Positions 1-64,000 of a stretch of DNA of 64,000 nucleotides are shown here, piece after piece. This DNA comes from Geothrix oryzae (GTDB lineage Bacteria; Acidobacteriota; Holophagae; Holophagales; Holophagaceae). Position numbers and translations under genes: made by a program. The first letter of the stretch is position 1. Each line of letters begins with the position of its first letter. The stretch lies in assembly GCF_030295385.1 (NCBI RefSeq), contig NZ_AP027079.1, positions 1,612,001 to 1,676,000 of the forward strand. Direction: 5' to 3'. The notes beneath the pieces were generated by a model. That model worked only from the letters and a program-made list of their open reading frames with translations, did no database searches and was not told where the DNA came from.

Positions 1-1
1 G

Positions 2-574
2 GCCCACACGGCCCTGAGCTTCGACATGGTGGGCGAGGATGTGCTGATCACGGGCGCAGGCCCCATCGGCATCATGGCGGTGGCCATCGCCAAGCATGTG
101 GGTGCCCGTCATGTGGTGATCACGGATGTGAATGAATACCGGCTCGACCTGGCCCGCAAGATGGGTGCCACAGTCGCCGTGAATCCCATGAAGAAGGGCC
201 TCCCCGAGGTCATGAAGGACCTGGGCATGACCGAGGGCTTCGATGTGGGCCTGGAGATGAGCGGCAACCGCAACGCCTTCGAATCCATGCTGGAGGCCAT
301 GCACCATGGCGGCCGTGTGGCGCTGCTGGGCATCCTGCCGGGCGACTGCGCCATCGACTGGAGCCAGGTGATCTTCAAGGGCCTCATCCTGAAGGGCATC
401 TACGGCCGCGAGATGTTCGAGACCTGGTACAAGATGACCGCCATGATCCAGAGCGGCCTGGACATCACGCCCGTGATCACGCATCGCTTTGGCATCGACG
501 ATTTCCAGAAGGGATTCGACGCCATGCGGAGTGGGCAGAGCGGGAAGGTGATCCTGGATTGGGGCGTGAAGTAG
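2..574 (+). CDS. tdh: L-threonine 3-dehydrogenase, C-terminal part
   Basis: The frame is open from the first bases, so the gene begins upstream of the window; 190 residues are visible. Tdh is a cytosolic zinc- and NAD-dependent dehydrogenase that oxidises threonine to 2-amino-3-ketobutyrate, which Kbl then cleaves to glycine and acetyl-CoA. The visible part carries the NAD-binding motif GAGPIG and long stretches close to E. coli Tdh ([47 protein letters not shown], and the end [20 protein letters not shown]). The catalytic zinc ligands lie outside the window. A strong hairpin follows the stop. Identity is very secure. Confidence 0.96.
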
Positions 575-576
575 TG

Positions 577-640
577 CCTTCCGGGCGGACCTGACGGCGA
601 ACTGCGGCCCGGTGGCCGCAGTTCGCCTAATGACGGAAGG
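577..640. terminator. Large hairpin between convergent genes
   Basis: An inner perfect 14-bp stem (596-609 with 614-627, loop CGGT) sits inside an outer 7-bp stem (577-583 with 634-640). It lies exactly between the tdh stop and the stop of the convergent lipoprotein gene. There is no long T-run on either strand, so it may act as a bidirectional termination or mRNA-end structure rather than a classic intrinsic terminator. Confidence 0.6.
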
Positions 641-643
641 GCC

Positions 644-1267
644 TCAGCGCACCGGCTGGGGCTGGGGGATGGGCGGGAGGCCCGCTTCGCTCCAGGGGGC
701 GCCATCCTTGATGAGGAGGTCGCTGGCCAGGCCTTCGCCGCCGGGCAGGAGGTCGGTTCCGAGGCAGGCGAGGTAGTAGCCGTCGAACTTGGTGTTGAAT
801 TTCTGCCGCACGGGGCCCCGCTTGACCTGGATCTCCTCCACGGGGCGGGTGACATAGGGCCGGTAGAGGAAGGGGTGCCCCCAGGGCGCTTCGGGTACCT
901 GGTCGAGATACTCGGGCACCAGCTCCTGCAAGGTCACGGGATATTCTCCCTTCTTCGTCCTGAACCGGATGAGGGCGTCGGTGACGCGCTTCATGGCCCC
1001 TCGGACCTGCCGCTGGCGGTCGGCCATGTCGCGGCTCACGAAAGCCTCGATGAGGTAGAGGTCCCGCTTGGCCTGGTGCGCGGCCTCGGAATCCGGGTAG
1101 CGCTCCGCCAGCTGCTTCATCATGGCCCTGGCTTCGAGGCTCCGGCCCTCCAGATTCAGCTTCCGGGCCTCCTCGTAGAGGTTGCCGGGGAGCCGGGGAT
1201 CTTCCGAACTGCAGCCGGCCAGCAGTGCCAGAAGGGCCAGGGCGGGAGTGATGCGCGTGCGCTTCAT
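644..1267 (-). CDS. Small lipoprotein with GspG-like C-terminal segment
   Basis: A 207-residue protein. The chosen ATG gives a lipoprotein signal peptide (MKRTR, then a hydrophobic core and the lipobox LLAGC), so the mature protein should be anchored by Cys to an envelope membrane. Residues about 30-90 are helical and TPR-like (EARKLNLEGRSLEARAMM). The C-terminal half (RTKKGEYPVTLQEL, then VPEAPWGHPFLYRP) resembles the periplasmic part of type II secretion pseudopilins of the GspG kind, but there is no prepilin cleavage motif. The longer upstream reading has no lipoprotein signal at its N-terminus and runs into the divergent udk gene. Function not known. Confidence 0.75.
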   Translation of the reverse strand: MKRTRITPALALLALLAGCSSEDPRLPGNLYEEARKLNLEGRSLEARAMMKQLAERYPDSEAAHQAKRDLYLIEAFVSRDMADRQRQVRGAMKRVTDALIRFRTKKGEYPVTLQELVPEYLDQVPEAPWGHPFLYRPYVTRPVEEIQVKRGPVRQKFNTKFDGYYLACLGTDLLPGGEGLASDLLIKDGAPWSEAGLPPIPQPQPVR

Positions 1268-1319
1268 GGCATGAACCTTAGCAGAGGCGTGTGAAGTAGG
1301 ATGGAAGAAAGGGGGCGTC

Positions 1320-1973
1320 ATGATCGACAGACCGATGCTGGTGGGCATCGTGGGGGGCTCCGGGAGCGGGAAGACCTCCGTGGCCGCCGAGCTGGTGAAG
1401 CGGCTCAAGAAGAAGGCCGTGGCCGCCCTCCTGCTGGACATGGATGCCTACTACGCCCCTCTCGAGGTCGTGAAGGGGCGTTTCGGGGACAGGCCCGTCA
1501 ACTGGGACCACCCCCACGCCTTCGATCTGGAACTGATGGCCTCCCACCTGTCGGCGATGCATCGCGGCGAGAGCATCCGGAAGCCGACCTATGATTTCAC
1601 CCTTTCGGACCGCACCGGCTGGGAGGACCCCCTGCCACCGGGCCAGGTGGTGATCCTGGAGGGGCTGCTGCTCTTCGCCTTGCCGGAGTTGCGCGATCAG
1701 CTGGACATGAAGGTCTTCGTGGATACGGACGCGGACATCCGCATCCTGCGCCGCATCCGCCGGGACACCCGGGAGCGGGGCCGCAGCCTGGAAAGCGTCA
1801 TGGACCAGTACGAACGGAGCGTGAGGCCCATGCACCTGGAGTTCGTGGAACCCAGCAAGCGCTGGGCCGACCTGATCGTGCCCACGGGCGTGGAGAACCG
1901 CACGGCCCTGGATGTCATCACCCACCACATCTGCAGCCGGGTGCTCGGCTCCGGAGGGCCGCCGCATGTTTGA
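1320..1973 (+). CDS. udk: Uridine kinase family protein
   Basis: A 217-residue cytosolic P-loop kinase of the uridine kinase/phosphoribulokinase family, expected to phosphorylate uridine or cytidine to the monophosphate in pyrimidine salvage. The Walker A motif GGSGSGKT is at residues 12-19. DMDAYY and a PTYDF motif, followed by VILEGLLLF, match the family's phosphate-acceptor region, and the RRIRRD lid-type arginines are present. Length is usual for Udk. The end overlaps the next gene by 8 nt, suggesting co-translation with the rhodanese and Nudix genes. A relative such as a phosphoribulokinase-like nucleoside kinase cannot be excluded. Confidence 0.85.
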   Translation: MIDRPMLVGIVGGSGSGKTSVAAELVKRLKKKAVAALLLDMDAYYAPLEVVKGRFGDRPVNWDHPHAFDLELMASHLSAMHRGESIRKPTYDFTLSDRTGWEDPLPPGQVVILEGLLLFALPELRDQLDMKVFVDTDADIRILRRIRRDTRERGRSLESVMDQYERSVRPMHLEFVEPSKRWADLIVPTGVENRTALDVITHHICSRVLGSGGPPHV

Positions 1974-2283
1974 GCAGGGCATCCACCTCTCCCCGGAGAC
2001 CTACCGGGATCTCGACGGGACCGTGCAGCGGCTCGATGTCCGGGAACCATGGGAGTACGATCTCGCCCGGATTCCCGGAGCCGTCCTGATCCCTCTGGGC
2101 GAATTGGCGGACCGCGTGGGCGAGCTGGACCCCTCCCGACCCGTGGCGGCCTACTGCCACCATGGCACCCGCAGCCTCTACGCCCTGCGTTTCCTCCAGG
2201 GCGCGGGGTTCAAGGATCTGGCCCATCTCGCCGGCGGCATCGATGCCTACAGCCGCATGGATCCCACGGTGCCCCGCTACTGA
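1966..2283 (+). CDS. Single-domain rhodanese-like protein
   Basis: A 105-residue protein consisting only of a rhodanese domain. The active-site loop is CHHGTRS (Cys64), the CxxGxRS form that carries a persulfide in sulfurtransferases of the GlpE/PspE kind. DVREPWEYDLARIPGA is the typical first half of the fold. The ATG inside the end of udk is chosen because upstream codons encode no rhodanese sequence. The TGA stop shares its last base with the ATG of the Nudix gene, so translation is probably coupled. The physiological sulfur acceptor is unknown. Confidence 0.88.
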   Translation: MFEQGIHLSPETYRDLDGTVQRLDVREPWEYDLARIPGAVLIPLGELADRVGELDPSRPVAAYCHHGTRSLYALRFLQGAGFKDLAHLAGGIDAYSRMDPTVPRY

Positions 2284-2888
2284 TGCGTCTCCTCCACCGC
2301 CACCCCGAGGGCTTTGATCCCGCCGCCGCCTGGATCCAGGAGTCCGAGAGCGTGCGCCAGGATTCGCGCCTCTTCCGCCAGATCGTCGCCCAGCGCCGGA
2401 GCCCCCACACGGGGCGCCAGCACGCCTTCTACCGCCTCCAGGGCCCCGATTGGGTGAATGTGGTCGCCTTCACGCGCGGGGGCGACCTCTTGGTGGTGGA
2501 GCAGTTCCGTCACGGCATCGACGCCCCGACGCTGGAGATCCCCGGAGGGGGTTGCGATGCGGGGGAGGCTCCGGCCGAGGCTGCCCGCCGCGAACTGCGC
2601 GAGGAGACGGGCTTCGTATCGGATCGGTGGGTGGCCCTGGGCAGCTGCACCCCGAACCCCGCCACCCAGAACAACCGCTGCCACACCTTTCTGGCCCTGG
2701 ATTGTGAGGCCGATGGGGCCTTGGCCCTGGATCCGGCCGAAGAGCTCCAGGTCTGGGCCTGCTCCTGGCCCGAATGGGAGGCCCGCATGCGCCGGGGGGA
2801 GATCCACCACGCCCTGGTTCTGGCGGCCTTCCAGTTCCTGGGCTTGTGGGAGGGCTGGCCCGCCCTCCGGCAGCGATTGGAACTCTGA
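2283..2888 (+). CDS. Nudix hydrolase, ADP-ribose pyrophosphatase type
   Basis: A 201-residue cytosolic hydrolase. The complete Nudix box runs from Gly89 through Glu95 to R103-E-L-R-E-E-T-G110, giving the metal-binding glutamates. LEIPGGG just before the box and the preceding beta-strand pattern (VVAFTRGGDLLVVEQFRHG) are typical of ADP-ribose or nucleoside-diphosphate-sugar pyrophosphatases. The start follows a 1-nt TGATG overlap with the rhodanese stop, so it belongs to the udk transcription unit. The exact substrate cannot be read from sequence. Confidence 0.87.
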   Translation: MRLLHRHPEGFDPAAAWIQESESVRQDSRLFRQIVAQRRSPHTGRQHAFYRLQGPDWVNVVAFTRGGDLLVVEQFRHGIDAPTLEIPGGGCDAGEAPAEAARRELREETGFVSDRWVALGSCTPNPATQNNRCHTFLALDCEADGALALDPAEELQVWACSWPEWEARMRRGEIHHALVLAAFQFLGLWEGWPALRQRLEL

Positions 2889-2902
2889 ACCGGCTTGTCG
2901 CC

Positions 2903-2932
2903 TTTTCCCGAAGCCGCGCGAGGCGCTAGTCT
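2903..2932 (+). promoter_or_regulatory. Possible promoter for yajQ
   Basis: TTTTCC (2903-2908) and TAGTCT (2927-2932) are 18 nt apart, upstream of the yajQ start. The same TAGTCT hexamer occurs at the best -10 position before tRNA-Gly and the LytS-type kinase in this window. The -35 is weak. Confidence 0.3.
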
Positions 2933-2960
2933 GGAGGCTGGACCCGGATGAGGAGTGCCC

Positions 2961-3458
2961 ATGGCCAGCGAATGTTCGTTTGATGTCGTCTGCAAGGTGG
3001 ACCTGGACGAGGTGAAGAACGCCGTCTCCCAGGCCATGAAGGAGATCGGCCAGCGTTACGACTTCAAGGGATCGGTCTCCAAGATCGAGCTCAAGGACGA
3101 CAAGATCCTCGTGCTCACCAGCGATGACGAGGTGAAGCTGAAGGCCGTCATCGATGTGCTCCAGACCAAGCTGCACAAGCGCGGCGTGAGCATCCGCAGC
3201 ATGGAATACGGCAAGATCGAGCCCGCCGCCAAGGGCACGGTCCGCCAGGAGGTCACCATCCACCAGGGCATCCCGGTGGAGAAGGCCAAGGGGCTCATCA
3301 AGGCCGTGAAGGACGCGAAGATCAAGGTCCAGGCCAGCATCCAGGGCGACCAGCTCCGCGTGAGCGGCAAGAGCCGGGACGACCTGCAGGAAGTCATCGC
3401 CCTCTTCAAGAAGGACGATCAGGGATTGGACCTCCAGTTCACGAACTACCGGGGCTGA
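2961..3458 (+). CDS. yajQ: YajQ family nucleotide-binding protein
   Basis: A 165-residue cytosolic protein of the YajQ (UPF0234) family, small nucleotide- and RNA-binding proteins; the Xanthomonas member binds cyclic di-GMP. The whole length matches: FDVVCKVDLDEVKNA at the N-terminus, QRYDFKGS, and KKIKDAKIKVQ-like repeats (VKDAKIKVQASIQGDQLRVSGKSRDDLQ) near the end. ATG 2961 is preferred over an in-frame GTG at 2955 because AGGAG at 2951-2955 then stands at ordinary ribosome-binding distance. The polyprenyl synthase starts 3 nt after the stop. Confidence 0.94.
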   Translation: MASECSFDVVCKVDLDEVKNAVSQAMKEIGQRYDFKGSVSKIELKDDKILVLTSDDEVKLKAVIDVLQTKLHKRGVSIRSMEYGKIEPAAKGTVRQEVTIHQGIPVEKAKGLIKAVKDAKIKVQASIQGDQLRVSGKSRDDLQEVIALFKKDDQGLDLQFTNYRG

Positions 3459-3460
3459 CC

Positions 3461-4456
3461 TTGAGCCGACTCGACCTCTCCCGCTACTTCCTCCCCATCG
3501 CCCCGAAGCTGGCGGGCGTGGAGGCGGAGCTGCAGCGCATCCTCCAGAGCGATGTGGAGGTGGTCCAGAAGCTGGCGGACCATGTGCGCGGCGGACAAGG
3601 CAAGCGGCTGAGGCCGGCCCTGGTGATGCTGTCGTCCCGGTTCTGCGGCGTTCCCAACGATGAGGATGTGCGCTTCGGCGCGGTCTTCGAGCTGATCCAC
3701 ACGGCCACCCTGGTGCACGACGATGTCATCGACCATGCCCAGCTCCGGCGCGGCATGCCCACCCTGAACCGTCTGTGGGGCAACACCCTGACGGTGCTCT
3801 TCGGGGACCTGCTCTACCTGGTGGCCATGAACGAGGCCATCGCCGGGCGCAGCTGGCGGATGATGGAGATCTTCGCTGAGGTCACCACCCGCATGATCGA
3901 GGGTGAGCTGATCCAGAACGATGTGCTCTTCAAGCTGGACACCAGCCGGAAGGACTACTTCGACATCCAGGAGCGGAAGACGGCCCTGCTGTTCAGCGGC
4001 TGCACGGAGACCGGCGCCGTCCTCACGGGCCGGAACCCGGAGGAATGCATCGCCATGCGCCAGTACGGCCTGGAAGTGGGCCGGGCCTTCCAGCTGGTGG
4101 ACGACCTCCTGGACTACACCGCCACCAGCGAGCAGCTGGGCAAGCCGGCCTTCAGCGACCTGCGTGAGGGCAAGCTCACGCTGCCCATGCTCACCCTGCT
4201 GGAGAAGGCCCCGGACGAAGCACGGTCCCTGGTCCGGACCATCTGGGACCGGGGCGAGGAAGTGCCCATTCCCGAGGATGAGGAAGCCCACCTCCGTGCC
4301 CTCATCGTCCAGCACGACGCCTTGGCCGAGACCCGGGAGCTCGCGGTGAAGGCCTCGAGGAATGCCGTGGCCCACCTGGCCCTGGTGCAGGGCGAGGCCG
4401 CCACCGGCGAGCTGCTGCGCGAGATCCCCGAAGCCCTGTTGTCGCGGAGCATGTGA
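3461..4456 (+). CDS. ispB: Trans-polyprenyl diphosphate synthase
   Basis: A 331-residue cytosolic E-type prenyltransferase that adds isopentenyl diphosphate units to an allylic primer to make the long isoprenoid tail of menaquinone or ubiquinone. Both aspartate-rich motifs are present: first HDDVID (Asp87, 88, 91), second DDLLD (Asp214, 215, 218), with the IPP-binding GKRLRP at about 47-52. The start is TTG, 3 nt after the yajQ stop; no ATG suits the family N-terminus better. Chain length (C40-C50) cannot be decided by eye. The gene converges on the next one with only 15 nt between. Confidence 0.9.
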   Translation: MSRLDLSRYFLPIAPKLAGVEAELQRILQSDVEVVQKLADHVRGGQGKRLRPALVMLSSRFCGVPNDEDVRFGAVFELIHTATLVHDDVIDHAQLRRGMPTLNRLWGNTLTVLFGDLLYLVAMNEAIAGRSWRMMEIFAEVTTRMIEGELIQNDVLFKLDTSRKDYFDIQERKTALLFSGCTETGAVLTGRNPEECIAMRQYGLEVGRAFQLVDDLLDYTATSEQLGKPAFSDLREGKLTLPMLTLLEKAPDEARSLVRTIWDRGEEVPIPEDEEAHLRALIVQHDALAETRELAVKASRNAVAHLALVQGEAATGELLREIPEALLSRSM

Positions 4457-4471
4457 CGCGGGCTCCTCAGG

Positions 4472-5827
4472 TCAGCTCCCCAGCCGCGCCATCAGGGCCT
4501 GGAAGCGGGGATGGGACCGGATGGCATCCAGATCCCCGTCGTGGATGAACCAGTCCTTCTGGGAGAGTCCTCCGGCGGCCGCCCGTTCCAGGCAGTCCAG
4601 GCTCTCCTCGGGATCGCCAGCGAGGGCATGGATGCAGCCCAGGTTGTAGAGCAGCATCGGATCGTCCGGATCCATGCTCCGGGCCTTGCGGGCCCAGTCC
4701 AGGCCCTTCTCCCGCTCTCCCAGGGCCACGAGGGCATTGGCCCCCAGGTAGCGGGCGCGCACATCCTCGGGGACCCGCTCCAGCCGTTCCTCCACCAGGG
4801 CGAGCCCGGTCCTCCGGGCGCGCTCGGCCTCATCTTCCAGGCCCAGGCTGTGGTAGACCTGCGCCACGAGCAGGATGGCCTGGAAGTCTTCTGGACGGAG
4901 GGCGGCGGCCCATTCAAAGTACTCGATGGCCCGTTCCAGCTTGCCGTTGGCGAAGCAATGGCGCGCGTAGAAGTAGGCCGCCGCGAAGAGATTGGGGTCC
5001 AGGCGGAGGGCGGTCTCGAAGGCCGCCTCCGCCTCATCGACCAGGCCGGCGGCCGAGAGCGCCACGCCCCGGGAGGCGTGCGCCTCGGCCAGGTCGGGGT
5101 CGAGTTCCAGGGCCTTGCGGCTGCAGGACTCCGCCAGCTCGCGCTGAGGTTCGGTGCGGTCGATGTAGATGTAGGTGAAGGCCGCGCAGTTGGCCAGACC
5201 TGCCCAAGCCGAGGGGAAATCCGGATCCAGGTCCAGGGCGCGTCGATACATCTCGGCCGCGGACCGCATGCCTTGGCGGTTGAATCGGAAGTAGGCCTGC
5301 CGTCCCCGCAGGTAGGACTCGTAGGCTTCGAGATCCACTGCGTAGCGGGGCCGGATGAAGGTTGGTACATGCAGGGCCGAAGCCACGCAGGCAATGAGGT
5401 CGTCCAGCGTCTTGAAGAGATCCTGCCGGTCGAAGGCGTAGGCCTTGGACCAGGTGACCCGGCCCGATTTCACCTCCACCAGTTCCGCCTTCAGGGTCAG
5501 AAGGGAGGCTTCCTTCCGGAGCGTACCCGCCAGGATCGCGGTCGCATGCAGGCGGCGGCCCACCGCCAGCGGAGAGAGGGCTGATCCTCCGTAGCGGAAG
5601 GAGGTGGTCCTGGAGACCACCTGGAGGTCCTCCAGGTGGTTGAGGGCCTGCAGAACCTCCTCGGCGATGCCTTCGCTGAGGTGGGAATCGGCGCCCCCCG
5701 GGCGCTGGTCCAGGAAGGGGAGGACGGCCACCACGGCCTGCGCTTTGCGGGCCTTGGGATGGACCGGTCCCCTTTTCGCGGGGGCCGCTTTGGACGATCG
5801 AGGGGACTTCCCCAGTTGCAGGGCCAT
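4472..5827 (-). CDS. TolB-like domain and TPR repeat protein
   Basis: A 451-residue protein without signal peptide or membrane segment, so probably cytoplasmic. Residues about 32-150 resemble the TolB/FlgO-like domain found in adenylate-cyclase and winged-helix TPR proteins (LPFLDQ, SEGIAEEVLQAL, VVSRTTSF, ATAILAGTLRKE). From about residue 160 to the end there are roughly seven TPR-like repeats (for example AEMYRRALDLDPDFPSAWAG and AEAAFETALRLDPNLFAAA). In related proteins this pair follows a DNA-binding or cyclase domain; here such a domain is missing. Probably a scaffold or regulator; partner unknown. About 200 nt without a gene separate it from the PilT-like gene. Confidence 0.72.
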   Translation of the reverse strand: MALQLGKSPRSSKAAPAKRGPVHPKARKAQAVVAVLPFLDQRPGGADSHLSEGIAEEVLQALNHLEDLQVVSRTTSFRYGGSALSPLAVGRRLHATAILAGTLRKEASLLTLKAELVEVKSGRVTWSKAYAFDRQDLFKTLDDLIACVASALHVPTFIRPRYAVDLEAYESYLRGRQAYFRFNRQGMRSAAEMYRRALDLDPDFPSAWAGLANCAAFTYIYIDRTEPQRELAESCSRKALELDPDLAEAHASRGVALSAAGLVDEAEAAFETALRLDPNLFAAAYFYARHCFANGKLERAIEYFEWAAALRPEDFQAILLVAQVYHSLGLEDEAERARRTGLALVEERLERVPEDVRARYLGANALVALGEREKGLDWARKARSMDPDDPMLLYNLGCIHALAGDPEESLDCLERAAAGGLSQKDWFIHDGDLDAIRSHPRFQALMARLGS

Positions 5828-6025
5828 GCTCCACCTCCAGGACAGATCTCAAAATGGACTCTGATCGGGGCGGGCTTGGATGCATCTCCCTGAAAGAAGG
5901 CAGTCATGGCAACCTTCACCGGAGTTCCAAAAGGGGACCCCCGGGTGGGTGGACGCACGGAACCTGGCCCGCAGGCGCTATCCAGGATGGGATGGCCGGG
6001 CCTCCGCGCAAGGTCTGCCGGTGCT

Positions 6026-7600
6026 CTAAGCTTCGACTTCCCCCAGCCTCAGGTCGAAGGGGATCCCCGCCCGTTTGCAGGCGGCGATGAAGCTCTCCTT
6101 GTCGGGGCACTTGAGGTAGGCCTCCATGGGCTCGACCTTCTTGTCCTTGATGAGCTCGACCAGGGAGTCGTTCATGAGCTTCTGGCCGTAGCTGCGGCCC
6201 GTCTGCATGGCACTGGGAATCTGGAAGTTCTTGCCTTCGCGGATGAGGTTGGCGATGGCGGGGCTGATGAAGAGGGTCTCCAGTGCCGCGACGCGGCCCC
6301 CGCCAATCTTCTTGAGCAGCGTCTGGCTGACCACGCACTTCAGGGCATCCGCCAGCATCACGCGGATCTGCTGCTGCCGATCCGCGGGAAACTGGTCCAC
6401 GATGCGGTCGATGGTGCCGATGGCGCTGCTGGTGTGCAGGGTCCCGAAGACCAGGTGGCCGGTGACGGCGGTCTCCAGGGCGATGGCGATGGTTTCCAGG
6501 TCGCGCATCTCGCCCACCATCACGATGTCGGGATCCTCGCGGAGTGCGGCGCGCAGGCCGCTCTTGAAGCTGTCGGTGTGAGTGCCCACTTCGCGCTGGT
6601 TCACCAGGCAGCCCTTGCGGGGATGCACGAACTCGATGGGATCCTCGATGGTGAGGATGTGGTCCCTCCGCTTCTGGTTGGCCAGGTCGAGGATGGCCGC
6701 CAGGGTTGTGGATTTGCCGCTGCCCGTGGGGCCCGTCACCAGCACCAGTCCCTTGGCCAGGTTGCAGAGGCGCCGGACGGGATCGGGCAGGCCCAGCTTG
6801 TCGGGGTCGGGAATCTGGTTGGGGATGACGCGGCAGACGAAGCCCGGCCCAACCCGGTCATGGAAGTAGTTCACGCGCAGACGGCACCCGCCCGCATCGT
6901 AGGCGTGGGCGAAGTCCGCATCGCGATGGCTCTGGAACCGGGCCCAGGCGTCCGGCGTGGCCAGGGCCTCCATCAGCTCGAGCAGGGCCTCCGGTTCCAG
7001 GGGCTGGAAGCCGGGCAGTTCCTGCATGTCGCCGTGCACCCGGACCAGGGGGGCCTCGCGGCTGGTGCAGTGCAGGTCGGAGCCCTGGCATTCCAGCAGC
7101 GCGGCGAACAGCCGTTCGGCCAGGGCGTGCCGGGGCGCGTCGCCGGTTCCGCCGGGCGTCGACATGGGTTTTGATGCGGATTTCGGGGCCGGTTTCGGAG
7201 TGCTGGGTTGAGCCGTCGTGGCCACTGGCGTGGCAGCCGCCGCAGCCGGGGCGGCCGCAGGGAGGTCTGCCTTGACGGTGGGGGCGGGTGCCGCCGGTCC
7301 GAGGTGCTCGGCCGTGATCTGGGCGACCTCCTGGTAGCGGGTCAGGCGGATGAGGAAAGCCTGGCCGGAGAGGTTGTACTCGAATTCCGCGCGGCCCTCG
7401 GTGGCCCAGGCGTTCTTGAACTCCGGAGGCACCACATCTCCGGCCAGCACATCCACCATCACGGCGGGCAGGGGGTTCGGCAGGAGGTCCACGCTCCCGC
7501 CGCGCCTCAGGTCGAGGGAGGGCCGCTTGTCCGCCTCGAGGCGCAGCTTTGAGCCGCCCTTGGCGATGACATGGGAAAGCAGCCGGTCCAGTTGGGCCAT
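6026..7600 (-). CDS. PilT-like twitching motility ATPase with duplicated N-domain
   Basis: A 524-residue cytoplasmic secretion-type ATPase of the PilT/PilU family, which powers type IV pilus retraction. Residues 160-524 are canonical: the N-domain, Walker A GPTGSGKS (290-297), IEDPIEFVH, the Walker B-like [10 protein letters not shown] and the His box [10 protein letters not shown]. Residues 1-98 are a diverged second copy of the PilT N-domain ([31 protein letters not shown]), joined by an Ala/Pro-rich linker at about 101-155. ATG 7600 is chosen over the codon at 7636 because GGAGG lies 9 nt upstream of it. No other pilus gene is in the window. Confidence 0.85.
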
Positions 7601-7654
7601 GGGGAAACTCCTCCCTGGAGATTCAAAGGATGCCACGGGTCACAGCCTTCGGGG

Positions 7655-7683
7655 TTCGGGCTTTGGCCTCCGGTCGCTAGACT
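7655..7683 (+). promoter_or_regulatory. Possible promoter of sucCD
   Basis: TTCGGG (7655-7660) and TAGACT (7678-7683) are 17 nt apart, giving a leader of roughly 20 nt before sucC, whose ATG is preceded by GGAG at 7701-7704. The -10 is reasonable, the -35 poor. Confidence 0.4.
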
Positions 7684-7709
7684 GGAAGGTGACCCTTTCG
7701 GGAGTGACC

Positions 7710-8867
7710 ATGAATATTCACGAATACCAGGCCAAGGAACTGCTGCGGCAGTACAAGGTAGCCACCCCGGATGGGAAGGTGGCCCACGATGCGGAAGAGG
7801 CCCGCATGATCACCAAGGAGTTCGGTGGGGCCAGCGTGGTCAAGGCGCAGATCCATGCCGGCGGTCGCGGCAAGGGCGGCGGCGTGAAGTTCGCCACGGA
7901 TCCCGACAAGGCCGCCGAGCTGTTCAAGGCCATGATCGGCATGCAGCTGGTCACCAAGCAGACCGGCGCCGAGGGGCGCAAGGTCCGCACGGTCTTCCTT
8001 TCCAAGCCCGTGGACATCGAGCGGGAACTCTACCTGAGCTTCCTGGTGGATCGCGTCACCAGCCGGATCACCATCCTGGCCTCCACGGAAGGCGGCGTGG
8101 AGATCGAGGAAGTGGCCGAGAAGACCCCCGAGAAGATCGTCAAGGTGGCCGTGGATCCGGCCCTGGGCCTCAATGGCTTCCAGGCCCGCCAGGTGGCCTT
8201 CGCCCTGGGGCTCGAAGGCAACTCCTTCAAGCAGGGCGTGGTCTTCCTGCAGAACCTGTACAAGCTCTTCGTGGAGAAGGACTGCTCCATGGTGGAGATC
8301 AACCCGCTGGTGATCACCAAGCAGGGGGATGTCACCGCCCTGGACGCCAAGATCGGTTTCGACGACAACGGCCTGGTCCGCCACCCGGATGTGCTGGCCT
8401 ACCGCGACCTCAACGAGGAAGCGGAAGAGGAAGTGGAAGCCAGCAAGTACAACCTCAACTTCATCAAGCTGGACGGCAGCATCGGCTGCATGGTGAACGG
8501 CGCCGGTCTTGCCATGGCCACCATGGACATCATCAAGTACTGCGGCAGCTCCCCGGCCAACTTCCTGGATGTGGGCGGCAGCGCCACCGAGGACGCGGTG
8601 AAGAACGCCTTCCGCATCATCCTGCAGGACAAGGCGGTGAAGGCCGTGCTGGTGAACATCTTCGGCGGCATCATGCGCTGCGACATCGTGGCTTCCGGCA
8701 TCGTGAACGCGGCCAAGGAAATCGGCATCAAGGTGCCGGTGGTGGTGCGCCTCGAAGGCACCAATGTCGAGGAAGGTAAGAAGATCCTTGCCGACAGTGG
8801 CCTGAACCTCATCGTCGCCGCCGACCTGAAGGATGCCGCCGAGAAGGTGGTCGCTTCGGTTAAGTAG
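7710..8867 (+). CDS. sucC: Succinyl-CoA ligase, beta subunit
   Basis: A 385-residue ATP-grasp subunit of the citric-acid-cycle enzyme that interconverts succinyl-CoA and succinate with nucleotide triphosphate formation. [15 protein letters not shown] is the family N-terminus, followed by the ATP-grasp domain ([14 protein letters not shown]) and the C-terminal CoA-ligase domain ([20 protein letters not shown]). GGAG at 7701-7704 fixes the ATG. Length equals that of typical bacterial SucC. sucD follows after 42 nt and a shared terminator comes after it, so the two form a compact operon. Confidence 0.97.
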
Positions 8868-8909
8868 TTCATCCACGGAACCCTGAATCGCATTTTCGAG
8901 AGGTATGAC

Positions 8910-9782
<873 letters not shown>

Positions 9783-9799
9783 CCCGTCCATTCCAGACC

Positions 9800-9832
9800 A
9801 AAGGGCACCGGCCTCGTTCCGGTGCCCTTTTT
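9800..9832 (+). terminator. Intrinsic terminator after sucCD
   Basis: A perfect 12-bp stem (9800-9811 with 9819-9830), 7-nt loop, running directly into a T-run ending near 9832. It stands 17 nt after the sucD stop. Confidence 0.9.
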
Positions 9833-9867
9833 GCTGTCACGGTTCCGGACCCGTGCTGTACTGAGGC

Positions 9868-10293
9868 ATGCTCATCTCCCGCGAAATGGTCCTGGATCAG
9901 GACATCGGACTCAACGCCACCCTCTTCGGCGGCGACATGATGTCCCGCATGGACAAGGTGGCCGGGATCACGGCCTCGCTCATGTCCCGGAACCGTCGGT
10001 TCCTCACGGTCAAGGTCTCGGAACTGGTCTTCCACAGCCCGGTGCGGGCCGGGGAGATCATCGAGTTCTACATCGGGATCACCCGGCAGGGGCGCACGAG
10101 CCTCACCCTCCAGCTTGAAGTCCAGGTCTATGAGCCGGTCTCGGATCAGCGCCGGGATGTCACCAGCGGCGAATTCGTGATGGTGGCCGTGGACGAGGCG
10201 CTGCAGCCGGAGCCGATCCTCTGGAAACCGGAGATGGTCCAGGTGGCGGAAGCGGCCCACCGGGCCCGGGAGGGCCGGGCAAAGCGCGCCTGA
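9868..10293 (+). CDS. Acyl-CoA thioesterase, hotdog fold
   Basis: A 141-residue single hotdog-domain protein of the YciA/BFIT-like thioesterase family, which hydrolyses acyl-CoA to free acid and CoA in the cytosol. The pattern NATLFGGDMMSRMDKVAGITA places the conserved Asn and the catalytic Asp (about residue 29) on the hotdog helix, and VKVSELVFHSPVRAGEIIEFY is the typical second strand region. The distance from the sucCD terminator suggests its own promoter. Chain-length preference cannot be told. Confidence 0.82.
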   Translation: MLISREMVLDQDIGLNATLFGGDMMSRMDKVAGITASLMSRNRRFLTVKVSELVFHSPVRAGEIIEFYIGITRQGRTSLTLQLEVQVYEPVSDQRRDVTSGEFVMVAVDEALQPEPILWKPEMVQVAEAAHRAREGRAKRA

Positions 10294-10311
10294 CTCGCGT
10301 ATTCTGGTGCC

Positions 10312-11190
10312 ATGTCAGAGCTCATCAAGGCCCACCTGGATCACCGCCGCGTCTGGCGGGATTTTGACTACTGCTATCCCGTGATCTCGCGGCGCAGCCG
10401 GGGCGTGAGCCTGGGTGTGAACCTCAACCCCGACAAGATCTGCAACTTCGATTGCGTCTACTGCGAGGTGGACCGCCTCACCCCGCCCAAGCGCCGCGAC
10501 CTGGACCTGGATCTGCTCCGGCAGGAGCTCGGCCTGCTGCTGGACTTGGCCACCAGCGGCGAGATCTACGACATCCCCCCCTTCGATTCCGCGCGGCCGG
10601 AGCAGCGGCGCCTCAATGACATCGCGTTCAGCGGCGATGGGGAGCCCACCACGGCTCCAGCCTTCGCCGAGGCTGTGACCTGCGTGGCCGATCTGAAGCG
10701 GGCCCGGGGGCTGGACCTGGTGAAGCTCATCCTCATCACGGATTCCAGCCGCCTCCAGGCCCCGGATGTGGTGCGCGGCCTGGAAGTGCTGATGGCGAAC
10801 CACGGGGAGGTCTGGGCCAAGCTTGACGCGGGCACCGAGGCCTACTACCGGGAGATCTGCCGCAGCCAGGTGCCCTTCGCGCGCATCCTCGACAACCTGC
10901 TGGCCACGGCCCGCCGCTGGCCCATCCTCATCCAGACGCTCTTCCTGAGCTGGAAGGGGCAGGGGCCTTCCGCCGACGAGGTGGAGGCCTACTGCGGGCG
11001 CCTGGAGACGATCCTCGCGCAGGGGGGAAAGCTCCAGGCCATCCAGCTCTACACCGTGGCCCGACCCACGCCTGAACCTGAGGCCCGGCCATTGCCGCGG
11101 CTCGAAATGGACGCCCTGGCCGCCAGCCTGCGGTCCCGGCTGCCGGGCCTCCCGGTGGAGGTCTACTACGGGCCGGAGGAATGGGCCTGA
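10312..11190 (+). CDS. Radical SAM protein
   Basis: A 292-residue protein with the radical SAM cluster motif CNFDCVYC (Cys44, Cys48, Cys51), which binds the [4Fe-4S] cluster that cleaves S-adenosylmethionine. AFSGDGEPTTAPAF corresponds to the SAM-contacting GGE-like strand. The layout is that of stand-alone radical SAM proteins often annotated as wyosine-synthesis- or activase-like, but no auxiliary cluster is visible and the substrate is unknown. A TATTCT at 10300-10305 sits only 6 nt before the ATG, so the mRNA could be leaderless. The stop overlaps the next start (TGATG). Confidence 0.82.
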   Translation: MSELIKAHLDHRRVWRDFDYCYPVISRRSRGVSLGVNLNPDKICNFDCVYCEVDRLTPPKRRDLDLDLLRQELGLLLDLATSGEIYDIPPFDSARPEQRRLNDIAFSGDGEPTTAPAFAEAVTCVADLKRARGLDLVKLILITDSSRLQAPDVVRGLEVLMANHGEVWAKLDAGTEAYYREICRSQVPFARILDNLLATARRWPILIQTLFLSWKGQGPSADEVEAYCGRLETILAQGGKLQAIQLYTVARPTPEPEARPLPRLEMDALAASLRSRLPGLPVEVYYGPEEWA

Positions 11191-12431
11191 TGTCCAGCCC
11201 GCGCCGGGCCGGAGCCGCCCTGGCGGCGGCTGGACTGGTGCTCCTGGCCTCGGCCTGCCGATCCCGGGAGAAGGTCGGGCCATCCCTCCCACCGCCCCCG
11301 CGGATCCGTCTCGTGGCGGTGGGGGACATCCTCATGCACCAGGATGTGAAGGCCGCGGCCGAAGCCCACCCGCAGGGGTACCCGGCCCTGTGGGAGGATC
11401 TGCTGCCGCTGTTCCAGGGGGCCGATGTCGCCTTCGGCAACCTGGAGACGCCCATCGCGCCCAGCACGGGCCGGCCCGGCGTGCCGTTCCAGTTCAACGC
11501 CCCCGCCACCCTCCCGGCGGCCCTGCGGGCGAGCGGGTTCACCGTCCTGTCCACGGCCAACAACCATGCCTTCGACCAGGGGCCGAGGGGCGTGCGGGAA
11601 ACGCTGGAGCGCCTGCGGGCGGAGGCGCTCGTGGCCGTGGGAAGCGGCGAGGACCGGCCCCGGGCCGAGGCGCTGCATGTGATCGAGCGGCAGGGGCTGA
11701 AGGTGGCCTTCCTGGGCTTCACGGATCTCTTCAATGTGGACCTGAACCGCCGGGCTACGGAGCCCTGGGTGCGCCCGCTGGATCTGGAGCCGGCCCTGGC
11801 GGCCGTGCGCGCGGCCCGGGAAAGGGCCGACCTGGTGGTAGTGAGCGTCCACTGGGGGAACGAGTACCAGCGGCAGCCCACGAAGCGGCAGCGGGAGCTC
11901 GCCCGGAAGCTGGTGGAGGCGGGCTGCGATCTCCTGCTGGGCCACCATCCCCATGTGCTGCAGCCCGCGGAGCTGCTGGAAGTGGATGGACGGAAGGCCC
12001 TGGTGGTCTACTCCCTGGGCAACTTCATCAGCAACCAGGACCGCATGTACCGGGCGGACCTGTTTCCGGTGGCGGGGGGTGACAGCCGGGACGGGGCGGC
12101 CCTGCAGGCCGTCTTCGAGCGCCGGCGCCAGACCGACGGCCGGGAGCGGGTGGTGCTGGCGGAAGCGGCCTTCGAGCCCCTGTGGACCGAGAACAACTGG
12201 GGGACACCCGCCACGAAACGCGCGATCCGCGTCATCCGCGTCGCCGCCGCCGAAGCCCGGGCCCGGGCTGAGGTGGACCGGCTCTCCGACCCCCAGGAAG
12301 GGCCCAGGGCCTTGCCCGATGAACCCCTGCGCCGGAAGACCCTGCTCGAAAAGCAGGAGTACCTGCGGACGCTCATCCTTCGCCGGCAGCGCATCGCCGA
12401 GACGCTGGGCGAGGCCTTCGTGGTTCGTTAG
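11190..12431 (+). CDS. CapA family lipoprotein (poly-gamma-glutamate synthesis-like)
   Basis: A 413-residue exported protein of the CapA/PgsA family, a calcineurin-like metallophosphatase fold. A signal peptide ends in the lipobox LLASAC, predicting an envelope lipoprotein. Family motifs occur in order: VAVGDILMH, FGNLETPI, TANNHAFDQG, VVSVHWGNEY, GHHPHVLQP and YSLGNFIS. ATG 11190 is preferred to ATG 11181 because GGAGG at 11175-11179 lies 10 nt before it but only 1 nt before 11181. No capBC polymerase genes are nearby, so poly-glutamate synthesis is not implied. The stop codon TAG is formed by the left end of the adjoining MITE-like element. Confidence 0.85.
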   Translation: MSSPRRAGAALAAAGLVLLASACRSREKVGPSLPPPPRIRLVAVGDILMHQDVKAAAEAHPQGYPALWEDLLPLFQGADVAFGNLETPIAPSTGRPGVPFQFNAPATLPAALRASGFTVLSTANNHAFDQGPRGVRETLERLRAEALVAVGSGEDRPRAEALHVIERQGLKVAFLGFTDLFNVDLNRRATEPWVRPLDLEPALAAVRAARERADLVVVSVHWGNEYQRQPTKRQRELARKLVEAGCDLLLGHHPHVLQPAELLEVDGRKALVVYSLGNFISNQDRMYRADLFPVAGGDSRDGAALQAVFERRRQTDGRERVVLAEAAFEPLWTENNWGTPATKRAIRVIRVAAAEARARAEVDRLSDPQEGPRALPDEPLRRKTLLEKQEYLRTLILRRQRIAETLGEAFVVR

Positions 12432-12698
12432 GGTCTGTTTTCAAATTCCACGGCACCGCGACGAAGGCCATCCGGGATGCACCGCAAGGAAGGGCCCGCA
12501 GGGCGATGGGGTTCATCGTTCAAGGGCCCTGACGCCGCGAGGCGCCCGGATGGCCTCGTCCCGAAGGGCTGGGTGGGCAGCTGTCGCGATGCTGCGTCAG
12601 GCTCCTCGACCTTGGAACCACCAAGGCCTTCGTCGCCTTCCTTGCCTCGCTCGGCTGCCCGCCCAGCGCGGCGTCGCGGAATTTGAAAACAGACCCTA
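12429..12698. mobile_element. 270-bp MITE-like element with 19-bp terminal inverted repeats
   Basis: The two ends are perfect inverted repeats: GGGTCTGTTTTCAAATTCC at 12431-12449 and its complement at 12678-12696, each flanked outward by TA, consistent with a TA target duplication. Inside there is more inverted structure: GCGACGAAGGCC (12458-12469) pairs with 12625-12636, a 16-17 nt segment at 12460-12476 pairs imperfectly with 12545-12560, and CCTTGG/CCAAGG forms a hairpin at 12610-12626. No plausible protein is encoded. The left end supplies the TAG stop of the CapA gene, and the right end supplies the TAG stop of the HD gene on the other strand. Confidence 0.75.
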
Positions 12699-13253
12699 GC
12701 TGAGCCCAAGTTCTTCGCGGTGCTCGTGCAGCACGGCGATGATGCGGGCCAGGTGCTCTTCCTCGGTCCCGCCTCTGGCCTCGATGAGCATGCGGAGGCC
12801 CTCGGCCACCTCGAAGCGATCGACCCCCGCCGCGAAGGCCTTGTCCTTCAGCTTCTTCTTCACGCTCTTCGGCTCCAGGCCCTCGGTGCGCGTGGGACGG
12901 ACGAGCGCGCAGGCCATGACGAAGCCCGTGATCTCATCGGAGGCCAGCAGGGCTTTGTCCAGCAGATGGTCGTAAGGCACGCCCCAGCGGGTGTAGTGGG
13001 CGCTGACAGCATGGGCCAGATCCGTCTCGCCGCGCTCCCGCAACCAGGCCACGATGCGCGTCGGGTGCTCTTCGGGCCAGGTGTCGTAGTCCGCATCGTG
13101 CAGCAGGCCCGCGAGGCCGAAGCGCTCCACATTTTCGCCCAGCCGGCCTGCGAGGTCGCGCATGACCAGCTCCACGGCCCTGGCGTGGATGCGCAGCTTG
13201 GCGGAGGGCGTCCATTCGCAGAGCAGCTGCCAGCCTTCGTCGCGGGTGAGCAT
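12696..13253 (-). CDS. HD domain protein
   Basis: A 185-residue cytosolic protein of the predicted HD-superfamily hydrolases. Metal-ligand candidates are the His of RIHARAV, the HD pair in LLHDADYDTWPEEHP and the later His of VSAHYTRWGVP. Such stand-alone HD proteins are usually phosphohydrolases, but the substrate is unknown. Its last codon and TAG stop lie in the right inverted repeat of the MITE-like element, so its original C-terminus may have been changed by the insertion. It is the last gene of a minus-strand run that includes truA 10 nt upstream. Confidence 0.8.
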   Translation of the reverse strand: MLTRDEGWQLLCEWTPSAKLRIHARAVELVMRDLAGRLGENVERFGLAGLLHDADYDTWPEEHPTRIVAWLRERGETDLAHAVSAHYTRWGVPYDHLLDKALLASDEITGFVMACALVRPTRTEGLEPKSVKKKLKDKAFAAGVDRFEVAEGLRMLIEARGGTEEEHLARIIAVLHEHREELGLS

Positions 13254-13263
13254 CAGGGCATCC

Positions 13264-14094
13264 TCAGGGAATGGAGAGGGTGGGCTTCGGCGGTCCGGGT
13301 TCGGGATCTCCGGGGTAGCGCACGGCCTCCAGGAACAGGCCCGAGGCGGGGGCGGCCTTGGCGCCCCAGTAGAGGTTGGCGGCTTCCGTGGGGTTGCGGA
13401 GGTCCTCCAGCACGCGGCGGGGTTCTTCCTCGCCCAGGGCGCAGGCCACGGAGGCGCCCACCATGCGGCGCACCTGGCGGCGGAAGAAATGGGTGGCCCG
13501 CACCCGCAGCAGGGTGAGGGAGCCGCTATCGACGACCTCGCAGCGGATGATCCGGCTGCGGCCGTCCTCCTCGGGATCCAGATCCGCGAAGGCGCTCACA
13601 TCCAGGTCGCCCTGAAAGGCGCTCCAGGCCTGACTCAATTTCTGGGGATCCAGGCTGCGCTTCACCCACCAGATCCACGGCTTGCCGAAGGCGCTGCGGC
13701 GGTGGCTGATCTGGTACAGGTAGCTGCGGTCCACGGCGTCGTGCCGCGCGTGGAAGCGCGGAGGACAGGACCGCACATCCCGCACGGCGACATCCTGGGG
13801 CAGGGCCGCATCCAGGAGGCGCCGCAACTCGCCGGGGCGCGGGGCGCCCTTGGCTTCCAGGTGGAGGTGGGCGACCTGGCCCAAGGCATGAACGCCCGCA
13901 TCCGTCCGTCCCGCGCCGCCCAAGTAGAGGAGCCGCAGGCCGGCTTCGTGGATGGCGTGCTCCAGGCTCCCGGCCACGGTGCGCACGCCCTCGCGGGACT
14001 GCTTCGGTCCCTGTTTCTGCCAGCCCTGGAAGCGGCTGCCGTCGTACTCCAGCAGGAGCCGGAAAGCGGCGAGGGGAGCGGGTTTCACGGCCAT
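13264..14094 (-). CDS. truA: tRNA pseudouridine(38-40) synthase
   Basis: A 276-residue pseudouridine synthase that modifies positions 38-40 in the anticodon stem-loop of many tRNAs. The catalytic Asp is Asp65 in GGAGRTDAGVHA; LEYDGSRFQGWQ is the family N-terminus, and FFRRQVRRMVGA and the closing FLEAVRYP are typical of TruA. Length is normal. The ATG lies 3 nt after the stop of the receiver gene, implying one transcript. Confidence 0.95.
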   Translation of the reverse strand: MAVKPAPLAAFRLLLEYDGSRFQGWQKQGPKQSREGVRTVAGSLEHAIHEAGLRLLYLGGAGRTDAGVHALGQVAHLHLEAKGAPRPGELRRLLDAALPQDVAVRDVRSCPPRFHARHDAVDRSYLYQISHRRSAFGKPWIWWVKRSLDPQKLSQAWSAFQGDLDVSAFADLDPEEDGRSRIIRCEVVDSGSLTLLRVRATHFFRRQVRRMVGASVACALGEEEPRRVLEDLRNPTEAANLYWGAKAAPASGLFLEAVRYPGDPEPGPPKPTLSIP

Positions 14095-14096
14095 GG

Positions 14097-14495
14097 TCAG
14101 TGTCCGATGACGGCCTTCACCGCCTCGATGAGTGATGCGGGATCATGGATCGGCTTGGCGATGTAGCCTTCCGCGCCGGTCAGTTCCAGGTATTTCTCCC
14201 GGTCCCCGAACATGGCGTGGGCCGTGGCGAGCAGGACGGGAATGTGGCGCGTGGCCGCATCCTGCTTGAGGAGCTGTGTGATGAAGATGCCATCCACCTT
14301 GCGGCCCTCGTAGCTCGAACGGGACAGGCTCACATCCATGATGACCGCCTTCAAATCCGTCTCGCGGGCCAGGCGCAGGATCTCATCCACTTCTTCCGAG
14401 ACGACGACCTCGTAGCCACCCTTTTTTACAAGGACGGTCGAGATGAACTTGATGTTGATGGGGTCGTCCTCAACGAGGAGGATGCGCTCGGACAT
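14097..14495 (-). CDS. Stand-alone response regulator receiver
   Basis: A 132-residue CheY-like receiver without an output domain. Acidic pocket residues Glu9-Asp10-Asp11, the phospho-acceptor Asp54 (VIMD), the switch Thr91 (LLATAHA) and Lys114 (YIAKP) are all present, so phosphorylation should work. No histidine kinase is adjacent; the nearest is about 16 kb away, so its partner is unknown. Acts by protein-protein contact, as no DNA-binding region is present. Confidence 0.9.
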   Translation of the reverse strand: MSERILLVEDDPINIKFISTVLVKKGGYEVVVSEEVDEILRLARETDLKAVIMDVSLSRSSYEGRKVDGIFITQLLKQDAATRHIPVLLATAHAMFGDREKYLELTGAEGYIAKPIHDPASLIEAVKAVIGH

Positions 14496-14526
14496 GTCGG
14501 CCTCGGTGCTTTCAGCCTATCGGCCT

Positions 14527-15378
14527 TCAGCGATAAGTGCCATTTCTTTGCTGGGTTTCCAGGCGCTCCAGCAGGTCGTCGGGCACCTTGAGGCCGCCGC
14601 GCCCACTGCCGAGCCGGAGGCCCGGCTTGTTCCCCCCGTGGTAGTCGCTGCCGCCGGTGACGACCATGCCGAGGCGCGCGGCCAGCGCCACGAAGTATTT
14701 CTGTTCGGCGGCCCGGTACTCGCCGTAATAGCCCTCCAGTCCTTCCAGGCCTTCACGCTGGAGATCCTGCATGGCCTCGTCCCAGCGGAAGCCCCCGTTG
14801 GCGAAGCGGCCGGGATGGGCCACCACGGGCACGCCCCCGGCCTCGCGGATCCAGCGGGCGGCCTCGGCCGGGCTCAGTTCCTCCCGCGGAACGAAGCCGG
14901 GGCATTCATCGCCGATGAGCCGCTCGAAGGCCTCCGGCGCCCGGCGCACGAAGCCCCGCGCGGCGAGGGCCTTGGCGAAATGGACGCGGGAGAGCAGGGG
15001 GGTGTCGGCCTGGGCCTGGATGTCCTCGTAGGTGATGGGGCAGCCCAGCTCCGCCAGGCGCGCGATCATGCGGCGGTTCCGGTCGTCCCGGCGTCCGCGC
15101 AGGTCCTCGAGGCGGGCCTGGAAGCGGGCATCGGCGGGATCCACGAGCAGACCCAGCACATGGAGGGAGCGGCCCAGGAAGTGGCAGCTCAACTCCGTGC
15201 CGACCAGCAGGCGGACCTTCACCTGGGGCTGCATGGCGAGGAGGGCCGGGATGCCGCCCAGGGTGTCGTGATCTGTCAGGCACAGGGCCGTCAGCCTGGC
15301 CTCGTCCGCGAGCAGGGCCAGCCGTTCGGGCGTGTCCGTGCCGTCGGAGTGGAGGGTGTGGCAGTGCAGGTCGATCAT
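14527..15378 (-). CDS. PHP domain phosphoesterase
   Basis: A 283-residue PHP-family metal phosphoesterase. Ligand motifs are DLHCHTLHSDG at the N-terminus, TDHDT, GTELSCHF, VAHPGRF and, late, GSDYHG. The arrangement matches the YciV/RNase AM group, which hydrolyses 3',5'-nucleoside bisphosphates and trims RNA 5' ends; that assignment is by family only. No polymerase domain is attached. It is 31 nt upstream of the receiver gene on the same strand. Confidence 0.87.
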   Translation of the reverse strand: MIDLHCHTLHSDGTDTPERLALLADEARLTALCLTDHDTLGGIPALLAMQPQVKVRLLVGTELSCHFLGRSLHVLGLLVDPADARFQARLEDLRGRRDDRNRRMIARLAELGCPITYEDIQAQADTPLLSRVHFAKALAARGFVRRAPEAFERLIGDECPGFVPREELSPAEAARWIREAGGVPVVAHPGRFANGGFRWDEAMQDLQREGLEGLEGYYGEYRAAEQKYFVALAARLGMVVTGGSDYHGGNKPGLRLGSGRGGLKVPDDLLERLETQQRNGTYR

Positions 15379-15387
15379 CGTCTCGGA

Positions 15388-15696
15388 TCAGGAAGGGGGC
15401 GGCGCCAGGCTCTTGTTGGCCCGGTAAAGGGCGGCCAGCAGCACAGCGACGGCCTGGAAAAGCTCGGGGGGGATGAGGCGGTCCAGGTCCAACGGTTCGA
15501 GGGCGGCCAGCAGGTCGGGATCTTTGGAGACCATGACGCCGTGCTGCTTCGCCAGCTCCAGGATGCGTTCCGCCAGGAGCCCCTGGCCTTTGGCCACCAG
15601 ACGGGGCGCCGCGTCCTGGAAGGGCGCCTCCGGCCGGTACCGCAAGGCGGCGGCGCGAGGGCGGGAGGATCCGGGACGGGCGGCTGGGCGAGCCAT
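15388..15696 (-). CDS. FlhB-like C-terminal domain protein (FlhX type)
   Basis: A 102-residue protein equal to the cytoplasmic C-terminal domain of the flagellar export switch FlhB but without its membrane part (ALRYRPEAPFQDAAPRLVAKG, AERILELAKQHGV, IPPELFQAVAVLLAALY). The autocleavage motif NPTH of true FlhB is absent: the sequence begins just where the cleaved fragment would. FlhX proteins of this kind replace the FlhB C-terminal fragment in some bacteria. An ATG at 15765 would extend it into the stop of the glycosyltransferase gene; ATG 15696 is preferred. No other flagellar gene is in the window. Confidence 0.78.
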   Translation of the reverse strand: MARPAARPGSSRPRAAALRYRPEAPFQDAAPRLVAKGQGLLAERILELAKQHGVMVSKDPDLLAALEPLDLDRLIPPELFQAVAVLLAALYRANKSLAPPPS

Positions 15697-15718
15697 GGTC
15701 CCTGATCGGAAGCCGGGG

Positions 15719-17245
15719 CTACTGAACGAAGTTCGCGGCGCTCTGGGCGTCGTCGGCAGGTTCATCCATGGCCAGGCGCCGGAACAGTTTCACATCGGCC
15801 AGGGAGAGGATGCTCATGTAGGAGAAGCCGCTGAAGAAGAGCCAGAGGAAGGGCACCGAGGCCCACTTGCGGATCCAGATGGCCACGAGGACGGCCGCGA
15901 AGTAGTAGATCGCGAAGCCCAGCTCCAGGAAGGTCATGAGGCTCTTGGGCACCTTGTAGGCCCGCTTGGTGACCGTCTTGCCGGTGGCATCCACGCCGTA
16001 CTTGGGGGTGCGCTTGAACTCCTTGTCGTCGGTGAAGAAGCCCTCCAGCACAGCCTTGGCCTGGTTCAGGGCGAGGCCGATGCCCAGGCCCATGAGGCCG
16101 GGGATGTACTTCAGGCGGGACTGCCAGCCGGTGTTGTCCGTCAGCTCCTTCTGGGAGAGGCCGAAGTAGAGGCCCACGCTCACCGCGTTCAGCAGGAAGA
16201 AGGGGCCATCCGTGAGCAGCAGGACATGCACGGGGGTGCCGGCCCGGAAGATCATGGCGGGCACCATGATGACGGAGAGCACGACCATCAGCATGTAGTT
16301 GCAGTTGGCCGTGAGGTGGAACCAGCACTCCAGTTTGGTGTGCAGGCTCTCGTTCGATTTCCAGATGGTCTTCATGAGCTTGCGGATGACCTGGGCGTTG
16401 CCCTTGGCCCAGCGGTGCTGCTGGCTCTTGAAGGCATTGACCTCCACGGGCAGCTCGGCGGGAACGACGAGGTCCTTGAGGTAGACACCCTTCCAGCCCT
16501 TGAGCTGGGCGCGGTAGGACAGATCGGCATCCTCGGTGATGGTGTCGTGCTCCCAACCGCCCGCATCGGCGATGGCGGCGACGCGCCACATGCCGGCGGT
16601 GCCGCTGAAGTTGAAGAAGGCGTGGGAGCGGTGGCGGGCCGTGTGCTCGAAGACGAAGTGGCCGTCGAGGAGGATCGCCTGCACCTGGGTGAGGAGGGAG
16701 AACTCGCGGTTCAGGTGGGCCCAGCAACCCTGGACGAAGGCCACCTTCTCGTCGGCGAAGTGGGGCACGGCTTTGCGCAGGAAGTCTTCCGTGGGGAGGA
16801 AGTCGGCGTCGAACATGGCCACCAGCTCGCCCTTGGCGACCTTGAGGCCTTCGGAAAGCGCGCCGGCCTTGAAGCCCGTGCGGTCCGTGCGATGGAGGTA
16901 GTGGATGTCGAAGCCGAGGGCCTTGTAGCGGTCCACCACGGCGCTGGCGACCTTGACGGTATCGTCCGTGGAATCGTCCAGCACCTGGATCTCGAGCTTC
17001 TCCTTGGGCCAGTCCATCTTCACGACATGGTCCATGAGGCGCTCGATGACATTCATCTCGTTGAACACCGCCAGCTGCACCGTGACCACCGGCAGGTAGT
17101 TCTCGTCGCCCTTGGGCTGGGGAACCTCATTCTTGTGGCGGTAGTAGAGCAGCAGCATCCAGAGGCGATGCGCCCCGTAGATGCTCAGGATGGTGAGCAG
17201 CGTGAAGTAGGTGCCGAGCACGATGGTCTTGACGACTTCCATCAC
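15719..17245 (-). CDS. Membrane glycosyltransferase family 2, cellulose/mannan-synthase-like
   Basis: A 508-residue inner-membrane processive-type GT2. An N-terminal membrane helix precedes the catalytic domain with LDDSTDDT, the DxD motif FDADF, the catalytic TEDADLSYR and the QHRWAKG (QxxRW) motif; about four C-terminal helices follow. The closest named relatives are bacterial cellulose-synthase-like and beta-mannan-synthase-like enzymes, but no PilZ domain or Bcs partner gene is present, so the polymer is unknown. On its strand an upstream TATAAG (within 17270-17290) may be its -10. It is divergent from the PEGA kinase. Confidence 0.85.
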   Translation of the reverse strand: MMEVVKTIVLGTYFTLLTILSIYGAHRLWMLLLYYRHKNEVPQPKGDENYLPVVTVQLAVFNEMNVIERLMDHVVKMDWPKEKLEIQVLDDSTDDTVKVASAVVDRYKALGFDIHYLHRTDRTGFKAGALSEGLKVAKGELVAMFDADFLPTEDFLRKAVPHFADEKVAFVQGCWAHLNREFSLLTQVQAILLDGHFVFEHTARHRSHAFFNFSGTAGMWRVAAIADAGGWEHDTITEDADLSYRAQLKGWKGVYLKDLVVPAELPVEVNAFKSQQHRWAKGNAQVIRKLMKTIWKSNESLHTKLECWFHLTANCNYMLMVVLSVIMVPAMIFRAGTPVHVLLLTDGPFFLLNAVSVGLYFGLSQKELTDNTGWQSRLKYIPGLMGLGIGLALNQAKAVLEGFFTDDKEFKRTPKYGVDATGKTVTKRAYKVPKSLMTFLELGFAIYYFAAVLVAIWIRKWASVPFLWLFFSGFSYMSILSLADVKLFRRLAMDEPADDAQSAANFVQ

Positions 17246-17369
17246 GGAATAAACCTCCCACAGCCCAGGTCAGTGGGCCTGCTTATAGTCTGGCAGGGAC
17301 GCTGGGAAAATCCACGAAAAACCTAACAATCTACCGCTTCATCTCCGATGGGTTCGGTAGGATGCTGAC

Positions 17370-19271
17370 ATGGCCGACCTCGACAACCTGAACCTCCCCC
17401 AATCCATCGGCCGCTACCAGGTCCTCCGCCTGCTGGGCTCCGGTGCCATGGGTAGCGTGGTGCTGGCGGAGGACCCCCGGATCAAGCGCAAGGTGGCGAT
17501 CAAGCTGATGCGGATGGATGCGGCCCGGACCGAGGCGGATCGCCACGAATATCTCCTTCGTTTCCAGCGGGAAGCCGAAGTTTCGGGCCTGCTCAACCAC
17601 CCGGGGATCGTGGCCATCTACGATGTCGGGGAAGAGGAGGGGCTGGGGCCCTTCCTGGCCATGGAGTTCGTGTCCGGAAAGCCCCTGGACAGCCTCATCA
17701 AGACCGGCCCGCCGCTCCCGACGAAAGAAAAGCTGCGGATCGCCGTGGGGTTGGCGGAGGCCCTCGACCACGCCCACGCCAAGGGGATCGTCCACCGGGA
17801 TGTGAAGCCGGGCAACGCGATGGTGGGCGAGGACGGCCGCACCAAGCTGATGGATTTCGGCATCGCCAAGCGGGAGGACGCCAGCCTCACCCAGACGGGC
17901 ACCTTCCTGGGCACTCCCAGCTACGCCAGTCCCGAGCAGATCCGCGAAGGCACGGTGGACAGCCGGTCCGACATCTTCAGCTTCGGGGTGCTGGTCTTCG
18001 AGCTGATGAGCGGCCAGTCGCCGTTTCCCGGCAACTCCATCAACACCATCCTCTATCGCATCGTGAACGAACCGCCCGTCGAGGTGCAGCCTCCGGTCAC
18101 CGGCATCCTGCCCGAAGGCTGGCGGCGGGTCTTCGACAAGGTGCTGGCCAAACGGCCGGAGGACCGGCACGCCACCTGCACGGCCTTCGTGCGGGACCTG
18201 CTCGACGCGGTGGTGGACCTCGGCAAGGAGGACCGGCGCGAGATCCTCGGGCTCATGAAGCTGAGCGGCGATTCGCCGCTCCCGGAGATCACCTCCACCT
18301 CCTTTGACGAGACCATGGTGGTGCTGCGGGCCGAATCCAGCCGGGCCAGTCGGATCTGGCTGGGCCTGGCCGCCGCTGCGGTCCTGGCGGTGGGTGGGTG
18401 GTTCCTCTTCCGCGGGCCGAAGGGCACCCGGCTGCAGATCGACTCCCAGCCCGCGGGGGCCAAGGTCTTCGTGAACGGGCTGGCCGTGGGCGCCACGCCC
18501 ATGAACCAGCCGCTGCAGGCAGGCGATCAGCTGCGTCTCGAGCTGAAGGGCTTCCAGCCCGTCCTCTATGCGTTCAAGCCCGGTGAGGCGCCCCCCGCCT
18601 TCCCCCTGGAGGCCATCATTACGGAGGAGACGCTCGATTCCGTGCCTCAGGGGGCCACCGTCGTGCTGGATGAGAAGCCCCTGGAGGGCGTGACGCCCCT
18701 GAAGGTGCGCTGGAATCAGGGGCAGCCGCACCGCCTGACGCTCACCAAGGAGAAGCTGGGGTACGCCTCGGATTTCGGCCCCGGCGAGGTCCCCGGAGGG
18801 CGGGCCTTTGAACTGAAGGAGGCCACCACCGCCGATACGAGGCAGGAGCCGCCCCTGGATCCCAACGCCCCGGGGACCCTCAAGCTGGCGGGTGGGTTCA
18901 GCGTGCGCGTGAAGGTGGATGGCAAGGACCTGGGCGACCTCAGCCCCGGCGCCAAGCTGGCGCTGCCGCCGGGCCCCCACAAGGTCGAGCTCGTCAGTCC
19001 CAAACACTTCTACAAAGACAGCCGGGCGCTGAGCGTGTCTGCGGGTCAGGTCCTCCCCCTGACGCTCCCCGCCCTCGCGGCCCTTACCGTCGAGACCTTC
19101 CCCGGTACCGGCAAGGTCTTCGTGGATGGTCAGGACGCGGGCATCGAGAGCGACGGCAGCAGCGTCCAGGTGGCCCAGGGCCGCCACACCATCACCGTCC
19201 GGGGTGCCCGGGGGAGCAAGAGCGAAACGGTGGAGGTCCGTGGGGACAAGGGGTTGCGGTTCCCCTTGTAA
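17370..19271 (+). CDS. Transmembrane Ser/Thr protein kinase with PEGA-like repeats
   Basis: A 633-residue Hanks-type kinase. The kinase domain spans about 15-285 with glycine loop GSGAMGSV (23-30), Lys45 in VAIK, the catalytic HRDVKPGN (142-149), DFG (162-164) and SPEQ (187-190). A single membrane helix at about 329-347 is followed by several beta-rich PEGA-like repeats outside the membrane (PAGAKVFVNGLAVGATP, PQGATVVLDEKPLEG, GTGKVFVDGQDAG). This suggests an inner-membrane sensor reading an envelope signal. TAGGAT ends 6 nt before the ATG, so a leaderless mRNA is possible. A bulged hairpin (19272-19301) directly follows the stop. Confidence 0.92.
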   Translation: MADLDNLNLPQSIGRYQVLRLLGSGAMGSVVLAEDPRIKRKVAIKLMRMDAARTEADRHEYLLRFQREAEVSGLLNHPGIVAIYDVGEEEGLGPFLAMEFVSGKPLDSLIKTGPPLPTKEKLRIAVGLAEALDHAHAKGIVHRDVKPGNAMVGEDGRTKLMDFGIAKREDASLTQTGTFLGTPSYASPEQIREGTVDSRSDIFSFGVLVFELMSGQSPFPGNSINTILYRIVNEPPVEVQPPVTGILPEGWRRVFDKVLAKRPEDRHATCTAFVRDLLDAVVDLGKEDRREILGLMKLSGDSPLPEITSTSFDETMVVLRAESSRASRIWLGLAAAAVLAVGGWFLFRGPKGTRLQIDSQPAGAKVFVNGLAVGATPMNQPLQAGDQLRLELKGFQPVLYAFKPGEAPPAFPLEAIITEETLDSVPQGATVVLDEKPLEGVTPLKVRWNQGQPHRLTLTKEKLGYASDFGPGEVPGGRAFELKEATTADTRQEPPLDPNAPGTLKLAGGFSVRVKVDGKDLGDLSPGAKLALPPGPHKVELVSPKHFYKDSRALSVSAGQVLPLTLPALAALTVETFPGTGKVFVDGQDAGIESDGSSVQVAQGRHTITVRGARGSKSETVEVRGDKGLRFPL

Positions 19272-19334
19272 CCTGGGAATGGGCTGCAAAGCCATCCCAG
19301 GCTTCAAGTCCCTCAATGACGGGTGCAGGCAGGA

Positions 19335-19371
19335 GTCCCGGGGTATGCGCGAAGCGCGGAGCCCCCGGGAC
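19335..19371 (-). terminator. Hairpin after tRNA-Gln
   Basis: A 9-bp arm GTCCCGGGG at 19335-19343 pairs with CCCCGGGAC at 19363-19371, and an inner GCGC/GCGC pair closes it further. It lies 6 nt past the 3' end of the minus-strand tRNA-Gln and could end or process its transcript. No strong T-run is seen. Confidence 0.45.
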
Positions 19372-19376
19372 AGCAT

Positions 19377-19451
19377 TGGTTGGGGAGGAAGGATTCGAAC
19401 CCTCGGTACGCAGGATCAAAACCTGCTGCCTTACCACTTGGCTACTCCCCA
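19377..19451 (-). tRNA. tRNA-Gln (anticodon TTG)
   Basis: On the minus strand a full cloverleaf can be drawn: acceptor TGGGGAG pairs with CTCCCCA, then discriminator A and an encoded CCA. The anticodon loop TTTTGAT sits between GCAGG and CCTGC, giving TTG. The T loop is TTCGAAT. Length is 75 nt. Confidence 0.95.
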
Positions 19452-19529
19452 GGCGCAGAGGCAAGCATAGCGCGGCTCTGCGTCCCGCCCAAGTCCGACT
19501 CTCGGATCAGGCCCAGGCCAGAGGCCCGT

Positions 19530-19889
19530 TCAGGGATTGCTCTTGGGCGTGAACCCGAATTCCTCGACGCTCAGCAGGTCGGGGCGCACCACAGCGGCTT
19601 CGCCCCGCTCGATGCGGCTGAGGGCGCGGTTTCCGGTGGCGGTCTCATAGGCCAGGAGCACGCGCTCCTCGATCTGCTCGCGGAGGGTGTTGTTCAAGGG
19701 GTAGGCAATGTCCTTGAAGCTGCCATCGCGCTTGCGACGGCTGGGCATGGCCACGAAGTACCCGTCCTCGCCCTCCACCACCCGCAGGTCGCCGACCAGG
19801 AAGCAGTCATCGATCACCAGGCCCGCAAAGGCCCGCAGCTTGTCGTCGCCTTCCACCTTGGTGATGCGAACATCCGTAATGTTGAGCAT
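19530..19889 (-). CDS. spoVG: SpoVG family RNA-binding protein
   Basis: A 119-residue SpoVG protein, a small site-specific RNA-binding (and DNA-binding) regulator. MLNITDVRITKV, VIDDCFLVGDLRVVEG, and VAMPSRRKRDGSFKDIAYPLN match the family over nearly its whole length. SpoVG is best known from Firmicutes sporulation and spirochaete gene control; here the host looks Gram-negative and non-sporulating, so a post-transcriptional role is more likely. Upstream of its start lies a short AT-richer leader; the laccase-domain gene precedes it on the same strand. Confidence 0.93.
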   Translation of the reverse strand: MLNITDVRITKVEGDDKLRAFAGLVIDDCFLVGDLRVVEGEDGYFVAMPSRRKRDGSFKDIAYPLNNTLREQIEERVLLAYETATGNRALSRIERGEAAVVRPDLLSVEEFGFTPKSNP

Positions 19890-19949
19890 GTCAGTCCTCA
19901 GTCTTGAATCCTCAGGCCTCAGTCGTCAGGAGCGAGGTGGACTCTCAGG

Positions 19950-20639
19950 TTATCCGATCTCGATCCAGCCCCACTGGCGGCCGGTGGTCTCACCGCGGCG
20001 GTACGAGTAGAGCAGGTCGGGGCGGCACACGGTGCAGAGCGGCATGCTGCCGTCCCGGGCCGGATCCAGGCCCAGATCCAGGGCCTGGGCCCGTAGGAAG
20101 CCATGCAGGTCGAGATGGGGTTTCCCCGAGGGACCTTCAGAACGCAGCCCCTCGTGCCAGGCGGGATCCTGGCGCGCGGCCTCGATGACCTCCCCGCCCA
20201 CTTCGAAGTGGCAGGCCAGGATGGCGGGGCCGAGGGCCCAGACCAGGTCCGCGGGGCGCCCCCCCAGGGCACGGTAGCGTGCCGTGCCGCGGCGCAGGAT
20301 GCCCCGGCCGGGGCCCTCGAAAGGGGTGTCATCGCCGTATCCGGTGGCGCCCCGCCACCCCGCATGCAGGGCCGCGACCCAGCGGCGGCCGTCGGGGAGC
20401 GGGCCGGCCAGCAGCACGGGTACGCAATCGGCCACGCGCACACCGATGCGGACGCCGGGGGCGGTGGTCCAGAGACCATCGCCCTCCACCACGGCCCCCA
20501 CGGTGAGGTCCGATGCCTCCACCACGCCACAGCGGTGCACCTGGTTCAGGCGCCGGACGGGCAGATCCTCGGGGGGATCCAGGCGGGTGGAGAAGCCCCA
20601 GGTCAGAGGGAAGGGGGGCCGGACCTCGGGGATGAGCAA
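19950..20639 (-). CDS. pgeF: Laccase-domain purine nucleoside phosphorylase (YfiH/PgeF)
   Basis: A 229-residue YfiH family protein. These were first called multicopper polyphenol oxidases, but members act on purine nucleosides (phosphorolysis or deamination) and one edits peptidoglycan precursors. Motifs are NQVHRCGVV, ADCVPVLLA and ALHAGWRGA, giving the Cys/His zinc site, plus CTVCRPDLLYSYRR near the end. There is no in-frame ATG near the expected start, so TTG 20639 is chosen; it lies 7 nt past the pbpG stop with GAGGG just upstream, implying co-translation with pbpG. Confidence 0.85.
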   Translation of the reverse strand: MLIPEVRPPFPLTWGFSTRLDPPEDLPVRRLNQVHRCGVVEASDLTVGAVVEGDGLWTTAPGVRIGVRVADCVPVLLAGPLPDGRRWVAALHAGWRGATGYGDDTPFEGPGRGILRRGTARYRALGGRPADLVWALGPAILACHFEVGGEVIEAARQDPAWHEGLRSEGPSGKPHLDLHGFLRAQALDLGLDPARDGSMPLCTVCRPDLLYSYRRGETTGRQWGWIEIG

Positions 20640-20646
20640 CGGGCCC

Positions 20647-21486
20647 TCAGCCCTTGGTGCCGAGGCGGGCTTCCATCCACTGCTTGATGCGGTTGGCGTC
20701 GCCCAGCCGGGTGTATTTGCCCCAGGAATCCAGCAGGATGATGAGCACGGGCCGGTTGGCCAGCATGGCCTGCATGACGAGACAGCGACCGGCCTCTTCG
20801 ATGTAGCCGGTCTTGGAAAGACCGATGCTCCAGCGGGGGCTGCGCACCAGGGCGTTGGTGTTGGGGAACTGGATGCTCTTTCGGCCGGACAGGATGCTGG
20901 TCTCGGGCCGGGTGGTGAAATCGCGGATTTCGGGGTAGTTGTAGGCGCTTTCGAGGATGCGGGCCAGGTCCCGGGCGGTGGCGACATTGCCGCTCGAAAG
21001 GCCCGTGGGATCCTCGAAGCGGGCCCCGGTCAGGCCGAGTTCCTTCGCCTTGGCGTTCATGGCCTGAACGAAGGCCGAAAGACCACCCGGGAAGGTGCGG
21101 CCCAGGGCGTGGGCGGCACGGTTCTCGGAAGCCAGCAGGGCCAGCAGCAGGGCCTGCTCCCGGGGCAGGCGGGTGCCCACGGGCAGGCGGGACTTGCTGT
21201 GGCGCAGCATGTCCTTGTCATCATTGGTGATGGTGAGGATTTCCTGGGGGTCGAGGTGGGCGTCCAGCAGCACCATGGCGGTCATGAGCTTGGTGATCGA
21301 CGCGATGGGCACCACGGCGCCGGCCTGCTTCTCCAGCAGGGTCTGGCCCGTGCTCTGGTCCAGCACCAGGGCGGATGCGGACTTCAAGGTCAGCTTGGTT
21401 GCGGAATGGGCCGAGCCAGCACTCAGGGCCGCACATCCCGCGGCCAAGACGACTCCTGCCAACCGAAAACCCCTGCTGAATCCCAT
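20647..21486 (-). CDS. pbpG: D-alanyl-D-alanine carboxypeptidase/endopeptidase
   Basis: A 279-residue low-molecular-weight penicillin-binding protein that trims peptidoglycan cross-links in the periplasm. A signal peptide (to about SAHSA, residue 29) is followed by the three active-site motifs: SITK (Ser63-Lys66), SEN (120-122) and KTG (225-227). The absence of a long C-terminal domain points to the PbpG/PBP7 type endopeptidase rather than DacA. It shares a transcript with pgeF. Confidence 0.9.
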   Translation of the reverse strand: MGFSRGFRLAGVVLAAGCAALSAGSAHSATKLTLKSASALVLDQSTGQTLLEKQAGAVVPIASITKLMTAMVLLDAHLDPQEILTITNDDKDMLRHSKSRLPVGTRLPREQALLLALLASENRAAHALGRTFPGGLSAFVQAMNAKAKELGLTGARFEDPTGLSSGNVATARDLARILESAYNYPEIRDFTTRPETSILSGRKSIQFPNTNALVRSPRWSIGLSKTGYIEEAGRCLVMQAMLANRPVLIILLDSWGKYTRLGDANRIKQWMEARLGTKG

Positions 21487-21569
21487 GCACGCTCCTGAAG
21501 ATTCCGACTGTTGTCACTTATTACCAGTCTATCGGATCGGGAGGTCCCTTGCTCAAGGGCAATTCTTGC

Positions 21570-22472
21570 TCAAGGCCACAAGAGGACCAGAAGGCTCAGG
21601 TCGGTGACGGCCCAGGCACCCAGGCCCCAGTACATGCCAGCTTCGTGCCGATGATCCGACCAGGTGCGCCACCGGGCCAGCCAGGGCAGCAGGACGGCCA
21701 GCCAGGCGACCAGGGAGATGGCCAGGAACCCGGGATTCCGCCCCTTGGCCAGGACGGCGGCGGCGAAGAGACCATGGGCGATCAGGGCCGCCCCGAGGGC
21801 CAATCCCAGGCTCCGGCCCACGCCCACGCGGATGACCAGGGTGCGGTCACCCCGCCGGGCGTCCTCGGCCACCTGGTAGATCTGGGTCATGGGGTAGAGC
21901 GTGGCGAAGAGAAAGGCAAAGCCGAGGGCGGCCCTGAGGATGGCCGGGCTGAACGGCCGGCCGGTGAGGGCCCAGCCCGCCAGGGGCGTGAACAGGCCGA
22001 ACCCCAGGCAGTTGATGAGCAGATCCCACCCCGCCCGGGCCTTGAGGCGTGCCGGGGGCACGGAGTAGAGGATGCTCATGGCCACGCAGCCGAGGTTGAG
22101 GAGGGCGAAGGGGCGGGGAAGAAGGAAGCCCAGGAGGGCTGAGGCGGCCAGCAGCACCGCGGAGAAGGTCAGCAGGTGGTCCGGGGGCTTGGGGGGCGCC
22201 TTGAGATACCCGATGTCGCCCTCGTCCTGGTCGAAGGCGCTGTTGATGGCCAGGGTGCCCCCGTTCATCAGGGCCACGAACACCAGCCAGCCCAGGAGGG
22301 CGGGGCCCGCTACCAGGGGCCAGCCCGAGGCCAACAGCGCGCCGAGCAGGAAGTGGGCCGTCATGATCGGCCATTCCAGCGGGCGCAGGTGGAGCAGGTA
22401 CGCCGTGACCTCCGGACCGAGGAGGCGTTGGACGAAGGTGCGCAGGGGGAAGCGGGGGGCCGCTCCGGTCAC
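21570..22472 (-). CDS. UbiA family prenyltransferase
   Basis: A 300-residue integral membrane prenyltransferase with about eight or nine helices. The two aspartate-rich motifs that hold Mg and the prenyl diphosphate are seen as NSAFDQDEGD and, later, YQVAEDARRGDRT. The family moves prenyl chains onto aromatic rings or sugars (menaquinone, ubiquinone, haem O, decaprenyl-phosphoribose). No flanking gene decides among these. GTG 22472 is chosen because it overlaps the DUF116 stop by 4 nt (GTGA) and has GAGGG upstream; it is the last gene of the mla block. Confidence 0.83.
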   Translation of the reverse strand: MTGAAPRFPLRTFVQRLLGPEVTAYLLHLRPLEWPIMTAHFLLGALLASGWPLVAGPALLGWLVFVALMNGGTLAINSAFDQDEGDIGYLKAPPKPPDHLLTFSAVLLAASALLGFLLPRPFALLNLGCVAMSILYSVPPARLKARAGWDLLINCLGFGLFTPLAGWALTGRPFSPAILRAALGFAFLFATLYPMTQIYQVAEDARRGDRTLVIRVGVGRSLGLALGAALIAHGLFAAAVLAKGRNPGFLAISLVAWLAVLLPWLARWRTWSDHRHEAGMYWGLGAWAVTDLSLLVLLWP

Positions 22473-23254
22473 GCGATGCCCTCGCGCCGGAGGGGTTGGA
22501 TGTCGCCGGGGCGCTTGGGTTCCACCAGGGCCTCCATGGCGGCAAGCACATGGGGCACGCTGAAGTCCGTGTCCACGCACATGCCGTGGGGCAGGGACAG
22601 GGGGATCACATAGCAGGGGATCTCCGGCATTTTCGTGAGCCCCTTGATCAGGCGGTCCGTGCAGCTCACCGCCACCACGAGATCCGGCCTGAATTCCCGC
22701 GCCTCGCGGTAGGCCTTGTGGCTGCGGTTGGTGATGCGGCCTTCCCACCGGTTCAGCAGGGCGGCATTCATGTAATCGCCCACGGGGCAGAGGCCGCAGT
22801 CGTAGCAGGCCTGAAGGTCGTCGAGGATGCCGGCCTTGCAGCGGGCCATCTGGATGCAGTGGGGCAGCAGGATGAGGGCCCGCCGGGCCCGGCGGCCGCC
22901 CAGAGCCTCCCGGACGCGCTGGTTGTTGTGGCCGCAGAAGGAGAGGATCCACGCATCTTCCAGCCCCAGCCGTCGAGCCAGGGGGCGGAGGGCGTTGGTC
23001 CAGAGGCAGTCCTGGCGCATGACCGTGGCTTGGTTGCGGAGGAAGGCCTCTCCCCGGAGGAAGCTGGGCCAGGCGGCGGCCAGGGCGCCGGTACCCGCCA
23101 GCAGCCACCAGCCGCGACCGGCCGAATGCAGGGCGGCAAAGGCGAAGGCGAAGACCGCCAGCGCCAGCGGCACGCCCCGGCGGACCCAGAGGAACAGCGC
23201 GCCCCGCTCCACCGGCAGGGGGCCGGGCTGAGGCAGGGCGCGGGGTTCCTTCAC
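22469..23254 (-). CDS. DUF116 family protein
   Basis: A 261-residue protein matching the DUF116 family. Two hydrophobic segments near the N-terminus (about 22-62) suggest membrane anchoring. The rest is cysteine-rich: LLPHCIQMARCKAG, then YDCGLCPVGDY, then AVSCTDRLIKG, spacing that could bind an iron-sulfur cluster or zinc. Function is unknown. The start is GTG overlapping the MCE stop by 4 nt, and the stop overlaps the UbiA start by 4 nt, so the protein is made together with lipid-handling membrane proteins. Confidence 0.8.
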   Translation of the reverse strand: MKEPRALPQPGPLPVERGALFLWVRRGVPLALAVFAFAFAALHSAGRGWWLLAGTGALAAAWPSFLRGEAFLRNQATVMRQDCLWTNALRPLARRLGLEDAWILSFCGHNNQRVREALGGRRARRALILLPHCIQMARCKAGILDDLQACYDCGLCPVGDYMNAALLNRWEGRITNRSHKAYREAREFRPDLVVAVSCTDRLIKGLTKMPEIPCYVIPLSLPHGMCVDTDFSVPHVLAAMEALVEPKRPGDIQPLRREGIA

Positions 23255-24717
23255 TTGGCGGCTCCAGCCAGGCCGATGATCTTCTTCAAATCATCGTCCT
23301 TCCAGCGCAGGCCGCCACCGAAGAAGACGGTGCGGAGGTCCTTGTTGCCGATGTCCTGGACGCCGGCCTGGATGTAGGCGCCCTTCCAGAACTGGTAGCT
23401 GCTGGTGAAGCGGTAGCGGGGGTTTGGCTTGTCATCCCGCTTGGTGAAGTCGTAGGCCAGGATGCCGAAGCGCAGGCGATCCTGGTCCAGCGTGCGGAAC
23501 TCCAGACCGCCGCCGCCCTTGCCCTCGACGATGCCCGCCGAGAAGATGGCGGCGCCGATGCGCTTGGCGAACTGGGCCGATACGGTGAAGCTCTGGTCCG
23601 TGGTGACGAACTTGTTCTTTTCGAGCACGCTGACGGATTGGCCCGTGATGGGATCGATCTGGGTGACGGTCCGGGTGCTCTCGCTGAGCTTGCCATCCGG
23701 CGTGGAGGCGAAGCCCAGGGCATACCAGTAGTCGGGCCGCGGCGCGATCTCCAGGCCAAGACCCACGCGGCTGTCCTTGCGCTTGTCCCACTGGGCCGCG
23801 TTCATGTCGAGGCGGAAGTCCATCTTGTTGAAGCCGCCCAGCATGCCGTTCACATTGTCCACGGCCTCGTTGATCTTCTTGATCGTGGTCTCGTCGTTGA
23901 GCAGCTTGCCGATGGTGCCTTCGCCCTTGTTGATGCGGTCGGTGAGCACCTTCATGTTCTCCGCGGTTCCCTGGAAGCTCTGGGCCAGCTTGCGGACATC
24001 GCTCATGACGCCCTTCAGCTCGGGGCGGTTCTCCTCCAGGATGGCGTTGAGGTTCTTGCCCACGGTCTCGAACTGCTGGGCCAGCTTGGGCAGCTTGTCG
24101 CGTAGGTCGGAGCTGATGGCCTCGACATTGGCCATGGTGTTGTTGATGGCCCCGTGGTTCTCTTGGGCCATGGAGCGGAACTCGGCGGTCAGCACGCGGA
24201 TGTTGTCCACGATCTCGTCGAGCTTCTGCCGGCCCTGCTCGCCGCCGATGGATTCGTTCAGGGACTGCGTGACGCCCTTCACATTCTTGCCGATCTCGGA
24301 GAGGGTCTCCATGAGGTTGTCCAGGCTCACGCCGGCCTTGCTGGGCAGCGGCACGCCTTCGGGGAAGGGGCCCATCGCGCTGTGGCCGGGGTCGAGGTCG
24401 ATGAACTTCTCGCCCAGGATGCCGATGGAGCCCAGGGACACGCTGGCGTCGCGGTAGACCTGAACCTCATTGCCGAGGCCGATGGCCACGCGGGCCTTGC
24501 CGTTCTCAAGGGCGATGGTGCGCACATCGCCCACCTTCACGCCGGCGATGCGCACGGCGCTCTGGAGGCTCAAGCCGGCCACGGAGTCGAAGATGGTGAA
24601 GCGCTCGGACTGGTTGCGCTTGCCGCCGACCTCCAGCTTCTCGGTCCGGAGGATGAGCACGGCCAGCAGGAAGATGGCGCCCGTAAAGAAGAGGCCGACT
24701 TTGGTTTCGAGCTTCAT
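23251..24717 (-). CDS. MCE protein with long helical stalk and C-terminal beta-rich domain
   Basis: A 488-residue MlaD-type substrate-binding protein for phospholipid transport. In order: one inner-membrane helix (7-24), an MCE domain (about 38-115, SVAGLSLQSAVRIAGVKVG), a long helical region with heptad-like spacing (about 130-298), and a beta-rich region (about 300-472) of alternating short aromatic-ended strands (WYALGFASTP, RLRFGILAYDF, YRFTSSYQFW, TVFFGGGLRW). MlaD of E. coli is about 180 residues and has no such tail. The tail resembles an outer-membrane barrel, which would let one chain span the envelope. It overlaps mlaF and DUF116 by 4 nt each. Confidence 0.85.
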   Translation of the reverse strand: MKLETKVGLFFTGAIFLLAVLILRTEKLEVGGKRNQSERFTIFDSVAGLSLQSAVRIAGVKVGDVRTIALENGKARVAIGLGNEVQVYRDASVSLGSIGILGEKFIDLDPGHSAMGPFPEGVPLPSKAGVSLDNLMETLSEIGKNVKGVTQSLNESIGGEQGRQKLDEIVDNIRVLTAEFRSMAQENHGAINNTMANVEAISSDLRDKLPKLAQQFETVGKNLNAILEENRPELKGVMSDVRKLAQSFQGTAENMKVLTDRINKGEGTIGKLLNDETTIKKINEAVDNVNGMLGGFNKMDFRLDMNAAQWDKRKDSRVGLGLEIAPRPDYWYALGFASTPDGKLSESTRTVTQIDPITGQSVSVLEKNKFVTTDQSFTVSAQFAKRIGAAIFSAGIVEGKGGGGLEFRTLDQDRLRFGILAYDFTKRDDKPNPRYRFTSSYQFWKGAYIQAGVQDIGNKDLRTVFFGGGLRWKDDDLKKIIGLAGAAK

Positions 24718-25505
24718 GGGTGGGCCTCCTGGGTTTTGCGCTTGGGCGGGGGCGGGTCCTGAAGGAAGGGGCCATCCGCATCCCCCCGCAGGAACTGCTG
24801 AATGACGGGATGGGGATTGACCTTGAAGGCCGCCGGCGACTCGCAGGCGATGCACTCGCCGCGGAAGAGGAGGGCGATTCGGTCGGCGATTTCGAAGGCG
24901 GACTTGAGGTCGTGGGTGATGGTGATGGTGGTGACGCCCAGCTCGTGCTTGAGGTCCAGGATCACGCGGCCGATGACATCGGTCATGACCGGGTCCAGCC
25001 CCGTGGTGGGCTCGTCGAAGAGGAGGATCTTGGGCTTGAGGGCGATGGCGCGCGCGAAGCCCACGCGGCGCTTCATGCCGCCGGAGAGTTCGGCGGGCTT
25101 CAGCTTGTCGGTGCCCTTCATGCCCACCATGGAGAGGCATTCCTCCACCCGGGCCTGCACTTCGTCCTCGGTGATCTCGAGGTGCCGCCGGAGGCCGAAC
25201 GCCACATTCTCGAACACCGTCATGGAATCGAAGAGGGCCGCCATCTGGAAGCACATGCCGATGCTCTGGCGGACCTTGAACAGTTCCTCCCGGTCCAGCT
25301 GGGCGATGATCTTGCCCTCGATGGCCACATGCCCCGAGTCGGGGGTCAGCAGACCCATGATGTTGCGGAGCAGCACGGTCTTGCCGGTGCCGGATCCGCC
25401 CAGGACCACGAGGCTTTCGCCCTCCTGGACCTGCAGGTTCACATTGGACAGCACCACCTTCGGACCGAAGGCCTTGGAGAGATTGACGACATCGATCAGC
25501 GCCAT
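24714..25505 (-). CDS. mlaF: ABC transporter ATPase, MlaF type
   Basis: A 263-residue ABC ATPase that powers the MlaE permease for phospholipid movement between membranes. Walker A GGSGTGKT (36-43), the signature LSGGMKRR, Walker B ILLFDEPTTGLDP and the switch ITHDL are all intact. QMAALFDSMTVFENVAFGLR is characteristic of the Mla/Mce ATPases. It starts 4 nt after mlaE and overlaps the MCE gene by 4 nt. Confidence 0.93.
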   Translation of the reverse strand: MALIDVVNLSKAFGPKVVLSNVNLQVQEGESLVVLGGSGTGKTVLLRNIMGLLTPDSGHVAIEGKIIAQLDREELFKVRQSIGMCFQMAALFDSMTVFENVAFGLRRHLEITEDEVQARVEECLSMVGMKGTDKLKPAELSGGMKRRVGFARAIALKPKILLFDEPTTGLDPVMTDVIGRVILDLKHELGVTTITITHDLKSAFEIADRIALLFRGECIACESPAAFKVNPHPVIQQFLRGDADGPFLQDPPPPKRKTQEAHP

Positions 25506-25509
25506 GCCG

Positions 25510-26286
25510 TCACACCAACAACAGCTTGGTCAGGAAGAAGTCGGAGACGAGGATCCAGAGGCTGCTGGTCACCACGCTGCTGGTGGGGGCGTTGCCCACG
25601 CCCTCGGCGCCGCCGTGGGTGCGGTACCCCTTCCAGCAGCCCACCAGGGCGATGATCATTCCGAACACCAGGGCCTTGATGAGGGCGATGCGGAGATCGC
25701 GGAAGGCCAGCAGCTTGTAGAACTCGCTGCTGTAGACATAGGCGCTCTGGCCCTCCACGCCGACGAGGATCATGTAGCCGCCCCAGAAGCTCACATAGAT
25801 GGAGACCACTGTGAGGAGGGGGACCATGACGATGGCGGCCAGGAACCGTGGCACGAAGAGGTAGTGGATGGGGTCGGTCGCCAGGCACTCCAGGGCGTCG
25901 ATCTGCTCGGTCACCTGCATGGTGCCCAGTTCCGCGGCCATGGCCGAGCCGATGCGCCCGGAGAGCATCAGGCCGGTGATCACCGGCCCCAGCTCGCGGA
26001 CGATGGCCAAACCCTCCACCTGGGAGGCCAGACCCTCCGCCTGGAACTGGCGGAAGCCGAAGGCCAGCTGCACGGCGAACACCATGCTCACGGCGATGCT
26101 CGTCAGCACCACCACGGGGATGGAATTCACCCCCAGCGAATGGAGCTGGCTCATCAGGCTCTTGCCGTCGAAGGGGCGCTTGAAGATGGCGGCGAAGGTC
26201 CGCCCTGCGAGCACCGCAAAGTCCCCGGTCGTCTCGAGGGCCCCCAGCACGCGGGCGCCGGTCTTGTCGAAGAGAGTCAGGACCAT
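25510..26286 (-). CDS. mlaE: Lipid ABC transporter permease, MlaE type
   Basis: A 258-residue MlaE family integral membrane permease with about five or six hydrophobic segments. Conserved regions include MLSGRIGSAMAAELGTMQVTEQIDALECLATDP and the closing TTGGAEGVG-like THGGAEGVGNAPTSSVVTSS. It forms the transmembrane part of the complex with mlaF and the MCE protein encoded next. GlmU lies 21 nt upstream on the same strand. Confidence 0.93.
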   Translation of the reverse strand: MVLTLFDKTGARVLGALETTGDFAVLAGRTFAAIFKRPFDGKSLMSQLHSLGVNSIPVVVLTSIAVSMVFAVQLAFGFRQFQAEGLASQVEGLAIVRELGPVITGLMLSGRIGSAMAAELGTMQVTEQIDALECLATDPIHYLFVPRFLAAIVMVPLLTVVSIYVSFWGGYMILVGVEGQSAYVYSSEFYKLLAFRDLRIALIKALVFGMIIALVGCWKGYRTHGGAEGVGNAPTSSVVTSSLWILVSDFFLTKLLLV

Positions 26287-26307
26287 GGGGCTCCGGGACG
26301 CAAAAGC

Positions 26308-27705
26308 CTAGCTTAACCCAGACGGCTTCTTCTGTCGGTCGCGCAGCTTGGAGGCACCTCTCTCGCGGCTGGTCTGCGGGGTCCGGCTGAGGGCCAGGGC
26401 GTCGGCGGGGACATCCTTGGTGATGGTGCTGCCCGCGCCGATGAGGGCCCCGTCGCCAATGGTCACGGGGGCGACCAGTTGGGTGTCCGATCCGACGAAG
26501 ACCCGGCGGCCGATGGTGGTCTTGTGCTTGTTCACCCCATCGTAGTTGCAGGTGATGACGCCCGCGCCGATGTTGGTGCCTTCGCCGATCTCCGTGTCGC
26601 CGAGGTAGGCGAGGTGGTTGGCCTTGGCGCCGCGGTGGAGCTTCGCCTTCTTGGTCTCCACGAAATTGCCGATGTGGACCCCCTCGGCGAGGTCGGTGCC
26701 CTCCCGCAGCCGGGCGAAGGGGCCCAGCTTGGCGCCCGCACCCACCAGGGCCTGCTCGATGACGCAGTAGGGTCGGATGTCCACGCCTTCGCCCAGGACG
26801 GAATCCGTGATCACCGTGCCCTGGCCGATGCGGCAGCCCTCGCCGACGAGGACCGAGCCTTCCATCCGCACGCCGGATTCCAGCAGCACATCGCGGTGAA
26901 GGACCACCCGCGGACCCACCAGCGTGCTGTCGGGATGGAGGAAGGTCACGCCCTCGGCCATCCAGTGCCTCTGGATCCGCCGCTGGGCCGCAGCCTGCAG
27001 GGCCGCCTGATCGTGCCTGGAGTTCATGCCAGCCAGTTCCCCGGGATCGCAGACCTCCACGGCCACGGGAATGTCCCGGGCCACGGCCGCCACGGCATCC
27101 GTGAGGTAGTACTCCTGCTGGGCGTTGTCGTTCTTGAGGCCCTGGAGGGCCTTCTTCAGAGCGGGCCAGGGCAGGGCATAGGCGCCGCCATTCACCCTCT
27201 GGACGGCCAACTCGTCGGGTGTGGCGTCCTTGGCCTCCACCAGATTGGCGAGGCGGCCATCCCCATGCTGGATCACCCGGCCGTAGGAGCCGGGCGTGGG
27301 GAGGTCCATGGCCAGCAGCAGGGCCTCGGCGGAACAGAGCCGGGACACGGTGGCGGCCGAGGTCAGGGGCACATCCCCGCAGAGGATGGCCACCTGGCTG
27401 GCGCCGAGGCGGTCCAGTTCGGGGATGCAGACCTGGAGGGCATGGCCGGTGCCCAGGGGCTCCCCCTGGTCCACGGTGCTCACGGGACAGGGCAGCAACC
27501 CGGCCTTCTGCCAGGCCTCCAGGGCGGCCAGAACCTGCTCCTTGCCGTGGTGGACCACCACCACCGCACCGCCCAGGCCCGGAGGGAGGGCCCGCAGGGC
27601 CCAGAGCAGGCTGGGGTCACCGAGGATGGGATGCAGCACCTTGGGAAGCCGCGATTTCATGCGGGTTCCGAGGCCCGCCGCCAGGATCACCGCCACCGTG
27701 GACAT
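26308..27705 (-). CDS. glmU: Bifunctional GlcNAc-1-P uridylyltransferase / GlcN-1-P acetyltransferase
   Basis: A 465-residue bifunctional enzyme that makes UDP-GlcNAc for peptidoglycan and lipopolysaccharide. The N-terminal uridylyltransferase domain shows LAAGLGTRMKSRLPKVLHP and QGEPLGTGHA; from about residue 250 the left-handed beta-helix hexapeptide repeats begin (for example GDTEIGEGTNIGAGVITCNYDG, the acetyltransferase site). Length is normal. It is followed closely by mlaE and may share a transcript with it. Confidence 0.96.
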   Translation of the reverse strand: MSTVAVILAAGLGTRMKSRLPKVLHPILGDPSLLWALRALPPGLGGAVVVVHHGKEQVLAALEAWQKAGLLPCPVSTVDQGEPLGTGHALQVCIPELDRLGASQVAILCGDVPLTSAATVSRLCSAEALLLAMDLPTPGSYGRVIQHGDGRLANLVEAKDATPDELAVQRVNGGAYALPWPALKKALQGLKNDNAQQEYYLTDAVAAVARDIPVAVEVCDPGELAGMNSRHDQAALQAAAQRRIQRHWMAEGVTFLHPDSTLVGPRVVLHRDVLLESGVRMEGSVLVGEGCRIGQGTVITDSVLGEGVDIRPYCVIEQALVGAGAKLGPFARLREGTDLAEGVHIGNFVETKKAKLHRGAKANHLAYLGDTEIGEGTNIGAGVITCNYDGVNKHKTTIGRRVFVGSDTQLVAPVTIGDGALIGAGSTITKDVPADALALSRTPQTSRERGASKLRDRQKKPSGLS

Positions 27706-27765
27706 GCCACCTCCCGCTACCAGCCTACAACAGCTGCACGGTCATCCTTGGGGTGGGCCGGGGAC

Positions 27766-28482
27766 TCAGAGAAGGCTGGCGGGCCAGATGCCGCGCAGCG
27801 CGTTCAGGCACCAGAGCCGCCCCTCGGTCCCAAGGGGGATGTCCCGGGTTTCCAGGGCCAGGCCCCGGGCCTCCGCCCAGGCCGGCAGGTCCAGCCGTTC
27901 CGCCACGCTGGCCACCCGGCCCGGTGCGGGCGGGAGAATCAGGGCTTCCCCGCGCTCCAGGGCCACGGCCGCGATGGCCGTCTCCGCCAAAGTCCCATCG
28001 GGCCACAGCAGGAGGGCATCCTCCGCACCACGATGGTGGGCTTCGGCCATGGCCGGGGGGCGCCAGGGGCCCGAAAGCCCCTTGTGGGGGGCCAGGGGGT
28101 TGGACCGCAGGTCTCCCATGGGGTGGGGCAGGGGCGCCAGACGGTAGGGATCCGGCGTCGAGGGCAGGGCCTCCAGCCGCGCCGCAAGGAGCCGGAGCTC
28201 CAGGTGAAGCACCAGACGCAAGGCGCTTTCGGATATCGGCTCCAGCGCCAGCCAGCTGCCGAGTTCCACCGTGGCGCCGGCCAGCCAGGGAACCTCCTGG
28301 CCCAGCGCCTCCGCTCCCGCCCGGAGCCGCGCCAGGTGGGCCTCCAGGTGGCGCGGAACGCCCCGGTGGATGGGCAGGGCCGTGCGGGGTCCCTCTCCCG
28401 CAGGTGGGGGGTGGCCAGGGGGCCAGGCGGAACCGCCGGGACCGAACACCGCGTCGGCAGGCCGGCCCGCGTCAGGTCTCAC
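27766..28482 (-). CDS. Class IV aminotransferase / aminodeoxychorismate lyase-like protein
   Basis: A 238-residue protein that looks like a diverged fold-type IV PLP enzyme. HKGLSGPWRPPAMAEAHHRGAEDALLLWPDGTLAETAIAAV follows the family pattern where Lys of the HKG segment would be the PLP Schiff-base lysine, and the E-T/A-I segment contacts the cofactor phosphate. It is shorter than BCAT-type enzymes (about 270-300), so PabC (4-amino-4-deoxychorismate lyase, folate pathway) is the best guess. The GTG start overlaps the pdxA stop by 4 nt. The assignment is moderate. Confidence 0.6.
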   Translation of the reverse strand: MRPDAGRPADAVFGPGGSAWPPGHPPPAGEGPRTALPIHRGVPRHLEAHLARLRAGAEALGQEVPWLAGATVELGSWLALEPISESALRLVLHLELRLLAARLEALPSTPDPYRLAPLPHPMGDLRSNPLAPHKGLSGPWRPPAMAEAHHRGAEDALLLWPDGTLAETAIAAVALERGEALILPPAPGRVASVAERLDLPAWAEARGLALETRDIPLGTEGRLWCLNALRGIWPASLL

Positions 28483-29681
28483 GGCGTGGTCACCTGGGCG
28501 GTCCAGGGCTGGTGGCGGGCCCGGCCCGCCAGGCGCACCGCCAGCGCCGTGGCTTCAAGGAAATTCCGCGGATCGGCGATCCACCGGCCGGCCTTGTCGA
28601 AGGCCGTGCCGTGGTCCGGACTGGTGCGGATGAAGGGCAGGCCCAGGGTGAGGTTCACGGCCCGGGTCGGTTCCAGTAGCTTGATGGGGATGAGCCCCTG
28701 GTCGTGGTACAGGGCCACGACCAGATCGAATTCCCCCGAGACGGCGCGGTGGAACAGGCTGTCGGAGGGGTGCGGCCCCGAGAAGCGGGGAGAGGGGCTG
28801 CCGGCTTCCACCGGGGCCCTTGCGGTCTCTCCGGGATGGAGCGTCCAACCCTCGGGCGCGGGGCCGGGCGGAAAGGGGGAGGGCAGGGCCGCGAAAGGCC
28901 CGGCGGGCCCTGCTTCCCGGAAGGCGGCCTCGGCCCGGGTCAGGGCCTCCGACAGCAGCGCCTCTTCCTGGCCGAAGGCCCCCGCCTCGCCGGCGTGGGG
29001 GTTGAGGGCGCACAGCGCCACGCGCAGGTTCGGATCGCCTGTGAGCTGGATGAAGCGATCCGCGGAGAAGGCCAGGGTCTCGGCCACGGCCTGGACCTCG
29101 AGCCCGTCCACCACGGAGCGCAGGCTCTGGTGGACCGTGTGCAGCACCACGGATAGCCGGGGGCTCACGAAGGCCATGCGGGTGAGGGGTGCGCCGGCGA
29201 GGGCCTGGAGGAACTCGGTGTGGCCCGGGATGTCGTACCCGGCGAGATGGGCGGCGGATTTGGCCATCGGCAGCGTGACGAGGGCATCCACCGCCCCTGA
29301 GGAGGCGAGGCCCGCGGCGAGGCGGATGGCCTCCACCGTGGCCCGACCGGAAGCCGCGGAGCCCTGGCCCAGGTGGAGATCGCCCGCTCCGATGTCGGGC
29401 GTGGGATCCAGCCAGGTGGCCGAGGCGGGGCCCTGGGGACCCTCGGTCCGAAGCTCCAGCGCGGAGCCCTGGAAGGCCGGTGGGGGCGGCGCGGAGGAAG
29501 GGACCCAGCGCCAGGTGACGGTGGTTCCGGGAAGACCCTCGAGAAGGTCCACCCCCGCCCGGGAGCCCACGACCACGACATCGGACCAGGCCCGGATGGC
29601 AGGCAGGGACCGGAGCAGCAGCTCGGGTCCGATGCCGCAGGGATCTCCCAGCGTGATGGCGATGCGCGGTCGGCGGCTCAT
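28479..29681 (-). CDS. pdxA: 4-hydroxythreonine-4-phosphate dehydrogenase
   Basis: A 400-residue PdxA, which oxidises 4-phosphohydroxythreonine in pyridoxal phosphate synthesis. ITLGDPCGIGPEL at the N-terminus, TLPMAKSAAHLAGYDIPGHTEFL, ALNPHAGE, ALYHDQGLIPIK and the ending FIRTSPDHGTAFD contain the metal-binding histidines and active-site residues. A proline-rich insert of about 60 residues in the middle makes it longer than E. coli PdxA (329). It is 67 nt downstream of hfq. Confidence 0.93.
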   Translation of the reverse strand: MSRRPRIAITLGDPCGIGPELLLRSLPAIRAWSDVVVVGSRAGVDLLEGLPGTTVTWRWVPSSAPPPPAFQGSALELRTEGPQGPASATWLDPTPDIGAGDLHLGQGSAASGRATVEAIRLAAGLASSGAVDALVTLPMAKSAAHLAGYDIPGHTEFLQALAGAPLTRMAFVSPRLSVVLHTVHQSLRSVVDGLEVQAVAETLAFSADRFIQLTGDPNLRVALCALNPHAGEAGAFGQEEALLSEALTRAEAAFREAGPAGPFAALPSPFPPGPAPEGWTLHPGETARAPVEAGSPSPRFSGPHPSDSLFHRAVSGEFDLVVALYHDQGLIPIKLLEPTRAVNLTLGLPFIRTSPDHGTAFDKAGRWIADPRNFLEATALAVRLAGRARHQPWTAQVTTP

Positions 29682-29748
29682 GGTGATCCCAATCGTGACC
29701 CTGATTGTGATCTCGGGCGCGGTGATCTCGGAGGCGGGAGGCCCGGCC

Positions 29749-30231
29749 TCAATCGTAGGCGGGGACTTCCACCTCGGTGGTGAGCGGCTCTTCCTTCTTG
29801 AGGGTGCGGCTCCGCCGGATGCGGGGTTCCTCTTCCTGCTTGTAGATGTACTTGATGTTGTGTTTCGGGACTAGGACATTGGGTTCCTTCACCCGGTTGA
29901 TCTTCAGGCAGTGCTTGTCGTACCACTCGATGACCCCCCGCACTTTCTCGTCGTCCTGGAGCACGATCACCATCGGCGTCTTGGACTGCATTTGCTTGAG
30001 GTAGTAGAAGCTTTCGGCGTTGGTCTGCTCGGGAGGGGCGATCTTGCGCCGGGGGCTGCCCAGGCCCTGCGGCGCCGTGGCCGCGGCCGGGTTGGTGGCC
30101 GGGTTGGGCTCGCCGCTGGCCGTCAGGGCCGGCGGAACCGGTGTCATGGCTTCCCCGCCGCCGGCCTTGGCGGGAATGCCCAGCTTGTCCTTGAGTTCGC
30201 TGAGGTTCGGTCGGATGAGCTTGCGATTCAT
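29749..30231 (-). CDS. hfq: Hfq-like RNA chaperone with N- and C-terminal extensions
   Basis: A 160-residue protein. Residues about 72-132 fit the Sm fold of Hfq: an N-terminal helix (ESFYYLKQMQ), Sm1 (TPMVIVLQDDEKVRGVIEWYDKHCLKI) and an Sm2-like VPKHNIKYIYK, where the KH pair equals the conserved Lys-His of YKHAI. Before it lie about 70 low-complexity Ala/Pro/Asn residues and after it a charged tail, giving twice the usual Hfq length. Expected to form a hexamer that pairs small RNAs with mRNAs. ATG 30231 is chosen as the first codon giving a sensible N-terminus. Confidence 0.75.
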   Translation of the reverse strand: MNRKLIRPNLSELKDKLGIPAKAGGGEAMTPVPPALTASGEPNPATNPAAATAPQGLGSPRRKIAPPEQTNAESFYYLKQMQSKTPMVIVLQDDEKVRGVIEWYDKHCLKINRVKEPNVLVPKHNIKYIYKQEEEPRIRRSRTLKKEEPLTTEVEVPAYD

Positions 30232-30429
30232 GGCAGATCCTGGCCTGTCGGGCTGTGCGTGGAATGTCAAAGGCATCGGCGGGTGTCCGGTCCCTCTCAA
30301 GCCTGGACAGAACGCGACAATGGGGAGGCGCGGCCTGAGGACACTGGAAGGGAATAAGCCACTTTGGCAGGTGCCAAGTGGACCCCGCAAGGGTGTGTGC
30401 AGATTTGATGCTTGAAAGCTGCCGGAAGT

Positions 30430-32118
30430 TTACGCCTGATCTCCATGAGCCGCCAATGCATCTTCCGGTCCCGCCTCCGGTAGGAAAATCTGGACGCGGG
30501 TGCCCTCCCCGAGGCGGCTTTGCACCTCGATCCTCCACCCCATCGCCTCGGTGAATTTGTAGACCAGGCTCATGCCGAGGCCCGAACCCTCCTCGAAACT
30601 CCCCGCGAAGGGCACGAACAGCCGGTCCAGCTGATCGGGCCCCATGCCGCAGCCGTTGTCTTCCACGGTCAGCTGGATCTGCCCCTCGGCGTGCGTGGCC
30701 GAGAGGCTGACTCTGGGCGCGGGAATCCCCTTCACGGCCTTGCGGGCGTTGCTCAGGAGGTTCATCAGCATGCGGTGGAGGCCCACGGCATCCGAGCGGA
30801 GGAAGATCTTGGGGGGCGCCGGCACGGTCAGCGGCAGGCCGCCGGTCCGGAGATCCATCTCCCAGCTGGCCCGGGCTTCCTCCACGACCCTGGGCAGGTA
30901 GAGCGTGGCGCTGGGCAGGGCCTCGGGCCGGGCGAAGTCGAGGAAGTCGGAGACGATGGCGCCCACGCGATGGGTCTCCCGCTCCAGGATGCCGAGGACC
31001 CGGCCCTGCACATCCACGGGCGCCTGGTGCTGGTGGAGCAGCTGCACGCAGCCGCTGATGGAAGCGAGGGGGTTCCGCAGCTCGTGGGCCAGGCCGGCGG
31101 CCAGCTGCCCGATGGCCGCGAGGCGCTCGCTGATCCGGGTCCGCTCCTCGAGGGCCTTGAGTTCTGTGAGGTCCTGGAAGAGCAGCAGCTGCCCCGTCTC
31201 CTGGCCCCGGCCATCCCGCAGCGAGGCGAGGTGTCCGCCCAGAATGCGGCGGCGTGCGTCCTGGGTCTGAACGGTCACTTCGAAGCGATGTTCGCGCCCC
31301 CGCTGGGTGGGGAGGGGATCTCCCAGGGGGAGCAGGCCCTGCAGCGGCACGCCCAACGGGACGCTCCGCCCGAGGATGGCTTCGGCGGCCGGGTTCGCCG
31401 AAGTCACCCGGCCCGCCGGATCCAGGGTGATGAGACCCGACGACATGGAATCCACCACCCGTCGGTGGAGGGCGGACAGCTCGTCCACGGCCGCCTCGCT
31501 GACGCTGAGATCCGTGCTCAGACGCTCGAGGTTCCGCCGGATGAGCACCACCACCAGGGTGGTGGCGAAGACCTGCAGCGAGGCGATGCCGAGTAGGTAC
31601 GGAAGCCGGGTCCCGTCGGGGTCGAGGGCCTCCCCGGAGAGGCCGAAGGGGGGCAGCAGGCCGCTGCTGAATCCCAGCACCAGCAGGATGTGGGAGGCGG
31701 AGCAGGCGATGCCCACCCACACGATCTCCACGGTCCCCAGGTAGAAGGCCGAGGCCAGCACGGGGAAGATGTACAGCGTGGAGAACCGCTCCTGCATCAC
31801 GCCCTGGAAGGCGATGATCAGCGCGACCAGGACCAGGTCCAGGGCCAGGTTCCATCGGATCCAGGGAAGGCGCGGGGTGGGGAAGAGGAGGCCATCCTGG
31901 GCCTTCAGGCCGAGGCCGACCTCCCAGGTGGCTTCGATGAACAGCAGCCCCAAGGCCAAGAGATACGCGCTTTCGCCCGGGCCCGCGACCCGTCCCTCGG
32001 CCGGCAGGGCGAGGTGGAGCACCAGCAAGCCGAAGCTGGTGAAGAGCCTGAAGGCGAGGGGGAGGAAGGGCGGGGTGGCATCCCGCACCCCCAGGCGGCC
32101 CAATGTGCGCTGGAGCAT
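30430..32118 (-). CDS. Membrane histidine kinase with PAS domain (PilS-like)
   Basis: A 562-residue sensor kinase. About six hydrophobic segments occupy the first 190 residues, followed by a short coiled coil, a PAS domain (MSSGLITLDPAGRVTSANPAAEAILG), the HisKA box HELRNPLASISG with the phospho-acceptor His, and an ATPase domain (N box NLLSNARKAV, DNGCGMG, GSGLGMSLVYKF). The domain order resembles PilS/NtrB-type kinases. No response regulator is adjacent, so the partner is unknown. In-frame ATGs at 32130 and 32145 are alternatives; 32118 is chosen for GGAA upstream. It is divergent from the Fur-family gene. Confidence 0.88.
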   Translation of the reverse strand: MLQRTLGRLGVRDATPPFLPLAFRLFTSFGLLVLHLALPAEGRVAGPGESAYLLALGLLFIEATWEVGLGLKAQDGLLFPTPRLPWIRWNLALDLVLVALIIAFQGVMQERFSTLYIFPVLASAFYLGTVEIVWVGIACSASHILLVLGFSSGLLPPFGLSGEALDPDGTRLPYLLGIASLQVFATTLVVVLIRRNLERLSTDLSVSEAAVDELSALHRRVVDSMSSGLITLDPAGRVTSANPAAEAILGRSVPLGVPLQGLLPLGDPLPTQRGREHRFEVTVQTQDARRRILGGHLASLRDGRGQETGQLLLFQDLTELKALEERTRISERLAAIGQLAAGLAHELRNPLASISGCVQLLHQHQAPVDVQGRVLGILERETHRVGAIVSDFLDFARPEALPSATLYLPRVVEEARASWEMDLRTGGLPLTVPAPPKIFLRSDAVGLHRMLMNLLSNARKAVKGIPAPRVSLSATHAEGQIQLTVEDNGCGMGPDQLDRLFVPFAGSFEEGSGLGMSLVYKFTEAMGWRIEVQSRLGEGTRVQIFLPEAGPEDALAAHGDQA

Positions 32119-32119
32119 A

Positions 32120-32165
32120 GGTTCCAGCATGCCCGAATCTGGCATGCTAAGGCCATGCTGGAACC
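32120..32165. promoter_or_regulatory. Nested palindromes between histidine kinase and Fur-family gene
   Basis: Outer arms GGTTCCAGCAT (32120-32130) and ATGCTGGAACC (32155-32165) are perfect inverted repeats; within them AGCATGCC (32126-32133) and GGCATGCT (32141-32148) form a second one with a 7-nt spacer. The region covers the start codons of both divergent genes, so it could be a shared operator or an RNA hairpin over both starts. Confidence 0.5.
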
Positions 32166-32589
32166 CGCACCCCCCTCCACGCCCTCTCTGCGTGCCGCCG
32201 GCATGAGGCAGACCCCTCAGCGGGAGGGGATTCTGCGGGTGCTGAAGGATTCCGATCGCCCCCTCACCGTCGAGGAGATCTGGGAGCGCATGCCGGAGCG
32301 CCGCTCGGGGCTTCCCACGGTCTACCGCAACCTCGAACGGTTCGTCCACGAGGGCTGGGCCGAGAGCATCATGGGGCCCGACCAGGTCATGCGGTTCGTG
32401 CGGTGCGATTCACGGCACCATCACCACCACCTGCAGTGCGAGCGCTGCGGCCGCACCACAGAGGTGGATGCCTGCGGTCTCGACGCGTCGTTGACGGAAC
32501 TGGAAAAGCTTTCGGGATTCCGGATCACCCGCCATCAGCTCATGCTCTTCGGGCTCTGCGGCGCCTGTCGCGCTGAAAAAGACCGTTGA
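32155..32589 (+). CDS. Fur family metal-responsive regulator
   Basis: A 144-residue Fur/PerR/Zur family repressor. A winged helix (RQTPQREGILRVLKDSD, SGLPTVYRNLERFVHEGWAE) precedes the metal-binding dimerisation domain with the run HHHHHLQCERCG and a later CGAC pair, giving two CxxC structural zinc motifs. Which metal or peroxide it senses cannot be read by eye. ATG 32155 begins with the same nucleotides, inverted, as the in-frame ATG at 32130 of the divergent kinase gene. Its stop overlaps the -35 box of the tRNA-Gly promoter. Confidence 0.88.
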   Translation: MLEPAPPSTPSLRAAGMRQTPQREGILRVLKDSDRPLTVEEIWERMPERRSGLPTVYRNLERFVHEGWAESIMGPDQVMRFVRCDSRHHHHHLQCERCGRTTEVDACGLDASLTELEKLSGFRITRHQLMLFGLCGACRAEKDR

Positions 32590-32614
32590 CCGGATCGCGC
32601 GCCATTGCTAGTCT
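32586..32614 (+). promoter_or_regulatory. Promoter of the tRNA-Gly/tRNA-Cys unit
   Basis: TTGACC (32586-32591) and TAGTCT (32609-32614) are separated by 17 nt, and the tRNA begins 12 nt after the -10. The -35 contains the stop codon of the Fur-family gene. Confidence 0.6.
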
Positions 32615-32625
32615 TGATGTCTCAC

Positions 32626-32700
<75 letters not shown>

Positions 32701-32704
32701 CTGC

Positions 32705-32726
32705 CCGGGCCGCGTAAGCGGCCCGG
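32705..32726 (+). other. Spacer hairpin between tRNA-Gly and tRNA-Cys
   Basis: A perfect 9-bp stem CCGGGCCGC/GCGGCCCGG with a GTAA tetraloop. There is no T-run, so it is more likely a processing element in a dicistronic tRNA transcript than a terminator. Confidence 0.5.
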
Positions 32727-32757
32727 ATCATTTGAAAGCCTCACAGCACCAACGCAA

Positions 32758-32832
32758 GGCGCCGTAGCCAAGTGGTAAGGCCCGGGACTGCAAATCCTGT
32801 ATCCATCGGTTCGATTCCGATCGGCGCCTCCA
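32758..32832 (+). tRNA. tRNA-Cys (anticodon GCA)
   Basis: Acceptor GGCGCCG pairs with CGGCGCC, then discriminator T and an encoded CCA. The anticodon loop contains GCA. T loop TTCGATT. Length 75 nt; 57 nt downstream of tRNA-Gly and probably co-transcribed. Confidence 0.96.
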
Positions 32833-32836
32833 GACC

Positions 32837-32858
32837 AGCCCCCGCAAGGGGGCTTTTT
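32837..32858 (+). terminator. Intrinsic terminator after tRNA-Cys
   Basis: A 7-bp stem AGCCCCC/GGGGGCT with a GCAA tetraloop followed by a T5 run, 4 nt after the tRNA 3' end. Confidence 0.88.
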
Positions 32859-32942
32859 CGCACTGCTGGATCTGAATCCAGCCATCGAAGTCGCGCGGAT
32901 GATGCGCGGACAGGGCTGTTACGGTAGGTCCGGAGATTCCCC

Positions 32943-34091
32943 ATGCCAAGTGTTTCGGCCATCTTCACCTGCCTTCTCGCCTGCCTTCCCGCCCTGGGCC
33001 AGGCTTCCCTCTCTCCGCAGCCTGCGCCAGCCCGACGCCCGACCCTGGATGAGGTCCGCCAGGCCATGGGCATCCCCTCCCAGGGGGACCTTCGAGGCCA
33101 GCAGGACACCGTGGGGTTTGCGTCCAGGCCCGATCAGATGGCCCAGGTGTGGGAGGCCTCTGCGCTTCCTCCCGCCCCGGAATTCGCCGGACCGCTGCCT
33201 GCCGCAGGGGTCGCCGGGCTCATCTGCCCCCATGACGATTACCTTTACGCCGGCCGGGTCTACCGCCGCATCCTGCCCCTGGTGACGGCCCGGACCGTCG
33301 TGCTGGTGGGCGTCTTCCACAAGTACCGGCGCTTCGACGCCAAGGATGCGCTCGTGTTCGATTCCTACCGGGCCTGGCGTTCCCCCGACGGGGAGATTCC
33401 CGTCTCGAAGCTGCGGGAGGATCTGCTGGCGCGGATCCCGGTTGCGGATGTCATCCAGGATGCAGCCATGCAGGACAGCGAACACTCCGTCGAGGCCATC
33501 GCCTATTGGCTGAAGCACCTCAATCCCAAAGTGGAGATCGTGTCGGTCCTGGTCCCTTCGGCCTCCTTCAACCGGTTCCAGGAACTGGCCGCGCATCTGG
33601 GGAAGGCCCTGGCGGAAACCGCCAAGGCCCGCGGCTGGTCATTGGGGAGGGACTTGGCGGTGGTCATCTCCTCCGATGGCATTCATTACGGTGCAGACTT
33701 CAAATACACGCCGTATGGCGAAGGGGGTGTGGGCCCCTACACCGAGGCCGTTGCGCGGGATCGCGACCTGCTGAAAGGTCCGCTGGCCGGGCCGGTGACC
33801 GCCGCCAAGGCCAGGGCCTTTTTCACCGCGGTCGTGAATCCGCAGAACCCCGATGAATACCGCATGCCCTGGTGCGGCCGCTTCTCCATCCCCTTCGGCC
33901 TGCTGCTCCTGGGGGAGACGGCCCGCGAGCTGGGCAGCCCCGTGCCCACAGGTCAGCCCATCGCCTTCGGCACTTCGATCAGCTTTCCCCAGCTGCCGGT
34001 CCGGAGCCAGGGCCTGGGCCTCACGGCCGAGGCGAACCTCTACCATTTCGTGAGTTATCCGGGGGTGGCCTACACCCTGGGGAGGGAGTGA
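32943..34091 (+). CDS. Exported MEMO1-family (AmmeMemoRadiSam B) protein
   Basis: A 382-residue protein of the MEMO1/AmmeMemoRadiSam system protein B family, a fold related to non-haem iron dioxygenases. CPHDDYLYAG near residue 95 and MQDSEHSVEAI near 180 carry the family's conserved histidines; later VISSDGIHYGADF and GRFSIPFGL also match. Unusually, the N-terminus (MPSVSAIFTCLLACLPALGQA) looks like a cleavable signal peptide, predicting export. The usual AMMECR1 and activase radical SAM partners are not adjacent. Its last 22 nt overlap the convergent membrane-protein gene. Confidence 0.8.
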   Translation: MPSVSAIFTCLLACLPALGQASLSPQPAPARRPTLDEVRQAMGIPSQGDLRGQQDTVGFASRPDQMAQVWEASALPPAPEFAGPLPAAGVAGLICPHDDYLYAGRVYRRILPLVTARTVVLVGVFHKYRRFDAKDALVFDSYRAWRSPDGEIPVSKLREDLLARIPVADVIQDAAMQDSEHSVEAIAYWLKHLNPKVEIVSVLVPSASFNRFQELAAHLGKALAETAKARGWSLGRDLAVVISSDGIHYGADFKYTPYGEGGVGPYTEAVARDRDLLKGPLAGPVTAAKARAFFTAVVNPQNPDEYRMPWCGRFSIPFGLLLLGETARELGSPVPTGQPIAFGTSISFPQLPVRSQGLGLTAEANLYHFVSYPGVAYTLGRE

Positions 34092-34615
34092 TCCCGGCTT
34101 CGCAGGCCCAGGATGACGCCCAGCGCCAGGGACCACAGGGCCGCCAGGCCCAGCTGGTAGTCCACGGGCAGGCTGAAGGTGAGGGTGTGCGCGGGAACCC
34201 AGAACCAGAGCAGGGTCCAGAGCGCCGGCGCCATGCCATCGAACCCGCGGCGGCGGAGGATGAGGTTGTCCTCCAGGCGGTGGAACAGCATCATCTGCGG
34301 GCCGAAGAAGAGGTTCGTCAGGGTGGAGAGCGCGAAGGCGCCGCCGAGGCCGAAGCCCAGGAAAGCCGGCAGAATGTGGTGATCCACCAGCGCCCGGGTG
34401 AAGCCCCTCATGCCCACGAAACCGGCCTTGATGACGAGGCCGAGCAGGGCCCAGGCCAGGACCTTGGCCAGCAGCTGGGAGGCGGTGCAGGGCAGGCTGG
34501 GGCGCCGGGCCCTGAAGCTTGAGGCTGCGAGCTCACCCAAAGTGCCCAGCAGGGCGAACTGGAGGGCGGCGGATAGGAAGGGATGGGTTTGGACCCACAG
34601 GCGGTAGGTGAACAT
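34070..34615 (-). CDS. Small membrane protein, Mpv17/PMP22-like
   Basis: A 181-residue protein with about four hydrophobic segments. The end of the sequence, FWVPAHTLTFSLPVDYQLGLAALWSLALGVILG, and the N-terminal W-x5-PF-x4-LQFALLGTLGE follow the layout of the eukaryotic Mpv17/PMP22 family (a W..FWP..Q..NF..VP..R pattern near the C-terminus). That resemblance is by eye only. It would be an inner-membrane protein of unknown function. It overlaps the MEMO1 gene tail to tail by 22 nt. Confidence 0.65.
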   Translation of the reverse strand: MFTYRLWVQTHPFLSAALQFALLGTLGELAASSFRARRPSLPCTASQLLAKVLAWALLGLVIKAGFVGMRGFTRALVDHHILPAFLGFGLGGAFALSTLTNLFFGPQMMLFHRLEDNLILRRRGFDGMAPALWTLLWFWVPAHTLTFSLPVDYQLGLAALWSLALGVILGLRSRDHSLPRV

Positions 34616-34650
34616 CCCTGAAGGCTAACGATGGTAGGGCTGGACGGGGG

Positions 34651-35811
34651 TCACAGGCCTGAGGGGCCGATCCCGGGGCGACCCGCACAGACATCGATCC
34701 ACCCCCCACCGAGGACCTCGCCGTCCTGGTAGAAGACCACGGCCTGTCCGGGGGCGATGGCCCGCTGGGGTTCGGCGAAGGCGACCTTCACCCGGCCATC
34801 CGGCAGGGGGATCACCAGGGCTTCGGCCTCCGGAGAGCGGCTGCGGATGCGGGCCTCACAGGCCAGGGGGCCTTCGGGAGGACCATCCACCCAGGTCAAC
34901 TCGCGGGCCACCAGCTCCTGGCCGAAGAGATCCGCCTCGCCACCCACCCAGACGGTGTTGGTGGCGGGCTCGAGCCGGATCACATAGAGGGGATCGGCGA
35001 AGGCGACGCCCAGCCCCCGGCGCTGCCCGATGGTATGCCGCCAATAGCCGTGGTGCCGGCCCAGCACCCGGCCGTCCAGGTGCCGGATATCTCCGTCTCC
35101 CAGTCCCGGGGCGCGGCCCTCGGCTTCCAGAAAGGCGTCGTAGCGATCCTGGGTCACGAAGCAGATCTCCTGGCTTTCGGGCTTTTCGGCCAGATGGAGG
35201 CCCAGTTCCGCGCCCAACCGCCGCACTTCCGGCTTGGTGAGATGGGCCAGGGGGAAGAGGGTTCGCGCCAGCGTGGCCTGATGGTGGTGGAAGAGAAAAT
35301 AGCTCTGATCCTTGGCTGGATCGGAAGCCTTGCGGAGGTGCCAGCGGCCATCTTCATGGGAAATGGTCGCGTAGTGCCCGGTGGCCACGAAGGCGGCCCC
35401 CAGGGCCTCGGCCCGATCCATCAGAGTGGAGAACTTGAGGTGTTGGTTGCATCGAATGCAAGGACTTGGCGTTTCACCATCCAGGTACCCCTGGATGAAG
35501 CCCTCGATGACGGTGGTCCGGAACCTCTCTTCGAAGTCCATGACATAGTGGGCGAAGCCGAGGTCATATGCCACTCGACGAGCGTCCTGGAAGTCATCAA
35601 GCGTGCAGCATTTCCCTTCCGAAGTTTGAAGCCCTTTCTTGTCGAAGAGCTGCATGGAAATGCCGATGACCTCGTACCCGGCCCGGTGCAGCAGGGCCGC
35701 CATCACGGAGCTGTCCACGCCGCCGGACATGGCCGCCAGCACCCGGTCCCCCCGCCGCAAGGTGGGGTGCTCCAGCAGGGGGGCGAGGGCGGTGTCGAGA
35801 AGGGTGGACAA
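34651..35811 (-). CDS. mnmA: tRNA-specific 2-thiouridylase
   Basis: A 386-residue cytosolic enzyme that thiolates uridine 34 of Lys, Glu and Gln tRNAs. The PP-loop SGGVDSS is at 29-35. The two catalytic cysteines are Cys121 (in SPCIRCN) and Cys217 (in ESQEICFV). ATGHYA and KDQSYFLF are further signatures, and the C-terminal beta-barrel (AIAPGQAVVFYQDGEVLGGGWI) is complete. A tRNA-Gln(TTG), one of its substrates, is encoded in this window. It follows the LptFG gene by 3 nt on the same strand. Confidence 0.96.
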   Translation of the reverse strand: MSTLLDTALAPLLEHPTLRRGDRVLAAMSGGVDSSVMAALLHRAGYEVIGISMQLFDKKGLQTSEGKCCTLDDFQDARRVAYDLGFAHYVMDFEERFRTTVIEGFIQGYLDGETPSPCIRCNQHLKFSTLMDRAEALGAAFVATGHYATISHEDGRWHLRKASDPAKDQSYFLFHHHQATLARTLFPLAHLTKPEVRRLGAELGLHLAEKPESQEICFVTQDRYDAFLEAEGRAPGLGDGDIRHLDGRVLGRHHGYWRHTIGQRRGLGVAFADPLYVIRLEPATNTVWVGGEADLFGQELVARELTWVDGPPEGPLACEARIRSRSPEAEALVIPLPDGRVKVAFAEPQRAIAPGQAVVFYQDGEVLGGGWIDVCAGRPGIGPSGL

Positions 35812-35814
35812 GGC

Positions 35815-38052
35815 TCAGGTTCTCAGGCGCTGAAGGCGCAGCAGGGAGATCGACATCAGGATGAGCAGGGGGGCCAGGACGCCCCAATAGGCGGGGATCT
35901 CGGAGGCCCGGGCCGCGCCGCCGAACAGGGTCTGAAGCCCCAGGAACACCAGCCCGGCCACCAGCCCGGCCCCCAGGGCCTGACCTCGCCCCTGACGCGG
36001 ACCCGGGAAGGCGAAGGACAGCATGGCCAGAACGAGACAGGGGCCGGCCAGCCAACCGAGCAGGCGGCTCCAGAGCATGTAGGACCGCTCGGGGTCCGGC
36101 GCCCACCGCTGCCAATGAAGCAGGTCGAGGGTGCGGGCCTCTTCGGCGGAGGCGGAGGCACGCAGCGCCTGGGTGGGGAAGAGCTGGTCCGCCTCAGGTC
36201 CCTGCACCAGATGGAGGCCACCCCAGGCCAAGGCCTCGGCCCGGGGGGCTCCGAGGCGCCACCTCAGCAGGATGGGAGCCTCTCCCGGAGCCTTCAGGGG
36301 GAAACCCCAGCGTTGATCTGCCTGGAGGTGCCAAAGGACGCCCGTGGCTCCCAAGTGCAGCCAGGGACGCGAAGAAGTTTGGACTTCAGACCGATTGAGA
36401 ATTCGTCGGTAAAGGCTGTTGGCACGGCTCATGGCTGTGGGAGCCACGCCCGCCTGCAGCACCAGGGTCAGAAGGGTGACCACCCCCCAGGCGTAGCGGC
36501 TGCACCAGAGCCAGCGCAGCAGGCTGACGCCCCCAGCCCGGAGGGCCAGCCATTCCCGGCTGAGGGCCGCTTCTGAAAGGGAAAGCAGGCTGCCCAGCAG
36601 GAAGGCCATCGGCAGGGCTATCACCAGAAAGGGAGGGAGATTCCAGAACCAATAGCGAGCAAAGACATGGAGTTGAACACCATTTTTCGACAGGTCGCCG
36701 GCCAGGGTCGCGTACTCCACCAGGAGGTTCAGGACGAGCAGGCTCCCCAGGGCCGAGGCCCAGTTCCGCCACCAGGCGAGGGTGGACCAGTGCCGGAGGA
36801 TCCCGTGCTGGGTGCCCTTCCCGTGAATCCAGCGCAGCAGATGGGCCTTGGTGTCGGCCATGCGGTGCAGGGTTGGAGCCAGATGGGACCGGACGGGCTT
36901 GAACCCGGGGGAGAGTCTCCGCCAAAGGCGATTCGGATGGTGGGGGCGCAGGCGCAGGTGAAGCAGCAGCCAACCGGCAATCAGGAAGGGGAAGGGGAGC
37001 AGCAGCAGGGGGGCAACCGTTTTTAGTTTCTCCGCCAACCACATGTTTTCAAAGTACTTCATCACCAAATAATAAAGCATGATGACCAGCATGCTCTTCA
37101 GGATGGCGCCCCCCCGATAGAACCGGGGGTGCCCGAACCCCAGGCCGATGCCCAGCAGCAGGAGGGCCGCCGCGGCCAGCGGCAAGGTCGTGCGCCGGCA
37201 CACCTCGATGAGCGCCAGGATCCTCCGGTTCTTCGCATCGGGCGTTTCCACTCCCGAGTCCGCCCGCTGCCCCAGTTTCAGCAGGGTGGCGCTGTTCTCG
37301 TAGCGCAGCGGCGTCGGGGGGAGCAGGCGGTTGCCCGAGGGAATGGCGAAGCGGAGGACCTGCTTTTCCTGGTGGAGGTGGAGGACGCTTCCAGCCCCGG
37401 CGGGCTGGTAGAGGACGCCCTGAAGCCCCGAAAGGTGGAGCTGGAGTTCGGAAGAACCATCCGGCTTGGCCTCCAGCGCATAGGTCATGGTGGCGGCGGT
37501 GAGGTGCTGCACCCCCTGGGGAGTCGATTCCATGATGTGGATCTGGCCTTCCGGGGAAACCCAGAAGGCGGAGTGGGGGGCGCTGGGGGGGAACCAGGGC
37601 GGCCCTCCCGGTCGGAGGAACCGGGCCTGGGCCTCTTCGGTCATCCGGACCTGCAGGCCCTGCTGGATCCGGGCCGCAGCGGGAACCAGCAGGTGGGCGT
37701 TGAGCGTGGCCAGGGCCACGAGGGAGATGGCCAGGATCGCCCAGGGGGCGGTCCAGGTGCGCCGGCCGGCGCCAAGTCCCTGGGCCGCGACCAGTTCGGA
37801 ACCTTCCATCAACTGCTGCGTCCCGAGCAGGCCCCCAAGGACCGCCGCCATGGGAAGGACCATTCCCAGGATTTCCGGCAGCGAGGTCAGCAGCAGCGGC
37901 ACGAGCCAACGAAGGGGCGCCCCCTGGGAGAAGATCTGCTTGGCGATGGCCACCATCTCGTTGGCAAGCAGGAGCAACCCATAAAAGAGCAGGGCTCCCA
38001 CGAGAGGCAGGCTCCATCGGCGCAGGATGTATCGGGTCAGTACGGCAGGCAC
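35815..38052 (-). CDS. Fused LptF-LptG lipopolysaccharide export permease
   Basis: A 745-residue inner-membrane protein made of two YjgP/YjgQ units in one chain. Residues 1-368 form a complete LptF-like unit: N-terminal helices (LTRYILRRWSLPLVG), the conserved ELVAAQGLGAG segment, a periplasmic beta-jellyroll (about 130-270) and C-terminal helices. A basic linker at 369-425 leads to a second unit (426-745) with its own LNLLVEYATLAGDL, SREWLALRAGGVSLLR and closing helices. In most bacteria LptF and LptG are separate genes. The start is GTG 38052; an AT-rich promoter-like pocket lies just upstream. Confidence 0.88.
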   Translation of the reverse strand: MPAVLTRYILRRWSLPLVGALLFYGLLLLANEMVAIAKQIFSQGAPLRWLVPLLLTSLPEILGMVLPMAAVLGGLLGTQQLMEGSELVAAQGLGAGRRTWTAPWAILAISLVALATLNAHLLVPAAARIQQGLQVRMTEEAQARFLRPGGPPWFPPSAPHSAFWVSPEGQIHIMESTPQGVQHLTAATMTYALEAKPDGSSELQLHLSGLQGVLYQPAGAGSVLHLHQEKQVLRFAIPSGNRLLPPTPLRYENSATLLKLGQRADSGVETPDAKNRRILALIEVCRRTTLPLAAAALLLLGIGLGFGHPRFYRGGAILKSMLVIMLYYLVMKYFENMWLAEKLKTVAPLLLLPFPFLIAGWLLLHLRLRPHHPNRLWRRLSPGFKPVRSHLAPTLHRMADTKAHLLRWIHGKGTQHGILRHWSTLAWWRNWASALGSLLVLNLLVEYATLAGDLSKNGVQLHVFARYWFWNLPPFLVIALPMAFLLGSLLSLSEAALSREWLALRAGGVSLLRWLWCSRYAWGVVTLLTLVLQAGVAPTAMSRANSLYRRILNRSEVQTSSRPWLHLGATGVLWHLQADQRWGFPLKAPGEAPILLRWRLGAPRAEALAWGGLHLVQGPEADQLFPTQALRASASAEEARTLDLLHWQRWAPDPERSYMLWSRLLGWLAGPCLVLAMLSFAFPGPRQGRGQALGAGLVAGLVFLGLQTLFGGAARASEIPAYWGVLAPLLILMSISLLRLQRLRT

Positions 38053-38074
38053 TTGGGGTCCAGATTTAACTTTC

Positions 38075-38090
38075 GATAATGTATATTATG
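38075..38090. promoter_or_regulatory. AT-rich palindrome upstream of lptFG
   Basis: GATAATGTATATTATG contains perfect arms ATAAT/ATTAT around GTAT, 23 nt upstream of the lptFG start in an AT-rich pocket (about 38061-38100) that stands out from the GC-rich surroundings. It may be a promoter or a repressor site; the GATAAT hexamers recall Fur boxes. Confidence 0.4.
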
Positions 38091-38126
38091 TAACCTTAAG
38101 ATGTGGCCTCGATCCGGCCCGGACAT

Positions 38127-39161
38127 TCACAAGACCTTTGCCGCCAGAAGATCGTGGATGTGGATAACACCGCAGGGGCGCCCTTCCTGCTCGACCATGA
38201 GGAAGGTGATCTTCCGGGCTTCCATGTCGGCGGCGGCTTCGAGGGCCAGGGCCTCGCGACTGATCCGGGCCGGCGTCCGGGTCATGATCTGCTCGGCGTG
38301 CAGTCCGAGCGGGTTCCGACCCTCCCGCTCGGCGGTTTCGAGAGCCCGGCGGATGTCGCCATCGGTGATGACGCCGCTCAGGCTGACGCCCTGCATGACG
38401 CTGGTCATGCCCAATCGCCCTTCGGTCATGGCGCGGAGCACCTCGGTCAGGGTGGCCGAAGGCTCGACCTTGGGCCATGCCGTGTGCATCAAGCTTCCGA
38501 CTTTCATGAGTTTCGCACCAAGACTTCCAGCGGGATGATTCAGTGCGAAGTTGTCCCGGGTGAACCCCCGCCGGTCCATGAGGGTGGCGGCCAGGAGGTC
38601 GCCCCAGACCAACTGGAGGGTGGTGCTCGCCATGGGGGCCAGATCGAGGGGGCACCCCTCTCCCAGGGGCAACCGGTAGAGGAAGGTCCACTGGGCGGCC
38701 TGCCCCAGGCTGCTCTCGGAGCGCGCAGTGATGGCCGCGAGGGGAATCCCCAGGCGCAACAGGCTTGGCAGGAGGCGGACGACCTCCTCGCTTTCGCCGC
38801 TGTTGGAAAGCGCCAGCACCGAATCATCGGGGGTCACCATGCCGAGATCCCCATGCAGGGCTTCGGCAGGATGGAGGAAGAAACTCGGGCATCCGGTCGA
38901 GGCCAGGGTCGCCGCCACCTTCTGGGCCACGAGACCCGACTTGCCCATGCCCGTGAGCACCACGCGTCCGGTCCGGCCCAACACCATCTGGCACCAGGCA
39001 TTCACCTGGGCGGGATCCCAGGTTTCCCGGAGCTCCGCGAGGCCTCCCCGAACCGCGTCCAGCACGGCATGGCCGACTTCCTGCGCCGCGGTGGCCTGGT
39101 TCTCATCCTTCACTGTTCCGACTCCGATGGGATGGTGCAAGGTGTTCATGCTACCAGCCAT
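38127..39161 (-). CDS. kdsD: D-arabinose 5-phosphate isomerase (KpsF/GutQ family)
   Basis: A 344-residue enzyme that turns ribulose 5-phosphate into arabinose 5-phosphate, the first step to KDO of lipopolysaccharide. A sugar-isomerase domain (LTGMGKSGLVAQKVAATLASTG, ALSNSGESEEVVRLLP, GDLLAATLMDRRGFTRDNFALNHPAGSLG) is followed by two CBS domains (SGVITDGDIRRAL; CGVIHIHDLLAAKVL). ATG 39161 has GAGGGG 5 nt upstream and is preferred to ATG 39149. It lies just upstream of lptFG on the same strand, linking KDO synthesis to lipopolysaccharide export, and its 5' end overlaps the divergent Lon-N gene. Confidence 0.92.
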   Translation of the reverse strand: MAGSMNTLHHPIGVGTVKDENQATAAQEVGHAVLDAVRGGLAELRETWDPAQVNAWCQMVLGRTGRVVLTGMGKSGLVAQKVAATLASTGCPSFFLHPAEALHGDLGMVTPDDSVLALSNSGESEEVVRLLPSLLRLGIPLAAITARSESSLGQAAQWTFLYRLPLGEGCPLDLAPMASTTLQLVWGDLLAATLMDRRGFTRDNFALNHPAGSLGAKLMKVGSLMHTAWPKVEPSATLTEVLRAMTEGRLGMTSVMQGVSLSGVITDGDIRRALETAEREGRNPLGLHAEQIMTRTPARISREALALEAAADMEARKITFLMVEQEGRPCGVIHIHDLLAAKVL

Positions 39162-39771
39162 TCTTCCCCTCTTCCCCCTGCCCCAGGTCGTGCTCTTTCC
39201 GCAGACCTTCCTGCCGTTGCATGTCTTCGAGCCCCGCTATCAGGAGATGACGGTCGAGGTGCTGAACGGCTACCACCACCTGGTCCTCGTCCTGATGCGG
39301 GAGAGCCCGGATGCGGGCCCTTTCGGAGAGACGGCCTCGACCTTCGAAGTGGGTTGCCTGGCGGAGGTGGTCCGGGCCGAACCGCTGACCGGCGGGCGCT
39401 GGAACCTGCTGGTTCAGGGCAAGGAGGCCGTGCGGATCCTCGAAGAGGTTCCCGGCAAGAGCTTTCGCCAGGCGCACACCGCGCCGCTTCCCTTCGACAG
39501 TTCGGTGCTCTGGCCGGGGCCGCATCGCCGCCGCCTCATGGAGTCGCTCCACGCTTATGCGGCCAAAGAAGGCATCGAGGCCCAGCTCAAGGAACTCCTG
39601 GACCTGCCCTTGGAAGACGCGGCACGGCTGAACACGCTGGCGATGGCCCTGGATTTCGAGCCGACCGAGCGCCAGTTCCTGCTGGAGTCTCCCGATCTTC
39701 CGGCCCTGGCGGAACGGATGATCCAGCTGCTGGATTTCGCCCAGGGGGGCCGGGCCATCCCCGGAGTGTGA
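39148..39771 (+). CDS. Lon N-terminal (substrate-binding) domain protein
   Basis: A 207-residue protein containing only the LON substrate-binding domain, without ATPase or protease domains (LPLFPLPQVVLFPQTFLPLHVFEPRYQEM, then NLLVQGKEAVRILEE). Such stand-alone proteins are common but of unknown function. Its ATG at 39148 falls inside the 5' end of the divergent kdsD, so the genes overlap by 14 nt head to head, sharing promoter-side sequence. Confidence 0.85.
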   Translation: MLPAILPLFPLPQVVLFPQTFLPLHVFEPRYQEMTVEVLNGYHHLVLVLMRESPDAGPFGETASTFEVGCLAEVVRAEPLTGGRWNLLVQGKEAVRILEEVPGKSFRQAHTAPLPFDSSVLWPGPHRRRLMESLHAYAAKEGIEAQLKELLDLPLEDAARLNTLAMALDFEPTERQFLLESPDLPALAERMIQLLDFAQGGRAIPGV

Positions 39772-39806
39772 CGGAGCGGCCCGGCCCGCCTTGCTACACT
39801 GGCTCC

Positions 39807-39882
39807 GGCCCTGTAGCTCAGCGGTCAGAGCTGGCGGCTCATAACCGCTTGGTCGTGGGTTCGAACCCCACCGGGGCCACCA
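39807..39882 (+). tRNA. tRNA with CAT anticodon, probably tRNA-Ile2
   Basis: Acceptor GGCCCTG pairs with CGGGGCC (two G-T type pairs), then A and an encoded CCA; 76 nt. The anticodon is CAT. Anticodon arm and variable loop (GGCGGCTCATAACCGC, then TTGGTCG) are nearly the same as E. coli ileX, and unlike elongator tRNA-Met, so this is likely the isoleucine tRNA whose C34 is changed to lysidine. TACACT at 39795-39800 may be its -10. Confidence 0.9.
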
Positions 39883-39903
39883 TTTCGCCGGATTGCGAAA
39901 TGG

Positions 39904-39930
39904 GGCGAGGGCACAGGAAGTGCCCTCGCC
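39904..39930. terminator. Bidirectional terminator between tRNA and lldR-like gene
   Basis: A perfect 11-bp stem GGCGAGGGCAC/GTGCCCTCGCC with loop AGGAA. A second hairpin just before it (39880-39903) uses the tRNA's CCA end. It separates the plus-strand tRNA from the minus-strand regulator gene. Confidence 0.6.
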
Positions 39931-39939
39931 ACCGCTTGT

Positions 39940-40656
39940 CTAGACGATCCACTTCCTCAGTTCGTCTTCCGCGAAGATCAGGTGGGCCAGCATGGCCTTG
40001 GAGGCCATCTGGGGTGAGCCGGATCGGATGGCGGCGAGGATCTCGGAGTGCTGGTCGATGATCTTCTGGGCGTTCTGGATGTTGTCGTGGTACAGCTGGC
40101 GGCGGGCCACGGAGTTGGCCTTGGCGAACTCTTCGGAGACGGTCTTGAACAGCTTGGTCAGAAGGCTGTTGTGGGTGGCCTCGGCGACCGCGTGGTGGAA
40201 GGCGGCATCGAACTCCTCGCCTTTCTCCGGGTCCTGCACATTCAGCCGTTCCTTCATGCTCTCGAGCATGGATTCGATCTGATCCAGCTCCTCGAGGGTG
40301 GCACGCTCCGCGGCGAGGCTGGCGGTGGCGGTCTCGAAGATCCGCCGCATCTCGAACATGTCGAGCAGCGAGCTGCGCTCGACGGCGAGGAACATCGCGA
40401 GCGGCCGGATGATGTCGTCGGTCTCGCTGCTCCGGACGAAGGTGCCTTCCCCAGGGCGGATGTCGATGACGCCGAGCATCTCGAGGGTGCGGATGGCCTC
40501 GCGTACCGAGGCACGGCTGACTTGGAACCGCTCGGCCAGTTCCCGCTCGGCCAGCAGCTTGTCCCCGGGCTTCAGCTTCCCGTCGGTGATGAGCTGTTTG
40601 ATCTGCTCGACGATCTCTTCGTAGAGCCGCTTGGTCTTGATGGGGGTGAATTCCAT
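39940..40656 (-). CDS. lldR: GntR/FadR family regulator, LldR-like
   Basis: A 238-residue transcription factor. The winged helix spans about 8-75 (ELAERFQVSRASVREAIRTLEMLGVIDIRPGEGTFV) and the helical FCD ligand domain about 90-230, with Asp/His residues (FDAAFHHAVAEATHN, DQHSEILAAI) placed to bind a metal and a carboxylate. It is divergent from the lactate permease and next to a matching operator, so control of lactate uptake and oxidation with lactate as inducer is likely. Whether it represses or activates cannot be told. Confidence 0.85.
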   Translation of the reverse strand: MEFTPIKTKRLYEEIVEQIKQLITDGKLKPGDKLLAERELAERFQVSRASVREAIRTLEMLGVIDIRPGEGTFVRSSETDDIIRPLAMFLAVERSSLLDMFEMRRIFETATASLAAERATLEELDQIESMLESMKERLNVQDPEKGEEFDAAFHHAVAEATHNSLLTKLFKTVSEEFAKANSVARRQLYHDNIQNAQKIIDQHSEILAAIRSGSPQMASKAMLAHLIFAEDELRKWIV

Positions 40657-40737
40657 GGGGGTTCGCTTTATGAAAAGGGCTTAAGTCCATAAAAAATAAC
40701 ACATGCAAAGTGTGATCAAAAGCAGAAGCTGTTTTTA

Positions 40738-40748
40738 TGGTCTGACCA
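40738..40748. promoter_or_regulatory. FadR/LldR-type operator
   Basis: TGGTCTGACCA is a palindrome around a central T and fits the FadR-subfamily consensus TNGTNNNACNA at every defined base. It lies in the divergent intergenic region (40657-40831), 83 nt before the permease start and 82 nt before the regulator start. Confidence 0.75.
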
Positions 40749-40831
40749 CTAGACCCATTGTAATCTTCCTCCAGGTTCTTTTCCTAAACTACCTCTTCAT
40801 CCCCTACTCCCCCCACCCAACTGGAGGCTGC

Positions 40832-42592
40832 ATGACCCCGTGGACCCAAGTCTATTCCCCCGTCATGGGGAATATCTTCCTCTCCGCACTGGTGGCAGCT
40901 TTGCCAGTCTTCGTGCTGTTGGGCTTCCTGGCCAAACATGTCAAGGCCCACTACTCGGCCATCCTGGGCCTCCTCACCTGTTACGCGGTCGCCGTGCTGA
41001 TCTACAAGATGCCCGCGGGCATGGCCAGCATGGCCGCCGTGCACGGCGCCCTGTTCGGTCTGATGCCCATCGGCTGGATCGTGCTGAACGCCATCTTCAT
41101 CTACGACATCACCGTGAAATCCGGGGACTTCGAGGTGGTGAAGCACTCCATCGCCGGCCTGGCCGGTGACCGCCGCATCCAGGCCCTGCTGATCGCCTTC
41201 AGCTTCGGCGCCTTCATCGAGGGCGCCGCCGGCTTCGGCACGCCCGTGGCGATCTCCGCGGCGATGCTCATCGGTCTGGGCTTCCGCCCCCTCCAGGCCG
41301 CCGGCCTGGCCCTCATCGGCAACACCGCCCCCGTGGCCTACGGCGCCCTGGGCAGCCCCCTGATCGCCCTCGCCGGCGTGACCGGCCTGCCCCTGGACAT
41401 GCTGAGCGCCGCCGCCGGCCGCATTCTGCCCATCTTCTCGCTGATCGTGCCCTTCTGGATCATTTGGACCATGGCCGGCCGCAAAGCCATGATGGAAGTC
41501 TGGCCGGCCTGCCTCGTGGCCGGTGGCAGCTTCGCCATCACGCAGTTCGCGGTGAGCAACTTCCACGGCCCCTGGCTGGTGGACATCATCGGCGCCATCG
41601 TTTCCATGGTGGCCCTGGTCCTGTTCCTGAAGGTCTGGCAGCCCAAGACCACTTGGCGCTATGAGCACGAGCGTGAAGACGCCCACGCGGTGAAGGTCGA
41701 ACAGCCCGCAGGCAAGGTCGTCAAGGCCTGGCTGCCCTGGGTGTTCCTGTCCCTGTTCGTGTTCGCCTGGGGCACGCCCCAGGTCAAGACCTTCCTGAAC
41801 GGCGGCACCAAGGACAAGCCGAACTTCCTCTACGGCTACACCGTCAAGAACTTCGAGATCCCCCTGCTTCACAAGAATGTGATCAAGGCTCCTCCCGTCG
41901 TGGCCAAGCCTTCCGCTGAAACCGCGGTCTGGACCTTCAACTGGCTCTCCCTGACGGGCACCAGCCTTCTCCTCGCCGGCATTCTCAGTGGTCTCGTCGC
42001 GGGCTTCAGCTTCCTGGAACTCGTCAAGATCTTCGGCAAGACCGTCAATCGCGTGAAAATCTCTCTGCTCACCATCGCCGCCATGCTGGGCCTTGGTTTC
42101 GTCTCCAAGTCCGCGGGCCTGGACGCCACCATGGGCCTCGCCTTCGCCAGCACCGGCGTGCTGTTCCCCTTCTTCAGCGCCATGCTGGGCTGGCTGGGCG
42201 TGGCCCTGACCGGCAGCGACACCTCCGCCAATGTGCTGTTCGGCGGCCTCCAGAAGATCACCGCCCAGCAGCTGGGCCTGAACCCGATCCTCACCGCCGC
42301 GGCCAACACCACCGGCGGCGTCATGGGCAAGATGATCGACGCCCAGAGCCTCGTGGTGGCCTCCGTGGCCACCAACCAGCAGGGCGAGGAGGGCACCATC
42401 CTCCGTTATGTGTTCTTCCACAGTCTGGCCCTGGCGGCCATGGTCGGCGTCGTGGTCTTCCTCTATGCGAAGGTCCTGCCCGCCAACTGGATGCCTCAGC
42501 TTCCTCCCGCTGCGCCTGCGGCGGTGACGGCACCCGCCCCCGTTGCTCCGGCCGCTCCGGCGACCGTGCCTGCCCCTGCCCCGGCCAAGTAG
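40832..42592 (+). CDS. lldP: L-lactate permease
   Basis: A 586-residue LctP/LldP family permease with about 13 membrane helices that imports lactate (and often glycolate) with protons. Conserved stretches include FGAFIEGAAGFGTPVAISAAML, ALIGNTAPVAYGALGSPL and the late NTTGGVMGKMIDAQSLVVA. ATG 40832 has GGAGG at 40823-40827; the in-frame ATG at 40703 would add an unlikely leader. The C-terminus is an Ala/Pro-rich tail (about 25 residues). A terminator follows before the dehydrogenase gene. Confidence 0.95.
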   Translation: MTPWTQVYSPVMGNIFLSALVAALPVFVLLGFLAKHVKAHYSAILGLLTCYAVAVLIYKMPAGMASMAAVHGALFGLMPIGWIVLNAIFIYDITVKSGDFEVVKHSIAGLAGDRRIQALLIAFSFGAFIEGAAGFGTPVAISAAMLIGLGFRPLQAAGLALIGNTAPVAYGALGSPLIALAGVTGLPLDMLSAAAGRILPIFSLIVPFWIIWTMAGRKAMMEVWPACLVAGGSFAITQFAVSNFHGPWLVDIIGAIVSMVALVLFLKVWQPKTTWRYEHEREDAHAVKVEQPAGKVVKAWLPWVFLSLFVFAWGTPQVKTFLNGGTKDKPNFLYGYTVKNFEIPLLHKNVIKAPPVVAKPSAETAVWTFNWLSLTGTSLLLAGILSGLVAGFSFLELVKIFGKTVNRVKISLLTIAAMLGLGFVSKSAGLDATMGLAFASTGVLFPFFSAMLGWLGVALTGSDTSANVLFGGLQKITAQQLGLNPILTAAANTTGGVMGKMIDAQSLVVASVATNQQGEEGTILRYVFFHSLALAAMVGVVVFLYAKVLPANWMPQLPPAAPAAVTAPAPVAPAAPATVPAPAPAK

Positions 42593-42627
42593 CTCTGGCC
42601 CAGGCGCTCTCGTACTGAATGACCCCG

Positions 42628-42665
42628 GGTCCCGCCGACAGCTCCAACCGTCGGCGGGACCTTTT
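42628..42665 (+). terminator. Intrinsic terminator between lldP and dld
   Basis: A perfect 12-bp stem GGTCCCGCCGAC/GTCGGCGGGACC with a 10-nt loop and TTTT. It ends 30 nt before the dehydrogenase start, so either expression steps down after lldP or dld has its own promoter. Confidence 0.85.
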
Positions 42666-42695
42666 GCCGCCCCCCGTGGGAAGAGGATGTTTCTC

Positions 42696-45554
42696 ATGAG
42701 CACTGCCGCCATCGCCACTTCCTTGAAGGAAGCCCTCGTTGCCATCGTCGGCCCGGATCGCGTTCTGGATCGACCCGTCGATCTGATCGCCTTCGCCTCC
42801 GACGCGAGCTTCTACCGCCTCATTCCCAAGGCGGTGGTCTTCGCCGGCAGCGTGGACGAAGTCCGGGCCCTGTTCCGGCTGAGCCGCGAATTCCAGGTCC
42901 CCATGACCTTCCGGGCCGCGGGCACGAGCCTGTCCGGGCAGTCGGTCTCCGACGGCATCCTCGTGGAAGTCGCCCGCAACTGGCGCGGCATCCAGGTGCT
43001 GGAGGGCGGCGCCAAGGTGAAGGTGCAGCCCGGCGTCATCGGCGCCCATGTGAACCATGCCCTGCGCCCCTACCGCGCCAAGATGGGGCCTGATCCGGCC
43101 TCCATCAACACCTGCACCGTGGGCGGCATCCTCTCCAACAACTCCAGCGGCATGTGCTGCGGCGTCACCCAGAACGCCTACCACACCCTGGAATCCCTGA
43201 CCTTCGTGCTGCCTTCGGGCACCGTGATTGATACGGCCGCCGCCGACGCGGATGCGCGCTTCCGCGAGGCCGAGCCGGCACTGGCCGAAGGGCTGCTCAA
43301 GCTGAAGGCCGACCTGGAAGCCAATCAGCCGCTGGCCCAGCGCGTCCGCGCCAAGTACAAGATGAAGAACACGACGGGCTACTCGCTCAACGCCTTCATC
43401 GACTACAACCGCCCGGTGGACATCTTCCGCAACCTTCTGGTGGGTTCCGAAGGCACCCTGGCCTTCATCGCCGAGGCCGTGCTGAACTCCGTGCCCGACC
43501 TGCCCGTGAAGGTGACGGGCTTCCTGATCTTCTCCGACCTGCATGCCGCCTGCGCGGCCATCGTGCCCCTGCGGGATGCCGGCGCCGCGGCCCTGGAGCT
43601 GCTGGACCGGGCCTCGCTGCGGTCTGTGGAGAACCAGGCCGGCACGCCCCCCACCATCAAGACCCTGCCTGAGGGCGCCGCGGCGCTGCTGGTGGAGTTC
43701 CAGGGCAAGGACGAGTCCGCCCGGGCGGAGCTGGAGCGCCTGGCGCTGGCTGCCGCCGCTGGCCTCACCCTGCTCGAGCCCGCCCGATTCACTCACGACC
43801 CGGTGGAGCAGGCCCTCATGTGGAAGATCCGCTCCGGCACCTTCCCCTCCGTGGGTGCCGTGCGCGCCCGCGGCACCACCGTGCTCATCGAGGATGTGGC
43901 CTTCCCCATCGAGAAGCTTGCGGATGCCGCGGTGGACCTGACCAAGCTCTTCGTCAAGCACCGCTATGACGAGGCCATCCTCTTCGGCCACGCCAAGGAC
44001 GGCAACCTGCACTTCGTCATCACCCAGTCCTTCAACGATCAGGCCGCCGTGGACCGCTACTCGGCCCTCATCGACGATGTGGTGGAGCTGGTGGTGAAGA
44101 AATACGACGGCGCCCTGAAGGCCGAGCACGGCACGGGCCGCAACATGGCGCCCTTCGTGGAAGCCGAGTGGGGCCCCGAGGCCAAGGCCGTGATGGAACA
44201 GCTCAAGGCCCTGGTGGATCCCCAGCGCCTGCTGAACCCCGGCGTCATCCTCAATGCCGATCCCAAGTGCCACCTGTCCGACCTCAAGCCCATGCCCGGC
44301 GTGGAAGAGGAAGTCGATAAGTGCATCGAGTGCGGCTACTGCGAGCCCAAGTGCCCCAGCCGCGAACTGACGCTCACGCCCCGCCAGCGCATCGTGGTGC
44401 GCCGCGAGATGGCCCGGCTGGAAACCAACCGCGAGGATCCCGCCCTGCTCTCCTCCCTGCGGGAAGCGTTCCCCTACATGGCCCTGGATACCTGCGCGGT
44501 GGATGGCCTGTGCGCCACCGCCTGCCCCGTGGGCATCGACACCGGCCAGCTCACCAAGCGCTTCCGCCGGGCCAACCACAGCCGCCGGGCGCAGAAGATC
44601 GCCCTGTCCGTGGCCCGCAACTTCGCCTCGGTGGAGCCCGCCATGCGCCTGGCCCTGCGCAGCGGCCACATCGTCCAGAGCCTCTTCGGCCCCAAGGTGA
44701 TGCCCTTCATCACCCGCGCCATGAAGGCCTTCGGCGCCTCGCACCAGTGGAGCCCCGAGATGCCGAAGCCCGCCAAGGCCGCCCTCCCGGTGACCAAGCT
44801 GGAGGGTGCCCAGGCCATCTACTTCCCCGCCTGCATCTCCCGCATGATGGGGCACCTGCCCGGAGAGCCCGAGGAACTGAGCCTAGTGGAAGCGCTCGTG
44901 AAGGTGGCGGAGCGCGCCGCGTACCCCGTCCACATCCCCTTCGATGTGGAAGGCACCTGCTGCGGCGTGCCCTTCTCCTCCAAGGGCTATGACGAGGCGC
45001 ACCGCTACACGGTGAACCACGCCATCGAGAAGTTCTGGGAGTGGAGCCAGCAGGGCCGCCTGGCCATCGTGATGGACACCAGCCCCTGCACCTACGGCGT
45101 CATCACCAGCCGCGGGTACCTCACCCCCGAGAACCAGGCCCGGTTCGACAAGCTGAAGATCATCGACAGCACGGCCTTCGCCAACGATGTGCTCCTGCCC
45201 CGTCTGAAGGTGACCCGCAAGGTCGGTTCCGTGGTCCTCCACCCCGTCTGCTCCGTGACGAAGATGAACCTCCTGCCCCAGCTGGAAGGCGTGGCCAAGG
45301 CCTGCGCCGACAAGGTCCTGGTCCCTCGGGATGCGGGCTGCTGCGGCTTTGCGGGTGACCGGGGCTTCACGCATGCGGAACTGACGGCCTCGGCCACCAA
45401 GCACGAAGCCCGCGAAGTGAAGACCCAGTCCTTCGACGGGTATTACGCCAGCAGCCGCACCTGCGAAGTGGGCATGACCCGATCCACGGGCCAGGTCTAC
45501 CGAAGCTTCCTATACTTGCTCGAATCCGCAACCCGCCCGGAGGCCTCCAAGTGA
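42696..45554 (+). CDS. dld: FAD/Fe-S D-lactate dehydrogenase
   Basis: A 952-residue membrane-associated flavin and iron-sulfur dehydrogenase of the Dld-II/YdiJ type that oxidises D-lactate to pyruvate and feeds electrons to quinone or cytochrome. In order: FAD-binding type 4 domain (FRAAGTSLSGQSVSDGI, TVGGILSNNSSGM), FAD-linked oxidase C-terminal domain (ILFGHAKDGNLHFV, KAEHGTGRNMAPF), two 4Fe-4S motifs (CIECGYCEPKCPS; CAVDGLCATACPVG) and two CCG-type cysteine domains (GTCCGVPFSS; AGCCGFAGD). ATG 42696 is preferred over 42687 because GAGG lies 9 nt upstream. It overlaps lutA by 4 nt. Confidence 0.92.
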   Translation: MSTAAIATSLKEALVAIVGPDRVLDRPVDLIAFASDASFYRLIPKAVVFAGSVDEVRALFRLSREFQVPMTFRAAGTSLSGQSVSDGILVEVARNWRGIQVLEGGAKVKVQPGVIGAHVNHALRPYRAKMGPDPASINTCTVGGILSNNSSGMCCGVTQNAYHTLESLTFVLPSGTVIDTAAADADARFREAEPALAEGLLKLKADLEANQPLAQRVRAKYKMKNTTGYSLNAFIDYNRPVDIFRNLLVGSEGTLAFIAEAVLNSVPDLPVKVTGFLIFSDLHAACAAIVPLRDAGAAALELLDRASLRSVENQAGTPPTIKTLPEGAAALLVEFQGKDESARAELERLALAAAAGLTLLEPARFTHDPVEQALMWKIRSGTFPSVGAVRARGTTVLIEDVAFPIEKLADAAVDLTKLFVKHRYDEAILFGHAKDGNLHFVITQSFNDQAAVDRYSALIDDVVELVVKKYDGALKAEHGTGRNMAPFVEAEWGPEAKAVMEQLKALVDPQRLLNPGVILNADPKCHLSDLKPMPGVEEEVDKCIECGYCEPKCPSRELTLTPRQRIVVRREMARLETNREDPALLSSLREAFPYMALDTCAVDGLCATACPVGIDTGQLTKRFRRANHSRRAQKIALSVARNFASVEPAMRLALRSGHIVQSLFGPKVMPFITRAMKAFGASHQWSPEMPKPAKAALPVTKLEGAQAIYFPACISRMMGHLPGEPEELSLVEALVKVAERAAYPVHIPFDVEGTCCGVPFSSKGYDEAHRYTVNHAIEKFWEWSQQGRLAIVMDTSPCTYGVITSRGYLTPENQARFDKLKIIDSTAFANDVLLPRLKVTRKVGSVVLHPVCSVTKMNLLPQLEGVAKACADKVLVPRDAGCCGFAGDRGFTHAELTASATKHEAREVKTQSFDGYYASSRTCEVGMTRSTGQVYRSFLYLLESATRPEASK

Positions 45555-46297
45555 ATGGATCGAAACCCCAAAAGGTCTATTTCTACGGCACTTGCCTGGT
45601 GGACCTATTCTTTCCTGATGCAGGCATGGCGGGCATCCAGCTCCTGCGCGAGGCCGGAGTGGAGGTGGTCTTCCCCGAGGGCCAGACCTGCTGCGGCCAG
45701 CCAGCCTTCAACTGCGGCTACTGGGAGGAGGCCCGCGAGGTGGCGCGCACCCAGGTGGCGCTCTTCCCCCAGGACCTGCCCGTGATCCTGCCTTCCGGCA
45801 GCTGCGCAGGCATGATGAAGGTTCATTATCCCGAGCTTTTCCATGGACAGCCGGACGAGGCCAAGGTGCGGGCCTTCAGCGCCCGGGTCTACGAGTTGAC
45901 CCAGTTCCTGGTGGATGTGCTGGATGTGAAGCTGAAGGATCTGGGCGAGCCCGTGAAGGTCACCTGGCACAGCTCCTGCCACGCCGTCCGCGATCTGGGC
46001 CTGAAGGGCGAACCCCAGGCGCTCATCGGCCAGCTCGCCCAGGTGGAGCTGGCGCCCCTGACCCGGGAGCACGAGTGCTGTGGTTTCGGCGGCACCTTCT
46101 CGGTGCGGCAGCCGGAGATCTCCGCGGCCATGTCCTGCGACAAGGCCGCGGATGCCGAAGCGACCGGCGCATCCGTGGTCCTGTCCACGGATGGCGGCTG
46201 CCTGCTCAATGTGAATGGCACTCTGGAAGCCAAGAACAGCAAGCTCAAGGTCCAGCATGTCGCCGAATTCCTGTGGGAGCGCACCCGTGCACGCTGA
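45551..46297 (+). CDS. lutA: L-lactate utilisation protein LutA (LldE)
   Basis: A 248-residue Fe-S protein, one of three subunits of the LutABC L-lactate dehydrogenase. Two CCG domains carry the cysteine ligands: GQTCCGQPAFNCGY in the first half, and HSSCHAVRDLG with HECCGFGGTFSV in the second. The GTG start overlaps the dld stop (GTGA), so both dehydrogenases are translated in series. It overlaps lutB by 11 nt. Confidence 0.93.
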   Translation: MNGSKPQKVYFYGTCLVDLFFPDAGMAGIQLLREAGVEVVFPEGQTCCGQPAFNCGYWEEAREVARTQVALFPQDLPVILPSGSCAGMMKVHYPELFHGQPDEAKVRAFSARVYELTQFLVDVLDVKLKDLGEPVKVTWHSSCHAVRDLGLKGEPQALIGQLAQVELAPLTREHECCGFGGTFSVRQPEISAAMSCDKAADAEATGASVVLSTDGGCLLNVNGTLEAKNSKLKVQHVAEFLWERTRAR

Positions 46298-47720
46298 GAC
46301 CGAAGTCCACTTCCGCGATGCCGCCGCCAAGGCCCTGCTGGATCCCCAGCTCCGGGCCAATTTCCGCCGCGCCATGGACGGCCTGATCACCAAGCGCAAG
46401 GCCCAGTTCCCGGATCCCCGCGACCTGCAGGACCTCCGCGACCTGAGCACGGCCATCCGTTCCCGCAGCCTGCTGAACCTGCCGGAACTGCTCGAGCAGT
46501 TCGAAGCCAACTGCACGAAGAACGGCATCAAGGTTCACTGGGCCGAGACCTGCGAGCAGGCCAACGAGCTGATCCTGGGCATCATGCAGGCCAAGGGCGC
46601 CAAGACCCTGGTCAAGGGCAAGAGCATGGTCTCCGAGGAGATGCACCTCAACGCCTTCCTCGAATCCAAGGGCATCGAGGCCCTCGAATCCGATCTGGGC
46701 GAGTACATCATCCAGCTCGATGGCGAGACGCCGAGCCACATCATCATGCCGGCCATCCACAAGAACAAAGACCAGATCGCCCGGCAGTTCAGCCAGAAGA
46801 TCAAGGACGCGAAGTACACCGAGGATGTGGACGAGCTCACGGCCATGGCCCGGAAGGTGCTGCGCCAGAAGTTCCTCGACGCCGATGCGGGCCTATCCGG
46901 CGTGAACTTCGCCGTCGCGGAAACCGGCACCCTGTGTCTGGTGGAGAACGAGGGCAACGGCCGCATGAGCACCCATGTGCCCCCCCTCCACATCGCCGTC
47001 ATGGGCCTCGAGAAGGTCGTGGCGCGGCTGGAGGATGTGGCGCCGCTCTACGCCATCCTCACGCGCTCGGCCACGGGCCAGGCCGTGAGCACCTACTTCA
47101 ACCTGATCACCGGCCCCCGGGGCGCGGGCGAGAAGGATGGCCCCCAGGAAGTCCACCTGGTCATCCTCGACAACGGCCGCTCGCGGATCTACGCCGATCC
47201 CCAGCTGCGCGCCACCCTGCGCTGCATCCGCTGCGGCGCCTGCATGAACCACTGCCCGGTCTACACCCGCGTGGGCGGCCACGCCTACGAGGCCGTCTAT
47301 CCCGGTCCCATCGGCAAGATCCTCACGCCGCAGATGGAGGGCGTGGGCGTCCGCCACGACCTGATCCACGGCTCCAGCCTCTGCGGAGCCTGCGGAGAGG
47401 TCTGCCCCGTGGAGATTCCCATCCCGGAAATTCTGGTGCGTCTCCGCCGGGAGGCCACCCATGAGGACCTGGGATCGGCCGTGGCCGGCAAAGGCACGGG
47501 CCGCACCGCCACCGAGGACTGGGCCTGGCGCCTCTGGGCGGGCGTCACCAAGCGCCCCACCCTCTACCGGATTGCCACCTGGTTCGCCACCCGCTTCGGG
47601 AAGGCCCTGCCCGCCGGCGCGCCCTTGATCAAAAACTGGACCCAGTCCCGCACCAAGCCCGTGCCCGCCCGCCGCTCGCTCAGCGAACGGATGCGCACCG
47701 AGGGAGGCCCCCATGCCTGA
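46287..47720 (+). CDS. lutB: L-lactate utilisation Fe-S protein LutB (LldF)
   Basis: A 477-residue subunit with an N-terminal LUD domain (about 60-300; GKSMVSEEMHLNAFLESKG, AETGTLCLVENEGNGR) and two 4Fe-4S motifs near residue 315 and 370 (CIRCGACMNHCPVY; LCGACGEVCPVEIP). A C-terminal region of about 90 residues follows, as in other LutB proteins. GTG 46287, within the lutA end, is taken as start because the family N-terminus (HFRDAAAKALLD) begins there. Confidence 0.93.
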   Translation: MHAETEVHFRDAAAKALLDPQLRANFRRAMDGLITKRKAQFPDPRDLQDLRDLSTAIRSRSLLNLPELLEQFEANCTKNGIKVHWAETCEQANELILGIMQAKGAKTLVKGKSMVSEEMHLNAFLESKGIEALESDLGEYIIQLDGETPSHIIMPAIHKNKDQIARQFSQKIKDAKYTEDVDELTAMARKVLRQKFLDADAGLSGVNFAVAETGTLCLVENEGNGRMSTHVPPLHIAVMGLEKVVARLEDVAPLYAILTRSATGQAVSTYFNLITGPRGAGEKDGPQEVHLVILDNGRSRIYADPQLRATLRCIRCGACMNHCPVYTRVGGHAYEAVYPGPIGKILTPQMEGVGVRHDLIHGSSLCGACGEVCPVEIPIPEILVRLRREATHEDLGSAVAGKGTGRTATEDWAWRLWAGVTKRPTLYRIATWFATRFGKALPAGAPLIKNWTQSRTKPVPARRSLSERMRTEGGPHA

Positions 47721-48375
47721 TCCCCGCACCGCCATCCTTGGCCGCCTCCGCGCTGCCGGCGATTCCGGCCCCCTGCCCGCCCTCGACACCGCCGTGCTCG
47801 AGCGCCGCCAATGGCCCGCCGCGGAGCGGGTGGCCCGGCTCCGGAAGGGCATGGAGGCCGTCCATACGGAATTCCTCGACGCCACGCCGACCACCTGGCC
47901 CGCCGTGGTGCGCGCCTTCTGCGACCGCGAGGGCCTGAAGAACCTGCTCTTCGGCCCCGCCTGCCAGGATGGCGCGGCCCTGGCGGCCGCCTGGGCGCCC
48001 GGCGGGACGCAGCTGATGCCGTACGACCGCCCCGTGGAGGCATTCAAACAGGAGCTCTTCGGCGAGGTGGATGCGGGCTTCACCAGCACGGTGGGCGGCG
48101 TCGCCGAGACCGGTGGCCTCCTGCTGATGCCCGGGCCCGCCGAGCCCCGGCTCATGTCCCTGGTGCCCCCGGTCCACATCGCGCTGCTCCGGGCCTCCAC
48201 GATCCAGGACAGCTTCTGGTCCGCCGTGAAGGCCCTGGGCTGGGGCCGCGCCCTGCCGCCCAACGCGCTGATGATCTCCGGCCCCAGCAAGACCGCCGAC
48301 ATCGAGCAGACCCTGGCCTATGGCGTCCACGGTCCCAAGCGCCTCATCGTCGTGCTGGTGGACGATCTGGCGTAG
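47713..48375 (+). CDS. lutC: L-lactate utilisation protein LutC (LldG)
   Basis: A 220-residue LUD domain protein, the third LutABC subunit. TVGGVAETGGLLLM and the closing GPSKTADIEQTLAYGVHGPKRLIVVLV are typical. It overlaps lutB by 8 nt and ends the lactate block; the tRNA-Met gene follows after 36 nt, so no strong terminator separates them. Confidence 0.92.
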   Translation: MPDPRTAILGRLRAAGDSGPLPALDTAVLERRQWPAAERVARLRKGMEAVHTEFLDATPTTWPAVVRAFCDREGLKNLLFGPACQDGAALAAAWAPGGTQLMPYDRPVEAFKQELFGEVDAGFTSTVGGVAETGGLLLMPGPAEPRLMSLVPPVHIALLRASTIQDSFWSAVKALGWGRALPPNALMISGPSKTADIEQTLAYGVHGPKRLIVVLVDDLA

Positions 48376-48411
48376 ACGCAGGCCCACACCCGCGCTACAC
48401 TGCTCCTTCAT

Positions 48412-48488
48412 GGCTGGGTAGCTCAGGTGGTTAGAGCGAGGGTCTCATAATCCCTAGGTCGGCAGTTCGAGTCTGCCTCCAGCCACCA
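48412..48488 (+). tRNA. tRNA-Met (elongator, anticodon CAT)
   Basis: Acceptor GGCTGGG pairs with TCCAGCC (one G-T pair), then A and an encoded CCA; 77 nt. Anticodon loop TCTCATAA holds CAT; lacks the initiator features (mismatched 1-72 pair, three G-C pairs in the anticodon stem). TACACT at 48396-48401 may be its -10. Its 3' part is copied, imperfectly, at 55583-55614. Confidence 0.94.
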
Positions 48489-48503
48489 ATAAATGCAGCA
48501 CTT

Positions 48504-48532
48504 AGCGCCACTCACCTGAGTGGCGCTTTTTA
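48504..48532 (+). terminator. Intrinsic terminator after tRNA-Met
   Basis: AGCGCCACTCA (48504-48514) pairs with TGAGTGGCGCT (48517-48527), opening at the top to a 4-nt loop, and runs into a T5 tract. It is 15 nt past the tRNA end. Confidence 0.9.
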
Positions 48533-48696
48533 TTTCATGCACCAAGGATGCACTCAGAGGGCCTGTCGAGGGCTTCCGAAAGTGGGCAATCCAGGTTCTG
48601 CAGGGGTGACCACGAAGGTCGAACGCCCTGATCTAGACCAAGGCCTGTTCGACACCATCCACGGCTATCCTCCCCTTCCAGGCGCATGGAGCCCCC

Positions 48697-49016
48697 GTGC
48701 GCACACCCGCCAAGCGACGCCCCCACTTCGTCAGCCCGACCAATGCGCTCCTGGACCGCGCGCGCCAGGAATGGGAGGTTCACGGGGCGGTGCGCTGCCC
48801 CGTCGCGCCATGGCTGGAGGCGGACAGCTGGACCCTGGCCACCGCTCAAACCTGCGCTTGGAAAAGGGGTACCACGGCGATCCAGATGGTGGAGCGCAGG
48901 CTGACCACCACCGGTTGGACCTGGCGCCGGGAGGAGGACGACCTGGTGTGGAGATCCTTGGGTGGTCCCCGCCAGCGCCGTGCATCGTGGCGATTCAACT
49001 CGAGCTCTTCGAGTAA
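48697..49016 (+). pseudogene. Possible frameshifted remnant of a small gene
   Basis: From 48697 to about 48950 one frame has strongly G/C-ending codons (RRPHFVSPTNALLDRARQEW and onward, rich in Trp); after that the codon signature fades there but continues in the frame one base over, which ends CIVAIQLELFE at a TAA at 49014-49016. This suggests a small protein gene broken by a frameshift near 48950. I do not recognise the family. The rest of 48533-49080 holds only a short palindrome (48998-49014) and a possible -10 (TAGTCT, 49044-49049) for the next gene. Confidence 0.3.
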
Positions 49017-49080
49017 ATCCGGCCAAATCAAGTATTGCAGGGATAGTCTATTCCGATCTGCCCTTACCAAGGGGGCGGCG

Positions 49081-50565
49081 ATGACACCAGAGGTCGAACA
49101 CCGATTTGGCGGGCCCTGGACAGAAGAGAAGCTTCAGGCCATCACTAAATATCTCAGTTTCGATATATTCTCGCAGCCAAACGGCAACCAACTTCCGGTT
49201 ACAGCCGCCCTGAACGCTGCCGTATTTGGAACTGGAACCCTGCCCTTGGCCTTTGCCCATGCGCCGTGGATACTGGTTCGGATGACGGAGTGGGTGAACT
49301 TCTCGTGGGGTCCCATTGAGGGGAAGCTGCTGTGGGATGTTCTCCGCAATCTGGCCGTCAACGGCATGGGCGCCTATTTCGTGACCCGCCTGAGCGCGGT
49401 GCGCCGCGCCCTCACGGAGATCCGCCCCCGACGCCTAGACACCCTCGTGCTCACCCTGGTATTCGGGCTTTTCTCGATCCTCGGCAACTTCCTGGGACTG
49501 CCCATCCACGGGGCCCTCGCAAACACGCGCATCGTCGGAGCCATTGCCGGGGGGCTGATCGGAGGTCCCCTGGTGGGAGCCGGGGCCGGCCTCCTCGGGG
49601 GCCTTGTCCGGCTTGGGATGGGCGGCTATACCGCCCCGGCGGCCCTGGTGGCGAACCTGCTCGCGGGCCTGGTGGGAGGATTCGTCCGGACCCGGTTGGG
49701 CTATCAGCGGATCACTGTTCCGGTGGCATTCCTCACAGGTTTGGCTGGGGAACTGGTGCTGAAGGCCTGCATCCTGACCCTCTCCAAGCCCTTCGAACTG
49801 GCCTGGAAGCTCGAAAAAACCATCGCCGTGCCGACCATTCTGGCCAACGCCACCGCCGTCGCCATCTTCTTGTTGGTCGTGAAGGATGTTTACCGGGAAC
49901 AGGAGAAGGCCACCGTCGACGCCCGCCACCAGACCTCCCAGATCCAGGCGGAACTCCAGGCTCTCCGAGCCCAGGTGAACCCGCACTTCCTGTTCAATAC
50001 TCTGGCCACCATCGGCGCGCTGACCCGGACAAGCCCTGAGCGGGCGCGGGAGATTGTGAAGAGGCTCTCGGAGTTTCTGAGAAGGTCCCTGCATCGGCAG
50101 GAGCAGCAGGTCCCGCTCGCCGATGAACTCAAGACGGTGGAACTCTACCTGGACATCGAGCAGGCCCGCTTCGGAACCAGGATCACCAGCGACATCGAGG
50201 TGGATCCAGCCCTGTCCCGGACCATGGTGCCCGTATTTTCCGTTCAACTCCTGGTGGAAAATGCCGTCAAGCACGGCATCGGCCCCCGGCCGGAAGGCGG
50301 CCGGGTAGCGGTGACGGCACACCGCGAGGGAGGAAGGCTGCGCATTCGAGTTGAGGACGATGGGCTGGGTCTTCATCAGGATCGGCTGGACCGGATCAAC
50401 CGCCGGGAGTTCGAGGGCTACGGCGAAGGGACAGGATTGCGGAACCTGCAGCGCCGCCTTGAGCTGATGTACGGCGGCCCCGCTAGCTTGAGACTTTCGC
50501 AGGCCGGAGAAGGGACCGGCATTGTCGCGATCCTGGACCTGCCGCTGGACGAGGTGGGCCCATGA
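49081..50565 (+). CDS. LytS-type membrane histidine kinase
   Basis: A 494-residue sensor kinase. The first 270 residues hold about six to seven membrane segments of the 5TMR-LYT kind (NFLGLPIHGALANTRIVGAIAGGLIGGPLVGAGAGLLGG region). A coiled coil leads to the His_kinase domain with the phospho-acceptor motif NPHFLFNTL, then an ATPase domain (LLVENAVKHGI, EDDGLGL, GTGLRNLQRRL). It overlaps the LytT-type regulator by 4 nt. Membrane sensors of this class often answer to pyruvate or other small carboxylates; here the downstream transporter and oxidase are the likely targets. AAGGGGG at 49069-49075 supports ATG 49081. Confidence 0.92.
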   Translation: MTPEVEHRFGGPWTEEKLQAITKYLSFDIFSQPNGNQLPVTAALNAAVFGTGTLPLAFAHAPWILVRMTEWVNFSWGPIEGKLLWDVLRNLAVNGMGAYFVTRLSAVRRALTEIRPRRLDTLVLTLVFGLFSILGNFLGLPIHGALANTRIVGAIAGGLIGGPLVGAGAGLLGGLVRLGMGGYTAPAALVANLLAGLVGGFVRTRLGYQRITVPVAFLTGLAGELVLKACILTLSKPFELAWKLEKTIAVPTILANATAVAIFLLVVKDVYREQEKATVDARHQTSQIQAELQALRAQVNPHFLFNTLATIGALTRTSPERAREIVKRLSEFLRRSLHRQEQQVPLADELKTVELYLDIEQARFGTRITSDIEVDPALSRTMVPVFSVQLLVENAVKHGIGPRPEGGRVAVTAHREGGRLRIRVEDDGLGLHQDRLDRINRREFEGYGEGTGLRNLQRRLELMYGGPASLRLSQAGEGTGIVAILDLPLDEVGP

Positions 50566-51305
50566 AGCGCCTCAAGGTTGTCCTCGTGGATGACGAGCCA
50601 CTCCTGTGCGGAGAGCTCAAGGGCCTGCTGGAGGAGCAGGACTGGGCCTGGGTGGTGGGCGTGTATCACAATGGCCCATCGGCCTTGGCCTTCCTTGAAG
50701 CGGAAGGAGCCGACCTCGTCTTCCTTGATGTAAGCATGCCGGGCATGGATGGGTTAGAGGTGGCACGGCGCATCCTGTCCCTTCCAAAGCCGCCACGGGT
50801 GGTTTTCGTGACCGCCCATGCTTCCTTTGCCCTGGAGGCCTTCTCCGTGCGGGCGGTGGACTACCTGCTTAAACCCTTCGATGCGGACGACCTGCGGCGG
50901 GTTGCGGAGCGCGTCCTCCCCCTCCCAGGCGCAGAGCCGCACACGGAGCGCAAGGCCTGGACCCGCACCCTCCTGGTCGAGCGTGGCTCCAGCCTGGAGG
51001 TGGTGCCAGTTTCCATCATCCGCCTGGTGCAGGCCCGGGAGGGGGAAGTCTTCGTCGAGACCCTTGAGGGCCGCCAGTGGCCCATCCGAGCCAGCCTGCG
51101 GGACCTGGAGGAGAAGCTGGACCCCCGCGTGTTCATGCGCTGCCACCGCAACTTCATCGTCAACCTCGACCAGGTCCAGCAGCTCACACCGTGGGACAAC
51201 CATGGCTACCTGTTGAAGCTCCGGGCCCTTCGGGACCAGAAGGCCGCCGAGGTGCCCGTGGGCCGCGCCTACGCCGACAGGATCCGGGCACACTTCCACC
51301 TTTGA
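50562..51305 (+). CDS. LytTR family response regulator
   Basis: A 247-residue regulator. The receiver (1-120) has Asp10-Asp11 and phospho-acceptor Asp56 (LVFLDVSMPG) with LLKPFD as the Lys switch. The LytTR DNA-binding domain follows (about 140-245; FVETLEGRQWPIRASLRDLEEKL, FMRCHRNFIVNLDQVQ). It is translated with the LytS-type kinase and precedes the transporter gene by 133 nt, whose upstream region should hold its direct-repeat sites. Confidence 0.92.
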   Translation: MKRLKVVLVDDEPLLCGELKGLLEEQDWAWVVGVYHNGPSALAFLEAEGADLVFLDVSMPGMDGLEVARRILSLPKPPRVVFVTAHASFALEAFSVRAVDYLLKPFDADDLRRVAERVLPLPGAEPHTERKAWTRTLLVERGSSLEVVPVSIIRLVQAREGEVFVETLEGRQWPIRASLRDLEEKLDPRVFMRCHRNFIVNLDQVQQLTPWDNHGYLLKLRALRDQKAAEVPVGRAYADRIRAHFHL

Positions 51306-51438
51306 GGTCTCTCTCAGGGCCGCTCACGGTCGCCCGAGGGCCGTTCCGAGGTGCCGGGACTTTTCCAGACCCATAGGTCGCGATTTGATGCCTGTGGTGG
51401 GCCGAGGGGCCTGGCTATGCCTATGAGGGAGGGTGGAC

Positions 51439-52842
51439 ATGGGTCCGAGAAAAATCGCATCGCTGGTGGCTGCGTTCGCGCTGCTCGCCGCGATCCTGTG
51501 GTTGACCCCCGCCATCAAGGGGCTCAGCCCCCAGGGGAAGGCCTCCATCGCCGTGGCGGTCTTCGCCATCGTGGTCTGGGTCACGGAGGCCCTGGAGGAC
51601 GCCCTCAGCGGCCTGGTGATCGTGTTCCTACTGGCGGTGCTGAACGCCGTGCCTCTGACGGCGGCGTTCGGCGGGTATTCCAACACCGCACTATGGCTCA
51701 TCGTGATCGGCTTCATCATGGCGGGCGCCATGGAGAAGTCTGGCTTCTCCAAACGGGTGGCCCTCTGGCTCGTGGCCCGCGCGGGGGGCGACATCCTGCG
51801 CATCTACTGGGCCGTGGCCCTGGTGATGGCCGTCATGACCTTCCTGGTCCCTTCCATCACGGCCCGCACGCTGCTGATGCTTCCCATCATCCTCGGCATC
51901 GGCCAGGCGGTGAAGGCCGAGCCCGGCAAGAGCAACACGATGAAGGCCCTGATGTTCATCGTGGCCATGAGTGGAACGATGATGAGCCTGGGTGTGCTCA
52001 CGGGCCATGTGGGCAATCCCATCACGGCGGGCCTCATCGAGACGGCCACGAAGCGCGCAGTCTCATGGTCCCACTGGTTGAAGGTGGGCGGCATGCCGGC
52101 CTTCCTGTTGGCCTTTCTCAGTGTGTTCGTGATCCGCTGGATGTGGCCGCCCGAATCCAAGACCGCCGGCGGCGGGGCCGACTACATCCACAAGGAGCTT
52201 GAGGCCCTCGGCCCCTTCTCTGCCGCCGAGAAATACACGCTGGTGGTCTTCCTCATCACGCTCCTGCTCTGGGCCACGGACGCCTTCCACAAGGTGAATG
52301 TCGTGATCGTGGGAGCGGCCTCCATCATCGCCCTGCTCTGGCCGGGCAAGGGCATCATGACCTGGAAGGAAGCTCAGACCCGCGTGCCATGGAATGTGTT
52401 CGTCCTTTACGGAGCGGGCCTTTCTCTCGGCACGGCCCTGGCCAGCTCTGGCGCAGCCAAGTGGATGGCAGGGGTATTCCTGGGGCCCATCGGCGGGATG
52501 GCCCATGTCCTGCAGGTCATCATCCTCATCTGGGTAGTGACGGCCCTCCAGGTCTTCTTCACTGGGGGTGGACCGAAGACCACGGCCCTCACCCCCATCA
52601 TCATTGCCCACTCCCTGGCCATCGGGGTGGATCCCATGGCCTTCGCCCTCATCCTCGGCATGAACATGCAGCACCAGTACCTGCTGCCTGTCACCAACAT
52701 GCCCAATGCCGTCGCCATGGGCAGCGGCCATGTCACCTCCCGGGAGATGATCCGCACGGGCGCGGTCATGAGCGTGCTGGCCGCCGCCTTCATGTCGCTG
52801 GTCTCCCTGACCTACTGGTACTGGCTTGGCCTGACGCGGTGA
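51439..52842 (+). CDS. DASS/SLC13 family carboxylate transporter
   Basis: A 467-residue inner-membrane anion symporter of the divalent-anion:sodium (CitT/SLC13) family, with about 12 membrane segments. SITARTLLMLPIILG and SGTMMSLGVLTGHVGNPI match the first SNT-like helical hairpin region, and FFTGGGPKTTALTPIIIAHSLAIG the second. ATG 51439 follows GGAGGG by a good distance. Because glcD starts 4 nt after its stop, the carried substrate is likely a hydroxy-carboxylate such as glycolate, lactate or malate. Confidence 0.88.
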   Translation: MGPRKIASLVAAFALLAAILWLTPAIKGLSPQGKASIAVAVFAIVVWVTEALEDALSGLVIVFLLAVLNAVPLTAAFGGYSNTALWLIVIGFIMAGAMEKSGFSKRVALWLVARAGGDILRIYWAVALVMAVMTFLVPSITARTLLMLPIILGIGQAVKAEPGKSNTMKALMFIVAMSGTMMSLGVLTGHVGNPITAGLIETATKRAVSWSHWLKVGGMPAFLLAFLSVFVIRWMWPPESKTAGGGADYIHKELEALGPFSAAEKYTLVVFLITLLLWATDAFHKVNVVIVGAASIIALLWPGKGIMTWKEAQTRVPWNVFVLYGAGLSLGTALASSGAAKWMAGVFLGPIGGMAHVLQVIILIWVVTALQVFFTGGGPKTTALTPIIIAHSLAIGVDPMAFALILGMNMQHQYLLPVTNMPNAVAMGSGHVTSREMIRTGAVMSVLAAAFMSLVSLTYWYWLGLTR

Positions 52843-52846
52843 CCCC

Positions 52847-54250
52847 ATGACCTCTCTGACCACCTTAGAACCGCTCGTGCTGGATGGCTTCCGCGAGGCT
52901 GTGGGCCGCGAGCATGTCATCGAGTCGCCGCTGGAAGTCTTCGGCTATTCCTACGACGCTTCCTTTCTGGCCCTGGACCGGAGCACCGTGCCTCAGGCCG
53001 TGGTCCGCCCCCGGACCACCCAGGAGATCAGCCGGGTCATGGCCTTCGCGCACCAGCAGCGCATTCCCGTCACGCCTCGGGGAGCCGCCAGCGGCCGCAC
53101 GGGTGGATCGGTTCCCCTGGAGGGAGGGATCGTCCTCGCTCTGGACCGCATGACCTCCATCCTCGAACTGGATACGGCCAACATGATGGTGAGCGCCGAA
53201 CCCGGCGTGCGCACCGCGGACCTTCACGACCACTGCGCACGGCAGGGCCTGTTCTTCCCCCCGGATCCCGGCAGCTGGAAGTTCTCCACCCTGGGGGGGA
53301 ATGTCGCAGAGAACGCGGGTGGCATGCGCGCAGTGAAATACGGGGTGACCCGGGACTATGTGATGGGCCTGGAGGTGGTCCTCGCGGACGGTTCGATCCT
53401 GGAGACCGGGGGCAAGGCCGTGAAGAATGTCACCGGCTACGACCTGACGAGCCTGTTCGTGGGTTCCGAGGGAACCCTGGGCATCGTCTCCAAGGCCCTC
53501 TTCCGGCTTCGTCCTCTGCCGAAGGCGCGAGGCGTCATCCGCGTGATCTTCCGGACCATGGACGAGGCCTGCTCCGCCGTGCAGGAGATGCTCCTGGACG
53601 GCGTCACGCCCTCGGCCGCCGAGATCATGGACGCCACCTGTCTGGAGGCCGTGGCCCGGGCCCGGAACACCCGAGTGGAACCGGGAGCCGGCGCCTGCCT
53701 CATCCTGGAGATCGACGGAGACGGGGCCTCCTCCCTGGAAGCCCAGTCCCTCCGCATCGACACCATCACCCGCCAAGCCGGCTGTATCACCTTCCGCTCC
53801 GCGGCCTCGAAGGAGGAAACCGAGGCGATCTGGGCCGAACGCCGCGGGCTCAGTTCCGCCGTGGCGGCCATGGCGCCGAACCGGCTCGGCGAGGACATTT
53901 CGGTGCCCCGCAGCGCCTTCCCGGAGGTGGTTCGGCGCATCAACGCCATCGCCAGCACCACGAAGCTGCGCATTCCTGTGTTCGGCCACGCCGGGGACGG
54001 CAACCTCCATCCTTCCGTGCTCTGCGACCTCGGGAATCCTGACGAGGCGGCCCGGGCCCACCAGGCGGTGGACGGCATCTTCAAGGCCGCCCTGGATCTG
54101 GGCGGGACGCTCTCGGGCGAGCATGGCATCGGCATCAGCAAGCGGCCCTATTTCGCCGATGCGGTGGGACCCGTGAGCCTGGCCACACACCGGGCCATTA
54201 AGGGGGCCCTGGATCCCCTGGGCCTTCTCAATCCGGGGAAGATATGGTGA
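52847..54250 (+). CDS. glcD: GlcD-like FAD-linked 2-hydroxyacid dehydrogenase
   Basis: A 467-residue flavoprotein of the GlcD/D-lactate dehydrogenase family. FAD-binding type 4 domain (TPRGAASGRTGGSVPLEGGIVL, STLGGNVAENAGGMRAVKYGVTRDYVMGLEVV, LFVGSEGTLGIV) and C-terminal oxidase domain (FGHAGDGNLHPSVLCDL, LSGEHGIGISKRPY) are complete. With GlcF it should oxidise glycolate or D-lactate; no glcE is present. It overlaps glcF by 7 nt. Confidence 0.88.
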   Translation: MTSLTTLEPLVLDGFREAVGREHVIESPLEVFGYSYDASFLALDRSTVPQAVVRPRTTQEISRVMAFAHQQRIPVTPRGAASGRTGGSVPLEGGIVLALDRMTSILELDTANMMVSAEPGVRTADLHDHCARQGLFFPPDPGSWKFSTLGGNVAENAGGMRAVKYGVTRDYVMGLEVVLADGSILETGGKAVKNVTGYDLTSLFVGSEGTLGIVSKALFRLRPLPKARGVIRVIFRTMDEACSAVQEMLLDGVTPSAAEIMDATCLEAVARARNTRVEPGAGACLILEIDGDGASSLEAQSLRIDTITRQAGCITFRSAASKEETEAIWAERRGLSSAVAAMAPNRLGEDISVPRSAFPEVVRRINAIASTTKLRIPVFGHAGDGNLHPSVLCDLGNPDEAARAHQAVDGIFKAALDLGGTLSGEHGIGISKRPYFADAVGPVSLATHRAIKGALDPLGLLNPGKIW

Positions 54251-55479
54251 CCTCCGCCCCGAAAACCGGACCAGCGCCCTTCGCGGCCGCCAAGGCGAAG
54301 GTGCTGGGCTGTGACCGCTGCGGCACTTGCCTACCCGCGTGCCCGTTGTTCCAGGTCCAGGATGTGGAGCGGGCCAGCGCCCGGGGCAAGAACGCCCTCG
54401 TCCGGGGGCTCGCTGAGGGCCTCATCCCCCCTGACCGGGAAGCCCAGGAGGCCCTGGAGTTCTGCCTCCTGTGCCGAGCCTGCACGGACGCCTGCCCCGG
54501 CAAGGTTCCCACGGACGAAGCCATGGTGCAGGTCCGCCAGGCCCTCGCTGACACCCTGGGCAGCACGCCGCTCCGCAGTCGCTGGATCGGTCGCGTGCTC
54601 CGCCGCCGGAGGCTGGTCGGCCTGGGCGCCGCCACCTTGGCCGGGCTGCGGGTCGCGGAGCTCCATCGCCTGCTGCCGCCCCAGCTGGTGCCCAGGGAGA
54701 CCTCCCGGCGGGCCTACCTGAAAAAGCACGCGGGACCCGCCCTGCTGGGGGCCTCCGCTCCAAGGCCGGAGCCCGCGGTCCATCCCGGAGCCAAGGTCGC
54801 CTATTTCCAGGGTTGCGGGATGAAGATGCTCTTCCCGGATGCCTCCCGAAGCACCCAGCGGATCCTCGCCCAGCTCTCGCCCTTCCAGCAACCGGACCAC
54901 CCCTGCTGCGGCCTGCCCCACCTTGCCCATGGACAGCGTGAGGCCTTCCTCGACCTGGCGCGGGAAAACATCCAGGCCTTCGAGGACGCGGACCTGGTGG
55001 TGACCGATTGCGCCAGCTGCAGCGGGAGCCTCAAGCACCTGACCTCATGGTTCGCGGAAGATCCGATCTGGCGGGGGCCCGCCGAGCGGTTTTCCGCCAA
55101 GGTCATGGACCTGACGGAGTACCTCGTCGCCGCCGGCTACCAGCCCCAGCGCCTGCCCGACGCCACCTTCACCTACCACGATCCCTGCCACCTGGCCCGG
55201 GGCCAGGGAATCCGGCAGCAGCCCAGGCAGCTCCTGAAGCAAGCCGGAAAGCTCATCGAACTGGCGGAAAAGGAGCGCTGCTGCGGCGGCTCCGGCAGTT
55301 TCCACCTGGAGCACCCCGAGGCGGCCGCGGCCATCCTCCAGCGGAAACAGGCGAACATCGAAGGAACCGGAGCGCAAGTCGTCGTCACCGCCTGCCCCGG
55401 CTGCCTGATCCAGCTCACTCGCGCCGCCGATCAGAGCGAAGGCGCTTTCCAGGCCATGCACATCAGCCAAGTCATCTGA
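54244..55479 (+). CDS. glcF: GlcF-like Fe-S subunit
   Basis: A 411-residue iron-sulfur protein that passes electrons from GlcD to the quinone pool. Two 4Fe-4S motifs lie near the N-terminus (CDRCGTCLPACPLF and CLLCRACTDACPGKVP), followed by two CCG cysteine domains (YFQGCGMKMLFPDA with HPCCGLPH; YHDPCHLARGQGI with RCCGGSGSF). The order matches GlcF. It ends the DASS-glcD-glcF unit. Confidence 0.9.
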   Translation: MVTSAPKTGPAPFAAAKAKVLGCDRCGTCLPACPLFQVQDVERASARGKNALVRGLAEGLIPPDREAQEALEFCLLCRACTDACPGKVPTDEAMVQVRQALADTLGSTPLRSRWIGRVLRRRRLVGLGAATLAGLRVAELHRLLPPQLVPRETSRRAYLKKHAGPALLGASAPRPEPAVHPGAKVAYFQGCGMKMLFPDASRSTQRILAQLSPFQQPDHPCCGLPHLAHGQREAFLDLARENIQAFEDADLVVTDCASCSGSLKHLTSWFAEDPIWRGPAERFSAKVMDLTEYLVAAGYQPQRLPDATFTYHDPCHLARGQGIRQQPRQLLKQAGKLIELAEKERCCGGSGSFHLEHPEAAAAILQRKQANIEGTGAQVVVTACPGCLIQLTRAADQSEGAFQAMHISQVI

Positions 55480-55501
55480 GACAGACGAGACCCTCGCCAG
55501 G

Positions 55502-55530
55502 CCCTCAATCTAGAAAGTGGTAGATGAGGG
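55502..55530 (+). other. Hairpin after glcF
   Basis: CCCTCAATCTA pairs with TAGATGAGGG with one bulged A, loop of 8 nt. It is 22 nt after the glcF stop; no T-run follows, so it may be an RNA end structure. Confidence 0.4.
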
Positions 55531-55582
55531 GTATCGACCTGAGGTCTTCGTGGTCATCCGGAAAGCAACCACACCGGCCACC

Positions 55583-55614
55583 AGGTCGGCAGTTCAACTC
55601 GGCCTCCAGCCACC
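55583..55614 (+). repeat. Degenerate copy of the tRNA-Met 3' end (att-like)
   Basis: Thirty-two nucleotides match tRNA-Met positions 48456-48487 at 29 of 32 sites: AGGTCGGCAGTTC, then three changes within seven bases, then CCTCCAGCCACC. The copy has the same orientation as the tRNA, lacks the final A of CCA, and lies 7.1 kb downstream, as expected for the distal attachment site of an integrated element. The rest of 55531-55749 shows nothing I can name. Confidence 0.75.
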
Positions 55615-55749
55615 CCTCAACACATCGAAGCCCACTCAAGCCAACAGGCTCGAATGGCCGGAAAGCAGCGGCGAGGAGCACTCGGCACCCTGCGCGCCTT
55701 GCCCATTCGCCCCTTTTTCGCCATCCTGATCCGGTCCCAGGAACCTCCG

Positions 55750-56919
55750 ATGGATCTTGTTCCACCCGCCCGTCGCATCGCCCACCTGGACATGGATGCC
55801 TTCTTCGCGTCGGTGGAGCTGCTGGAGCATCCGGAGCTGAAGGGCCTGCCAGTGGTTGTCGGCGGTCGCCGCGCCGCGGCGGCGCAGGTGGGAAAAGACC
55901 ACCCGCGGCTGAAGGACTATGTGGGCCGCGGCGTGGCGACCACGGCAACTTACGAAGCCCGGGCCTTCGGGGTGCGCAGCGGCATGGGGCTCATGAAGGC
56001 GGCGGCGCTGGCGCCGAACGCGATCCTGCTGCCCGCCCATTTCGAGGCCTACGCCAGGGTGTCGCGGGCCTTCAAGGCGGCCGTGGCGGAAGTGGCGCCG
56101 CTGATCGAGGACCGGGGCATCGATGAGATCTACATCGACTTGACGGAAGTCCCCGGACCCTCGGGTGAGCTGGCCAAGCGCCTCAAGGAGGCCGTCCGGC
56201 GGGCCACCAGCCTCACCTGCTCTATCGGGATCACGCCCAACAAGCTGCTGTCCAAGATCGCCTCGGAGCTGCAGAAGCCCGATGGCGTGACCATCCTGGG
56301 GTACGGCGACATTCCCTCCCGGATCTGGCCCCTGCCCTGCTCGGCCATCAATGGCATCGGACCCAAGGCGACCGCTAAGCTGGACAACTTCGGCATCCGC
56401 ACCATCGGGGAGCTGGCGCAGGCCGATCCTGCCTGGCTGGTGGAGCACTTCGGGCGGAGCTACGGGGCTTGGCTCCACGACGCCGCGCAGGGCCGGGACG
56501 AGCGGCCCCTGGCACTGTCCCGGGAGCCCAAGTCCATCAGCCGGGAGACCACCTTCGAGCGAGATCTCCATGCGCGGCTGGATCGGGAGGACCTGTCGCG
56601 CATTCTGCTCGATCTGTGCGAGCGGCTCGCCGGGGATCTGGAGCGCAAGGGCCTTCGGGCCCACTCCATCGGCATCAAGCTGCGCTTTGAAGACTTCACC
56701 ACCGTCACCCGGGATCAGGCCCTCGCGGTGGCGGTGGCGGATGCCTCGTCGCTCCGCGAGGCGGCCCGCGCCGCCCTGAGGCGGGCGCCCCTCGACCGGA
56801 AGTTGCGTCTGCTGGGCGTCCGGGCGGGATCGCTCGTGAAGGCCGGAGCCCCTTCATCCCATCCGATGCAGGGGCTTCAGGTGACCGAGCCGGGCCTCTT
56901 CGACCAGTTCCTCTCATAA
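55750..56919 (+). CDS. dinB: DNA polymerase IV
   Basis: A 389-residue Y-family translesion polymerase. Catalytic acidic residues are in HLDMDAFFASVE and in GIDEIYID (usual form S-I/V-D-E-A/V-Y-x-D). YEARAFGVRSGM, CSIGITPNKLLSKIASELQKPDG and the helix-hairpin-helix NGIGPKATAKL are typical. The C-terminus ends PGLFDQFLS, which could be a sliding-clamp contact. ATG 55750 is chosen because homology starts there. It converges with the desaturase gene. Confidence 0.93.
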   Translation: MDLVPPARRIAHLDMDAFFASVELLEHPELKGLPVVVGGRRAAAAQVGKDHPRLKDYVGRGVATTATYEARAFGVRSGMGLMKAAALAPNAILLPAHFEAYARVSRAFKAAVAEVAPLIEDRGIDEIYIDLTEVPGPSGELAKRLKEAVRRATSLTCSIGITPNKLLSKIASELQKPDGVTILGYGDIPSRIWPLPCSAINGIGPKATAKLDNFGIRTIGELAQADPAWLVEHFGRSYGAWLHDAAQGRDERPLALSREPKSISRETTFERDLHARLDREDLSRILLDLCERLAGDLERKGLRAHSIGIKLRFEDFTTVTRDQALAVAVADASSLREAARAALRRAPLDRKLRLLGVRAGSLVKAGAPSSHPMQGLQVTEPGLFDQFLS

Positions 56920-56942
56920 CGGCCCTGCCTCCGGTCGAATCT

Positions 56943-58085
56943 TCAGGTCGGCACCTGCCGCTTGGCCTGCAGCCGCGCCTGGTTCCACCCCATCCAGGCT
57001 GCCCGGAGCGCACGGCGCTGCTGGAGCCGCTGATGTTTCCATTCGGTCCGGACCGTGCGCCAGGCATCGGCCTTGGCGAGGCCCTTCGCTTTCCACTCGG
57101 CCTTCTTCGCGGGCCACGCGTCGAGACAGGTCTGGAAGGCGGCGAGGGACGCGTCGATGCGGAAGCGGGCCTCTTCCAGGGTCCGCCTGGCCTGGAAGGC
57201 ATCCCGGGTGAGCGCCGCCGCCAACCGCCGGGCCTCCATGGCCACCCGGGCGCGCTGCATCTCCGTGGCGGGGACCCGCCGCAGCCCCCGGGTGAGGCCC
57301 ACCCAGGCGCCGGCGGCAATGAGCCATTTCGCCGGGTCCCACTGGTACCAGCGGGGGCCGTTGCGGTAGTCCCACTGCCACATGTGGTGGAAGTTGTGAT
57401 ACCCCTCGCCGAAGGTGAAGGGCGCCAGCAGCACATTGTCACGGGCGCTGTTGGCATCCGTGTAGGGCTGGGTGCCGAACCAGTGGGCGGCGGAGTTGAT
57501 GAGGAAGGTGCTGTGGTGTGTCAGGACGATGCGCAGCAGGAGACCGATCACGAGCTGGCCGACGACATTGTGGGTCAGCAGACCCACCGCCAGTACGGGC
57601 AGCGCCACCACGGCAGCGCCGATCCAGAAGTGGTACCGGCGCTGCCACCGGAGCAGCGGATCGCGCTCCAGGTCGCCGACGGCCTCCAGGGGCCGGTCCT
57701 TGGCTTCCATCACCCAGATCCAGTGGGCGTACCAGAAGCCCCGCTTGACCGGATAGGGATCGCGCTCGGGATCGTCCACGAAGCGGTGGTGGTGGCGATG
57801 GTCGCTGCACCAGGCGATGGCGGAGTTCTGGAAGGCCGCGGCCCCGAAGAGCAGCACCGCCAGCCGCACGGGCCAGGCCGCCTGGAAAGCGCGATGGCTG
57901 AAGAGCCGATGGTAACCCACGGTGATGGCGAGCCCCGTGGCCGAGTACATGGCCAGGAGGACCGCCCCTTCGCTCCAGCGCAGGCCCTGCACCGTCACCT
58001 TCCAGGGCACCAGGATCAGGGCTAAGATCAGCGTCCCCATCAGGAAGAGGGTGTTGAGCCAGGATCGAGCCGTTCGATGAGCCAC
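56943..58085 (-). CDS. Acyl-lipid/acyl-CoA delta-9-type fatty acid desaturase
   Basis: A 380-residue membrane di-iron desaturase. The three histidine boxes are HRLFSHR, HRHHHR and HNFHH (in FGEGYHNFHHMWQWDYRNGPRWYQWDPAKW), plus about four membrane helices, as in stearoyl-CoA desaturase-like enzymes that add a cis double bond to acyl chains. GTG 58085 is chosen since GGGAGG lies just upstream. The last 100 residues form a charged, mostly helical tail (many Ala/Arg/Lys/Trp) not needed for the fold; such a tail is unusual. Confidence 0.9.
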   Translation of the reverse strand: MAHRTARSWLNTLFLMGTLILALILVPWKVTVQGLRWSEGAVLLAMYSATGLAITVGYHRLFSHRAFQAAWPVRLAVLLFGAAAFQNSAIAWCSDHRHHHRFVDDPERDPYPVKRGFWYAHWIWVMEAKDRPLEAVGDLERDPLLRWQRRYHFWIGAAVVALPVLAVGLLTHNVVGQLVIGLLLRIVLTHHSTFLINSAAHWFGTQPYTDANSARDNVLLAPFTFGEGYHNFHHMWQWDYRNGPRWYQWDPAKWLIAAGAWVGLTRGLRRVPATEMQRARVAMEARRLAAALTRDAFQARRTLEEARFRIDASLAAFQTCLDAWPAKKAEWKAKGLAKADAWRTVRTEWKHQRLQQRRALRAAWMGWNQARLQAKRQVPT

Positions 58086-58176
58086 GGAGCCTCCCCGAGC
58101 CGAAGCGCTCCACCCCCACGATAGGTTCCAGCCACCGCCACCGCCACCGCCCAGGTATTTACCCGGAGGGAGGACC

Positions 58177-60723
58177 TCAATCCTTCTGATCCGCCTCCGG
58201 GATCTGGCCTCCCTTGGCGCGCTTCGGGAACATGGTTTCCACGCAATCCGGGCAGATGCCATGCGAGAACCCGACTTCGGAGTGCTCGCTGATGTAGTGT
58301 TCCAGCTGATTCCAGTAGCCCTGGTCGTCCCGGATCTTCTTGCAGGTGGAACAGATGGGAAGAAGGCCGGAGAGCTGTTTGACATTGCCCAGGGCGGACG
58401 ACAGCTCCTCGTTCCGGTGCTGCAACTCTTCCGTCCGCTCGGCCACGAGGGCTTCCAGTTCGGCCTTGCTGCGGGCCAGGGCGGCGATGCGCAGGCGCAG
58501 GATGACCAGGCCCAGGCCGAGGACGGCGAGACCGGCGAGGCTGGTCGCCCACCAGGTGCGCCACCAGGGGGGGCGGACCTGGAAGTCCAGGGCGGCGACC
58601 GGGCCGAACGCCCCTTCCCCGTCAGACGCGCGGGTCTCCAGCCGGTAGCGCCCGCCGGGAAGCGCGGGATATCTCACCAGGGGGGACTCCACATCCCGCC
58701 AGGCATCCTCCAGCCCCAGCAGGCGAACCTGCAGGCGCGCCCGGCCTTCGCCCAGATACGAGGGCGCCCCCACGCGGAAGGTCACGGTGGCCTCCCGGTG
58801 GGACAACGGAGCCAGGCGGTCGAAGGGGGGCTCCAGGCGCCGGGGGCCGAAGGCCATCTCGAGAATGTGAGCCTGGGGAGGCGCCAGGGGCAGGTCGGCA
58901 TCGCCCGCTTCGTAGCGGACCAAGCCGGCGGCCGTGCCCACCCAGATGCGTCCCCCCTCGGCGAGCAGGGCCTGGATGGCGCAGTCCTCGCTGACCATGC
59001 CCTCCCGGCGCCCGATGTGCAGAGGCGGGTCCAGGCGGTCCAGCCCCAGATCCGTCGAGGCCCAGGTCCGTTCCCGGTCATCCACCTCGACCGCATAGAC
59101 CAGGTTCGAACGGAGCCCCTGCCCCTTCACGCGCTGTTCCAGCACCGTCAGGCGGCTGCCGTCGATGCGGATCCGGGTGAGCCCCTGGGGTTCCTGGTAG
59201 TGCACCCAGGCGCTGCCGTCCGGCAGGAAGGCCATGCCGTAGAGGCCATAGGGGAGCAGGCCATCCCGCTCGGTGAAGAGCTGCCAGGCTCCCTGGACAC
59301 TCCGCAGATAGAGCCCCGCCGTCGTGGCGGCCCAAAGCCGTCCCTGGGCATCTTCGCGGATGCGGAACACGCCCAGGGAGCCCTGGGCGGCGGGGCCGAC
59401 CTCCTGGACGAGCCGGCGGGTGCCGGCGTCCCAGCGGAGGATGCCGTAGCGGGCGTGGCCCAGCCAGAGCGCGCCCCTGGAATCCTTCATCACGCTGTTG
59501 ACGCCGAAGCCGAAGTCCCCGAGCGGGGCCACTTCCGTCTGATGGCTGCCGGGACGCAGCCAGAGGGTGGGGCCGATGGTGCTGACCATCCAGAGGGTTC
59601 CGGCCGGGTCCGTGGTCAGCCCCTTGATGCGGTGTCCTTCGGTACCCCGGATCCGGCTCAGCCCCGCGGCTTCCACCCGGATCGCCCCGTCATCGGTGGC
59701 TGCCAGCAAGGCGCCTTTGGGATCCCGGATGATGGACCAGACCACCTCGCCGGAGTTCCCCGAGGCCAGGGAGTGGTTCCAGACGCGGCCTCCGCCCTGG
59801 AGGCGGGCCAGGGCCGTCCCCAGGACCCAGAGGGTGCCCTCCCGGTCCCGGAAGACGGTGCGGACCCAGCGGAAGGGGAGGCCGTTGCCCGAATCGATCC
59901 GTTCCGTCTTGTCTCCGGCCAGGCGCAGGCCCCCGGCCTGGGTGGGGAGCCAGACCGATCCATCCGCATCCCTGAAAGGCACGCTGTTGGGCGACAGGCT
60001 CCCCCCCAGGCGAGAGGACTGGTCGGTGAAGCGATCGCCGCCCGGCGTTTTCATGGCCAAGCTGCGGCCGGAGCCCGCCCAGAGACGGCCGGCCCCGTCT
60101 TCCACCACGACGGAAACGCCGCCTTCGGGAAGGCCATGGGCGGGGCCCCAGACGCGGCTCGAACCATCCGGCAGGAAGGTCTCGAGGCCTTCCTCGGAGC
60201 CGAGGTGCATCACGCCGCCGGAGCCCGCCCCCAGGGTGAAGGCCCGGCCCGAGGGCCGCTCCGATCGGCGCTGGAAATGGAGCCCTTCCTGCTGGACGAA
60301 CAGGCCCGCCGAAGTCAGGACCCAGAGGCGGCCCTCCCGGTCCAGCTCAAGGACATTGGCGGGCAGAGATTCGACTTGGCCGTCGAACTGGGCCCGTTCG
60401 ATGCGCCCGGTCCGGAAGCGGACCAGCCCGCGCAGGGTGGAGACCCAGACGCCCCCGCCGTTGGCGGACAGGACGCGATGGACGAAGCCCGACGGCAATC
60501 CATCTTCCCGCCCCCAGGCCCGGCAATGAGCCCCGTCGTAGCGGAGGAGCGCACTTTCCGTTCCCACCCAGATGAAGCCGTCCGAATCCTGGGTCAAGCT
60601 GGTGATGGCCCCCGAGGGGAGCCCCTGATCCGGACCGAGCAGGGTGAAGGGGCGATGCCATCCTTCCGCGGCCATGCCGAAGATTCCCAGCAGGCCCACC
60701 AGGGCGACCCGAAACCAGACCAT
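58177..60723 (-). CDS. Two-component-type beta-propeller sensor with cysteine-rich C-terminus, no kinase domain
   Basis: An 848-residue membrane sensor. A signal peptide is followed by about a dozen propeller repeats (for example DGFIWVGTESALLRYDG and DREGRLWVLTSAGLF) making a periplasmic double propeller, then a Y_Y_Y-type beta domain (RYPALPGGRYRLETRASDGEG), one membrane helix (near 724-742), a coiled coil and a small domain with two CxxC motifs (LLPICSTCKKIRDDQGYW and HGICPDCVETMF), probably zinc-binding. Sister proteins usually end in a histidine kinase or GGDEF domain; here neither is present, so the small domain may itself be the output. Confidence 0.85.
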   Translation of the reverse strand: MVWFRVALVGLLGIFGMAAEGWHRPFTLLGPDQGLPSGAITSLTQDSDGFIWVGTESALLRYDGAHCRAWGREDGLPSGFVHRVLSANGGGVWVSTLRGLVRFRTGRIERAQFDGQVESLPANVLELDREGRLWVLTSAGLFVQQEGLHFQRRSERPSGRAFTLGAGSGGVMHLGSEEGLETFLPDGSSRVWGPAHGLPEGGVSVVVEDGAGRLWAGSGRSLAMKTPGGDRFTDQSSRLGGSLSPNSVPFRDADGSVWLPTQAGGLRLAGDKTERIDSGNGLPFRWVRTVFRDREGTLWVLGTALARLQGGGRVWNHSLASGNSGEVVWSIIRDPKGALLAATDDGAIRVEAAGLSRIRGTEGHRIKGLTTDPAGTLWMVSTIGPTLWLRPGSHQTEVAPLGDFGFGVNSVMKDSRGALWLGHARYGILRWDAGTRRLVQEVGPAAQGSLGVFRIREDAQGRLWAATTAGLYLRSVQGAWQLFTERDGLLPYGLYGMAFLPDGSAWVHYQEPQGLTRIRIDGSRLTVLEQRVKGQGLRSNLVYAVEVDDRERTWASTDLGLDRLDPPLHIGRREGMVSEDCAIQALLAEGGRIWVGTAAGLVRYEAGDADLPLAPPQAHILEMAFGPRRLEPPFDRLAPLSHREATVTFRVGAPSYLGEGRARLQVRLLGLEDAWRDVESPLVRYPALPGGRYRLETRASDGEGAFGPVAALDFQVRPPWWRTWWATSLAGLAVLGLGLVILRLRIAALARSKAELEALVAERTEELQHRNEELSSALGNVKQLSGLLPICSTCKKIRDDQGYWNQLEHYISEHSEVGFSHGICPDCVETMFPKRAKGGQIPEADQKD

Positions 60724-60783
60724 TCACCACTCCTGCAGTTGCCGTCGTATCGGAGCGTCCGCCCCTGGGGCTGAACCGACTCG

Positions 60784-61893
60784 TCAGTCTTTGCCCAGTA
60801 CCCGCCGGTACAGCGCCTCGTACTGATCCACGATGGGGCCTTCCGCGAAGGTGCCGAGCGCCCGCTCGCGCGCGGCATCGCCCATGGTGAGGCGCAGATC
60901 CTCGTCGCGCAGCAGGGTCACCGCGTCAGCCGCCATGGCCTCCACATCACCCATGGGCTCCAGGTAGCCGTCGATGCCGTGGCGCACCACCTCGGGCAGG
61001 CCCCCCACGCGGCTGGCGATGACCGGCACCCGGTGACCCATGGCCTCCAGGGCCGCCAAACCGAAGCTCTCGGTGGCGCTGGGCAGCAGGAAGAGGTCGG
61101 AACAGGCCAGCACGGTGCCGATGTCCAGCTGCTTGCCCGTGAAGCGCACCTCGGACGCGAACCCCCGGTCGCGGCAATAGGCCTCGGCCTCCACGCGATC
61201 CGGCCCGTCGCCCACCATCACCAGGCGCGCGGGCACCTCCTTACGGACCAGCTCGAATACCTTCAGCACATCCATCACGCGCTTCACGGGTCTGAAATTG
61301 GAGATGTGGGTCAGCACCGCGGTGGCCCTGGGGGCCAGCCAGGCCCGGCAGTCGGGGCGCTCCTGGCCGGGGGGTTCCACGAAGTTGCCGATGACATCGA
61401 TGTCGCGGCCCACTCCGAAGGTCCGGTAGGTCTCGTCCCGCAGGTACTCGGAAACGGCGGTCACGCCATCGCTCTCCCGGATGGCCATCTTCACCATGGG
61501 AAGGTAGCTCGGGTCGCTGCCCACCACGGTGATGTCCGTGCCGTGGAGGGTGGTCACGACCTTCAGGCCCGGGATGGCCATGCGGGCCAGCAGGGCGGCC
61601 ATGGCGTGGGGGATGGCGTAATGCGCGTGGATGATCTCCAGGCCGTGGTGCTCGGCCACATCCGCCATCTTGGAGCCCAGGGCGATGGAATAGGGGGCGT
61701 CCTCGAAGAGGGGATAGGTGGTGGCCCGGACCTCGTGGAAGTTGATGCGGTCCTCGAAGCCCACCAGCCGCGGCGGCACGCTGGGGCTGAGGATGTGCAC
61801 CTCATGGCCCCGGGCGGCGAGAGCCTTGCCCACCTCCGTGGCCACGACGCCCGAGCCGCCGAAGGTGCTGTAGCAGGAGATGCCGATGCGCAT
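60784..61893 (-). CDS. bshA: N-acetyl-alpha-D-glucosaminyl L-malate synthase
   Basis: A 369-residue GT4 glycosyltransferase matching BshA, which joins UDP-GlcNAc and L-malate in the first step of bacillithiol synthesis. MRIGISCYSTFGGSGVVATEVGKALAARGHEVH, HAHYAIPHA, TTLHGTDIT, VSEYLRDETY and FLLPSATESFGLAALEAMGHRVPVIASRVGGLPEVV are close to Bacillus BshA. The acceptor-site region is intact. No bshB or bshC is in the window. It is divergent from yggT. Confidence 0.92.
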   Translation of the reverse strand: MRIGISCYSTFGGSGVVATEVGKALAARGHEVHILSPSVPPRLVGFEDRINFHEVRATTYPLFEDAPYSIALGSKMADVAEHHGLEIIHAHYAIPHAMAALLARMAIPGLKVVTTLHGTDITVVGSDPSYLPMVKMAIRESDGVTAVSEYLRDETYRTFGVGRDIDVIGNFVEPPGQERPDCRAWLAPRATAVLTHISNFRPVKRVMDVLKVFELVRKEVPARLVMVGDGPDRVEAEAYCRDRGFASEVRFTGKQLDIGTVLACSDLFLLPSATESFGLAALEAMGHRVPVIASRVGGLPEVVRHGIDGYLEPMGDVEAMAADAVTLLRDEDLRLTMGDAARERALGTFAEGPIVDQYEALYRRVLGKD

Positions 61894-61942
61894 GGAAGAT
61901 CCTCACTCCCAGCTATGATGGGGTGTTCCCAGGATCCTGCCC

Positions 61943-62200
61943 ATGCCTCTTCTCTTCGCCATCGCCTACTACGCCCTGGATGTCCTGATCTATCTGCTGT
62001 TGGCGGTGGCCATCCTGTCCTGGTTCCCGATCGACCCCGGGAACCGCTGGATCCGCCTGCTGCACGCGATCACCGACCCGATCCTCCACCCCATCCGGGC
62101 CATCGTGCCGAGCATCGGGGGGTTCAGCTTCGACATCCTCGTCGCCGTGCTGCTGCTCGGCGTCATCCAGAGGGTCTTTCTGCGGGCCCTGGCCTCCTAG
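61943..62200 (+). CDS. yggT: YggT family membrane protein
   Basis: An 85-residue protein with two membrane segments around the conserved motif FPIDPGNRWIRLLHAITDPILHPIRAIVPSIGGFSFDILVAV. YggT proteins are linked to osmotic tolerance and, in Gram-positives, to the cell-division region (YlmG). Its direct downstream neighbour is divIVA, the same pairing found in the dcw-adjacent region of Gram-positives. TATGAT at 61913-61918 could be the -10 of this unit. Confidence 0.92.
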   Translation: MPLLFAIAYYALDVLIYLLLAVAILSWFPIDPGNRWIRLLHAITDPILHPIRAIVPSIGGFSFDILVAVLLLGVIQRVFLRALAS

Positions 62201-62209
62201 GAGCGTGTC

Positions 62210-62758
62210 ATGAAGTACACCCCCCTCGACATCCAGCGCCGAGAATTCGAGAAGGTCTTCCGCGGCCTCGAGGAATCCGAGGTCCGTTCCTTCCTCCACG
62301 AGGTGGCTGCCGAGTGGGAGGAGGTTCTGGCGGAGAACCAGAAGCTGAAGGAGGAGATCCTCGACAGCCGCGAGCGGCTGCGGCAGTACCAGGACCAGGA
62401 CCGCATCTTCCGCGAGACCCTGCTCCAGGCCCAGCGCACCCGCGAGGATGTGCTGGACGGCGCCAGCCGCGAGAAGGAACTGATCATCCGCGAGGCCCAG
62501 TTCAAGGCGGAGGAGATCATCCGCGAGGCCCAGCAGCATGTGGTCGAGATGGAGGTGCAGCTCCGCAACCTCAAGATGGAGCGCATCCGCTTCTTCCGGG
62601 AGCTGGAGGCCCTCATGGACCGCACGCGCCGCCACATCCAGGAGGAGGCACCGGACATGTATGTGCCCGCGCCCCCGACCTTGAACCTGGAGAACCTCGA
62701 CCTCACCGCGCTGGACGAGCCCGCCCTGCCCCCCCGCCGGCCCAGTCCCGCCCCCTGA
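62210..62758 (+). CDS. divIVA: DivIVA family coiled-coil protein
   Basis: A 182-residue DivIVA domain protein. The N-terminal membrane-binding, curvature-sensing part (TPLDIQRREFEKVFRGLEESEVRSFLHEVA) is followed by a long coiled coil to about residue 145 and a short Pro-rich tail. It probably localises to the poles or septum and organises wall growth or division partners. It starts 9 nt after yggT. DivIVA is best known in Gram-positives; related proteins occur in some diderms. Confidence 0.92.
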   Translation: MKYTPLDIQRREFEKVFRGLEESEVRSFLHEVAAEWEEVLAENQKLKEEILDSRERLRQYQDQDRIFRETLLQAQRTREDVLDGASREKELIIREAQFKAEEIIREAQQHVVEMEVQLRNLKMERIRFFRELEALMDRTRRHIQEEAPDMYVPAPPTLNLENLDLTALDEPALPPRRPSPAP

Positions 62759-62802
62759 GCCCCATCATCGGACCGCCCCCCATCTGAATCCCCGGAGTCC
62801 CC

Positions 62803-63975
<1,173 letters not shown>

Positions 63976-64000
63976 CACCGCCCCATCTGTACCCCAGCCG

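Follow-up and report, generated by a model that had tools for sequence, protein, structure and literature searches.

LptF and LptG joined in a single chain in Geothrix oryzae and across nearly the whole phylum Acidobacteriota

Does an open reading frame of Geothrix oryzae join LptF and LptG, the two permease subunits of the lipopolysaccharide (LPS) exporter, into one polypeptide, and is such a fusion peculiar to this locus or the property of a larger group? The question was raised by a stretch of 64,000 nucleotides of the G. oryzae genome (hereafter the window), for which a preliminary description had proposed that both subunits are encoded in a single 745-codon frame, with a basic linker of about 55 residues and a kdsD gene directly upstream on the same strand.

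One open frame with two permease units

The gene and its immediate neighbours are arranged as follows:

38127..39161, minus strand: kdsD/kpsF-type arabinose-5-phosphate isomerase (SIS and two CBS domains), upstream neighbour
35815..38052, minus strand: lptFG fusion gene of 745 codons, starting with GTG
36946..38052, minus strand: LptF unit, residues 1–369, with TM1–3, periplasmic domain and TM4–6 (from half scores, hydropathy and tree)
36808..36945, minus strand: linker, residues 370–415, net charge +8 (from profile edges)
35818..36807, minus strand: LptG unit, residues 416–745, with TM7–9, shortened periplasmic domain and TM10–12 (from half scores and hydropathy)
34651..35811, minus strand: mnmA, tRNA 2-thiouridine synthase, downstream neighbour

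The frame is uninterrupted over 756 codons from stop to stop, and a Pfam search of its protein gave PF03739 (LptF_LptG) at 204.4 bits (cut-off 27.9), with four matching stretches that make up two units. G+C content by codon position across the fused frame is 70/49/83%, and dN was lower than dS in the N-terminal unit, the linker and the C-terminal unit when compared with two Geothrix relatives; together, these coding signals, which run through the linker, exclude a missed stop between the halves. The genome is complete (a single contig of 3,265,981 bases), and the PF03739 search found no second LptF/LptG match elsewhere in it, so that the fused copy is the only locus and the separate lptF and lptG that were looked for are absent. 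The proposed fusion in one frame was thus borne out by the open frame, the two PF03739 units, the half scores and the trees, and the kdsD-type gene does lie directly upstream on the same strand, across a gap of 74 bases. The linker is basic as described (9 basic and 1 acidic residues), but its length by profile edges is 46 residues rather than about 55.

Which half corresponds to which subunit was assessed by profile scores and phylogeny. The whole window protein falls below the equivalog cut-offs for both LptF (TIGR04407, 148.7 against 230) and LptG (TIGR04408, 135.6 against 240), as do both of its halves taken separately, with the N half scoring higher as LptF (93.1) than as LptG (68.6) and the C half higher as LptG (81.0) than as LptF (68.5). 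In an acidobacterial relative (L015), the halves pass these curated cut-offs, the N half as LptF (237.4 against 230) and the C half as LptG (247.8 against 240). A tree of 86 rows, comprising halves and split proteins, placed the N halves with Escherichia coli LptF and the C halves on the LptG side, separated by a branch with 99% support. These results support LptF followed by LptG as the order in the fused chain.

Hydropathy, the only basis of this prediction, gave 12 membrane segments, six per unit; each set of six is divided 3+3 by a large loop, which follows TM3 in the first unit and TM9 in the second. This corresponds to the LptB2FG layout, in which each unit has six membrane segments and a periplasmic domain separates TM3 from TM4. 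An AlphaFold2 model built on the single window sequence was not usable (pLDDT 42.7, pTM 0.24). In E. coli both termini of LptF and of LptG are cytoplasmic, and the basic linker would accordingly be expected to lie in the cytoplasm.

Downstream, mnmA probably belongs to the same operon as lptFG; its TTG at 35811 is a mechanically assigned start, and the protein matches its family from residue 23 onwards. Among the Holophagaceae examined, kdsD adjoins the fusion in most and mnmA in several. In one genome of the Holophagaceae (G023) there are two lptFG fusions (L195:5024-7246 and L196:4809-7124), one beside kdsD and the other beside mnmA on the opposite strand.

Distribution within and beyond Acidobacteriota

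A genome search detected PF03739 in 57 of the 61 genomes of the family to which G. oryzae belongs and in 146 of the 149 genomes of the phylum, poorer-scoring acidobacterial genomes being covered by a separate listing. As the frame lengths reported by the search span stop codons and so join neighbouring open reading frames, every counted fusion was re-read from the DNA. Apparent fusions in four genomes (G208, G276, G282 and G297) proved on re-reading to be separate genes. Every intact acidobacterial gene that was re-read is a true single-frame fusion: 91 genes (the window gene and 90 others, with frames of 731–987 residues), which represent 62 of 63 sampled families of the phylum; the 63rd family was represented only by a fragment at a contig end. 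The apparent exceptions among the acidobacterial genomes examined were contig ends or frames overlapping as after a frameshift, and two genomes (G072 and G180) have single-unit extras, each beside a fused copy in the same genome. The single-chain LptFG is therefore real and common to nearly the whole phylum Acidobacteriota. That the fusion is the normal state of the phylum could not have been known from the window sequence alone.

This distribution bears on an earlier survey. According to Leonard et al. 2022 (PMC8871954), Acidobacteria apparently lack lptF and lptG; hits in that survey were screened for their length, for how much of the profile they covered and for copy number, besides other criteria. 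The two genes were probably missed because fused proteins fail length filters, and the fusion offers a plain explanation of the reported absence and would close the gap. A literature search, which covered few subscription journals, found no published description of an LptF-LptG fusion.

Other phyla were sampled through 16S loci, and there the two units lie in separate frames, save for cases in Methylomirabilota and Myxococcota. None of the 55 PF03739-positive genomes of a Desulfobacterota-like sample contained a true fusion once pairs in one frame had been re-read. In Methylomirabilota, real fusions were found in 27 of 49 PF03739-positive genomes, and the others checked keep two genes:

L292-L303, L305 and L311-L326: Methylomirabilota fusions of 740-1145 residues, from G391, G373, G372 and 24 more genomes

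These fusions resemble the acidobacterial ones in the order of F before G and in their basic linker, here of 38–47 residues, and two genomes (G366 and G368) carry two fused copies each. Four of the frames (L294:471-3857, L297:543-3917, L325 and L326) reach 1125–1145 residues, with approximately 345–370 residues ahead of the LptF unit that have no clear family match; the real start of these fusions may lie further inside the frame. In Myxococcota, four genomes have a fused paralogue besides single LptF/G genes (L193, 2088–4511; L308; L309; L310), and most other genomes of that sample gave no PF03739 match. In a Thermotogota genome, a frame of 1183 residues (L194:398-3946, minus strand) combines one LptF/G unit at its N-terminus with approximately 830 residues that match no Pfam family.

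Fusions that arise from a missed stop or frameshift do exist: the 702-residue fusion L304 in Methylomirabilota lacks a linker and has a split near-twin, L331. For the Geothrix gene, such an origin is refuted by the coding signal that continues through the linker and by the recurrence of the same fusion across the 91 checked genes, and we regard the chance of an artefact as negligible.

Origin of the fusion and a trimmed LptG-side domain

The simplest reading of the trees would be one fusion event before Acidobacteriota diversified, because the acidobacterial N halves fall together on one side of a branch (100% support, 96% with more rows) and a single clade agrees with the data for the C halves (AU p 0.6; 90% in a further tree). 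The Methylomirabilota fusions, L304 apart, and the Myxococcota fusions each form clades of their own, in Methylomirabilota for both halves (100%). A shared origin of the acidobacterial and Methylomirabilota fusions was neither demonstrated nor rejected (AU p 0.595 and 0.853), trees that keep the two together even scoring slightly better. Holophagae form long branches, and the depth of all these trees therefore calls for caution.

Within the acidobacterial fusions, the periplasmic loop of the C half measures approximately 124 residues in 20 Holophagaceae genes and that of the N half 154; in 71 genes from the rest of the phylum the corresponding lengths are 163 and 165, so that the LptG-side domain in Holophagaceae is approximately 39 residues shorter. 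In Shigella, mutations do harm whichever of the two periplasmic domains they affect (PMC6744409), which makes this trimming notable, and the trimming suggests that in Holophagaceae LPS may be delivered from, and leave through, the LptF side. A broader scenario, in which the acidobacterial and Methylomirabilota fusions descend from one ancient event and the LptG-side periplasmic domain of Holophagaceae then decayed, with delivery from the LptF side only, seems to us conceivable but rather doubtful. If true, a single ancient fusion would have equipped an entire branch of the diderm bacteria with an LPS exporter built on one chain.

A probable single-chain permease in LPS export

The closest known system is the LptB2FG complex of Enterobacteria, which has the same two six-helix units with periplasmic domains, F before G, and the same coupling glutamates and loop arginines, but in two chains, whereas Geothrix has one chain with a basic linker and, as in other Holophagaceae, a shortened LptG-side domain. 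Structures of the Enterobacterial complex include 5X5Y, 6MIT and 6MHU. The window protein keeps equivalents of two glutamates of the coupling helices, E84(F) and E88(G), which contact LptB (PMC5548808), and of the loop-2 arginines R292(F) and R301(G), which are essential in Shigella (PMC6744409). Diderm Firmicutes (Negativicutes and Halanaerobiales) have a single LptF/G homologue (PMC5007114) and thus resemble Geothrix in having one permease gene per genome, but theirs is one unit, presumably used twice, whereas the Geothrix chain holds two different units.

Our preferred explanation, which we consider very probable, is a single-chain LptF-LptG permease that works with two copies of LptB in ordinary LPS export. 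Both halves, of six helices each, would come from one chain, in which the basic cytoplasmic linker would run from where LptF TM6 ends to where LptG TM1 begins. Two LptB ATPases would dock on the two coupling helices, and the pump would draw LPS sideways from the inner membrane and pass it on to an LptC/LptA-type bridge towards LptD. We infer the topology, the assembly with LptB, LPS as the substrate and the uncut state of the chain.

The linker bears on two alternatives. None of the 91 checked genes lacks it, and its median length there is 49 residues with a median net charge of +7. No other part of the protein is so weakly conserved (48–52% identity against 67–73% in the units), and arginine and lysine are abundant in it. 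Its low conservation and composition would suit a chain that is cut within the linker, leaving a conventional two-protein LptF-LptG heterodimer as the working pump, but in most of the phylum the linker keeps a length near 50 residues, and we consider cleavage unlikely. A linker of 46–49 residues may also be long enough for fused chains to pair with each other, the F unit of one with the G unit of another, so that the linker would have no role in pairing; local concentration should nevertheless favour pairing within the chain, and exchange of this kind appears more improbable still than cleavage. If the single chain stays whole, it is reasonable to expect a covalent 1:1 pairing of LptF and LptG. 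In such a natural single-chain LptFG, expression level cannot mispair the halves, and the protein should help to establish through which half and by which gate LPS passes.

Among the partner proteins, LptB has one match over the cut-off in the genome (341.6 bits against 240), in a locus with the order recJ, a gene for a 581-residue protein, a sortilin-like gene, lptB and rpoN. In comparison with lptC-lptA-lptB-rpoN of E. coli, the protein in the gap between recJ and lptB takes the place of lptC and lptA, and the sortilin-like gene (1095 residues) is inserted between it and lptB:

L226:12350-14095, minus strand: protein of 581 residues that has a hydrophobic stretch at its N-terminus and an OstA-like end (weak match, E 0.0089)

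From its position and features, this protein is a possible combined LptC/LptA candidate. Searches of the genome with PF04453 and PF03968, the main Pfam families for LptD and for LptA/LptC, gave no match, whereas LptD_2 gave 33.7 bits (cut-off 22.5).

That LptA/C and LptD are hard to find, and that Enterobacterial LPS-contact residues are poorly kept, could point to a permease that exports another envelope glycolipid instead of LPS. Several of these contact residues are absent from the window protein, and they are likewise absent from the split genes of other phyla. Against another substrate stand the KDO-pathway isomerase (kdsD type) that adjoins the fusion in most of the Holophagaceae examined, the LptB and LptD_2 matches over cut-off and the status of the fused gene as the sole LptF/G in the genome; we rate this alternative about as low as cleavage, if slightly lower, and favour the single-chain permease acting on LPS.

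At 39940-42592 of the window, two genes are arranged head to head: one encodes a GntR/FCD regulator whose nearest family is LldR, with a score below cut-off, and the other a membrane protein of 629 residues with the look of a lactate permease.
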